A DNA stretch of 44,239 nt from positions 1-44,239 of the forward strand of contig JAFIGG010000027.1 of NCBI GenBank assembly GCA_020831485.1, given 5' to 3'. This document shows positions 1 to 44,239 of this stretch, in pieces. Position numbers and translations under genes: made by a program. Source of the stretch: Opitutales bacterium (GTDB lineage Bacteria; Verrucomicrobiota; Verrucomicrobiia; Opitutales; Oceanipulchritudinaceae). How positions within the stretch are numbered: the first letter of the stretch is position 1; every line of letters starts with the position of its first letter. The notes beneath the pieces are model-generated. The model saw nothing but the letters and a program-made list of their open reading frames with translations, had not been told where the DNA came from and searched no databases.

Positions 1-42
1 GAAAGCATATAATAGATACTTTCCTTCATCTATTCCGAGTCT

Positions 43-292
43 ATGAAAGTATTTAGATGCCTCCTCCCTCTAATTATTCTGGCGTTAACCTGCTACCCCA
101 CGCCACATGTACAGCAGCGGAGGCATCATTGCCTGGCATAGGGAAAATTTCGGGCCCCAGGATGAATTCGGCTACAAAGATTTCATTCCATTATTCAAAG
201 CCGAAAAATACGATCCGAACGAGTGGGCGCAGCTGTTCAGAAAAGCCGGGGCACGCTACGTCATGCCTGTGCCTGAGCACCATGATGGATAA
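43..292 (+). pseudogene. Remnant of a secreted GH29 alpha-L-fucosidase
   Basis: The ATG at 43 opens a typical export signal (MKVFRCLLPLIILALTC), but that frame ends after 32 codons. From about 89, in the next frame, the sequence reads PRHMYSSGG...FGYKDFIPLFKAEKYD...WAQLFRKAGARYV...EHHDG and stops at 290-292. That is the segment of GH29 fucosidases leading to the conserved HHDG(F) motif. An intact enzyme is roughly 450-600 residues. Here the start of the catalytic domain is missing after the signal peptide, there is a frame change near 90-105, and everything after HHDG is gone. GH29 enzymes remove alpha-L-fucose from glycans. The neighbouring GH95 gene begins 31 bp downstream, so the two probably once formed a fucosidase operon. 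Family assignment rests on motif recognition; loss of function is directly visible. Confidence 0.8.
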
Positions 293-322
293 CAGGTCTC
301 AAACATTGACTAACCGCCTCCA

Positions 323-2779
323 ATGAATCGCATGAACCTTGCTAGAAAACTGCCTTCTTTACTCCTAAGCTTAGCCACTATGTCACCGATCATTGCCACT
401 GAATCCAACCTTAAGCTGACCTACCCTGAGCCCGCGCAGTATTGGACTCAGGCGCTTCCCATTGGTAATGGCCGCCTCGGGGCCATGGTATTCGGCGGCG
501 TGGCCAGTGAACGTATCCAAATCAATGAGGACAGCCTCTGGTCGGGCGGGCCCAAAGATTGGAACAACCCTGATGCGCTGCAGGCCTTGCCGGAAGTTCG
601 TGAAGCCATTTTTGCGGGCAACTACGAACGGGCGACCCGTTTAACCACGCGAATGCAGGGACCCTTCACCCAATCGTATCTGACACTGGGTAACTTGCAG
701 TTGGCATTCGATTTTCCCGAAAAGGCAGAGGTTCAACACTATGAACGACGACTGGATCTCGCCAACGGTATCAGCACAACTAACTACCGAATCGGAGACA
801 CCCGCTACACGCGCGAGGCTTTTAGCAGTTTTCCAGATCAGGTCATCGCACTGAGACTTTCAAGTGACCAGGAAGGCCAAATAACCTTCAGCATGTCGGC
901 AAACAGTCTACTGCGACATGAATCCCGCGCAGAATCCGACCACACACTTACCCTCAAGGGCAAGGCGCCGAGTCATGTCGAGCCGAGCTATCGTCGGGCG
1001 GAGAACCCTATTCGCTACGATGATTCCGAAACGGGCGAAGGCATGACTTTTGAAATGCAGGTCCGTGTGCTGAATCAAGGGGGTCAGGTCACTTCCAATG
1101 GTTCACTTCTGCGTGTGGAGGCGGCCGATGCGGTGACTCTGCTCATTTCCGCTGCAACCAGCTTCAATGGGGCTCAAAAGTCGCCCAGTCGTGAAGGACT
1201 GGATCCCTCTAAAATAGCCAGGGAGTTCATTGCAGGGGCCGAAAAACAGAATTATGAGGACCTGAAGTCCCGCCACATTGCCGATCATCAGGAATTGTTC
1301 GGACGAGTTCAGCTAGACCTGGGTTCAAATCCAGAAGCTGAAAAACTCAGCACCCCGGAGCGGCTGGCAAACTTTACCAAAGGGAAAGATGACCCGGGCC
1401 TCGCCGCCTTGCACTTCCAATATGGACGCTACCTGTTGATTGCCAGCTCCCGACCAGGCAGTCAGCCCGCCAACTTGCAGGGCATCTGGAACGATTCGAT
1501 CCGCCCACCCTGGAGCTCCAACTGGACGCTGAACATCAACGCACCGATGAACTATTGGCCGGCAGAGGTGACGAATCTGGCTGAAACCCACGAACCGCTT
1601 TTCCGCCTCATCGAAACCCTGGCTGAACACGGTCGTGAAACAGCACGGATCAATTATGGAGCAGGCGGATGGGTATCTCACCACAACACCGATATCTGGG
1701 GCCAGACCGCACCCGTTGGCGCCTATGGCGAAGGCAACCCCTCCTGGGCCAACTGGCCAATGAGCAGCGGCTGGCTTCCACTCCACCTTTGGGAACACTA
1801 TCAATTCGGACTTGATCAAGAATTTCTCCGGGAAAGAGCCTGGCCAGTCATGCGTGAAGCCGCCCAGTTTTACCTTGATTTCATGATTCAGGACGAGGAC
1901 GGCTACTGGGTCACTGCCCCTTCCACTTCCCCGGAAGTGGGATTCCGCACACCGGATGGCAAAAGCGCCAGCGTCAGCAAGGCAAGCACCATGGATATGT
2001 CTATCATCCGGGAGTTGTTTACCAATACCATTCAAACCAGTGAAATCCTCGCCTTCGAAGAAGACTTCGCAGAGCAGCTGAGAGAGGTTCTTAAAAACCT
2101 CTACCCGCTTCAGGCGGGCAAGCGCGGTAACCTGCAGGAATGGTATAAGGACTACATTGAGCTGGAAGAAACCCACCGCCATGTGTCCCACCTATTCGGG
2201 GTCTATCCGGGCAATCAAATCACACCCGAAACTCCGGAATTCTTCGCCGCTGCCCGGCGCGCGCTGGAGATTCGCGGCGACGATGGAACGGGCTGGGCAC
2301 TCGGTTGGAAAATCGCCTTCTGGGCACGCTTCCTCGAAGGCGACCGCGCTTATGCACTGCTACGCAATGCCCTCCGCCCAGTCGAACCAGACAACACTCA
2401 TATTTCCGTCGTCGGTGGCGGCGTCTACCCCAACCTCTTCGGAGCCCACCCACCCTTTCAAATTGATGGCAATTTTGCATTCACCGCAGGCATTGCCGAG
2501 ATGCTTCTTCAAAGCCATCTCGGCGAGTTGCACCTACTCCCGGCCCTACCAGATACATGGCCCTCCGGATCAGTCCACGGTCTGCGTGCACGTGGAAACA
2601 TTGAAGTCGACATCGAATGGGAAGATCATCAGTTACTCCGGTGCAACCTGACCAACCGTTCCGATAAAATGCAGCAAGTAACGATTCGGCACAAAGACCT
2701 TCACAAGGACGCACATATTGCACCCAAAACGGAGATCAGCATTGAATTGAGTTCAATGCAAAGACAGCAGACCCGTTAA
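323..2779 (+). CDS. GH95 alpha-L-fucosidase, secreted
   Basis: The 818-residue protein has the full GH95 architecture and normal length. It has an N-terminal signal (about residues 1-25), an N-terminal beta domain beginning WTQALPIGNGRLGAMVFGG, and an (alpha/alpha)6 barrel containing LQGIWND and NINAPMNYWPAEV (Asn404/Asn406, matching the two Asn that assist catalysis in Bifidobacterium AfcA). Glu538 in STSPE is the likely general acid, and Asp715 lies in FQIDGNF. A C-terminal beta domain follows (LHLLPALPDTWPSGSVHGLRARG). The family cleaves alpha-1,2-linked L-fucose, or sometimes L-galactose, with inversion. It probably acts in the periplasm or outside the cell. Nothing looks broken, in contrast to the fragments around it. 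Substrate is inferred from the family and from the fucose-type remnants nearby. Confidence 0.93.
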   Translation: MNRMNLARKLPSLLLSLATMSPIIATESNLKLTYPEPAQYWTQALPIGNGRLGAMVFGGVASERIQINEDSLWSGGPKDWNNPDALQALPEVREAIFAGNYERATRLTTRMQGPFTQSYLTLGNLQLAFDFPEKAEVQHYERRLDLANGISTTNYRIGDTRYTREAFSSFPDQVIALRLSSDQEGQITFSMSANSLLRHESRAESDHTLTLKGKAPSHVEPSYRRAENPIRYDDSETGEGMTFEMQVRVLNQGGQVTSNGSLLRVEAADAVTLLISAATSFNGAQKSPSREGLDPSKIAREFIAGAEKQNYEDLKSRHIADHQELFGRVQLDLGSNPEAEKLSTPERLANFTKGKDDPGLAALHFQYGRYLLIASSRPGSQPANLQGIWNDSIRPPWSSNWTLNINAPMNYWPAEVTNLAETHEPLFRLIETLAEHGRETARINYGAGGWVSHHNTDIWGQTAPVGAYGEGNPSWANWPMSSGWLPLHLWEHYQFGLDQEFLRERAWPVMREAAQFYLDFMIQDEDGYWVTAPSTSPEVGFRTPDGKSASVSKASTMDMSIIRELFTNTIQTSEILAFEEDFAEQLREVLKNLYPLQAGKRGNLQEWYKDYIELEETHRHVSHLFGVYPGNQITPETPEFFAAARRALEIRGDDGTGWALGWKIAFWARFLEGDRAYALLRNALRPVEPDNTHISVVGGGVYPNLFGAHPPFQIDGNFAFTAGIAEMLLQSHLGELHLLPALPDTWPSGSVHGLRARGNIEVDIEWEDHQLLRCNLTNRSDKMQQVTIRHKDLHKDAHIAPKTEISIELSSMQRQQTR

Positions 2780-2851
2780 ATCATTTGAGAGCCACTATAA
2801 TGGACAGCGAGAAATTGGATTGGCAGTCCCAAGGGCCTGATATTCAAGAGA

Positions 2852-3733
2852 CTAATGCCCGCGTCGAATTTTTTGCATCTCTATTGGCGGGATCCCGTGC
2901 ACTGCTTTAAAGCATCGCGAGAAATGGTATGGGTCCTCAAAGCCTACCCTATATCCAACTTCTCTAACACGCACCCCTTCGTGCAAAAGGTATTCAGCGG
3001 CAAGGTGCATTTTCCTATGCAACAGGTATTGATAAGGGCCAAGCCCTTCATAACGTCGAAACCAACGGCAAACAGTGGAACGATCCACACCTACGCCGTC
3101 AGCAATTTCACTTAGGGACGACAAACTAAGTGCTTCTCTGTCAATCAACTCTTTGCAGCGCTGAAAGCTCTCAAAAGACGGATCCGGTTCGATGGGACTC
3201 GATCGGTGCGAAGCTTCAATCTTAAGCAGAATCACATCCAATAGTGCCAAGCACACCGTCCGCGCCAGATGCCCGGTCCGGCGCCCCTCCGCAAGTATGT
3301 CTTCGAACAAGTAGCGCAGATCCATCTCGGAATTTAGCAGGATAGAACGCCCAATGTTCAACCCACATCGGCGCATGCGACGATCTACACTATTTCCCGT
3401 GAGAGACAAGTAGTATTTACTCAAAGGCGCCTCAATCGAACTGCGTAACACACAGTGGGTCTCGGGGCCATAAGCAAACAGGACACCAGATTTCAGAGGT
3501 AAGCGCACTCCGTCCAGTATCGCCAATCCACGCCCACCAATAACATACTCAATTGCATAAAAGGGAAACCGCCGACGTTCGATCCAGTAATCGGGCTCGC
3601 ACTTCTCGAATCCAGCCATGGCCAAACTAAGCGGTATCCGGGATGATGGAATTAAGTCTAAAAACATATACCTCCCATCTGCCACCTTAGGAGCAATGAG
3701 AACTCGCTTACCCGACTTGCTAACTATATCCAT
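2852..3733 (-). CDS. AraC/XylS family transcriptional regulator
   Basis: The protein (293 residues from the ATG at 3733; a TTG at 3766 in the same frame would add 11) ends with the double helix-turn-helix of AraC regulators. The first helix pair is LSLSSLSEIADGVGVDRSTV, and the second reads VREVGYRVGFEDPYHFSRCFKAVHG, an excellent match to the family signature. The N-terminal half (ARMs such as YVIGGRGLAILDG) looks like the cupin-type sugar-binding domain. Neither candidate start has a good Shine-Dalgarno sequence. The gene converges on the GH95 fucosidase with 72 bp between stops and lies downstream of the FucP remnant. A role in sensing fucose or a related sugar is a reasonable inference but unproven, and its target genes may have been lost. 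Confidence 0.88.
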   Translation of the reverse strand: MDIVSKSGKRVLIAPKVADGRYMFLDLIPSSRIPLSLAMAGFEKCEPDYWIERRRFPFYAIEYVIGGRGLAILDGVRLPLKSGVLFAYGPETHCVLRSSIEAPLSKYYLSLTGNSVDRRMRRCGLNIGRSILLNSEMDLRYLFEDILAEGRRTGHLARTVCLALLDVILLKIEASHRSSPIEPDPSFESFQRCKELIDREALSLSSLSEIADGVGVDRSTVCRWFRRYEGLGPYQYLLHRKMHLAAEYLLHEGVRVREVGYRVGFEDPYHFSRCFKAVHGIPPIEMQKIRRGH

Positions 3734-3872
3734 CCCTGAACAAGGTTTATTTATTCTTCGCTCCAAGCAACGAAATACCTCAATTAGCAGATTGTAGTTT
3801 GTTTCAGTCAGGCCAAAACCGATTCCCCGGAAAAATCCCGGCTTACAATTGACATCGATTGGTTTCGGGTTC

Positions 3873-3899
3873 TACCGGATTGCTTATATTCCGCTACCG
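3873..3899 (-). repeat. Degenerate REP-like element at the FucP breakpoint
   Basis: Read on the minus strand, the first 12 bases (CGGTAGCGGAAT) are identical to the head of the right-hand REP unit at 15825-15853. The remaining bases match 9 of 13 after a 4-base gap, ending in CGG. A weak stem (GGAAT with AATCC, four of five pairs) remains. It sits just where the FucP-like reading frame stops making sense. The match is short, so chance resemblance cannot be excluded. Confidence 0.4.
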
Positions 3900-4090
3900 C
3901 ACGCTTTCCATTCAAGTCGAACAAAGGCATAAGCGGATACCACCACTCCGGTTTTATAAGTCGTGCGTTTGATGAGGATTGCAGCGGGAATCGCCAGACA
4001 AAAATAGGCCCCATAGAAAGCGAACTGCACCAGCGACGACTGAAAGGTCGAGAGAGAATTTAAATTGACTGCATGGAGAGTGAAGCATTT
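3884..4090 (-). pseudogene. Remnant of a FucP-type L-fucose:H+ symporter (MFS)
   Basis: The minus-strand frame between a TGA at 4091-4093 and a TAA at 3884-3886 encodes 68 residues with no plausible start. It contains LSTFQSSLVQFAFYGAYF, then CLAIPAAILIKRTTYKTGVV. This corresponds to the end of TM1 through TM2 of FucP-family permeases; Escherichia coli FucP has FQAGLIQSAFYFGYF and IPAGILMKKLSYKAGI in the same order. An intact FucP is about 420-440 residues, so more than 80 percent is missing. In another frame just upstream (about 4144-4120), RDILAPVQNL could be the preceding NDIL segment, displaced by a frameshift; that part is tentative. The fragment lies between the AKR remnant and the AraC gene on the same strand. 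Confidence 0.75.
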
Positions 4091-4112
4091 TCAGGGATGC
4101 CCGAGGGCCAGC

Positions 4113-4265
4113 TCAGGTTTTGGACCGGCGCGAGGATGTCGCGCAATGAACCGCGCGCAAGCCCTCAGTCTCGTTGATTTCGCCAAGGACAGAGCCCAGT
4201 GACGAGCCGCCAAAAGCAAGAACGGAGACTTCGAGTCCCGTTTTTCCCAATGATCGATATTCCAT
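4113..4265 (-). pseudogene. Remnant of an aldo/keto reductase (sugar dehydrogenase type)
   Basis: From the ATG at 4265 the minus strand encodes MEYRSLGKTGLEVSVLAFGG, then SSLGSVLGEINETEGLRAVH. This is the N terminus of aldo/keto reductases, and the GGSSLGSV-GEI pattern recalls D-threo-aldose 1-dehydrogenase/L-fucose dehydrogenase-like members. After residue 40 the match ends, and ten unrelated residues follow to a TGA at 4113-4115. The catalytic Asp, Tyr, Lys and His are all absent, so the product cannot be active. Full-length relatives have about 320-330 residues. The 23-bp gap to the FucP fragment suggests one deletion removed most of both genes. It is not a copy of the intact AKR at 29779, whose N terminus differs (MNYRTIGKTDVSVSEVSLGC). 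Confidence 0.78.
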
Positions 4266-4358
4266 AACAGTAGGTCGGTCCAGAATATCAATTCACCTTG
4301 CCAACGAAAATGGATAAAGCTGGAGAAAAGATGGATATGCCTTGCAGCAACCCAAGCC

Positions 4359-4847
4359 TCACCGCACCGGAACATCCAGCACATGGGGGTTCAAGAGCAT
4401 GATGGCGATCGAGATACTGTAGAAAATCAGCCCGAGAAAAAGGAAATAGCCACCCCGGCGGTAGGCACGGGTCTTGAGGTTGCGGCGTTCAATGATGCGT
4501 TGAACGGTATCAAGCGGGCGGTCGAGGTCGAGGTCGCGGGTTATCCAGCGAACCGAGCCGACGCGGTCAAAAACGTAACCGGCACAGATTACCATCATGG
4601 CCAGACCAATGACGATGAATAACTGGGCAGCCAAGTGGGTACCAGCGATCAGGCGACCGGAAAAGCCGGTCGTCGTAATAACAATGCCACAGAAACTGAG
4701 CAGCACCTGGACCCGTGTATGAATCGTGTTCAGCTGAGTCTCCAGCAACAACAGGGTTTCCTTCACGTCGCGCGAACAGAGTTTGTAGACAGTTTGGGCC
4801 TCCTTAGCAGGATCTAGCTTGGTTTCAGTTTCCATAAACAACTTCAT
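4359..4847 (-). CDS. Small three-TM membrane protein of unknown function
   Basis: This 162-residue protein begins with a soluble helical stretch of about 45 residues. It then has predicted membrane segments at about 47-67, 72-94 and 133-153, separated by a basic cytoplasmic-type loop (RIIERRNLKTRAYRRGG). I do not recognise a named family. The ATG at 4847 is preceded by GAGAA at a fair distance; a second ATG four codons in has no better site. It follows the TPR gene by 19 bp on the same strand, so it is probably the last gene of the polysaccharide-cluster transcript. Function unknown. Confidence 0.7.
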   Translation of the reverse strand: MKLFMETETKLDPAKEAQTVYKLCSRDVKETLLLLETQLNTIHTRVQVLLSFCGIVITTTGFSGRLIAGTHLAAQLFIVIGLAMMVICAGYVFDRVGSVRWITRDLDLDRPLDTVQRIIERRNLKTRAYRRGGYFLFLGLIFYSISIAIMLLNPHVLDVPVR

Positions 4848-4866
4848 TTAGGTTCTCGTAACAGTA

Positions 4867-6567
4867 TTACTGGATTCCTCCAAAAGATTGCTGGATCAGC
4901 GCACTCTCCTCGGGCAATAAACGCGTTCGGTCGACCCGGTCGAGATAGCGTTCAGCCCAGCGCCGCTCGCCATTGGCAGCCAACACGCAAGAGATGAGTA
5001 TACGCCAGCGGTGTGGAACAGAATCCCAATCCACGGTAACTTCGCGCAGCTGATTCAGGGCAGCTCGAGGCTGATCCTGACGGAGCAAAGCAAGTGAATA
5101 GGTCATATAGGGCGCGAGGAAGTTTGGATTCGCATCGATCAAGCTCCTGGCTGTTTCGGCCGCTGCTTCTACATCCTCATTCAGCAATAGCTTGTAGTAG
5201 GTGAGATCGTTCAAAACAGCCGTGTCTTCCGGAAAGAGTTCGTGCATGCGCTGCAGCTGACGCCTTACTTCCCGGGTATTGCCCTGAGCCTGCAGGAGCT
5301 CAAGCAAGCGGGTATAGGCACGGCGAGCATGAATGGGGAACTCGGTCAATTTCTCCAGCACTTCGATGTGGTAGCCATTCAAATTCAGCGTCGCAACATA
5401 GCGTTCGAGGAACCACAGGCGGTCCGGTTCACGTGTGGCGTCGAGCATGCTGCGCTCCCATTCATTCTGCGCCCGGCGATATTGGCCCATTTCCAAATGG
5501 GTCCGCATGCGAAACAAGTGACCGACATAATTATCCAGCGGAACTCGTCCGCTGCTCAACATCCGGTGCAAGTCGCTCCATTGACCGGTCAGTGCGAGCG
5601 CATCCGCGCGCACCAGAAAGAGGTCCTGGCGACTCACAGCCGCTTCCTCGGAGATGAGCTCCAGGGTGCGTTCATGCAAACCCGCCTGGTTCAGCCAACG
5701 GGCAAACTCGAGCTGCTCGCGAACCTCGGCGAGTGCAAACTCCTCGCTCGCCAGCTCATAAACCATTGCAGTGTCTTCACCAGCCCTCAACATTCGCCGC
5801 AGTGCCAGAAGACGGTCTTCGCGCTCGTCAGACAGCTCCATCAGGCGATTGGCCATCTCAATTATTTCTTCGGATGTAAGGCTGTCTACCCGCATCAGAT
5901 TCCGCGCCGCAGCAAGCGCTCTTTCTCCTGACTGCCCAGCCAGAGTTCTCAAATAATCAATTCCCTGCTCGCGGATGGCCAAGTCCGGTGAGAACTGTGT
6001 CAGCTGCACATAGAAAATATGGTGCTCAGTAAGTGCATCAGGGTGTTCGGCCGCCTGGCGGGCTATGCTGATGGCGGATCCAAGCTGCTGATCACGAAAC
6101 CGAAAACGCGCTGCTGCGTGGAGGGTTTCCACCTCGCCGGCGAAGTCCTGCTGCAGCCGTGACAGCACTGGTCGGGCTCCACCAAGGTTGCCCATCCGCA
6201 AGTGCGCATTGAACAAACCCAGCAAATCCTCCTTCGCCCCTCCGGAAATCCGCACCGCTTCTTCCCAGATAGACGCTGAACGGTCGCCAGCCAGGTAATC
6301 CTGAACTTTCGCAGTCAACCGAACCACCTCAAGATTTTCCGGTCGAATGCGGTAAGCCGACCGGGATTTGTCATGTGCTTCGCGGGCATCCTCCTGGGTC
6401 GGTTCCCCTTCGAGTAAGGAGTAGGCGGCCTGGGCAAGGTTCAGCGCACGCCAATCCTTGAACAAACCGTAGCCAAAATAACCGACAACCGGAAAGGCAA
6501 GGAAGACACAGGTCAGAACCAAAATCACAGCCCATCGGCGCCTGTTCGCTGGCAAAGGCTCATCCAT
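4867..6567 (-). CDS. Membrane-anchored TPR-repeat protein
   Basis: Starting at the ATG at 6567, the protein has 566 residues. This start is preferred over one 33 bp upstream because a strong GGGGGAGG lies 7 bases before it. A short basic N terminus and one membrane helix (about 13-33, WAVILVLTCVFLAFPVVGYF) are followed by an all-helical region. Its repeated 34-residue TPR-like units include ALNQLREVTVDWDSVPHRW near the end and a run of helix pairs from about 60 onward. Such proteins usually scaffold complexes. Its start overlaps the GT2 stop by 8 bp (ATGGATGA), so it is translated with the glycosyltransferases and may help assemble or regulate the polysaccharide machinery. This role is inferred from context only. 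Confidence 0.75.
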   Translation of the reverse strand: MDEPLPANRRRWAVILVLTCVFLAFPVVGYFGYGLFKDWRALNLAQAAYSLLEGEPTQEDAREAHDKSRSAYRIRPENLEVVRLTAKVQDYLAGDRSASIWEEAVRISGGAKEDLLGLFNAHLRMGNLGGARPVLSRLQQDFAGEVETLHAAARFRFRDQQLGSAISIARQAAEHPDALTEHHIFYVQLTQFSPDLAIREQGIDYLRTLAGQSGERALAAARNLMRVDSLTSEEIIEMANRLMELSDEREDRLLALRRMLRAGEDTAMVYELASEEFALAEVREQLEFARWLNQAGLHERTLELISEEAAVSRQDLFLVRADALALTGQWSDLHRMLSSGRVPLDNYVGHLFRMRTHLEMGQYRRAQNEWERSMLDATREPDRLWFLERYVATLNLNGYHIEVLEKLTEFPIHARRAYTRLLELLQAQGNTREVRRQLQRMHELFPEDTAVLNDLTYYKLLLNEDVEAAAETARSLIDANPNFLAPYMTYSLALLRQDQPRAALNQLREVTVDWDSVPHRWRILISCVLAANGERRWAERYLDRVDRTRLLPEESALIQQSFGGIQ

Positions 6568-7432
6568 GACCTTGCCTCCCCCGCTGCTTGCGCAGCTCAT
6601 AAAGTTTCATCACGCTGAGAGCCTCGTAGATCGCGTGTAGGCGGGCAAAATAGTAGCCCTCCCTGCCATCCAGAATGGCCCGTTGTCCAATGTAGACCCA
6701 CAAAAAGCGCAGGAAGGGCCGAAACGGAAGCCGCGCAGCCCAGCGCTTCAGCCGGCGTTTGCGGTTGATTTGCTCCTCGCTCTTGCGGGTCTCCCTGCGG
6801 TGACCCTGTTCGTAGGCGACCTCAGCTTCCCAGTTTGAATAGCGATTGTGTTTTTCGATGAAGGTTTCGACATCCGGGAAGGGAAAATGATCCATCTCAG
6901 CCTTTAAGCGGCCGGAGGAACCGTCCAGCAAAACATGCTCATGAACCTCATTGTCACCGCTGCGGGTATTGCCTGTTGCCAGGCGCTCGAAGCGGCCCTT
7001 GCGGTGACGGAACAAACGCAAATTCCAGTTTGGATAGTAGGCATGCCGCATCCACTTCCCCATAAAGCAGAAACGCCGGTTGATCCAGTATCCATCCACC
7101 GGGTGTTGCGGATCGCTCACGATCGCGGCGATCTCCTCACTAGACGCAGCGGGCATCACTTCATCGGCGTCCAGCAGCAACACCCATTCATTTTTCAATG
7201 GAAGGTTTTCGAGTGCCCAGTTTTTCTTTTTGGGCCACACTCCATTGAAGTCAAATTGCGCAACCTGGGCACCACGCTCCCGCGCAATCTCGACAGTCTG
7301 ATCCGTCGATTGGGAATCCACCACCCAAATATCATCCGCCCACTCGACGGAAGCCAGGGCTCGCGCTAAATTGGCCGCCTCGTTCTTGACCGGTAGAATT
7401 ACCGAGAGCGAAACCTTTTGAGCATCAGTCAT
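6560..7432 (-). CDS. Family 2 glycosyltransferase (WaaE/KdtX-like)
   Basis: The 290-residue protein has the GT-A fold start SVILPVKNEAANLARALASV, the nucleotide-binding VVDSQSTDQT, and the metal-binding DAD at about 88-90 in WVLLLDADEV. It also has RRFCFMGKWMRHAYYPNWN and LRLFRHRKGRFE, typical of the LPS-core beta-1,4-glucosyltransferase-like branch. Family members transfer a sugar from an NDP-sugar in the cytoplasm. The start at 7432 is supported by AAGGA six bases upstream, and the gene overlaps the acetyltransferase stop by 8 bp. The exact sugar and acceptor cannot be told from sequence. Part of the polysaccharide cluster. Confidence 0.88.
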   Translation of the reverse strand: MTDAQKVSLSVILPVKNEAANLARALASVEWADDIWVVDSQSTDQTVEIARERGAQVAQFDFNGVWPKKKNWALENLPLKNEWVLLLDADEVMPAASSEEIAAIVSDPQHPVDGYWINRRFCFMGKWMRHAYYPNWNLRLFRHRKGRFERLATGNTRSGDNEVHEHVLLDGSSGRLKAEMDHFPFPDVETFIEKHNRYSNWEAEVAYEQGHRRETRKSEEQINRKRRLKRWAARLPFRPFLRFLWVYIGQRAILDGREGYYFARLHAIYEALSVMKLYELRKQRGRQGHG

Positions 7433-7955
7433 TGCCAATCCTTCTCGCCGGATTTCCTGCCACGCGAAAGCCTGCCTCAACGGAAGCCGTCACCACAGCT
7501 CCCGCGCCGACCACAGCCCCCGCACCAATCTGAACTCCAGGCAGCACAAAGGCACGTGCCCCAACAAAAGCATGCTCCGCCACCTCAATGGGCTTTGTAA
7601 CCAAGGGTTTGTCTCCTTGAGTCAAATCGTGGTCACCCGTGCAAAGGTAAGCCTCCTGAGCAATGATAGCACCCTCCCCGATCGAGATCAGCCCCAAAGT
7701 GTAGAGATTGGCCCGATCCCCGATGCAGCTGCGATTCGCCAGACTCAGGTGCCAGGGCACATTGATCCGGGCCCTCTGATGCACGAAAGGACGTCCTTCG
7801 ATGCGGCAGCCGAAAAGCCGCAACCAGAACAAGCGCCAGCCATTGAAGGGCTTCGGCGTCCATTGGCAGCAAACAAACCAAACCCATCCCCACAGCAACA
7901 GGCACAAACGCGTCTGCGGCGTCCAGGGCGAACGAACTTTGGGAATTTCTGCCAT
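7425..7955 (-). CDS. WcaF-like sugar O-acetyltransferase (left-handed beta helix)
   Basis: This 176-residue protein has a hydrophobic N terminus (RLCLLLWGWVWFVCC) followed by hexapeptide repeats of the left-handed beta-helix fold, for example IGDRANLYTLGLISIGEGA and VGARAFVLPGVQIGAGAVVG. It ends with VAGNPARRIG, a hallmark of the putative colanic acid acetyltransferase WcaF group. CTGDHDL carries the likely catalytic His. Relatives move acetyl groups from acetyl-CoA to polysaccharide sugars. It is the first gene after the 431-bp palindrome-rich gap, and its stop overlaps the GT2 start by 8 bp. Confidence 0.86.
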   Translation of the reverse strand: MAEIPKVRSPWTPQTRLCLLLWGWVWFVCCQWTPKPFNGWRLFWLRLFGCRIEGRPFVHQRARINVPWHLSLANRSCIGDRANLYTLGLISIGEGAIIAQEAYLCTGDHDLTQGDKPLVTKPIEVAEHAFVGARAFVLPGVQIGAGAVVGAGAVVTASVEAGFRVAGNPARRIGND

Positions 7956-8030
7956 TGTTCAGCCGAGGCTAGCATGCAATCTACTTTTCTCAATCCTGAT
8001 ATTTGCAGGGTCGAGGTTCCTTTTTCCCGC

Positions 8031-8078
8031 GGGCACGAGGCGTGCCCGACCCCAGGGTGGTGGACGCCCTCGTCCACC
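8031..8078. repeat. Paired-hairpin intergenic repeat, copy 1
   Basis: Two adjacent hairpins occur here. The first is GGGCACG-AGG-CGTGCCC (8031-8047) and the second GGTGGACG-CCCT-CGTCCACC (8059-8078). Viewed on opposite strands, both follow the same plan, a stem ending ACG, a CCCT-like loop, then CGT. The element therefore resembles two inverted copies of one unit. Related copies lie at 26944-27096 and 30795-30843. Stem bases differ between copies while pairing is kept. Confidence 0.75.
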
Positions 8079-8116
8079 TCGAACCGCTTTTACATTCGAT
8101 GGTTCCAGCAACCCGT

Positions 8117-8140
8117 CTCCGGCATGAATACCGGAGCTAC
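8117..8140 (-). repeat. REP-like element (GTAG head plus stem-loop)
   Basis: On the minus strand the sequence reads GTAG, then CTCCGG-TATTCATG-CCGGAG, a perfect 6-bp stem with an 8-base loop. A GTAG tetranucleotide directly 5' of a palindrome is the layout of repetitive extragenic palindromes mobilised by REP-associated tyrosine transposases. Only one such unit with this stem sequence was seen in the window, so membership of a genome-wide family is inferred. Confidence 0.5.
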
Positions 8141-8201
8141 TTTCTCAAGTCGCCGGGCATCCGTCTCAATCCTGTCCATTCCCCTGCCGGACCCCGGTTA
8201 C

Positions 8202-8236
8202 GTGTCTTTGGGACTCACGCAGAGCCTCAAAGACAC
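8202..8236. repeat. Long inverted repeat in the non-coding gap
   Basis: GTGTCTTTG (8202-8210) pairs perfectly with CAAAGACAC (8228-8236). The 17-base interior continues the pairing with CTC/GAG and one wobble plus one mismatch, making about a 15-bp stem around an ACGCA loop. No run of T follows on either strand. Purpose unknown. Confidence 0.55.
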
Positions 8237-8386
8237 CAAGGCCTGTCACGTATCGCATAAGACCAGGTTGTTTAAACCCAGCTACCGGGACTACGAGAAG
8301 CTCCAAGCAATGGTTTATATTCTATGGCTGACTCCTTGGATTTTCCCTCGGGACGAGCGTGCCTACAAGCCCAACAGACCCACCAA

Positions 8387-9577
8387 TCACAGCCCAACCA
8401 AACCACCAGACATCCGCTCCCCAGCTCCAGTATCCTGCAAAACCCCAACCAGTAATTTTGCAGCGGCAGCGGCGGAAAATCTTTGCTCAAAACTGCGTCG
8501 GGCGTTGCGACGTAGAGCTTCGCGCTCTACCGGAGTCGAGTGAATCCATTGCTGTAACAGTTTCCGAACTCCATCGAGGGTATCCTGCTCGACCCAGCCG
8601 GATTGATCCAGAGTAATGTAGTCGGCAATATTGACGGAGTGAGTAGTGAGGACGGGACGTCCGGCGGCAAGGGCTTCGGCGATGACGAGGCCAAAATTCT
8701 CCTGATGGGAGGGCAGGCAGAGGGCATCGCAGCTGCGCAGCTGTTGCCACTTGGCCTCGCCTTCAATCATTCCCGGAAACTCAATAGGGTAATGCGAATG
8801 CGCCGCGAGTTCCCTTACACGGTTGCCGTAAGGGGAGTCCATTCCCGGTCCGGCGACAATCAGGCGCAGGCTTTGCCCACCAAGCGGAGGGAGCTGAGCA
8901 AAGGCCTGAACCAGCAAGTCCACACCCTTTTTTTTCACGACACGGCCGAGGAAAAGCAGAATGCGTTCGTCGCTGTTGGAGACACTGAAGCTGTCCTCTG
9001 ATACGGCCGCGAGTTCCAGCGGCGGTTCAATTCCGATCGGAGCAATGCAGTTGCGGCGGGGATCCAGGTTCCAATGCTCGCGGGCCAAGCGTTCCTCATC
9101 CGGAGCGGTGAAAAGGACCTTGTGGGCAGCGTGAATATTCTTTCGCTCTACCAGGGTCCAATAGAGCCTCTTCTTGAAAGCCTTCAGCGGATACTCACGA
9201 TCGAACCAAGGGTCCAGCATGCCATGCGGATAAACAAACAGGGGTTTGTGCATGGACTTACAGGCACGCCGTGCCGCGACCAGAGGATACTTCCACAAGC
9301 CATGCATCAAAACTGCGTCCGCGCCAGGCAGGAGTTTCTTTAGGATTCTATCCCATTTGCGCGAATAGGCATAGCCGTTGTTCAAGGGGCCGAGCGCATG
9401 AATCCTGAGTCCGGGCAGTTGGCGCAATGCCGGCAACCATTCCGCGTCTTCGGAATCCGCGCAGATCAAGTCAACCTCCAGGCCCTCAGCCGCCAGGTGT
9501 GGCTGCAAATCCACCACTACCCGAACGGTTCCACCGGTGCGGGGGTCCAGGCTGTGAATCAAAGCAATCAGCTTCAT
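8387..9577 (-). CDS. Family 4 glycosyltransferase
   Basis: The 396-residue protein starts MKLIALIHSLDPRTGGTVRVV, the GT-B N-terminal domain with the glycine-rich acceptor loop. It has the C-terminal donor domain GRVVKKKGVDLLVQAFAQL and the E-x7-E type motif SHQENFGLVIAEALAAGRPV. GT4 retaining enzymes add a sugar from an NDP-sugar to a growing glycan at the inner membrane. The start at 9577 overlaps the upstream stop as ATGA, which fixes it; a longer frame running to 9847 is ruled out by that coupling. It is the last gene before the palindrome-rich gap. Confidence 0.9.
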   Translation of the reverse strand: MKLIALIHSLDPRTGGTVRVVVDLQPHLAAEGLEVDLICADSEDAEWLPALRQLPGLRIHALGPLNNGYAYSRKWDRILKKLLPGADAVLMHGLWKYPLVAARRACKSMHKPLFVYPHGMLDPWFDREYPLKAFKKRLYWTLVERKNIHAAHKVLFTAPDEERLAREHWNLDPRRNCIAPIGIEPPLELAAVSEDSFSVSNSDERILLFLGRVVKKKGVDLLVQAFAQLPPLGGQSLRLIVAGPGMDSPYGNRVRELAAHSHYPIEFPGMIEGEAKWQQLRSCDALCLPSHQENFGLVIAEALAAGRPVLTTHSVNIADYITLDQSGWVEQDTLDGVRKLLQQWIHSTPVEREALRRNARRSFEQRFSAAAAAKLLVGVLQDTGAGERMSGGLVGL

Positions 9578-10743
9578 CGTTCCGAATAGCCCAGTATGGA
9601 GCGATACATTTTCAGATAGCCGTTGTGCATCTGGTTGAAAGAAAAACGTCGCACATTGCGCAGACCTTTCTCTTTGAATGCCAGACGCCATTCTGCATCC
9701 TGCAGCAAGCGGCTCCAGCTTTGCGCGAACAAGCGCTCGCGTCCTGGGTCCACCAACAATGCCGAATCCGCCAACACCTCCGTCAATGCTCCCCCATTGC
9801 CGGCAATGACAGGGCAACCACAGGCTTGAGCTTCCAAAGGAGGCCAACCAAAGCCCTCATAAAAGGAAGGATGGACCATGACTTTGGACAAGGAATAAAA
9901 AGCCTGGACTTCTTCATCACTGACCATGCCCAGATGCCGAATATCGCCCTCCAGCTTGCTCTGACGGATCCATCGCATCTGTTCCGCAGTCGCAAGACTG
10001 CCCGCAATCAACAGCATGGGTCTCTGCTCCACCGGGCCGTCATAGAGTTTCAATACCTGGTTGAATATACGCAGCAATCCACTTCGGTTTTTGTACCAGC
10101 TGTTATTACCGATTGCAAAGGTCCAAGGCCGGCTGTAAGGCAGTTGCCAGCTCGCTACGGCCCAACGGGCCTTGCTTTCGGGAAGTGGACGAAACATCCG
10201 GTCGAAGGCAGAGTGCACGACCTCTACCTGCCGTTTTGAAGAAGGAAAGAGGGACTCAAAGCGCCTACGGGTAAAACCGGATACGGTAGCCACGTGGCGA
10301 CTTCGCCTCAACCCGCGGGCAATCATTCCCTGCAAGCGCCGGCCGGACCAGCGCACCGGGTTTCTTGAATGCATGCCCACTGCCGATTCAACGGCAAACA
10401 AGTCGTGGCAAGTGATCAGGCAGTGACCAGGATCCACGGCGTGAATAAAGGGGGCATTGGAATGATCCAAAATATGCACAAGTGTGTTCGGCTCCTCAGC
10501 TTTGAGCTTTCGGTATTCCTGCCTCAACTGGCGGGGAAACAGCGCGAATTTATCGACATAGCCAGCCCACTTTTCCCATGCGGAGCCAGTTTCTGCCCTG
10601 CGGCTCAGTATTGGTTTGGCCGATATTGTGTGGACCGCAACCCCATCGTTTTCATCAAACAAACCGGACATCAACCGAGCGTAGCGCTGCATGCTCAATT
10701 GACGATCACTCTCAAAATTACCAACCTGAAGAACCCGTATCAC
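9574..10743 (-). CDS. Family 4 glycosyltransferase
   Basis: This 389-residue GT-B protein opens MIRVLQVGNFESDR and contains the C-terminal signature FYEGFGWPPLEAQACGCPVIAG, the GT4 donor-binding E-x7-E region, preceded by HLGMVSDEEVQAFYSLSKV. It resembles mannosyl/rhamnosyl-transferase-like members, but donor and acceptor are not predictable. It is coupled at both ends by ATGA overlaps, to the polymerase gene upstream and the next GT4 downstream. Confidence 0.9.
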   Translation of the reverse strand: MIRVLQVGNFESDRQLSMQRYARLMSGLFDENDGVAVHTISAKPILSRRAETGSAWEKWAGYVDKFALFPRQLRQEYRKLKAEEPNTLVHILDHSNAPFIHAVDPGHCLITCHDLFAVESAVGMHSRNPVRWSGRRLQGMIARGLRRSRHVATVSGFTRRRFESLFPSSKRQVEVVHSAFDRMFRPLPESKARWAVASWQLPYSRPWTFAIGNNSWYKNRSGLLRIFNQVLKLYDGPVEQRPMLLIAGSLATAEQMRWIRQSKLEGDIRHLGMVSDEEVQAFYSLSKVMVHPSFYEGFGWPPLEAQACGCPVIAGNGGALTEVLADSALLVDPGRERLFAQSWSRLLQDAEWRLAFKEKGLRNVRRFSFNQMHNGYLKMYRSILGYSER

Positions 10744-12041
10744 GCGCGCCTCCTTCCCCCCTCAAGGGGTGCCTTATCGGGAATACGGGTTGCCGCAAGC
10801 GTCAAACCTGCCCCCAGGATTGCAAAGCCCTGAGTCGTTGCCTGCCCCCATTGACCATTGACAACAAGGAGAAAGGATCCGCCAAACAACAAAATTGGGA
10901 GGAAATTACCTTTCTGGATCGCAGCTAAGCTCAGTTGCAGCATAAACCAGACAATCGCCAGACGTATCCCAATCATAGCCAGGCCCAGCAAAGGACCCAT
11001 CTCGAGCACCAGGCGCGCCCATTCACCCTCCGCGAGAAGAAAGCCAAGGTCTCCGGTTATAAAGCGAGCTGCAACGTTGGTGCCCATGCCCAAGCCCTCG
11101 CCGGTAAAGGAAATTTTCCCAGCCGCAAGGTAAAGACCTGCGGTCAAATCATTCAGGGTTCGCTGATACCAGTTCAAGGCGGTGCCCCCAAAGCCAACAT
11201 CTATATCCCCGGTTCGGGTCAACCTCTGCTCGAAGGCTTCAACACCCTCATCAAACACCTCAAAGCGTGACACAACCAATGCCACCAGCAACAAGGGCAC
11301 CGCCACGCTGGTAAACATGCGTAGCTTCTGACTTCGGCTGTATACAGCAATCACGCCCAGCATTCCAGTCACGACCACAGCATTGCCAATGGCCAGCCGC
11401 GAGATGGATACAACCAGTGAAATCACCAACAAGCCCAGAACCAGATACAACAGCTTTCGCCGGTAGGCCTCCCTCGAAACCAGACCAAAAAGCGTGAAAC
11501 TGAGTGCCAATGCGATGAATTGGGCAGATCCGGTGATAAAAGGGAATAGTCCGGGCGCCCGGATGCGGCCTTGCGCTCCCTCCATCTGGCCTGCGCCCCC
11601 ACCTGCGGAAGCATTCAGCCAATGATCCGGACTTACGCCAAACTGCATAACCATGAGAACCGCATTGGGAATCGCCAGCAACAGAATGTATTTACCCATT
11701 CGCAGAACGTCATCGCGATCGAAATAACGTGGAATCAGGTAGATCATTGGAATGTGAAAGAAGGAGGCTTTGAGACCAAAGAAACTTACGGCCAGAGGCA
11801 CCGACAACAGAATACCCGAAAAAACAAAAGCCAGGATGCCCAAGAGAATAGCTAGAATCACGGGTCGCTCACGTGGAAAGCGATTCTCCGACAAAGCGAG
11901 GAAGTAACAGGCTGCGACGATCGGTTCACGGATAAGCAGCAACTCGTTCGCGAGGCCGGGCGTCAGCCATTTGCGAAAGACTCCCTCGAAGATAATCGTC
12001 CAGAAGTAGAGCCAGATCAGTTTGCGAACCGTATTACCCAT
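10740..12041 (-). CDS. Polysaccharide polymerase / O-antigen ligase-like membrane protein
   Basis: A 433-residue polytopic protein with about ten hydrophobic helices. A large soluble loop lies in the second half (EQRLTRTGDIDVGFGGTALN to the GEGLGMGTNVAARF segment), the usual place for the periplasmic loop of Wzy polymerases and WaaL-type ligases. Sequence similarity in this group is low, so it is identified by topology and position between glycosyltransferase genes. It would join repeat units or attach the finished chain at the periplasmic face. It overlaps the upstream GT4 by 8 bp and the downstream GT4 by 4 bp. Confidence 0.75.
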   Translation of the reverse strand: MGNTVRKLIWLYFWTIIFEGVFRKWLTPGLANELLLIREPIVAACYFLALSENRFPRERPVILAILLGILAFVFSGILLSVPLAVSFFGLKASFFHIPMIYLIPRYFDRDDVLRMGKYILLLAIPNAVLMVMQFGVSPDHWLNASAGGGAGQMEGAQGRIRAPGLFPFITGSAQFIALALSFTLFGLVSREAYRRKLLYLVLGLLVISLVVSISRLAIGNAVVVTGMLGVIAVYSRSQKLRMFTSVAVPLLLVALVVSRFEVFDEGVEAFEQRLTRTGDIDVGFGGTALNWYQRTLNDLTAGLYLAAGKISFTGEGLGMGTNVAARFITGDLGFLLAEGEWARLVLEMGPLLGLAMIGIRLAIVWFMLQLSLAAIQKGNFLPILLFGGSFLLVVNGQWGQATTQGFAILGAGLTLAATRIPDKAPLEGGRRRA

Positions 12042-13263
12042 AGCTACCCAAGTAGGATTCCATCAACGCCGCATAGCGTTCCCATGTCCACCTTTTTGCG
12101 GTTGCGGAAGCCTTGGCTTTCATATCTTCCAGTCTGTCTGGCTCATCCACCAAGCGCTGAAGCCCAGCGGCAATGGCCTGACTGTCACCAACCGGAACAA
12201 TGAAACCCGCTTCCCCGTCTGTCAACAGGTCCGGCGCGGCCGTATGCGCTGTGGCAATGACGGGGATGCCGGCAGCCAAAGCTTCAATCAGGACCAACCC
12301 AAAGCCTTCAAACAAGGATGGCAGCACCAGGATATCGTGCTTTCGCATCTCCTCGAGAATTTCCGTATTCGGGCAAGTAGGGATCCACCGATGCGCTTTA
12401 AGGCCTTCCATCAAAGCCGCACACTCAGCGACGGGCTGGCCAATAAAAGTCCATTTCACCTGGCTTCCCAGCGACTCCGCTGCTGCGAAGAGGTAAGGCA
12501 GGCCTTTGCGAAGACCAAGGCTGCCTACAAACAGAGCCCGCAGCGGTCCAGGTGCGCGCGTTGCCAGAGAATTGGTCTTCAGCGAAGGAAGCGTCGGCGC
12601 GCCGTATGGGATGACTTCAACAGGCGCCAGAGTCCCCGGATAGTCCTCCAGACTTTTCCGCGTAAACGAGCTGGCGACGACAATCCGGTCTGCCCAATCC
12701 AATTCCCGATCCTTTCGTTCCAATTTCCATAGGGGTTCGTCCACATTGATTAAGGTCGCCCGCCACTCAGGCCAGCGCTCAAGTTCCGGCTCCAGAATAC
12801 GCCTGGCGGTTCTCCAGTAGCCAATGGGCAACTCGTAGACAGCCGGCACACCCCGGGCGCGGGCAATGCGGAAAGTGGCTTCAGCACCATCCTCATACGC
12901 ATAAACCCCATATTGATCCGAGGACCGCAAACGGCCTGCCAGCCAATCTGCAACCTTCTGATCAAAGTCCAAATACAGCCGATCCACTGAATTCCCTCCG
13001 GGAGAGCCGAGATGACGTCGGCGAGGCATCAAAAAACGGGCAATCTCAGAAACGGGAAAGAGTTTAAGCTGGGCAGGTTCTACGTCATAGCAACGCCGCG
13101 ACAACCTCGATCCGGCAGGAAGAATACTCTGAGTTCGTCGCGAAAACCCAATTGTAGTACAAAAGCGTGCCAAAGTCTCCGATCGGTCAAGTGCCTGCAA
13201 CAAGCCACGGACATTCGCATTTCCGGTTGGATGGCTGACAAACCATTGGCGCGCTTTTCCCAT
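12034..13263 (-). CDS. Family 4 glycosyltransferase
   Basis: A 409-residue GT-B protein whose C-terminal half is clear. GPLRALFVGSLGLRKGLPYL is the donor-domain start, and PSLFEGFGLVLIEALAAGIP carries the two Glu of the GT4 E-x7-E motif. The N-terminal acceptor domain (MGKARQWFVSHPTGNANVRG) differs strongly from the other two GT4 proteins here, suggesting a different acceptor. It begins 17 bp after the nadB stop on the same strand, so it may be co-transcribed with nadB by chance of location. Confidence 0.88.
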   Translation of the reverse strand: MGKARQWFVSHPTGNANVRGLLQALDRSETLARFCTTIGFSRRTQSILPAGSRLSRRCYDVEPAQLKLFPVSEIARFLMPRRRHLGSPGGNSVDRLYLDFDQKVADWLAGRLRSSDQYGVYAYEDGAEATFRIARARGVPAVYELPIGYWRTARRILEPELERWPEWRATLINVDEPLWKLERKDRELDWADRIVVASSFTRKSLEDYPGTLAPVEVIPYGAPTLPSLKTNSLATRAPGPLRALFVGSLGLRKGLPYLFAAAESLGSQVKWTFIGQPVAECAALMEGLKAHRWIPTCPNTEILEEMRKHDILVLPSLFEGFGLVLIEALAAGIPVIATAHTAAPDLLTDGEAGFIVPVGDSQAIAAGLQRLVDEPDRLEDMKAKASATAKRWTWERYAALMESYLGSYG

Positions 13264-13279
13264 TAGAGCCTCTCCATGG

Positions 13280-14890
13280 TCAGATGGATTTCCGGCGTGT
13301 AATCGTATCCACTGCCGTTGGCAACTTGCGGGGGAAATCGATATTGTAGTGAAGGCCCCTGCTCTCCCTTCGCTGCATTGCTCCCTCGATAACCAGGGCC
13401 GCTACCTCAACCATGTTACGCAGCTCAAGCAAGGAGGGTTCGACCTTGAAGTTCCAATAGTAATCGTGGATTTCGCGCTGCAGGGTTGAGATTCGGGTGC
13501 GGGCACGCTCCAGACGCTTGGAACTGCGGACAATACCAACGTAATCCCACATTGTGCGTTTCAACTCGTCCCAGTTGTGACTGAGGACAACCCGCTCATC
13601 ACCCTGCTGCAAGTCTCCGTCGGTCCAACTGGGCAGTTGAGCACCATTCGGCTTAATGGTCTTCAAATAGGATTCAACCGCCTGAGAAGCCCGGTGAGCC
13701 ATCACCACCGCTTCGAGCAGGCTATTGCTTGCCAGGCGGTTGGCACCGTGCAAACCGGTGCAGGCAACCTCACCACAAGCATAGAGGCCGTCGATATCAG
13801 TGGCGCCATTGCAATCGGTTTTCACGCCCCCACAGAGGTAATGCATGGCCGGCACAACCGGAATCCAATCGTCCGCCATATTAATGCCAAAACGTCTGCA
13901 GGTTTCATCAATAAAGGGGAAGCGCTCCTGAAGGTAGTCCGCATCGTGCTGGGTTATATCCAGCCAGACATGGCGGGCACCGGATCGCTTCATTTCGCTG
14001 TCGATGGCACGGGCAACGATGTCCCGCGGGGCCAGATCTCCACGGGCATCATAATTCGTCATAAAGGCTTCGCCATTTGCATTGCGCAAGGTTGCGCCTT
14101 CACCACGCACAGCCTCACTGATCAGAACCCTCTCTTCGGTATTGGTGAACAAAGCCGTAGGATGAAACTGAATGCATTCCATGTTGCGTATCTCGGCACC
14201 CGCACGGTAGGCCATGGCCAATCCGTCTCCCGTCGCAATAGACGGGTTTGTGGAGTACAGATACACCTGTCCTACGCCACCGGTGCAGAGCATGACCACT
14301 GGCGCGGAGTAGGTTTCGACCGCCTGAGTCTGAACATTGTAAGCGTAAAGCCCCATAACGCGCAAGCGGTCGACCGTTACGTCAAAACCATTCATCGCCA
14401 GCTTGCGATTGGTAATGAGATCAATCGCGTGCAAATGCTCCTTCAACTCAATGCGCTCATGGGTATCCACCGCGTGCAACAAGGCCGTTTCAATGGCGCG
14501 CCCCGTGAGGTCTTTGACGTGCAGGATCCGCCGTTTGGAGTGTCCTCCTTCGCGGTGCAGAGACACCCGGCCATCATCAAGTTGAGTGAACGCCACGCCA
14601 AGGTCGATCAGCTCCCGAATCCGCTCCGGCCCCTCTTCAACAATTGTGCGAACCACTGCCTCCTGACACAGGCCATCGCCAGCGGTCAAGGTATCCTGAA
14701 CATGCAACTCGAAATCGTCACTGTCCGATGTCACTGCGGAAATACCGCCTTGGGCGTAGTTGGTATTGCTTTCGGCCCGGTCCTTTTTAGTAAGAATGGC
14801 GACCCGCTGGCCGGCCTCGGCGGCCTTCACGGCAAAGCTCAATCCGGCGATTCCACTGCCGACGATTACAACATCGTATTGGTACTGCAT
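13280..14890 (-). CDS. nadB: L-aspartate oxidase, NAD biosynthesis
   Basis: The 536-residue flavoprotein oxidises L-aspartate to iminoaspartate, the first step of de novo NAD synthesis. The FAD-binding GSGIAG is at residues 11-16. SNTNYAQGGISAV, HREGGHSKRRILH, IQFHPTAL, SEAVRGEGA and CGGVKTD are all family landmarks, followed by the helical C-terminal domain (LELRNMVEVAALV). Length is normal for NadB. A succinate dehydrogenase flavoprotein is excluded by length and by the YAQGGIS motif. nadA and nadC are not in the window. It transcribes divergently from the crotonase-like gene, with 103 bp between starts. Confidence 0.95.
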   Translation of the reverse strand: MQYQYDVVIVGSGIAGLSFAVKAAEAGQRVAILTKKDRAESNTNYAQGGISAVTSDSDDFELHVQDTLTAGDGLCQEAVVRTIVEEGPERIRELIDLGVAFTQLDDGRVSLHREGGHSKRRILHVKDLTGRAIETALLHAVDTHERIELKEHLHAIDLITNRKLAMNGFDVTVDRLRVMGLYAYNVQTQAVETYSAPVVMLCTGGVGQVYLYSTNPSIATGDGLAMAYRAGAEIRNMECIQFHPTALFTNTEERVLISEAVRGEGATLRNANGEAFMTNYDARGDLAPRDIVARAIDSEMKRSGARHVWLDITQHDADYLQERFPFIDETCRRFGINMADDWIPVVPAMHYLCGGVKTDCNGATDIDGLYACGEVACTGLHGANRLASNSLLEAVVMAHRASQAVESYLKTIKPNGAQLPSWTDGDLQQGDERVVLSHNWDELKRTMWDYVGIVRSSKRLERARTRISTLQREIHDYYWNFKVEPSLLELRNMVEVAALVIEGAMQRRESRGLHYNIDFPRKLPTAVDTITRRKSI

Positions 14891-14993
14891 GTGGCCTAAG
14901 AGCTTCGGTGCTCGGGCCAGAATCGCAAGCGGAAATCACGCACCGGATCCACTTGCCAATTGCTGCGAGCCGCTGGATAATCCACATCACACC

Positions 14994-15752
14994 ATGAGTG
15001 AAAAAACAAACCTCACCATTGATGCGGCCGCATTCGAGACGGAAGTCAACGGCAGCTGTGTCGTCATCAAATTGAAACGCAACGGCCTGAGTCATGCCAG
15101 TGACATTGCCGAAAAGATGGAACTGATCCAGTTCATCGAAGAACTGAGCCGGCAAAAGGAAATCCGCTCGGTGCTGCTCTACGGCAATCCGCACAAACGC
15201 GGCACCGAAGAATACCTGGAATGGCGTGAAAACTTGCGTAATGACCCGCAGGCCTTCCGGACCCTGTCCCGCCTGATTAACGGCTTTCATCAATTCATCC
15301 AGACCATAGTTTCCTCTCCCAAGCTGTTCATTTACGCAGATCAGGGCAATGTAACCCTGCCCTACATCAGCCTGGGACTGGCATCGGACTATGTTTTCAT
15401 GGCCGACAATGCTGTCGTGCAAAATCCATGTCCGCAGACGGGCACGCTGAGCGTCGGAGGTATCAGTTACTTTCTGTCGCGCAACCTGAGTCGCGGGAAA
15501 ATCCTCGAATGGACCCTCTTCCGCGAAAACATTTCGACTCAGGAAGCAGTTCAGCTGGGCCTGGTGGACAAGGTCGTCAACGCCGAACGCCTGATGAAAG
15601 AAGCACTTGGCTTTGCTCACCGCCTCGACCGCTTTTCACCCCGTTATCTGGCATCCCTGAAAAAGGTGCTGAACGCCAACATGACCGGTTTTAACGAAGC
15701 CCTGGCAATAGAAACGCGGGAGATCCACAAGACCTTTGAAACTTCGGTTTAA
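14994..15752 (+). CDS. Divergent enoyl-CoA hydratase/isomerase (crotonase) family protein
   Basis: This 252-residue protein has the crotonase fold outline. The second half shows it best: GNVTLPYISLGLASDYVFMA stands where typical crotonases have A-x-GGG-x-E-L-ACD. NISTQEAVQLGLVDKVV is the classic A-x-x-x-GLVD-V segment, followed by a terminal helix. The oxyanion-hole and catalytic residues of hydratases are not clearly conserved, so it may act on a non-standard acyl substrate or be a non-catalytic member. Start chosen at the ATG at 14994 because similarity begins there. It may share a divergent control region with nadB. Substrate unknown. Confidence 0.75.
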   Translation: MSEKTNLTIDAAAFETEVNGSCVVIKLKRNGLSHASDIAEKMELIQFIEELSRQKEIRSVLLYGNPHKRGTEEYLEWRENLRNDPQAFRTLSRLINGFHQFIQTIVSSPKLFIYADQGNVTLPYISLGLASDYVFMADNAVVQNPCPQTGTLSVGGISYFLSRNLSRGKILEWTLFRENISTQEAVQLGLVDKVVNAERLMKEALGFAHRLDRFSPRYLASLKKVLNANMTGFNEALAIETREIHKTFETSV

Positions 15753-15774
15753 TATCGAACTCATAGCGGAGAAC

Positions 15775-15853
15775 CGGTAGCGAAACGGGGACAGCCGTTT
15801 CGGAAAAGCATCCAATACGGCCCACCGAAATGGCTATCGCCATTCCGCTACCG
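15775..15853. repeat. Inverted pair of REP elements (BIME-like)
   Basis: Two 29-base units lie head-out in opposite orientation with a 21-base spacer, one at 15775-15803 (plus) and one at 15825-15853 (minus). Both start CGGTAGCG, contain the GTAG head and end TTTCGG. They differ at five positions. In the stem, unit 1 has CGAAACGG with CCGTTTCG. Unit 2 has T and A where unit 1 has C and G at paired positions 12 and 23, so pairing is kept. The pair sits between the converging crotonase-like and aroF-type genes, as expected for REP/BIME elements. Confidence 0.8.
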
Positions 15854-15878
15854 ATCACTGCCCACTACGTGAACAGCT

Positions 15879-16937
15879 TTACTGCTCGAAGCGCTTTTCC
15901 AAGCGCTTGTGCATGTCGAGAAGTGCCTTTTCCGTGGTATCCCAATCAATGCATTTGTCCGTGATGGACTGACCGTATTTGAGTTGGTCCAAAGGTTGCG
16001 GGAAACGCTGATTGCCGGCTTCCAGGTTGCTTTCAACCATGACCCCAATAATCGGGCTCTGTGGATCCTGCAGCTGTTCGCTGACGGCGAGCATAACGTC
16101 AACCTGACGGTTATGGTCCTTCTCACTGTTGGCGTGGCTGCAATCAATCATGATCGCCGGCGGTAAACCACGTTTGCGCATGGCTTCCGCAGCGGCATCG
16201 ACCGAAGCCTTGTCATAGTTCGGCCCCTCGCTGCCCCCGCGCAATACGAGGTGACAATTCGGATTGCCGTTGGTGGAGATAGCTGAAGCCAATCCCTGCT
16301 GGCTGATGCCCAGGAAAGTCTGCGGCTGGCGGGCGGCCTCAATGGCGTTGAAGGCAACATCCACATCGCCACTGGTGCCATTTTTGAAGCCCAGAGGCAT
16401 CGATAAGCCCGAAGCCATCTGGCGGTGCGTCTGCGACTCAGTGGTCCGGGCACCGATGGCCGACCAGGAAATCAGATCGGCGATGTACTGCGGCGTAATC
16501 GGATCCAGCAGTTCAGTCGCCGTCGGCAGGCCCACACCCAGCACATCCAGAAGAAAACGACGTGCCTGGCGCAGCCCTTCGGGAATGTTGTAGGATTGAT
16601 CAAGCGATGGATCCATAATCAGACCCTTCCAGCCCACAGTAGTCCGCGGCTTCTCAAAATACACCCGCATCACGACCTGAATCCGGTCCTTAACCTTGTC
16701 GGCAAGAACCTTCAGGCGCTTCGCATACTCCATGCCCGCCTTTGTGTCGTGAATGGAGCAGGGCCCGATTACGCACAGAATGCGACGGTCGGTGCCGAAA
16801 ATAATCGGATGAATCTGCTCCCGCGTTTCAGCGACAAAGCGCGCCACCTCCGCAGAGGCAGGAATATCGCGGCAAAGGAATTCGGGTGCCGGTAGAACCG
16901 CACAGTCCCGAATGTTGATATCTGATAGCTGGGCCAT
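15879..16937 (-). CDS. 3-deoxy-7-phosphoheptulonate (DAHP) synthase, class I
   Basis: The 352-residue enzyme condenses phosphoenolpyruvate with erythrose 4-phosphate to start the shikimate pathway. It carries the AroF/AroG/AroH signature set: CVIGPCSIHD, VYFEKPRTTVGWKG, SAIGARTTESQTHRQMASGL, PLGFKNGTSGD, HLVLRGG and the metal-site MIDCSHANS. Its length equals that of the E. coli-type enzymes. Which aromatic amino acid inhibits it cannot be read reliably from sequence, so I do not assign F, G or H. It transcribes away from the rhomboid gene, with 134 bp between starts. Confidence 0.96.
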   Translation of the reverse strand: MAQLSDINIRDCAVLPAPEFLCRDIPASAEVARFVAETREQIHPIIFGTDRRILCVIGPCSIHDTKAGMEYAKRLKVLADKVKDRIQVVMRVYFEKPRTTVGWKGLIMDPSLDQSYNIPEGLRQARRFLLDVLGVGLPTATELLDPITPQYIADLISWSAIGARTTESQTHRQMASGLSMPLGFKNGTSGDVDVAFNAIEAARQPQTFLGISQQGLASAISTNGNPNCHLVLRGGSEGPNYDKASVDAAAEAMRKRGLPPAIMIDCSHANSEKDHNRQVDVMLAVSEQLQDPQSPIIGVMVESNLEAGNQRFPQPLDQLKYGQSITDKCIDWDTTEKALLDMHKRLEKRFEQ

Positions 16938-17071
16938 GTTTATGAAAAAACGACCTATGCTGCTGAACGAGCCGCTCAGGGCAAGGATTTACTGCAGACG
17001 ACAATCTCTCACTGGACCGATAGCAACAAAAGCATTTGATTTCAGCGCCGAAGGCTATCATCTATGGGGGT

Positions 17072-17761
17072 ATGTCTAATTTCGGCAACAGCTCCCCGGG
17101 GTCCAGTCTCCTGCCTCCGGTCATCCTGAACCTGATGATCGCCAACGTCATGCTCTTTCTCTTGCAGGCATTCTTTGCCCCTACTTCGGGGATCGGAATG
17201 CTCGAGAAGCACTTTGCACTTTGGCCGATGGGTATGCATGAGTCTCTGATAGCCGACGGTTATGGATTCTATCCTTGGCAACTCCTGACCTACGGCTTTC
17301 TCCATGGCAGTTTCATTCACATCTTCTGGAATCTTTTTGCACTCTGGATGTTTGGCCGGGAAATCGAATTGCAATGGGGCTCCAAGCGCTTCCTCACATA
17401 CTACCTGACCTGTGTCATCGGGGCGGGGTTGATCCAATTGGGCGTGGCTTCGCTCGCTGTGCAGCAGGGCGGACGCCCCTACCCGACCATTGGTGCTTCC
17501 GGAGGAACCTTCGGGGTTTTGCTGGCGTTCGGCATGATGTATCCTTACCGCAGGATTCTCCTGCTCATCCCGCCGATTCCAATTGAAGCACGCTGGTTTG
17601 TGATTATCTACGGAGCGATTGAACTCTTTCTCGGAGTCAGTGGAATGCGCACCGGTATCGCCCACTTTGCCCACTTGGGCGGCATGCTATTCGGGCTCCT
17701 GCTGATCCTATACTGGCGGGGCAAGCTGCCGGTCAAACCGAAGCATAAAGCCTACTGGTGA
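17072..17761 (+). CDS. Rhomboid family intramembrane serine protease
   Basis: From the ATG at 17072 the protein has 229 residues and about six membrane helices. The catalytic pair is visible as Ser143 in IGASGG and His201 in AHLGG. The family landmarks FLHGSFIHIFWNLFALWMFG and the loop before it are also present. Rhomboids cut membrane proteins within or near a transmembrane helix. A TTG 36 bp upstream is in frame, but similarity begins after it. The stop overlaps the region just before the ACP start, so it leads a four-gene run with ACP, SDR and a phosphoglycosyl transferase. Its substrate is unknown; the PEP-CTERM protein downstream is processed by exosortase in known cases, not by rhomboid. 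Confidence 0.9.
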   Translation: MSNFGNSSPGSSLLPPVILNLMIANVMLFLLQAFFAPTSGIGMLEKHFALWPMGMHESLIADGYGFYPWQLLTYGFLHGSFIHIFWNLFALWMFGREIELQWGSKRFLTYYLTCVIGAGLIQLGVASLAVQQGGRPYPTIGASGGTFGVLLAFGMMYPYRRILLLIPPIPIEARWFVIIYGAIELFLGVSGMRTGIAHFAHLGGMLFGLLLILYWRGKLPVKPKHKAYW

Positions 17762-17766
17762 GCGCG

Positions 17767-18000
17767 ATGGAAGCATTGCACGCACTGATTCAACAGATCC
17801 GTATCGCCAACGGTCAGAGCGCATTGGAGGCAATCCATCCAGACATGCGCTGGAGAGAGGATCTGGGCTTCGACAGCTTTGCCCTAGCCGAACTGGCGGT
17901 TTACACTGAGCGCGACTTCGGGGTCGATGCCTTTGCCGACGGGGTGCCCGCAACCGTTGGCAACTTGGCCGAACGAATCCGACAGCTGCAGCAACAATGA
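17767..18000 (+). CDS. Acyl carrier protein-like protein
   Basis: This 77-residue acidic helical protein has the phosphopantetheine attachment site DLGFDSF, with Ser37 as the modified residue. An ordinary ACP layout follows (LAELAVYTERDFGVD as helix II). The ATG at 17767 is preceded by GGTGAG five bases away; a GTG 9 bp upstream is in frame but lacks a better site. It is not the housekeeping AcpP, which has a highly conserved LGADSLD and lies with fab genes. Being coupled to an SDR and a sugar-phosphate transferase suggests it carries an acyl or amino-acyl group for glycan or glycolipid decoration. Confidence 0.85.
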   Translation: MEALHALIQQIRIANGQSALEAIHPDMRWREDLGFDSFALAELAVYTERDFGVDAFADGVPATVGNLAERIRQLQQQ

Positions 18001-18710
18001 ATCAACGCATCTGCATCACCGGTGTTTCGCGAGGACTGGGCTTACGCCTGGCCAAGGATGCGCTGGAGAGTGGAGCAAGGGTGATCGGTGTCAGCCGCAC
18101 GCAGACGCCAGAATGTCTGGTTCTGCAGGAGGAATTTGGCGAGCGCTTTGAGCACATCGCATTGGATCTGGGCCAGGCAGCTGAGCGGACGGCGGCGCTG
18201 AAGCGTCTGATGCCGTTGAATCGCCCAACGGATGTGTTGATTCTCAATGCCGCCCTGGCCGTCGATGGCCTGGCGACGGACCTGCCTTTGGAAGACGTGC
18301 AGCAGATGTTTGAAGTCAATGTATTCGCCGGCATGGAACTGGGGCGTCAGTTCATCCGCAACCGCCTCGCGCATGGAGGTGGCGGTCAAATCATCACCAT
18401 CTCCTCGGTGGCCGCACATGAGGGTTTTACCGGTCTATCGGCCTATGCGGCCAGCAAGGCGGCACTGGAGGCCTGGACGCGGACCATAGGGCGCGAATGG
18501 AAGCGCAAGAGCATTCGGGCCAATGCTGTGGTCGCAGGCTTCATGGATACCGCCATGACCGCCTCGCTCAGCGATGCACAGCGCGATCGGATTTTCGAAC
18601 GCTCGCCATCGGGCGCACCGGTCTCCCTGCAGGCCGTTACAGACAAAGTGCGCTGGCTGCTGGATCAGGACTCGGATGGACCCAGCGGACAAAGCTATCG
18701 AATTGAATGA
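17997..18710 (+). CDS. Short-chain dehydrogenase/reductase (FabG-like)
   Basis: The 237-residue Rossmann protein has the NAD(P) site TGVSRGLG (8-15), NAA at about 84-86, and catalytic Ser136/137 in TISSVA. Tyr150 and Lys154 lie in YAASK, so the classical SDR tetrad is complete. Members near ACPs usually reduce 3-ketoacyl-ACP, but SDRs in polysaccharide clusters may act on sugars. The start overlaps the ACP stop as ATGA, which points to coupled translation and makes an ACP-bound substrate the leading guess. Confidence 0.88.
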   Translation: MNQRICITGVSRGLGLRLAKDALESGARVIGVSRTQTPECLVLQEEFGERFEHIALDLGQAAERTAALKRLMPLNRPTDVLILNAALAVDGLATDLPLEDVQQMFEVNVFAGMELGRQFIRNRLAHGGGGQIITISSVAAHEGFTGLSAYAASKAALEAWTRTIGREWKRKSIRANAVVAGFMDTAMTASLSDAQRDRIFERSPSGAPVSLQAVTDKVRWLLDQDSDGPSGQSYRIE

Positions 18711-18713
18711 GTC

Positions 18714-19307
18714 ATGGTAAAGCGGCTCATGGATCTGCTAATAACGCTTTTTACGGCACCGTTGTGGCTGCCTCTGCTTGTCGTCGTCGCAGTTCTTGTG
18801 CGCTGGAAGCTGGGTCGACCCGTTTTCTTTCGGCAACTGCGTCCCGGTTACCGCGCGCAACCGTTCCGCATTCTCAAATTCCGGACCATGCTGGACCGCA
18901 ACGATGCCGGGGGTAAGCCCTTGCCGGACGCCGAGCGTCTGACGGATTTTGGCCGCCGACTGCGCGCCAGTTCGCTCGATGAGCTGCCGGAATTGCTCCA
19001 GGTGCTATCGGGAAAAATGAGTCTGGTGGGTCCACGCCCACTGATGATGGAATACATTCCCCTTTATTCAGAGCGTCAGCGCCGGCGCCATGAGGCACGT
19101 CCGGGCCTTACCGGCTGGGCCCAAATCCATGGACGCAACTCTCTCGACTGGGCCGAGCGCCTGGAGATGGATGTCTGGTATGTCGAAAACCGCAGCCTGT
19201 GGCTAGACATAAAGATTCTGGCAAGGACGATCGGATTGGTGTTAAGCCGGAAAGGGATTACCGCCGAGGGCCAGGCAACGCTTCAGCCGTTTAAAGGGGA
19301 ACGCTGA
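18714..19307 (+). CDS. Bacterial sugar transferase (monotopic phosphoglycosyl transferase)
   Basis: The 197-residue protein has one N-terminal re-entrant hydrophobic helix (LLITLFTAPLWLPLLVVVAV). The PF02397 core follows with KFRTM, SSLDELPELLQVLSGKMSLV, GPRPL and RPGLTGWAQIHGRN. The Asp-Glu of SLDELP is the catalytic dyad. It moves a sugar-1-phosphate from UDP-sugar to undecaprenyl phosphate, starting a glycan chain at the cytoplasmic face of the inner membrane. Its size fits the small PglC-like type. It lies 3 bp after the SDR stop. It is a good candidate initiator for the glycosyltransferase cluster at 6.5-13.3 kb. Confidence 0.93.
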   Translation: MVKRLMDLLITLFTAPLWLPLLVVVAVLVRWKLGRPVFFRQLRPGYRAQPFRILKFRTMLDRNDAGGKPLPDAERLTDFGRRLRASSLDELPELLQVLSGKMSLVGPRPLMMEYIPLYSERQRRRHEARPGLTGWAQIHGRNSLDWAERLEMDVWYVENRSLWLDIKILARTIGLVLSRKGITAEGQATLQPFKGER

Positions 19308-19321
19308 ATCCTATCTTGCCC

Positions 19322-19409
19322 GTAGTGCCATAGCTTTAGCTTGGGAACCCACGAAATGGGAGAGCCTACGACCATGACCCGAGCCTCCCCTGCATGATTG
19401 CGGGGCTAC
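19322..19409. repeat. Cluster of three REP-like GTAG stem-loops between converging genes
   Basis: Three GTAG heads each precede a stem-loop. On the plus strand, 19322 is followed by CCA-T-AGC-TTTA-GCT-TGG. On the minus strand, 19369-19366 is followed by CCCA-TTTCG-TGGG, and 19409-19406 by CCCCGC-AATCAT-GC-A-GGGG. The stems are short or bulged and the sequences differ, so this is weaker than the pair at 15775. The TAG of the last head is the stop codon of the PEP-CTERM gene. The region may instead act as a weak bidirectional termination zone. Confidence 0.4.
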
Positions 19410-22400
19410 GCTCTGAAAGCGCGAATCCAGCGACGAATGCGTTTGCGTTCGCGCCAACCGAGAAACGATAGAATCATTGCACCAGCAAAATAGGTCGAAG
19501 GCTCCGGAATCGGAACAACCTCGCCGCCAGGCAGTAGTCGGGAGGCATCAGGATTGAAATTGATCCGGGCCAGTTGGGCATCGCTGAGCGTCGTCCCAAA
19601 AAATATCTGATCGGCTCCACCCCCTTCAAAGCTCCCGCTCCAGTTGACAATTGTCAGATCGAAATCATTGGTACCGTCGGAGAAAATAAAGTCGTCGAAA
19701 TTCAGGATACCGTCGCCACCGCCAAAATCGATGGTCGAGTTGGCCGTCAGTGTAAGTGTTCCGAGGGTTTCCGTGATGTTTCCGCCGATTTTCAGAGAGC
19801 CTCCACCAAGGGTCAGATTGGTGCCGGAGGAAAGTTGCTCAGAGGACGCCAGGACCAGTTCTCCGCCGCTGTTGACGGTAACCTGATTAGAGTTGATGGC
19901 CGTGACATTGCTGTCGCGGGCAAGAATCAGGGTTCCGGCATCGATAATCACCTCACCTGTCTGAGTGCTGGCCTCGGAACCGGACATGCGAACCGTGCCA
20001 CCCCCGTCAATGCGCATAATCCCGGATCCACTGACAGAAGCGGAAATGTCCAAATCGACGGCAGCCGCGCCGTTTTCAATCGTAAAGGTATGCTCGTAAG
20101 CATTGAGGCTCAGGTTGCCACTGATCGTCGATGAAATTGCGCTCGCAAAAGTATTCAGCGCATTGCCACTCTCGTCGAGGGACAGTGTTCCAGTCCCGGT
20201 GGTAACCGTTCCCGCACGCAGGTTGAGAGTCGCAATTGCATCGTTGCGGTCGTTCAAGTCCAAAAGGCCTTGCTCAAAAACATTCACTGTCTGCCAGGCG
20301 GGAATCTGATTGTCGCTGAAGTGCCGAACCGTCGCATTCTGACCTTCGCCGCCAATGAAAAGGGCTCCTTGCATTGCATCAACACCGGATGACTGAGCAA
20401 GATTCAATATCCCACTTTGGACTCGGGTCGCACCACTGTAGGTGTTGGCCTGATTGCCGCTGTAGGTCACTTCACCGCTACTTTGAATGAACACATCTCC
20501 AGTTCCGAAGATCGGACTGGTCACCTCTGTATTTCCAGCACCGACAAAACTTAACTGGTGATCGTCCCGACTGATCTGTCCGGTGATTGTCAGCAAGTCG
20601 GCATCCGAACCGACTGTGGAGTCGCCCTCCAAAGAAATGCTCCCAGCCCAGGTATTGTTGCCTGCAATGTTTCTCAACGCACCTGCACCCGTTGTTCCTG
20701 CGCCACTCAGGTAGACCTGTTCACCGGAAACGGTAATTCCATCCTGAAGCTGAAGTTCTGCCCCTGAAAAAACCCTATTACCCCAAGTTCCACTTCCAAG
20801 AGCATTGTCGTTACGCAGGTTCAAAATACCCTCTTCGACAATCACAGGCCCAGCGAAAGTGTTGTTTCCGGTCAAAGTCAGGGTCCCGCCGCCCCGCCTG
20901 ATCATGTCCGTGTAACTTCCTGAAATCACCCCATTGATCGTGGTATCGTATTCCCCGTCAAAGGTCAGCGCATGCCACTGGCGATTGATGTCACCATTGA
21001 AGATCATATCGCCATCACGGGCATTCCAGATCTGATCGGAATCGAGGAAAATATTCACGTTGACCGTCTGCGTCCGATCCTCGGCCTCATTCAGAATACC
21101 GCCACCACCAATCGTCAAAGTGTCGTTGGTGCTGGAATTTATGGTGAAGCTGGAATCACGGAACACCAAACTGTTCGTCAAATAGGCGTTGTCCATATTG
21201 TTCTCCGTCTTCGAAGAACCCGCCATCACGATCGCCTGACGCACTTGCACCCCGGGAGCATTGCCGCCTTCCCAATTGTTGCCGGTGCTCCAGTTGTCAT
21301 TGGAACCACCGCCTCCAGGCCCAGTGCCGCCGCTCCAGACAAAGGTCTGAATCGGTGTGAGAAAATAGAAATCACCGTATCCTGCAACGTTCTGAGCCGA
21401 ACCCGCAATATCGGCACCAACGCCGGCACCAATGCCGGTAAAATAAATATTGTTAAGGAAGTCATTAGTCAGGCTGCTGGCCGCAACCCCAATCACATTG
21501 GAACCGCCAACGGTCCAGTCGCGTATCTGAAACAAACCGGACTGGCTGCCACCCTCGGCGAAAAGAAATGACAGTCCTGAATCCTCGGCACCAAACCGGA
21601 GGGATGAATTGCCGAAACTGAACTGGTCGACGAGGACCGAATACTCACCCTGCAGGTCCACAGTCGCACCGCCTGTCAGCATAAGGTTGCTCGAACTGCT
21701 CAGCGCATTGTCGACTCCCAATGCCAGGGTTCCCTGATTCACGGTCGTCGTCCCGCTAAAAGTATTCTGATTGGTGAGCGTCAACTGACCACTGCCCTGC
21801 AGAGTAAAATCGCCACTGCCTGTGATCACACCGGCAAATGTATTGTCCGAGCTATCTCCTACCGTCAGAGCGCCTGAACCCAGGTCGACCACTGCATCGG
21901 CATTGCTGGACTGCATTCGACCAATTTGCTCCGTGTTGCCATTGAGGTCGAACACCGGATTCCCGCCGGAGGCAAGGTAGAGCTGGGTATCGTTAGCCAT
22001 CTGGTTGGACTGCAACAGCCGCAGGGTTGCATCGGAGGATCCATCTCCGACTGTTACCACTCCGCCCAAAGCCTGCGCGCCGTCGCTCTTATTGAGCTGG
22101 AGCACTCCAGCGTTGATTTCGGTCTGTCCGGAAAAAGTGCTGCTGGAGCTGCCGGCCAAGGTCAGCATGCCGTCATCAACGCGAATCAATCCGTCCCCGG
22201 AAATGCCGCCACCCCAGATATTATCACCGGAGGTATTTATAAAACTGCCCGCAAGGTCGAGAGATTCGGCACCGACCGATACGTTGTTTTCAATTTCAAG
22301 GGAGGCTCCGATGGCAACCGTGGTGCCACCAGCAGTTGAGCCCAGAGCATTGCTGTTACGAATAGTCAGGGTTCCGTTGTCGACTAAAGTTTCCCCACTG

Positions 22401-25400
22401 AAATCGCTGCTACCGGATAGAATCCAGCGACCGCTTCCGTCCATCACCAGATCTCCGCTACCGGAGATACCGCCGGCAAAGGTGGCATCCTCGCTGGCCC
22501 CGATCGTCAACGTTCCCGACCCCAGCAAAATGGAGGAATCGGTATTGTCGCTGACCACTGCATTCAGCCGCTCACTCGAGTCATTGAGGTCTAGAACCGG
22601 CGTCCCATTTGCATGCAGCACAACCGTCGTCGCGTCCGCAATCTGGTCGGATTCCAACAAACGCAAGGTGCTGCTGCCCGTCCCCTGGCCTACAGTAATG
22701 TCTCCTGACAGAGCCTGAGCACCGTCGGTCATGCCGAGTTGCAGAGTTCCTTCGCCAACAACGGTCGATCCGGAGAAGGTATTGCTTTGGTCACCCGACA
22801 AGGTCAGTGTACCACCGGCAACTTCAATGTTACCCTGGCCGGCAATTAGTCCGCCCCAGACATTGCTGTCCTGCACGTTGCGCAAAGTGCCCTCAAGATC
22901 CAAAGCCTGCGCGCCAACCGTAATGCCCTGCTCAAGCTCGATGGCAGCACCACTTTCAACGGCTGCACCGCCGGCAGTAGAACCCAGAGCTGTTCCACTC
23001 TGAAGAACCAAGGTGCCATTCGCGATGGTTGTGAAACCCGTATAAGTATTGTCGCCGGAAAGGATCAGGGTGTGTTCGCCCAGCTTGGTAAAACCGCTGT
23101 CGCCGGAAAGCTGACCACTGATCGTGAGCGAGCCGGACCCAATATTGTCGATCACCGTTGGTTGCCCGAGCTCAATATTGAAATCAATGATCTGGTTTTC
23201 GGCAGACATCTGGATGATACTGGGAACCGGCCCATCCAAAGTAAGCAGTCGATTACCCGAGGCTGTCAGATTAAATGCACCTGCGCCCTCATTGAAACGA
23301 AGGGCATTGATAGTCAGGTTCTGATTTAGAGTGGGCGTCAGGTCTGTGGTACCATCAAAGGCTACGCGGGTCGCCGTGTCACTGGGAGGGGCAACGCCGC
23401 CTGTCCAATTGGCATCGGTGCTCCAGTTTGAGTTGCTGCCAAGCCCATTCCAAGTGAAGAACGGTGTGGTATTGGCGACAATGAAGTTCCAGCTGTCGCT
23501 GTAACCACTGATGCTCTGATTGGTATCACCCAAAACGCCGGAACCCAATCCGGAAAAGTAGACACTGTTGAGAAAATTGGCTCCGACATTGGAAGCCACG
23601 CTCTGAAAGGCGAGGCCACCGGCCATGTCTTCGGACCAGTTTTGCACGGTCAAAACACCGCTGAAGCTGCCTGCATCGTTGAAAAGAAAATGATTCGGGC
23701 CGCCCGAGCTGCCAAACGAAAGAATACCATTATCAAAACTCAGCTCATTGACCCGCACGGAGTTACCCGCGAGATTCAAACTCGCACCGTCTCCAATGAA
23801 CAGGTTGGTCCCACTGCTGATCACATTGTTGCCTCCAAGCTCTATCGTGCCACGGTTGATCCCGACCCCCGTGCTGCCCGACAAATCGATGGAACCGGAC
23901 ATAACTACAGTGCCGGACCCTTGCTTGAAAAGGTCTCCGGAACCCGTGACGGCCCCGCTGTATTCGCCGCCGTCGGATTGGCGGAAAACGAGTGCTGCGT
24001 TGTTGACGATATCGCCTTGCAAGCTGGTGGTTGTGCCCTCCAAGGTTCCAGCGCTGACGGTGGTTCCGCCTGTGTAGGTATTGGCACCGCTCAGGGTGAG
24101 CACGCCATCACCAATAGCATTCAACTGACCGCTGCCGGAGATCACTCCGGCAAAAGTAGAATCCGTGTTGTCGGCACCAACACTCAGAATCCCCGAGCCC
24201 AACTGCACAGAGCCCCCCTGACTGCCGCCACCGGCCAGAGAGCCAATCGTTTCGTTGCTGCCGCCAAGGTCAAACACGGCACCTGCAGTGTTCGCCAGGA
24301 CCACCCGGGATTGATCGCCAATAGCCTGACCGCCCTGGACCCGCAAGGTCCCGCTTTCGATCAGCGTGTCGCCCGAATAAACATTATTTCCCGAGAAGGT
24401 CAGCACACCAGAGCCTTGGCGAATGACGTTGCCATCCCCTGAAATATTACCGGCATAAGTACCGCTATTGCTTTGGTTGAAAATCAATTCGGACTGGTTG
24501 AGAATATTTCCCTGCAGGCTGGTGCTAGTACCCTGCAAGGCCCCGGACTGAATGGTCGTACCCCCGCTGTAGGTGTTGGCTCCGGCCAAGGTCAGCATAC
24601 CCGAACCAGTGTGCACCAATTGTCCAGTTCCTGAAATTATCCCTGAATAAGTGGTACTGGTATTGTCAGCGCCCACAGTCAGCGTCCCGGAACCCAAGGT
24701 CACATTGCCACCGGAACTTCCACCACCTGAAAGCGACCCAATGGTTTCACTGCTGCCACCCAGATCAAAAATCGCGGAGGAATGATTCGACAGCACAATC
24801 CGGGACTGGTCCCCTATCGCCGTTCCGCCTTGAACGCGAAGGGTGCCCGACTCAATAATGGTGTCGCCGGTGTATGAATTGGTCCCGGAAAAAGTAACAA
24901 CTCCCGCACCACGCCGAAACAGCGAACCGCTGCCGCCAATAGACCCTGCAAAGGTTCCAGAACTCGTTTGGTCAAAGACCAGGGAGGCATTATTGGTGAT
25001 ACTCCCCTGCAGACTGGTCGTGCTGCCTTGCAGAGTCCCGCCGCTTACGGTAGTCCCTCCAGTGTAGGTATTGGCACCCCGCAAAACCAGAAGGCCGGAC
25101 CCGCTTTTGAGCAAACCACCGCTCCCGCTGATAATCCCGGTCATCTCGGTCTCGCTGTTACCAGTAAGCGTGAGTAAATTGCTTCCCAGGGACACCGTGC
25201 CGGTCAGGAGCAGCTTGGAGGTGTTGGCCCGCCAAGTCTGTGGGTTGGCTACGATCAAATTATTCGCAATGGTCTGGAGCTCGGCGCTATTGTTCGCCAA
25301 AGCGTAGGCAATGTTCGAACCTTGCAAAGTGAACGCCCCTCCGGTAATCGAAAACGCACTTGCCCAGTTGTTGAAGGTGATCGAGTTGATATCCCAGGTG

Positions 25401-25684
25401 CTGGAAGCTTCGGGATTCAGCCGCCGGTCCCCGCTGAAAATCAAATTTGCTCCTGTGCCTGAGGTTGGCGCCGTATTGCCAGCCCAGTTGAAATTCTGGT
25501 TCAGGCGGTTTCCGCCCTGCCCCTGTCCCGGGTGGCCACCATCCCAGGTGAAATCAACCGCAGAGGCACTGTGAACGAAAAACGTACACAAAAAAAGAAC
25601 TAGGATGCGCTGAACGCAGCCCGCAGACGCGCGGAGGATGTCCTTTGCGGCACCCCCGCCAAAGAACTGTGTACGGGAGGGCAC
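19406..25684 (-). CDS. Giant beta-strand-repeat protein with PEP-CTERM sorting signal
   Basis: This 2092-residue protein starts at a GTG (25684), with no in-frame ATG before the export signal (about 27-42, ending SASA). It is made of autotransporter-associated beta-strand repeats (PF12951/TIGR02601 type, G-x-L-T-L-S-G-x-N-T-Y-S/T-G-x-T). Residues 216-545 are two complete copies of a 165-residue unit, with a third starting at 546. A second family repeats near 968 and 1182. Three larger modules begin with F-x-W-x-G plus NW motifs at about 45, 743 and 1448. The C terminus has PEPST at 2060-2064, a hydrophobic helix and a basic tail (RERKRIRR), so exosortase processing is expected. No exosortase gene is in the window. 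Likely a cell-surface or EPS-matrix protein. There is no Shine-Dalgarno sequence on its strand. Confidence 0.9.
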   Translation of the reverse strand: MPSRTQFFGGGAAKDILRASAGCVQRILVLFLCTFFVHSASAVDFTWDGGHPGQGQGGNRLNQNFNWAGNTAPTSGTGANLIFSGDRRLNPEASSTWDINSITFNNWASAFSITGGAFTLQGSNIAYALANNSAELQTIANNLIVANPQTWRANTSKLLLTGTVSLGSNLLTLTGNSETEMTGIISGSGGLLKSGSGLLVLRGANTYTGGTTVSGGTLQGSTTSLQGSITNNASLVFDQTSSGTFAGSIGGSGSLFRRGAGVVTFSGTNSYTGDTIIESGTLRVQGGTAIGDQSRIVLSNHSSAIFDLGGSSETIGSLSGGGSSGGNVTLGSGTLTVGADNTSTTYSGIISGTGQLVHTGSGMLTLAGANTYSGGTTIQSGALQGTSTSLQGNILNQSELIFNQSNSGTYAGNISGDGNVIRQGSGVLTFSGNNVYSGDTLIESGTLRVQGGQAIGDQSRVVLANTAGAVFDLGGSNETIGSLAGGGSQGGSVQLGSGILSVGADNTDSTFAGVISGSGQLNAIGDGVLTLSGANTYTGGTTVSAGTLEGTTTSLQGDIVNNAALVFRQSDGGEYSGAVTGSGDLFKQGSGTVVMSGSIDLSGSTGVGINRGTIELGGNNVISSGTNLFIGDGASLNLAGNSVRVNELSFDNGILSFGSSGGPNHFLFNDAGSFSGVLTVQNWSEDMAGGLAFQSVASNVGANFLNSVYFSGLGSGVLGDTNQSISGYSDSWNFIVANTTPFFTWNGLGSNSNWSTDANWTGGVAPPSDTATRVAFDGTTDLTPTLNQNLTINALRFNEGAGAFNLTASGNRLLTLDGPVPSIIQMSAENQIIDFNIELGQPTVIDNIGSGSLTISGQLSGDSGFTKLGEHTLILSGDNTYTGFTTIANGTLVLQSGTALGSTAGGAAVESGAAIELEQGITVGAQALDLEGTLRNVQDSNVWGGLIAGQGNIEVAGGTLTLSGDQSNTFSGSTVVGEGTLQLGMTDGAQALSGDITVGQGTGSSTLRLLESDQIADATTVVLHANGTPVLDLNDSSERLNAVVSDNTDSSILLGSGTLTIGASEDATFAGGISGSGDLVMDGSGRWILSGSSDFSGETLVDNGTLTIRNSNALGSTAGGTTVAIGASLEIENNVSVGAESLDLAGSFINTSGDNIWGGGISGDGLIRVDDGMLTLAGSSSSTFSGQTEINAGVLQLNKSDGAQALGGVVTVGDGSSDATLRLLQSNQMANDTQLYLASGGNPVFDLNGNTEQIGRMQSSNADAVVDLGSGALTVGDSSDNTFAGVITGSGDFTLQGSGQLTLTNQNTFSGTTTVNQGTLALGVDNALSSSSNLMLTGGATVDLQGEYSVLVDQFSFGNSSLRFGAEDSGLSFLFAEGGSQSGLFQIRDWTVGGSNVIGVAASSLTNDFLNNIYFTGIGAGVGADIAGSAQNVAGYGDFYFLTPIQTFVWSGGTGPGGGGSNDNWSTGNNWEGGNAPGVQVRQAIVMAGSSKTENNMDNAYLTNSLVFRDSSFTINSSTNDTLTIGGGGILNEAEDRTQTVNVNIFLDSDQIWNARDGDMIFNGDINRQWHALTFDGEYDTTINGVISGSYTDMIRRGGGTLTLTGNNTFAGPVIVEEGILNLRNDNALGSGTWGNRVFSGAELQLQDGITVSGEQVYLSGAGTTGAGALRNIAGNNTWAGSISLEGDSTVGSDADLLTITGQISRDDHQLSFVGAGNTEVTSPIFGTGDVFIQSSGEVTYSGNQANTYSGATRVQSGILNLAQSSGVDAMQGALFIGGEGQNATVRHFSDNQIPAWQTVNVFEQGLLDLNDRNDAIATLNLRAGTVTTGTGTLSLDESGNALNTFASAISSTISGNLSLNAYEHTFTIENGAAAVDLDISASVSGSGIMRIDGGGTVRMSGSEASTQTGEVIIDAGTLILARDSNVTAINSNQVTVNSGGELVLASSEQLSSGTNLTLGGGSLKIGGNITETLGTLTLTANSTIDFGGGDGILNFDDFIFSDGTNDFDLTIVNWSGSFEGGGADQIFFGTTLSDAQLARINFNPDASRLLPGGEVVPIPEPSTYFAGAMILSFLGWRERKRIRRWIRAFRA

Positions 25685-25786
25685 GATATTTAAGGAGGAG
25701 AGTACCCCAAATCTTCAAGCGAAGCAAGGTAAAAACCCTATTTCAGCCGCATGGAAACCGTTTTTTTACGAAGTTTACGTCTGATT

Positions 25787-26845
25787 TTATATGATTTCCA
25801 AGTAGTCCCGGTCAGGAAGCGGCGGGAACGGCCTTCCGGGCAGCTCCTGATACCAGTAAGCAACAGAAGCAATATCATCCTGCAGCGGCAGGTAACGGCG
25901 GTCCTTACGCCAACCCAATGCCTGAATTGTCACACGTAGATTCTTCTTGAAACGCACTGGATCCGGCAGGTGCCAGCGATACATGCCAAAGCGCATTTGC
26001 GACTGGTAAAGCCCGTCGGGCCGGATGATCTGAGGGAGGCCTGCATAGGCGGTGGAAAAGGCTTCATACTGACGGGTTTGTTGGTTCTCGAAATTGTAAG
26101 ATCCACAAAAGTAATCCTCAGTACCAGTACCGCAAATGGTAGGAAAGGCCTCATCTCCGTCCATATAGAACTTAATCTCTCCCTCTCCCCACCAGCCGGA
26201 ATTATTTACGCCCCAGGCCATGTAGGTACCGACATAGCGTCCCTTCCCCTCAACCCCGTCGAGGATCGTGTAAACCTCCTTATATGGCAAAGGGTTCACG
26301 CGCCTGAACTGGGCGTGAAAATAAGCCGCACTGGGTTTCAGCTCGGCTATCGAATAGTTCACCTGATAATACAGCCTAACCTCTTCATCACCAATATTTT
26401 CCAAAGTCATTCGACAGCGTTTTCGAAACGGCATGGGCCAGTAGCAGTTGAATGCACTGCCCGGATTAACGCAGACAGCGAGTGAATTCACCGGCGCATA
26501 CTGCCCCCAGCCACAGGCAAAAAAATCGCCGACCGGACATTCCACCGACGGGTGCTCCTGGCCGTCCCAATAAATCCGTAGAATACTGAATCGCCAGTTC
26601 CCGGTCGGAGTCATCCAAATCTGCTCAATCGTACCCGGCCCCTCGATGTCAGCGATTTCAAAGGTATCGCCCGGCTGAACCGCAACCGAGGGCGAAATCT
26701 TCCAGCCCCGCCCCAGACCTGCGGCGAAAGCGGCATGATCGCCGGTGGTCGACATGCCACCCTTGCCCTTTTCACCCGTTGGGTTCTCTGCGCTGATCGA
26801 ACGCGACTCCGCGTCGTCCAAATGACTTAGTTCACTGATATCCAT
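25787..26845 (-). CDS. DUF2961 / GH172 family protein
   Basis: The 352-residue protein has no signal peptide. It matches the DUF2961 fold through SRSISAENPTGEKGKGG near the N terminus, ADIEGPGTIEQIWMT, and the central GWWGEGEIKFYMDGD ... GTGTEDYF. The Glu residues in GEGE (221/223) and GTED (243) correspond to the catalytic pair of GH172 enzymes, which act on fructofuranosides or arabinofuranosides. At 352 residues it is close to the single-domain size. A clear AGGA sits five bases before the ATG. It lies downstream of the GH2 gene on the same strand, separated by 252 bp containing a tandem repeat. Its exact sugar is not predictable. Confidence 0.88.
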   Translation of the reverse strand: MDISELSHLDDAESRSISAENPTGEKGKGGMSTTGDHAAFAAGLGRGWKISPSVAVQPGDTFEIADIEGPGTIEQIWMTPTGNWRFSILRIYWDGQEHPSVECPVGDFFACGWGQYAPVNSLAVCVNPGSAFNCYWPMPFRKRCRMTLENIGDEEVRLYYQVNYSIAELKPSAAYFHAQFRRVNPLPYKEVYTILDGVEGKGRYVGTYMAWGVNNSGWWGEGEIKFYMDGDEAFPTICGTGTEDYFCGSYNFENQQTRQYEAFSTAYAGLPQIIRPDGLYQSQMRFGMYRWHLPDPVRFKKNLRVTIQALGWRKDRRYLPLQDDIASVAYWYQELPGRPFPPLPDRDYLEII

Positions 26846-26943
26846 GTTTTCCTGCCTTAGTTAACACTCAATTGCGCTTGAAGGAAGCCCTTTGCTCAAC
26901 GGGCACCGTGCTTTTTGGTAAACGGAAAGGTTGGAGCACTCCT

Positions 26944-27096
26944 CCCCGGGGGGGACGGACGCCCTCGTCCGTCCAATTTACCATGGCCCTGCTTCGGGCG
27001 CGGGGGCGCGCCCGCTCCCAAACCCCGGGGGACGGACGCCCTCGTCCGTCCAATTTACCATGGCCCTGCTTCGGGCGCGGGGGCGCGCCCGCTCCC
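26944..27096. repeat. Tandem duplication of the paired-hairpin repeat (2 x 77 bp)
   Basis: Two near-identical copies occur with a 77-bp period, each CCCC, a G run, hairpin GGACGGACG-CCCT-CGTCCGTCC (26953-26974 and 27030-27051), a spacer with CCATGG, and hairpin GGGCGCG-GGGG-CGCGCCC (26996-27013 and 27073-27090). The copies differ in the G-run length (7 and 5) and the identical part exceeds 65 bp. The array ends one base before the GH2 stop codon. Related single copies are at 8031 and 30795. Confidence 0.88.
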
Positions 27097-27097
27097 G

Positions 27098-29668
27098 TTA
27101 CTGCTTTACACGTATCCTAAGCTCAGCCTCTTCCAGCCCCTTTGATTCAACCTTCACGGTCAAATCTTCCGAAGCGCCGGTAACACATCGTACAATCGCC
27201 AGGGCCAGGCCATTGAAAGCACTTCGCTCGGCGGACTTGAAAGGCGTGTGATCCGTCGGATCGCCATTATCCGTGGCAAGAATTTCTCCTGGACCTGAAA
27301 GCGAGAACTTGAGTGCTGATTTTGCATCCGGCACCAGGCGCTGCTTTGCGTCCACGACCCGGGCAGTGACGAACACCAGATCGCGACCGTCGCCGGCAAT
27401 GCTCCGACGATCCGTTTGCAACTCCAAAGCCACAGCGGGACCCGTGGTTTCCCGAACGGCCTCCGCCCAAGGTTTGCCATTTTTGAAGGCGACCACCCGC
27501 AGTAGACCCGGTTCGTAAACAACATCGTCCCAGACCAGGCGGTATTCACCCGAGCCTTTGCGTTTTCGGCCGAGGGAGCGGCCATTCAGGAGTAGCTCGG
27601 CTTCGTCGCCGGAGGTATAGACGTGTACTGGAGTCTGCTCCCCTTCCCTGCCGGGCCAATTCCAATGAGGCAGCAGATGGGCCATCGGCCAGTCCGGCCG
27701 CCAGCGGGCTTGATAGATGAAAAACCGATCCTTCTTAAAACCGGCCAGATCCACGATGCCAAAGTAGGAACTGCGGGAGGGCACCTCAATTTTACCCAGA
27801 GCCTCCAATTCCTTGCGGGCGCGCTCCCGCTCAGCGGGATTAGAAAAATTCAGCAAATTGGTGCTGTCCGCGTTGTAGGGCGTCGGCTCGCCAATGTAAT
27901 CGAACCCGGTCCAGACAAATTCGCCAAACAATCCCGGATCCGAATCCTGCGCCCGAAACTCCGCATCGGGGGTCGTCGCCCATGGCGGCGTATAGAGGTC
28001 GTATGCGCTCATGTGAAAATTGGCACGCCCCTTCTCCGGATCTTGCTCCACAGGAAACACATACTCGCCCCGCGAACTGATCGTCGAAGCGGTCTCACTG
28101 CCATAGACCGGGGTCACGGGATTGTCCCTGCGGAAATCGGCATACATGTGCGGCTTGTAATTAAATCCAAACACATCCACGGTTTTCTGAAACCCGTTGG
28201 AGGCGCCCTCAGGAATATTGCTGCCAATCGTGACCGGGCGCGAGCTATCCTCGGAACGGACGATGGCAGTCAGACGGTTAGAGGTCACGGCGCCCTCGGG
28301 CGTTACCTGCTCGGCGATTTCATTGCCGGTGCTCCACAGAACAATGCAGGGATGATTGCGGTCCCGCCGCACCATTGCCCGCAGATCCGCCTCTGCCCAA
28401 TCGGGAAAGAGGCGATGGTAATCGTTGGGCTTCTTTGCATGCGCCCAAGTATCAAAAGCTTCGTCGATGACCAGCAGACCATACTGATCGCACAGGTCCA
28501 GGAGTTCGGGCGCGGGCGGATTATGTGAGGTACGGATCGCATTCACCCCCATTTCGCGGAGAATCTCCAATTGACGGACAAGCGCCGGCAGATGCAGGGC
28601 GCTGCCAAGAGCGCCGAGGTCGTGGTGCTGGCAGACTCCGTTCATGCGGATCCGCTGACCATTCAGAAAAAAGCCTTGATCTGGGTCGAAGCGAATGGAG
28701 CGAATGCCGAATTGAGTTTCGTAGCGATCGATGACCCCTTGCGCAGACTCAACCTCGGTCACCGCCCGATAGAGGTTCGGGTGCCGGGTCGACCAAAGCC
28801 GCGGCTCCGTGATGAAGATCTCCTCAGACACTCTTGCCGATCTGTCGCGGTTCACTTGAACAGCGACCCCGGCAGACTCCGCCACCGGAGTGTCCACCGC
28901 CAGACCGGAACCATCGTCCACCGGATAGACTTTGGTGCGGACCTGTACCAGCTCATCGCTCGAGCCAGCATTCCTCAACTGGGTTCGCAGGCTCACCTTA
29001 GCCTGTTCGGTTGAAACTTCAGGGGTCTGGATAAACTGCCCCCATTGATCGACATGCACTCTGGGCGTTTTCACCAGCCAAACGTTACGGTAGATCCCGC
29101 CTCCCGGATACCAGCGGGATGAGTCCTCGGGATTGTCCAGACGGATGGCGATCTGGTTGGGCTGGCCTTGCTTCAGAAATGGGGTCAAATCGATTCTAAA
29201 GGATGCATAGCCATAGGGCCAGCCTCCGGCGAACTCGCCATTCACCCAGACCATTGCATAGGACATGGCGCCGTCGAGTTCGAGAAAGCAACAGCCATTC
29301 TCATCCTCTGGTTCCAGATTGAAGGCCTTGCGGTACCAGGCGACGCCCCACCATTTGAGTTTGCCGGTTTCGCCCGGATAGGACTGTTCAAAAGACCCTT
29401 CAACTCCCCAGTCATGAGGCAGATTCAAATGCCGCCAGCTCGAGTCATCGAAATCGACAGCGGCAAAGTCAGGACTTGGAACTGCGGCATCCGCTGCTTC
29501 AGGTACCGCACCGAGGGCTTGTTCACGAAAGGCATCTCCGGAAGCAAGCAAATGAGATCGCATCGACGCATAATCCAAGCTGCCGGACAGCCCGGAGGAT
29601 TCACCGTAAGTGAAACGCCAATTGTCATTAAAAGGGGTACGCACACGCATTGAAGGTATCTTGCTCAT
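27098..29668 (-). CDS. GH2 family beta-galactosidase-like glycoside hydrolase
   Basis: From the ATG at 29668 the protein has 856 residues; a TTG 18 bp upstream is in frame. It has the GH2 order: a sugar-binding jelly roll (LNLPHDWGVEGSF, GGWPYGYASFRIDLTP, SRWYPGGGIYRNVWL), an Ig-like domain, then the TIM barrel. The barrel has the acid/base Glu at about 450 in STGNE and the nucleophile at about 525 in YGSETAS. Extra C-terminal domains of the DUF4982/GH2-C5 type follow (LLNGRSLGRKRKG, DLVFVTARVVDAKQR). There is no export signal, so it probably acts in the cytoplasm. The family includes beta-galactosidases, glucuronidases and mannosidases; this architecture is commonest in beta-galactosidases. 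Confidence 0.92.
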   Translation of the reverse strand: MSKIPSMRVRTPFNDNWRFTYGESSGLSGSLDYASMRSHLLASGDAFREQALGAVPEAADAAVPSPDFAAVDFDDSSWRHLNLPHDWGVEGSFEQSYPGETGKLKWWGVAWYRKAFNLEPEDENGCCFLELDGAMSYAMVWVNGEFAGGWPYGYASFRIDLTPFLKQGQPNQIAIRLDNPEDSSRWYPGGGIYRNVWLVKTPRVHVDQWGQFIQTPEVSTEQAKVSLRTQLRNAGSSDELVQVRTKVYPVDDGSGLAVDTPVAESAGVAVQVNRDRSARVSEEIFITEPRLWSTRHPNLYRAVTEVESAQGVIDRYETQFGIRSIRFDPDQGFFLNGQRIRMNGVCQHHDLGALGSALHLPALVRQLEILREMGVNAIRTSHNPPAPELLDLCDQYGLLVIDEAFDTWAHAKKPNDYHRLFPDWAEADLRAMVRRDRNHPCIVLWSTGNEIAEQVTPEGAVTSNRLTAIVRSEDSSRPVTIGSNIPEGASNGFQKTVDVFGFNYKPHMYADFRRDNPVTPVYGSETASTISSRGEYVFPVEQDPEKGRANFHMSAYDLYTPPWATTPDAEFRAQDSDPGLFGEFVWTGFDYIGEPTPYNADSTNLLNFSNPAERERARKELEALGKIEVPSRSSYFGIVDLAGFKKDRFFIYQARWRPDWPMAHLLPHWNWPGREGEQTPVHVYTSGDEAELLLNGRSLGRKRKGSGEYRLVWDDVVYEPGLLRVVAFKNGKPWAEAVRETTGPAVALELQTDRRSIAGDGRDLVFVTARVVDAKQRLVPDAKSALKFSLSGPGEILATDNGDPTDHTPFKSAERSAFNGLALAIVRCVTGASEDLTVKVESKGLEEAELRIRVKQ

Positions 29669-29778
29669 GAAAAGGATTCCAATCAACCACGAAGCCTGTT
29701 CGGGTCAACGCGAAGCCATTCTTCCTGTAAGGTCGGTGCATCCTTGCATGAAGTCCTGTAAGCACCCAAATCAGACCC

Positions 29779-30750
29779 ATGAATTACCGCACAATCGGAA
29801 AGACGGACGTATCTGTATCAGAGGTCAGCCTGGGTTGCTGGACCATGGGTGGCCTGAACTGGGTTGATGGCAAGGCAAATGGCTGGGCCAATGTCGATGA
29901 GGACGACATCACCACCGCCATCAAAACCGCCATAGACGGAGGCGTTACCCACTTCGACAATGCGGATGTCTACGGCAATGGCCGAGCCGAGCGCATGCTG
30001 GCACGCATCCTCAAAAAGCTCGGACTCCAATCCACCGATTTTGTGATCGCCAGCAAAATGGGACACTTCAAGGGAACCGGCGAACACGCCTACCATCCAT
30101 TGAATATTCGCCACCAATGCGAGCAGTCCCTGCTGAACCTCGACCGCGAATACATCGACATCTATTATTTCCACCATGGTGATTTTGGTCCCTGGCTCGA
30201 AGAAGCCGCAGCCACCATGCGCGAACTGGTCAAGGAAGGTAAAGTCCGCGCGGTCGGCCAATCCGCATACTCCGCAGCAGATTTCGAAAGAGCCGTTCCG
30301 GTCGTTCGCCCGGATGTGCTGCAAAGCTGGGCTCACGGCCTCGACGACCAATTCATCCGCGAGGGTTCGCCAGTCAACCAGCTGCTTGAAAAACACAGCA
30401 TGAGTTTCGTCGCCTTTTCACCACTGGCCCAAGGACTGATGCTGGACAAATTCGATCCGGCAAACCCACCAAAGTTCGAAGAAGGCGACCACCGTCAGGC
30501 CAACGATAAATTCCACACTGAATTCCTCTCGCAATTAAAACCCAAGCTGGCTCGGTTAAAACAACGCTTCGGCGACACAACCGAGGATCTTTCCGCGATG
30601 GCCCAGCGCTACATTCTCAACCATTCCCACGTTGCCTGCACCATTCCCGGCTTCCGCAACGAGCGGCAAGTCAAATGCAACCTGGCCGCCGCCAAAAGCA
30701 GCCTGAGCTTTGAGGACATGAAATTCATTCGGGATACGCTGAGCGAGTAG
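29779..30750 (+). CDS. Aldo/keto reductase
   Basis: The 323-residue protein has the AKR tetrad Asp60 and Tyr65 in FDNADVYGNGRAE, Lys93 in ASKMG and His132 in YYFHHGD, followed by the barrel and NADPH-loop motif HVACTIPGFRNERQV. AKRs reduce sugar aldehydes or ketones with NADPH. It lies divergently from the GH2 gene with 110 bp between starts, so it probably works on the sugars released. No good Shine-Dalgarno sequence is seen before the ATG. Its TAG stop is also the last three bases of a GTAG followed by a 5-bp stem-loop (see the repeat entry at 30747). It is distinct from the broken AKR at 4113-4265. Confidence 0.92.
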   Translation: MNYRTIGKTDVSVSEVSLGCWTMGGLNWVDGKANGWANVDEDDITTAIKTAIDGGVTHFDNADVYGNGRAERMLARILKKLGLQSTDFVIASKMGHFKGTGEHAYHPLNIRHQCEQSLLNLDREYIDIYYFHHGDFGPWLEEAAATMRELVKEGKVRAVGQSAYSAADFERAVPVVRPDVLQSWAHGLDDQFIREGSPVNQLLEKHSMSFVAFSPLAQGLMLDKFDPANPPKFEEGDHRQANDKFHTEFLSQLKPKLARLKQRFGDTTEDLSAMAQRYILNHSHVACTIPGFRNERQVKCNLAAAKSSLSFEDMKFIRDTLSE

Positions 30751-30771
30751 CCGCGATCGTCCCGAGCGCGG
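30747..30771 (+). repeat. REP-like stem-loop overlapping the AKR stop codon
   Basis: GTAG (30747-30750) is followed directly by CCGCG-ATCGTCCCGAG-CGCGG, a perfect 5-bp stem with an 11-base loop. The TAG of the head is the stop codon of the aldo/keto reductase. The stem is short, so this is suggestive only. The paired-hairpin repeat begins 24 bases later. Confidence 0.4.
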
Positions 30772-30794
30772 AAGGGCAAACCAACGAACTTAAA

Positions 30795-30843
30795 GGGCAC
30801 GAGGGCGTGCCCTTCCCCTGGGGGGCGGACGCCTCGTCCGCCC
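30795..30843. repeat. Paired-hairpin intergenic repeat, single copy
   Basis: Hairpin GGGCACG-AGGG-CGTGCCC (30795-30812) is followed by hairpin GGGCGGACG-CCT-CGTCCGCCC (30823-30843). The first stem is identical to that at 8031; the second differs from those at 8059 and 26953 by changes that keep pairing. Spacer and order match the copy at 8031. It lies between the stops of the AKR and the SnoaL-like gene. Confidence 0.8.
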
Positions 30844-30858
30844 AAACAGGAGGAGGAA

Positions 30859-31365
30859 TCACATCGGCGCAATGGCCGTATTCTGGGCAAACCTGATCTG
30901 CCACAGTCCCTCTTCGTTGGGAGCCATGACGAAGGTCATGCGCGTGCGCAGGACATCGGGCTCGGTGGGGAGCATACCTTCCGGAAACTCCTCGATTCCG
31001 AGCACGGCCAAAGCCGTTTCAACGACGGCGATGCCGGGCGCGGCAAAGTCGATGTCGATGACTTCGATCTGTAGAGTTGTCCCTGCCAAAGCCCCATCAA
31101 ATACTTCCTGATGGCGCTCAATGTTTTCCAGACGTCCATCCAGACGGGAACCATACATGTTGATGACAACAGCATCGGTGGCGTAGTCGGCCCCCCAAGT
31201 GTCAGCATCGCCTTCATTCCAGCCTTCAACCTTAGTCTCAAAGATCGAGCGAATGGCGTCGACGGCACCCGTAGGTTCGACGTCGTAAGCCTGCACGGGA
31301 ACGAACAAGGATCCCATCAAAACAAAAAGAGCTGGGATTCGAATAAAATTCAATAACTGCTTCAT
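30859..31365 (-). CDS. Secreted SnoaL/NTF2-like protein (SgcJ/EcaC type)
   Basis: The 168-residue protein has a signal peptide (about 1-26, ending VQA) and an NTF2-like cone domain of the SgcJ/EcaC group (TIGR02246-like). VDAIRSIFETKVEGWNEGDADTWGADYATDAVVINMYG is the first helix pair and strand, and WQIRFAQNTAI the last strand. Members include small hydrolases and non-catalytic binders; a signal peptide is less usual and places it in the periplasm. Upstream AGGT lies nine bases before the ATG. It follows the TonB receptor on the same strand but after a strong terminator. Function cannot be assigned. Confidence 0.82.
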   Translation of the reverse strand: MKQLLNFIRIPALFVLMGSLFVPVQAYDVEPTGAVDAIRSIFETKVEGWNEGDADTWGADYATDAVVINMYGSRLDGRLENIERHQEVFDGALAGTTLQIEVIDIDFAAPGIAVVETALAVLGIEEFPEGMLPTEPDVLRTRMTFVMAPNEEGLWQIRFAQNTAIAPM

Positions 31366-31409
31366 GGGCTTAACCTATTCGAATTCTGCTGGGATTCAAA
31401 AAATCACCC

Positions 31410-31442
31410 AAAAAAAGAGGGCAACCCATCCGGGTTGCCCTC
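31410..31442 (-). terminator. Intrinsic terminator after the TonB receptor gene
   Basis: On the minus strand, GAGGGCAACCC and GGGTTGCCCTC form a perfect 11-bp stem around a GGAT loop, followed by seven T. It starts 27 bp after the receptor stop and ends about 45 bp before the SnoaL-like start, so the two genes are probably separate transcripts. Confidence 0.92.
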
Positions 31443-31468
31443 CTGATCCGGCCTGAACAATAACCTAA

Positions 31469-34300
31469 TCAGAATGAGTAACGTGCACCGACGGCAACAG
31501 TCCGGCTAAATATCGAAGAACCAAAGTTGTGGGTCTCCGGATATTGGTAATAGCTCTGGAATATTTCGTTGGTAAGATTCGTTGCATCCAGCGTTAGCGT
31601 TAGGTTTCGGTTCACATTGTAGCTAAGAGACAGATCCAGACTCTGCTCCGGTTTGTTGTAGACACCCAAAGGATTCGCAAACAATGCGGCCTCATAGTTA
31701 TTCAGAAAATCCTCTCGCCAAACATAGGACAAGCGAGCACTGAAACGCGGATTCTCATAGGCAAGAACAACACTGTAGGAAGTGTCCGAAACGCCGAAGA
31801 AAGGAGTGGTGTCAGTACCAACAATTTCACCAGCCGTGTTGGTGATCGGAATATCCTGAATCGAATCCAGAATCGTATAGCTGGCCTGAACACCAAAACC
31901 GCGCAGCATTTCCGGGAAGAACACGAAGCCCAGTTCAATCCCTTCCAATTTACCATTGGAAGCATTGTCGGGAGCACTCAAAACATAGTCGTAATCCTCG
32001 TAAGTAATCCGGCGACGGAAATCGACAACCAAGCCATCGATATCCCGACGGAACAAGGTGCCATAGAGCGCACTGGAATCCATAAAATACCACTCCAGTG
32101 AGAGGTCGTAATTTTTGGACTCAGTCGGAGCCAGATTAGGATTTCCCCCGGCAGCCGTACCGTAACCGATATCGGTAACATCTTCCGTGTAAACAATGTT
32201 CGGATTCAAAGCAGCAAATCCGGGACGCCGCAAAGTTTGACCATAGGCAAAGCGCAGGCGCAGGTCCGGCATTAACTCGTAGCGTATCGTGAAGCTCGGC
32301 AGCACTTTGGAAGTGTGAGCCGTCGCAGAAGATTCCTCCAATGTATTCAAATCAGTGAAGTCCATGTCAGTGACCACGGAAACGTAGCGCAAACCAAGCT
32401 GCCCATCCAGCACCCGGCCACCGATTTCAGTACGGTAGTTCCCGGACACATAAGCCGCTGTGGTTTTCTCATCGACGCTGAAGTTGTCGACAATCCGCAG
32501 ATCATTTCCAACAGCGAGGTTTGGAGCAACGGTGTTTCGGTAGATGTTCCGAACTTCGTCCTGGTTGTTATAGATATAGTACCCGTTCGAAGCAGTCCAG
32601 GTGGTCGGCACATCGGAACGCCCATCGAAGAAACCTGTATTGACGTGGGCCAATTCAGGAAAATTCGACAAGGGTTGGCCAAGACCCGGTGCATCTTGAG
32701 TCCGCTGGCCACTGGTCGCATTGCGGGCATCGTAGCGAACCCCGAAATTGAGCGTGCGCAGAATATCCCAATTCGTATTGTAGTCCGCATCGAGCTCCAG
32801 CGTATAGGCATCGCCTTTATCGCGAAAAGCATTATCGTAGAGCTGAGCAACATTCCAACGGCTCATATTATTTAAATCGCTCTCGTCAGTGGCCGTATTC
32901 GGGTCATTCAGGAACTGAAACGCGGGTAGACCTCCACCGGAGTTGAAGTCAACCGCCAGACCCCAGTGAACCTGATCAAAACGCTGTGCAAAAAAGGTTT
33001 CGTTGTACTCACTGTGCTGATAATAAGCATCCGCGCGCAAGGTCAAGTCAGACGTCAATTCCCAGCGACCCCCCAATGCGTAGAGGAAGCTATCCGTCTT
33101 GCCGACAACAAGGTCACCACTGGTGAAACCGTAGGGAAACCCAACAAATGAACGCGATTTAACAACATTGGTCCCTGGGAACAGCTCTATATTCTGCTCC
33201 GGGTTGGGCCCCAAAGAACCCCACCAGTCCGCGAAGGAGAAGAGGAGCGAATTGAATGACTCATTCCGATACCCATTGTAAAACATTTCAAAGGTGTATT
33301 CAGATGTTCGATTGGGAGCATACTGCAGGGAAACACTGGCAGCAGGACGCTCACGGTAGCCGGTGAGGTCGCTTGCAAAAATCGCATCTCGGGACAAGAC
33401 ATAAGGCACAGGCTGTCCGTTCATCTGAAGGGTCGAACCAGCTTCAAACGGCAACCCGGCCTCAAGTCCAGGCTGCCAGATTTGGTTTCCATCCCGGCCT
33501 TCGGGAAAACGACCATCATCAGGCCATATCCGCTCGTAAGGCGTCAACGGCGCTGGTGGGTTGGCGCCTGCAAATGGCACCATGGCACCGGCCGTCACAC
33601 TTTGATCCCGGTAATTCGTTTCTGCATAGGATACATTCACCAGGGCGCCCCATTCGGCACCAGTATTCAGTGTTCCACGCGTGCTGTACAGGGCACTTAT
33701 ATTCGGGTCAAAGCTGCTTGCCTGATCCTGATAGATACCGCGAACGGCGACATTAATACGGTTCCCGTCAAAATCGAAGGGCCTGTGCGTGTGGATATTG
33801 ATCACACCGGCAATTCCGGTTTCGATATGGCTGGCTGAACGCGTCTTATAGACGTCGACACCGCGCAACAAACTCGCGGGAATGTCAGCCAATGCAACCG
33901 ACCGACCAGCCGCGGTAAAGATATTGCGTCCATTGATCGTCGTAGTCACGTCAGGGAGACCGCGGATCGACACCGTCGATACTTCACCGCCCCCACGGCC
34001 AGTCGTTTGAACACCGGAAACGCGTTGCAAGGCTTCAACCAAGTTATTGTCAGGGAATTTGCCAATGTCTTCAGCGACAATGGAGTCCACCATTTGCAGG
34101 GAGTAACGCTTAATGTCCATACCCTGTATAATACTGTCCCGGATACCGTCGACGACAAAGGCATCGAGTTCAAAGACAGTCGCATCAGAAGGAAGCTGAC
34201 TGGTTTCAGCTTGGCCGTAGCCTACGCTGTTACCCATAGAGAATGCCAGCAATCCGGCAAGTGGTAGTGCAGCTACAGACTTGTAGTATTTTTTAATCAT
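31469..34300 (-). CDS. TonB-dependent outer-membrane receptor
   Basis: The 943-residue protein has a signal peptide (about 1-29), then FELDAFVVDG as a likely TonB box. The plug domain starts at about 60 (SIVAEDIGKFPDNNLVEALQ, RVSGVQT, VSIRGLP), continues with YKTRSASHIETGIAGVINI, and leads into a 22-strand barrel. It ends SRTVAVGARYSF with the C-terminal aromatic residue needed for barrel assembly. It belongs to the TIGR01782 (TonB-Xanth-Caul) group, which often imports oligosaccharides. There is no SusD partner and no carboxypeptidase-like N-terminal domain, so it is not a SusC. Neighbouring GH2, GH172 and AKR genes suggest sugar uptake. Palindromes lie upstream. Confidence 0.94.
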   Translation of the reverse strand: MIKKYYKSVAALPLAGLLAFSMGNSVGYGQAETSQLPSDATVFELDAFVVDGIRDSIIQGMDIKRYSLQMVDSIVAEDIGKFPDNNLVEALQRVSGVQTTGRGGGEVSTVSIRGLPDVTTTINGRNIFTAAGRSVALADIPASLLRGVDVYKTRSASHIETGIAGVINIHTHRPFDFDGNRINVAVRGIYQDQASSFDPNISALYSTRGTLNTGAEWGALVNVSYAETNYRDQSVTAGAMVPFAGANPPAPLTPYERIWPDDGRFPEGRDGNQIWQPGLEAGLPFEAGSTLQMNGQPVPYVLSRDAIFASDLTGYRERPAASVSLQYAPNRTSEYTFEMFYNGYRNESFNSLLFSFADWWGSLGPNPEQNIELFPGTNVVKSRSFVGFPYGFTSGDLVVGKTDSFLYALGGRWELTSDLTLRADAYYQHSEYNETFFAQRFDQVHWGLAVDFNSGGGLPAFQFLNDPNTATDESDLNNMSRWNVAQLYDNAFRDKGDAYTLELDADYNTNWDILRTLNFGVRYDARNATSGQRTQDAPGLGQPLSNFPELAHVNTGFFDGRSDVPTTWTASNGYYIYNNQDEVRNIYRNTVAPNLAVGNDLRIVDNFSVDEKTTAAYVSGNYRTEIGGRVLDGQLGLRYVSVVTDMDFTDLNTLEESSATAHTSKVLPSFTIRYELMPDLRLRFAYGQTLRRPGFAALNPNIVYTEDVTDIGYGTAAGGNPNLAPTESKNYDLSLEWYFMDSSALYGTLFRRDIDGLVVDFRRRITYEDYDYVLSAPDNASNGKLEGIELGFVFFPEMLRGFGVQASYTILDSIQDIPITNTAGEIVGTDTTPFFGVSDTSYSVVLAYENPRFSARLSYVWREDFLNNYEAALFANPLGVYNKPEQSLDLSLSYNVNRNLTLTLDATNLTNEIFQSYYQYPETHNFGSSIFSRTVAVGARYSF

Positions 34301-34367
34301 GGTTTATGTTGAGTTGGTTAGGAGTCATTTTATATACCGACAGGCACTGGATAGGTGCCACCGGTTT

Positions 34368-34381
34368 CCATCGAACGATGG
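34368..34381. promoter_or_regulatory. Possible operator upstream of the TonB receptor
   Basis: CCATCG-AA-CGATGG is symmetrical in all but its two central bases. It lies 68-81 bp upstream of the receptor start, in the position of a transcription-factor site. A hairpin with GGCAC and GTGCC lies between it and the gene. No regulator gene is adjacent. The size and symmetry resemble LacI-type operators, but this is a guess. Confidence 0.3.
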
Positions 34382-34386
34382 ACTCC

Positions 34387-34424
34387 CCCGACTTTTGCGG
34401 TTCACACCGCAAGGGAAGGTCGGG
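34387..34424 (-). other. Nested hairpin upstream of the TonB receptor
   Basis: An outer 6-bp stem CCCGAC/GTCGGG encloses an inner perfect 7-bp stem TTGCGGT-TCAC-ACCGCAA. It could be part of the receptor's 5' leader RNA, or DNA symmetry upstream of the promoter, depending on where transcription starts. No known riboswitch consensus was recognised. Confidence 0.4.
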
Positions 34425-34704
34425 AGACTTGGATAACATCAAGCCGCCAACCAACCGCGAATCGACCCAAGGAACCCGTCGAAACGGGTATCAGCGGTCG
34501 CAACACGGGCGCTGGAGACGCAAAAAGCGAGGCCCAGAATGGGCAAACATCGTCTAAAACAAGGTTCTATCACCTGGAAAACGGATAGGTCCAAGGGAAA
34601 ATGCAACAGGCTGGGAGGTAACTCTGTCTTCATTGGGAGGTAGTTGGGGTTAATGTTTGGGAGTGCCCACAAAGACACAGATTCAACTAAAAATTGTCGA
34701 GAAG

Positions 34705-34727
34705 AAAATATCGCTCCTCAGGCGATA
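34705..34727 (-). terminator. Probable terminator after lpxK
   Basis: On the minus strand, TATCGC and GCGATA form a 6-bp stem with a 7-base loop, followed by TTTTCTTCT. It lies about 26 bp beyond the lpxK stop, as expected for the end of the tig-to-lpxK run. The stem is short, so strength is uncertain. Confidence 0.5.
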
Positions 34728-34752
34728 ATTTAGGCTTCGACCACTCAGGCGC

Positions 34753-35952
34753 CTATTCAACAATTCGTCGGTCAGCGGAAATCCTGGACACGGCCTTGTC
34801 AAAATCGTCCTCGCCGGCAAGCCATTCGATTTCGACTCTCAAGTAATAGAAGGGAATAGGAGCACGAATGCTCTCCGGAATCCGAACCGCATCCTTTTCG
34901 GTTGTCACCAGGTAGTCGACTCCGGCGCTGCGAGCGCGTTCGAAAACCCTCTCAAGCTCAATCGCCGTAAACCGGTGGTGGTCGAGAAACCTGAAACGTA
35001 GAGCGAGTTCAGCCCCAAACTTCTTAAGGAAATCCTCAAAACTTTCCGGAACCGCAATACCGCTCATGGCCGCCACTTTCTTCCCTCTCAAGTCTTTCAA
35101 CTCCAGACGTTTGTCGCCGTTTACGGTCTGCAGATACTTCGGTTCGTGGGTGCACTCGATGACTTCGGTTCCGGGACGATGGCGTTCGATCGTCGACAGC
35201 AGAGCCGGATCCGGTTTGCCGTCGGACTTGGTCAGAAAAACATAGGATGCACGCCGCAGGTGCTCGACCGGCTCACGCAGGATTCCACGCGGCAACAACT
35301 GTCCGTTGCCGAAGGGGTTCGATTTGTCGATCAGCAGAAGTTGGATGTGATCCTTGAGCTGAAAGTACTGGAAGCCGTCATCGAGGATCAAGGTATCGAC
35401 GCCAAACTTTCGAATTGCGAACTGCCCGGCCTTGACCCGGTCCTTGTCGGTGATGACCAAGACCCCCGGCAACAGGTTGCGGGCAAGCATGTAGGGCTCA
35501 TCACCGGCCGTTTCGGAATCCAGCAGCACCTGCTGACCGTCGCTGACCACCCTCGGGGGCGGTGCCGGCGTGTGCGTAATCAGGCGCCACCACTTGCGCC
35601 AGAGAGGTTCCTTGCGGCTTTTGTATCCGCGACTGAGAATGGCGACTTTGCGACCACGTTCGAGCAGGGCCCGGGCCAATTTTTCCACAATCGGGGTTTT
35701 GCCGGTGCCACCAACCGTCAGGTTGCCCACCACAATTACCAGGCAACCCAGGTGCTGGGCCCGCAGGATTCGCTGGCGGTAGAGCTGTAAGCGCCCAACC
35801 GACAACACTTTAAAAATCAGCGACAGGCACCACAAAAAGCCGCCCAAAATTCTCGCCGGAAGGTCTTTCCGCCGGTCATAAATGACGTCCACCGTAAAGG
35901 TGGCAAACTGGTTGAGCCGCTCTTCGACACGTCTGAGAAGCTCGCCCGCCAT
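34753..35952 (-). CDS. lpxK: Tetraacyldisaccharide 4'-kinase (lipid A biosynthesis)
   Basis: The 399-residue protein phosphorylates the 4' position of the lipid A disaccharide at the cytoplasmic face of the inner membrane. The P-loop lies in [11 protein letters not shown] (about 77-87), with [24 protein letters not shown] and the late segment [15 protein letters not shown] as further LpxK signatures. An N-terminal hydrophobic helix ([15 protein letters not shown]) is the membrane anchor. The protein is slightly longer than the E. coli enzyme. It is the last gene of the minus-strand core run, 6 bp after trxB. It implies a lipopolysaccharide outer membrane. Confidence 0.94.
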
Positions 35953-35958
35953 AAAACA

Positions 35959-36891
35959 TCAGCCTTCAGCCAACCAACGCTCGGCATCAATAGCCGCCTG
36001 ACAACCCATGCCGGCAGCCGTAATCGCCTGGCGATACTGATGATCCGCACAGTCACCGGCCACGAAGACTCCGGGGACCTTGGTGCGCACCTGGCTACCC
36101 GCCTGGGTCAGAAAATAACCGTCGTTGTCCAGGTCGAGCACGCCTTCAAAAGGTTTCGAATTGGGGATGTGGCCGATTGCGATGAAAAAGCCTTTGGCTT
36201 CAATCTCGTAAACGCTGTCGTCCTTCACATTCCGCACCCGGGTCGCACGCATCTGTCCGCTCTCGTCCGCAAGCACTTCTTCCGGGACCGTGCTCCATTT
36301 GACTTCGATTTTCGGATGCTCGATAACGCGGTCGGCCATAATCTGTGAAGCCCGCAGCTCATCGCGGCGATGCAACAGAGTAACCTTCGAACAAAAGCGG
36401 GTTAAAAACAGAGCCTCCTCACATGCGCTGTCGCCGCCGCCGACAACGATCACGTCCATGTCGCGGTAAAAAGCACCGTCGCAGGTCGCGCAGGTGGTCA
36501 CACCCTTGCCGCCGAACATTTCCTTTTCACCGGGGATCCCCAACAGGCGCGGACTGGCTCCGGTGGCAATGATCACGCTGCGGGCCTGCAACTCGCGATC
36601 GTCCTCAGTATAAAGTTTCTTTACCTTGGGATCCGAAAGATCCACGCGCTCTACCCGGGCATACTCCGTGCGGGTGCCGAAACGCTCGGCCTGCTTGCGC
36701 AGGTTGTCCATCAACTGGAAGCCGTCGATTCCCTCGGGCCAACCGGGGAAATTCTCAACCTCACTGGTCGTGGTCAACTGACCTCCAGGCTGAGTGCCTT
36801 CGAGCACCAGCGGATTGAGGTTTGCGCGTGCGGTGTAGATTGCTGCCGTCAATCCGGCGCAACCAGTTCCTAAAATGATCACATCTTCCAT
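35959..36891 (-). CDS. trxB: Thioredoxin reductase
   Basis: From the ATG at 36891 the protein has 310 residues; a TTG further upstream is in frame but similarity begins here. It binds FAD through [18 protein letters not shown] and NADPH through [12 protein letters not shown]. It has the redox motif CATC in [14 protein letters not shown] and ends with [10 protein letters not shown]. The first dinucleotide motif reads GTGCAG rather than the commoner GSGPAG, putting a Cys near the flavin; this is unusual but probably tolerated. It reduces thioredoxin with NADPH in the cytoplasm. Same strand as lpxK and the membrane-protein gene. Confidence 0.94.
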
Positions 36892-36933
36892 CTTCGCTTG
36901 TTTAATGAGGGATTCGACAATCGGAATCAACTA

Positions 36934-37473
36934 TCAATAAGAGAAAGCAACACCAACCAGTAAGATGCCGTAGCCGAGCTGGGCCAACGCCAGCGCACGC
37001 AGACGCCGGGGCTTATGGTAGAGCCAGTCTATCCAGTCACGCATGCGATAGGGCACGGTCCCGAGATAGATGGCGATAACGATCCAGACATAAATCAGTC
37101 CGACAAGGAACAGACGCTGGGGCAACTCGTAGTGGGCAAAGGCCGCCTGCAGCAATTCGTTGGAAATTAACAGGGCCAGAATGGCTGCACCCCGCACTGC
37201 CAGAAAATCCCTCACCCAAAGGAAGGAACCGACCAGGACCGCGCCAAAAAAAAGCATCAGATACTGACTGTAATTGCCGAAATCGGCTTCTCCCAGTTGG
37301 GAAATCTTGTATAGAAACCAAGCTCCGCCCAAACCGCACAATACATAAGCAGCCGTCTGACTGCGGGGAAAGGCCCGGACTTTTTCTTCCAACCCGGCTG
37401 GGTTCGCCAGAAACAGCCCCCCACGCAGGATAAGGTAAATGCCTGTAATCAGGGTGGCGGTAAAAAGGCTCAT
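36934..37473 (-). CDS. Small polytopic membrane protein of unknown function
   Basis: The 179-residue protein has about five or six hydrophobic helices, including LITGIYLILRGGLFLA near the start and YGILLVGVAFSY at the end. A basic loop (YRMRDWIDWLYHKPRRLRAL) lies between the last two. No named family is recognised. It lies between miaB (14 bp upstream) and trxB, so it is probably co-transcribed with them, with no hint of a shared function. Confidence 0.75.
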   Translation of the reverse strand: MSLFTATLITGIYLILRGGLFLANPAGLEEKVRAFPRSQTAAYVLCGLGGAWFLYKISQLGEADFGNYSQYLMLFFGAVLVGSFLWVRDFLAVRGAAILALLISNELLQAAFAHYELPQRLFLVGLIYVWIVIAIYLGTVPYRMRDWIDWLYHKPRRLRALALAQLGYGILLVGVAFSY

Positions 37474-37487
37474 AAATGCTGGCTTTC

Positions 37488-38849
<1,362 letters not shown>

Positions 38850-38858
38850 GACAGGCGC

Positions 38859-40142
38859 TCAGGCAGCGGATTTGCGAAACTTGAACTTGGGCTTCGATTT
38901 GCCGTTCACCACGCCAGCGGTGATGATCACTTCTTCGACGTCCTTCATGTCCGGCAGCTCATACATTACATCGAGCATCATTCCTTCCATAATCGAACGC
39001 AGCGCACGCGCCCCCGTCTTCAAGGCTATGGCCTTCTCCGCAATGGCCCGGATTGCATCCTTGCGAATGGTCAATCGGGCGCCTTCCATGGAGAACAAAT
39101 GACTGTATTGCTTGACCAGCGAATTGCGGGTCTGCGTAAGAATGTGCTCCAATTGCTCTGCGTCCAGTTCCTCCAGAACCGAATTCACCGGCAAACGGCC
39201 AATGAATTCCGGGATCATGCCGTAGCGCACAAGGTCTTCGGGCGCCAATTCGCGCAGAATGTTCTTATCGTCCCAGGAGCTGCGGTTATCGCTTTCCCAG
39301 CCAACCACACCCTTGCCAAGGCGGCGGCGGATAATCTGGTCCATGCCCACAAAAGCCCCACCACAGATGAACAGAATGTTGCGGGTATTAACCTGAATGT
39401 ATTCCTGATTCGGGTGCTTGCGACCACCCTGCGGCGGCACATTGCAAACCGTTCCCTCCAGGATTTTCAGCAATGCCTGCTGAACACCTTCCCCAGAAAC
39501 GTCCCGGGTAATCGAAACATTCTCGGTCTTGCGGCCGATCTTGTCGATTTCGTCGACATAGATGATGCCGCATTCGGCACGTTTAACATCGAAATTGGCC
39601 GCCTGCAGAAGGCGCAGAACAATGTTCTCAACGTCCTCTCCCACGTAACCGGCCTCTGTCAAAGTAGTCGCATCCGCAATCGCAAACGGCACCTCGAGCA
39701 TGTCCGCAAGAGTCCGGGCCAAAAGCGTTTTGCCGCTGCCAGTTGGCCCCAAAAGCATGATGTTGCTCTTTTCAATCGCCACCGGATCGCCGTTTTCATC
39801 AATGCACTCGCCGGAACTCTCAGCGCTCAAGCGCTTAAAATGGTTGTAAACCGCCACGGAAAGCACCCGCTTGGCATGCTCCTGACCCACAACATAGTGG
39901 TCCAGACGACGCTTTATCTCCGCCGGATGGTGCAGGGTAAAAGGCTCCTTGGACTCCTTCGACTTGCCGGAACCTCCATTGCTGGCAGGTTCTGCCCCAA
40001 GTTCACGCTCGATGATCGTCTTGCAGACATCCACGCAGGAATCACAAATGTACACACCCGCCGGGCCTGCGATCATTTTGCGCACTTCATTGTGCGACTT
40101 CCCGCAGAAGCTGCAGAAGGACATTTTTGCGGAACGCGCCAT
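38859..40142 (-). CDS. clpX: ATP-dependent Clp protease, ATPase subunit ClpX
   Basis: The 427-residue AAA+ unfoldase has the N-terminal zinc domain (Cys10, Cys13, Cys33, Cys36), Walker A GPTGSGKT (132-139), Walker B in [10 protein letters not shown], and the pore loop in GYVGEDVE. It also has an IGF-like loop region near [14 protein letters not shown] and the sensor-2 region [11 protein letters not shown]. It unfolds tagged proteins and feeds them to ClpP. It starts 3 bp after the clpP stop, the usual arrangement. Confidence 0.97.
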
Positions 40143-40145
40143 AAC

Positions 40146-40781
40146 TCAGGATTCGGTTTTCTCGGTTTTCTTTTCGTCTTTAGCAGTACGGTCCTTGAAC
40201 TGGATCACCTGATCGACAAGGCCATAATCCTTGGCCTCGGCGGCAGTCATAAAGTAATCACGGTCGGCGTCGCGGTCGATGCGCTCCACGGACTGCCCCG
40301 AATGCTCGGCGAGTACCTGATTCAGGGTCTCTTTCCAGCGCAGGATTTCCCGCGCCGCAATCGAGATGTCCGAAGTCTGCCCAGTCGCCCCGCCCTGCGG
40401 TTGGTGAATCATGACCCGGCTGTGCGGCAGAGCGTAGCGCTTGCCCGGTGTGCCCGCAGCCAACAACACGGTGGCCATACTCGCGGCCTGCCCCATACAG
40501 TAGGTTTTGATCTCACAGCTCAGAAAACGCATGGTATCATAAATCGCCATACCGTCGGTGACGCTGCCACCCGGGCTGTTGATGTAGAGCTGGATATCCT
40601 TTTTGGGGTCTTCCATCTGCAACAGCAGCATTTGCGCGATCACCCCATTGGCGACATAGTCGTCAATCGGCGTTCCAATAAAAATAATGCGGTCGCGCAG
40701 AAGACGGCTGTAAATGTCCCAGCTTTTCTCGGTGCGACCGTCGTTTTCGACGACGTGCGGTAATGGTAGATAGTAACTCAT
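40146..40781 (-). CDS. clpP: ATP-dependent Clp protease, proteolytic subunit ClpP
   Basis: The 211-residue serine peptidase has the complete triad Ser101 in MGQAASMA, His126 in VMIHQP and Asp175 in [25 protein letters not shown] is the oligomer/oxyanion signature. It forms the tetradecameric chamber used by ClpX. The Lys/Glu-rich tail ([11 protein letters not shown]) is a small extension. The start overlaps the trigger factor stop as ATGA. A second clpP elsewhere in the genome is possible. Confidence 0.97.
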
Positions 40782-42109
40782 TCGTTTGCTTCCGATACCG
40801 TAGCTTCCTTTATCAACAAATCAAGCGTCTTACCAAAGAGGATCTGGCGCTGCATATTGAGAATGCGGTTACGGTCCTTGCGCAGCTCCTTGACAAGCTC
40901 CTCCGGCGACTGGCGATTCTGCATCGCCATGTTCATGATAGTGCGCTGCAAGTCCTCGTTCTGCACCTCAATGGACTCCTCCTGGGCAATGCGCGAAAGG
41001 ATGAGCTGAAGTTTGACGTCGCGCTGGGCATAGTCACGGGCCTGGGCATGTAAAGCTTCCTTATTCTGCTCCAGTTCCTCTTCCGGCACACCGCGCTGCA
41101 TGTTTTCCACCATCAGGCGACCGAGCACGTTCTGGGTTTCCCCTTCGATTCCGCTTTCCGGCAAGGCAACCTCGACCGATCCGAGCAACTGGTCGACGAT
41201 CTGATTGCGCTTGTCCTGTTCAGCTTCCTGCTTCTTCTGCGACTCCAGCTGCGTCAGCAACTTGTCCTTGAGGTCCTCGAGGGATTCAACCTGAAGGCTC
41301 TTGAAAAATTCCTCATCGAGTTCCGGCAGAGCGCGCTCACGCACCTCGTGTACCTCGACGGCGTAAACGGCCTTTTTGCCACGCAGGGCTTCAACTGCAA
41401 AATCGTCGCGGAAGGTATGTTCCACCTCAAACTTGTCGCCAGCAGCCTTGCCAACCAGACCGTCAACGATTTCCGGGATACCATATTCACGGGCAGTTTC
41501 AGTGCCCGCTTCTTCCCAGCCGTTTTCGACCGAGCCCCAGAAACCTTGCTTGGAGTCTTCTCCCAGCAGTTCGCGAACCGGGGTGCCGTCGACTTTGCCG
41601 AGGTAGCTCAGTTTGACGTAATCCCCTTCAGCCGCTGCACGCTCGACTTCCTTGAAGTCCGCGCGCTGGCCGCGGATGTTGTCGATGGCCTTGTCGACCT
41701 CTTCGTCGCTGATCTCGACCTTTTTGGCCTTGATCTCAATGCCCTTGTACGAGGGCAACTCGAAGTCAGGTGTCACATCGACGGTCAGGTCGACGGAAAC
41801 CTCCTGACCAGGCGTGAAGGCATCCTGCTCATTGAAGGCGACCACACTGTAAACATTCAGCTTACTGTTCTCGGTCGCTTCCTGATACACCTTGGCGTTC
41901 ATGGCGCGATTCAGCTCTTCCTGCAATGCCTTGCGGTAGCGGGAGCGAACAATCTGCTCGGGAGCCTTGCCCGGACGGAAGCCCGGGATTTTGGCTTCTT
42001 TGATGAAGGCTTTCAGAACCCGCGCTTCTTCGGCGGCGATTTCGTCGCCACTGACGGTCACGACGAGGTCTTTACGGGTTTCACTGGTATCGGTAACGGT
42101 AACGTTCAC
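40778..42109 (-). CDS. tig: Trigger factor, ribosome-bound chaperone
   Basis: The 443-residue protein has the ribosome-binding domain with FRPGKAP (the signature F-R-x-G-x-x-P) near residues 44-50. A PPIase domain of about 155-240 ([17 protein letters not shown]) and a long helical C-terminal domain ([23 protein letters not shown]) follow. It helps nascent chains fold at the ribosome exit and is classically placed ahead of clpP-clpX, as here. It starts divergently from rplU with 165 bp between starts. Confidence 0.95.
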
Positions 42110-42274
42110 TATTTACAAAGGTTGATTTTAGGATCAAAAGAAACGGGCAATAAACGGGGCCGGCCCTAGCGGGTCAACCAGAATTCGAACCCGGCCGGGT
42201 ATAAAATTGAAGCGACCTTCTCACATTCTGCTTGCGTTCATTGAAGAGTCGTCTTTATTGGGCCGTTTTTTGCG

Positions 42275-42589
42275 ATGAAAGCCACGATCAAAACACAGGG
42301 AAGACAATTTACCGTCCAGGAGGGTGATATACTCTTCGTTAACCGCTATCCGGAAACCCAGAATGGCGACACGGTAACTATCGACACCGTCCTCTCCGTT
42401 GGAGAAGGCAGTGAAGTCCAATTTGGCCAGCCCACGGTCGAAGGCGCTTCGGTAACCGCCCGTATCCTCGAAAACAAGCGCGGTACCAAGGTAGTTGTCT
42501 TCAAGAAGAAGCGCCGTAAGGGCTACGAGAACAAACGCGGACACCGTCAGGAACTGTCGGTGATCAAAATTGAATCCATCAACAACTGA
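42275..42589 (+). CDS. rplU: 50S ribosomal protein L21
   Basis: The 104-residue protein matches L21 throughout: [20 protein letters not shown], then [19 protein letters not shown], and the RNA-binding end [20 protein letters not shown]. Such length is standard. L21 is always encoded before L27, as here (19-bp gap). Confidence 0.97.
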
Positions 42590-42608
42590 TTTTCAGGAGA
42601 ATTAAGCC

Positions 42609-42857
42609 ATGGCCCATAAAAAAGGACAAGGAACCAGTAAGAATGGTCGCGACAGCAACAGCCAACGCCTCGGCGTCAAGCGCTACGACGGCCAGGCCGT
42701 CACCGCCGGCACCATTCTGATCCGCCAACGCGGCACCCGCTTCCATCCGGGCGCCAACGTCGGCCAGGGAAATGATTTCACCCTTTACGCCCTCAAAGAA
42801 GGTCGCGTGAAGTGGGATGCCGCCAAGCGCCGGGTTGCAGTGCTCGCAGAAGCCTGA
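42609..42857 (+). CDS. rpmA: 50S ribosomal protein L27
   Basis: The 82-residue protein begins [20 protein letters not shown] after Met and continues [20 protein letters not shown], the diagnostic N terminus that reaches the peptidyl-transferase centre. A strong CAGGAGAA lies nine bases before the ATG. The gene is followed by an intrinsic terminator. Confidence 0.97.
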
Positions 42858-42894
42858 TTGATCCACGCATTTGTTTTTCCTAAGCAATTTGTGC

Positions 42895-42925
42895 AAAGCG
42901 ACCTGGCAATCAGGTCGCTTTTTTT
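42895..42925 (+). terminator. Intrinsic terminator after rpmA
   Basis: AAAGCGACCTG and CAGGTCGCTTT form an 11-bp perfect stem around a GCAAT loop, ending in a run of seven T (42919-42925). It lies 37 bp after the rpmA stop and separates rplU-rpmA from hflX, which starts 26 bp later. Confidence 0.93.
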
Positions 42926-42950
42926 GTACTTTTAACCTTAGAGTAAGCCT

Positions 42951-44231
42951 ATGTTTGATGTACGTGAGAAACCGCAGATGGTCCAACGGGCCTACCTGAT
43001 CGGGGTCCAGGAACCCAAAGATTCCGAATCCGCGACGAGCCAGCTGCTCGGAGAGCTCGAAGAGCTGGTCGAGACTCTGCACATTGGTGTGATCGGCAAA
43101 GAGATTGTCCGCATCCGCGAATACCAGGCGCGGTTCCTGGTCGGTCCGGGCAAAGTCGAGGAGGTGCTCGAACGGGCGCGGGCCATCGAAGCAGACTGCC
43201 TGGTCATCGATGCCGAGCTGTCCCCAAGCCAGCAGCGCAACTGGGAAGCGGCCTCCGGCCTCTGCGTGATCGACCGCCAGGAGGTCATCCTGGATATTTT
43301 CCACGAACGGGCGCAGACCCGGGAAGCGGTCCTGCAGGTAGAATTGGCGCGCTCGGAGCATTCGCTGCCCCGCCTCAAAAATGCCTGGACCCACCTCAGC
43401 CGCCAACGCGGTGGCGGTGGCGTGACCCAGCGCGGTGAAGGTGAAGCCCAGATCGAGCTCGACCAACGCATGGTCCGCCAGCGCATCAGTCGCCTGCGCA
43501 AGGAGCTTACGGAAGTCATCCAGCACCGTCAGGTGCAGCGCAAGCAGCGCATGCGAGTCCCGATACCGAGCGCGGCCATCGTCGGCTACACCAATGCTGG
43601 AAAATCGACCCTGCTAAACCGCCTCACGGGGTCCTCGGTGCTGTCCGAGGACAAGTTATTCGCGACCCTGGATCCGACCACACGCCAACTGGCCCTACCG
43701 GACGGGCAGAAGGTGCTGCTGACCGACACCGTTGGATTCGTCCGCCGCCTACCCCACCAACTGGTGGAAGCCTTCAAGGCGACCCTGGAAGAGGCTGTGG
43801 TGGCCAATCTGCTGATCCACGTGGTCGACGTCAGCAATCCCGAAATGGCAGAGCATCAGGAGACCACACTGCGGGTGCTGAAGGAACTGGGCGCGGGAGA
43901 TCACCGGGTCTTTACAGTCTACAACAAAATTGACGCTGCCGGCGACCTGCGCATCCCGGAACAGCCGGGAAAAGACGTCTTCTACCTGAGTGCCCACACC
44001 GGCGAAGGCGTCGACAAGCTTGTTTCGGCCCTGTCGGCAGCCATTTCAGAAACCTTCGGCATCTACGAACTGCTGATCCCTCACTCCCGCTACGACCTGA
44101 TGAACAGCCTCCACGAACGCGCCAACATCCGATCCCACAAAGTCGAGGATGAGGGCGTCCGCGTGGTCTGCGCCGTCCCCCCTCAGTTGCTCGGCGAGAT
44201 TGCTCCGTACATCGAAACAGAACCGAATTGA
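42951..44231 (+). CDS. hflX: GTPase HflX
   Basis: The 426-residue protein has the HflX N-terminal domain (VGPGKVEEV, VIDAELSPSQQRNW, DRQEVILDIFHERAQTREA) and the coiled linker with QRGGGGVTQRGEGE. The G domain follows with P-loop GYTNAGKST (212-220), DTVGF and NKID. It binds ribosomes and can split stalled 70S particles under heat stress. The gene is complete, ending at TGA 44229-44231. Only a weak Shine-Dalgarno sequence (GAGTAAG) precedes the ATG. Confidence 0.95.
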   Translation: MFDVREKPQMVQRAYLIGVQEPKDSESATSQLLGELEELVETLHIGVIGKEIVRIREYQARFLVGPGKVEEVLERARAIEADCLVIDAELSPSQQRNWEAASGLCVIDRQEVILDIFHERAQTREAVLQVELARSEHSLPRLKNAWTHLSRQRGGGGVTQRGEGEAQIELDQRMVRQRISRLRKELTEVIQHRQVQRKQRMRVPIPSAAIVGYTNAGKSTLLNRLTGSSVLSEDKLFATLDPTTRQLALPDGQKVLLTDTVGFVRRLPHQLVEAFKATLEEAVVANLLIHVVDVSNPEMAEHQETTLRVLKELGAGDHRVFTVYNKIDAAGDLRIPEQPGKDVFYLSAHTGEGVDKLVSALSAAISETFGIYELLIPHSRYDLMNSLHERANIRSHKVEDEGVRVVCAVPPQLLGEIAPYIETEPN

Positions 44232-44239
44232 AAACGTAG

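Follow-up and report, generated by a model that had tools for sequence, protein, structure and literature searches.

Paired hairpins in an Opitutales genome form a REP family with a GGGG/GGAG foot tag, probably spread by a RAYT transposase

We find that the hairpins scattered through the window (the whole stretch of 44,239 nucleotides analysed here, from a contig of an Opitutales draft genome) belong to a single REP family organized as inverted pairs and BIME-like arrays, which was most likely (probability about 0.8) spread by a RAYT whose gene lies on contig C5 of that genome. The C5 RAYT gene is flanked by these hairpins, and 30 bases next to it are identical to a copy in the window; we therefore assign the hairpins to a REP family with a RAYT. 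This kind of element is well known, and it is the GGGG/GGAG tag, replacing the usual GTAG, that sets the present copies apart.

The window contains three element sites, at 8030-8079, 26933-27101 (an array) and 30794-30843 (Table 1), as the first-pass annotation had claimed. Unit A has the form CGGGC[A/G]CG-AGGG/AGG/GGGG-CG[T/C]GCCCG and unit B the form GGnGGACG-CCCT/CCT-CGTCCnCC; each pair runs from unit A through a short spacer near CCCCGGGG to unit B. The plan of the two units is the same when they are read on opposite strands: [A/G]CG, a pyrimidine loop and CG[T/C]. The ACG-CCCT-CGT core earlier ascribed to both units is not universal: GCG-CCCC-CGC replaces it in the A units at 26995-27091, and genome-wide CCCC is the loop of 22 of 134 units. 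When folded as single-stranded DNA, the three main copies lie far lower than shuffled sequences (z -4.0 to -5.9). Convergent genes border the element at 30794-30843; their ends lie 43 and 15 bp away from it.

Table 1. Units and spacers of the hairpin element in the window.
Feature	Position	Strand	Details
Unit A	8030..8048	-	stem CGGGCACG; loop CCT (on -); tag to right
Spacer ACCCCAGGGT	8049..8058	.	two opposed G-rich tags
Unit B	8059..8078	+	stem GGTGGACG; loop CCCT
Array unit B no. 1	26953..26974	+	stem GGACGGACG; loop CCCT
Array unit A no. 1	26995..27014	-	stem CGGGCGCG; loop CCCC
Array unit B no. 2	27030..27051	+	
Array unit A no. 2 (27072-27091) with tag GTAACGGGAG	27072..27101	-	30 bases equal to the unit beside the contig C5 RAYT gene
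Unit A	30793..30814	-	stem AAGGGCACG; loop CCCT (on -)
Spacer CCCCTGGG	30815..30822	.	opposed tags
Unit B	30823..30843	+	stem GGGCGGACG; loop CCT

In the array the units follow each other in the order B, A, B, A, and an exact 70-bp segment recurs at a spacing of 77 bp; exact tandem copies like these point to duplication within arrays in the recent past. An ORF of 106 amino acids (26931-27251) runs across the array and is the sort of false frame that hairpin arrays create, as had been foreseen. Another array, on contig C22 (14578-14823, L017) near a contig end, comprises three near-identical tandem copies of the element spaced by 66-67 bp. Elsewhere in the window, a minus-strand ORF of 2092 amino acids (19406-25684) contains diverged internal repeats.

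Searching the draft genome (3.86 Mb, 142 contigs) with a covariance model trained on eight copies yielded 128 matches at E<=1, 43 of them at E<=0.001. These matches, plus one unit known from the initial pattern search, define 90 sites; since a pair and its reverse complement are almost the same sequence, a few places are hit on both strands. The total is 134-154 units at about 90 sites, and a palindromic unit of 20-40 bp in many copies per genome is a REP in the broad sense. The earlier claim that paired, inverted hairpins form a dispersed family thus holds genome-wide. The fold itself is conserved through paired stem changes, as had also been proposed. In 35 strong genomic copies (32 distinct), two-sided changes affect 8 of the 16 stem pairs and 44 cells (shuffle means, 2.8 pairs and 8.5 cells); shifting the structure by 1-3 columns leaves only 0-2 pairs with two-sided changes. 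The A:T to G:C change of unit A is visible in the copies themselves, with 16 sequences in each state, and G:U pairs occur at one stem position. Standard pairs fill 97.8% of the pair cells, a percentage that is biased in favour of the structure, since the alignment was fitted to the structure being tested.

The sites are mostly extragenic, as is characteristic of REPs. With genes called by a small ad hoc program based on codon usage, which makes all placement figures approximate, 64 of the 67 sites away from contig ends are intergenic; 50-bp places drawn at random landed in a called gene 86% of the time, so that only 14% would be expected outside. The statement of the first-pass annotation that all copies lie outside genes needs qualifying for the array, where the stop codon of a minus-strand ORF ending at 27098 falls within the edge of the element, so that this edge touches a gene. 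The 64 intergenic sites are found between genes of the same direction (33), convergent genes (23) and divergent genes (8), at a median distance of 20 bp from a gene 3′ end and 108 bp from a 5′ end. At a further 23 sites the contig ends before any gene on one side, consistent with the repeats breaking the short-read assembly. To describe the arrangement of the units, each was oriented with its G-rich tag on the 5′ side (Di Nocera's HH/TT naming takes head and tail in the opposite sense). Pairs with inward-facing tags numbered 17, with gaps of 7-15 bp; in 15 of 16 tail-to-tail joins the gap was 16-22 bp; and neighbouring units of the same direction were seen in eight cases. The alternation of inverted REP units with regular spacers that defines a BIME is therefore present.

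The genome carries four Y1-type transposase genes. The one on contig C5 encodes a RAYT-type protein and has unit A on both sides, with unit B beyond one of the two; a cognate RAYT gene is thus flanked on both sides by the same repeat, an arrangement expected of REPs in the broad sense, and the REP-associated transposase that the first-pass annotation advised looking for exists in the genome itself. The A unit with its tag next to this gene, CGGGCGCGGGGGCGCGCCCGCTCCCGTTAC, is identical at 30 of 30 bases to positions 27072-27101 of the window. The motifs of the RAYT family are all present in the protein: NHVH (the HUH motif), the catalytic Tyr in YIRNNP, and WQSGYYDRMAR, whose W-Q-x4-D-R-x2-R pattern falls at the tag-reading positions of the E. 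coli protein as given in the motif table of PMC6006769. A profile of the C5 RAYT and 15 relatives has E. coli TnpA-REP (4er8) as its best match (E 2.6e-8). Against the NCBIfam family REP_Tyr_transpos (NF047646) the protein scores 52 bits (E 6.7e-14), missing the curated cut-off of 80 bits; judged by its sequence, it is related to that family but divergent. It also lacks about 11 residues present in most relatives and, scoring below the cut-off and being short, may therefore be inactive. Pfam gave no second domain in it.

Two RAYT-like genes of the same genome, on contig C16 (1345-1839, L042) and contig C81 (1420-2040, L039), adjoin other hairpins, which are preceded by GTAG. These are canonical REP tags, and thus form a contrast inside one genome. 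On contig C92 (772-1761, L040), a Y1 transposase-like protein of 329 amino acids with an NHYH motif is encoded without matching hairpins at the ends of its gene.

Within the limits of the searches made, the family appears to be confined to the species or genus. Among 36 genomes from the same family and order, none of them of the same genus, the model had no match at E<=0.001 (up to 150 candidates scored per genome). In 388 genomes of the phylum, where the filters were tighter and a smaller number of candidates was scored, one match each was obtained in only two others, G395 and G255, at E about 8e-4. These two genomes (L095, L096, L175, L176) have paired hairpins with other stems, an ACG-AGGG-CGT core and CTCC...GGAG spacers, and probably, as far as their sequences tell, hold REP families that are separate from ours but built alike. 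When a collection of named genomes, which may omit the genome studied here, was scanned for the pattern, 43 stretches came up, but the model bore out none of them (best E 0.02). Rfam had no match in the window. With no Rfam match and no confirmed copy in other genomes, the earlier remark that no named family has this core stands as far as it was tested.

Of the 388 genomes, 131 encode at least one homologue of the C5 RAYT. At the best 30 RAYT loci (our own included), 26 have hairpins sharing sequence within 200 bases on both sides, whereas control windows at the same loci yielded 2 and 1 hairpins, and in no case on both sides. With hairpin orientation fixed by the pyrimidine loop, independently of the tag, the commonest tag class per locus was GGAG at 12, GGG at 5, GTAYC at 5, GT[AG]G at 3 and other at 5; since the 30 loci were picked as the nearest relatives, these counts are no survey of all RAYTs. 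The script assigning the classes is rough and applies a G+C filter of 55%, because of which locus L103, with GGGG before each hairpin, was scored as "other" (its hairpins have 50% G+C). A subgroup of the relatives (L107, L110, L112, L117 and L119) has GTACC or GTATC ahead of TCC-loop hairpins. In genome G284, the hairpin adjoining the RAYT gene is present 67 times, dispersed; it was found in none of four other genomes, and a reversed control pattern gave no match.

The 5′ foot of 151 of the 154 units of our family is GGGG or GGAG, and only 2 of the 154 have the GT[AG]G that defines the GT[AG]G superfamily. GT[AG]G is seen on the 3′ side in 17 units, nearly all of them A units, but a canonical tag would stand on the 5′ side. 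By anatomy the element behaves like a RAYT-linked REP, yet it lies outside the GTAG superfamily as defined, and outside the CGTC one. Pairing between tag and loop (GGAG with TTCC) as a principle of recognition was considered and rejected, as the loops remain TCC-like while the tags shift to GTACC, GTATC and GTGG. A literature search, with subscription papers outside its scope, gave nothing relevant on GGAG-tagged REPs. It is possible, at what we would judge slightly below an even chance, that a clade of RAYTs in this phylum reads a foot tag of the GGAG/GGGG type and not GT[AG]G, despite keeping the tag-reading residues of E. coli TnpA-REP.

The hairpins might alternatively act at the level of RNA, as bidirectional terminators or stabilizers of mRNA 3′ ends kept by selection, the link to the transposase being incidental. 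The clustering at gene 3′ ends, with 23 of the 64 intergenic sites between convergent genes, and the G:U pairs at one stem position would agree with such a role. However, the window copies lack a run of T after the hairpins, known RAYT-linked REPs have the same preference for 3′ ends, and the RAYT gene has these units on either side, a layout that recurs in relatives with different hairpins; we consider the idea unlikely. The two ideas are compatible: an RNA role at gene ends is possible, and whatever the hairpins do to mRNA 3′ ends would be secondary. A further reading, which we regard as quite improbable, is that some other element, since lost, left the copies behind in a past invasion and that the C5 locus was only a landing place for them. 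The single intact locus, the shortened RAYT and the many diverged copies point that way, but at about one site per 43 kb, units less than 100 bp away on both sides of the gene would be unlikely, the same layout is seen at the RAYT genes of relatives, and tandem copies are still exact, hence some duplication was recent.

The CGTCC and GGACG strings of unit B recall the CGTC REPs, which, as described in PMC3733652, are likewise small extragenic palindromes, often dimers, and would make ours an orphan family without a dedicated transposase. According to the same description, CGTC REPs have an unpaired CGTC end tag, a stem whose first two pairs are A:T, a tail fitting CCA and no transposase genes beside them, whereas here CGTCC lies within the stem, the stems begin with G:C or C:G, and the units adjoin such a gene. 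This anatomy disfavours the orphan reading, which we hold to be very improbable. Chance G+C-rich palindromes would be in keeping with the behaviour of the ten-base core, which by itself matches six times in the window (one mismatch) versus 2.6 expected and is not rarer than chance; the significance resides in the full paired element, for which the core is not enough. The 43 matches in the genome versus none in the 36 relatives, together with the paired stem changes, refute this explanation.

If the hairpins were spread by the C5 RAYT, as we favour, this protein, or a recent ancestor, would have recognized them in single-stranded DNA and multiplied the copies. By analogy with E. coli TnpA-REP, such a RAYT would bind the single-stranded hairpin, read a short tag at its 5′ foot (here GGGG or GGGAG), and cut and rejoin the single-stranded DNA, thereby mobilizing the element. 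Copies would settle between genes, mostly just past gene ends, where they may do little harm.

The closest known systems are the GT[AG]G REPs with their RAYT/TnpA-REP proteins from E. coli, Pseudomonas, Stenotrophomonas and Opitutus terrae. As portrayed in PMC2817692, PMC3733652 and PMC6006769, these too are small hairpins with a tag at the foot, present tens to hundreds of times outside genes, close to gene 3′ ends and in inverted pairs, and they flank a Y1 transposase keeping the HUH motif, the Tyr and the tag-reading residues; they differ in the tag. Our stems and loops fit none of the families in the text descriptions consulted in these sources. E. coli BIMEs, with alternating Y and Z REPs, similarly have alternating inverted units of two types (here A and B), two regular spacer lengths and tandem arrays, but their sequence and tag are unrelated and their copies number hundreds, against about 90 sites here. 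In REPINs (Bertels and Rainey 2011, PMC3116915) the dispersed unit is also an inverted REP doublet; in our case, unlike theirs, units A and B have different stems. TIRYT elements, with GGGGWSAS terminal repeats, share related transposases flanked by G-run repeats; in PMC3733652, theirs are mostly terminal inverted repeats, in contrast to the foot-tagged hairpins here, and subclass 2.1 proteins have extra C-terminal domains, whereas Pfam sees no second domain in the C5 protein.

For annotation, the element explains false open frames and may account for some contig breaks. More broadly, our results add to the RAYT-linked REPs a family that has another tag in place of the usual GTAG. Close relatives of the C5 RAYT within one phylum lie between hairpins of several tags (GGAG, GGG, GTAYC and GTRG), and these varied tags are natural material to test how RAYTs choose their single-stranded targets. 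If a RAYT clade does read a GGAG/GGGG-type tag, the tag code of single-strand transposases would be broader than described, and could be solved by comparing proteins with their tags.
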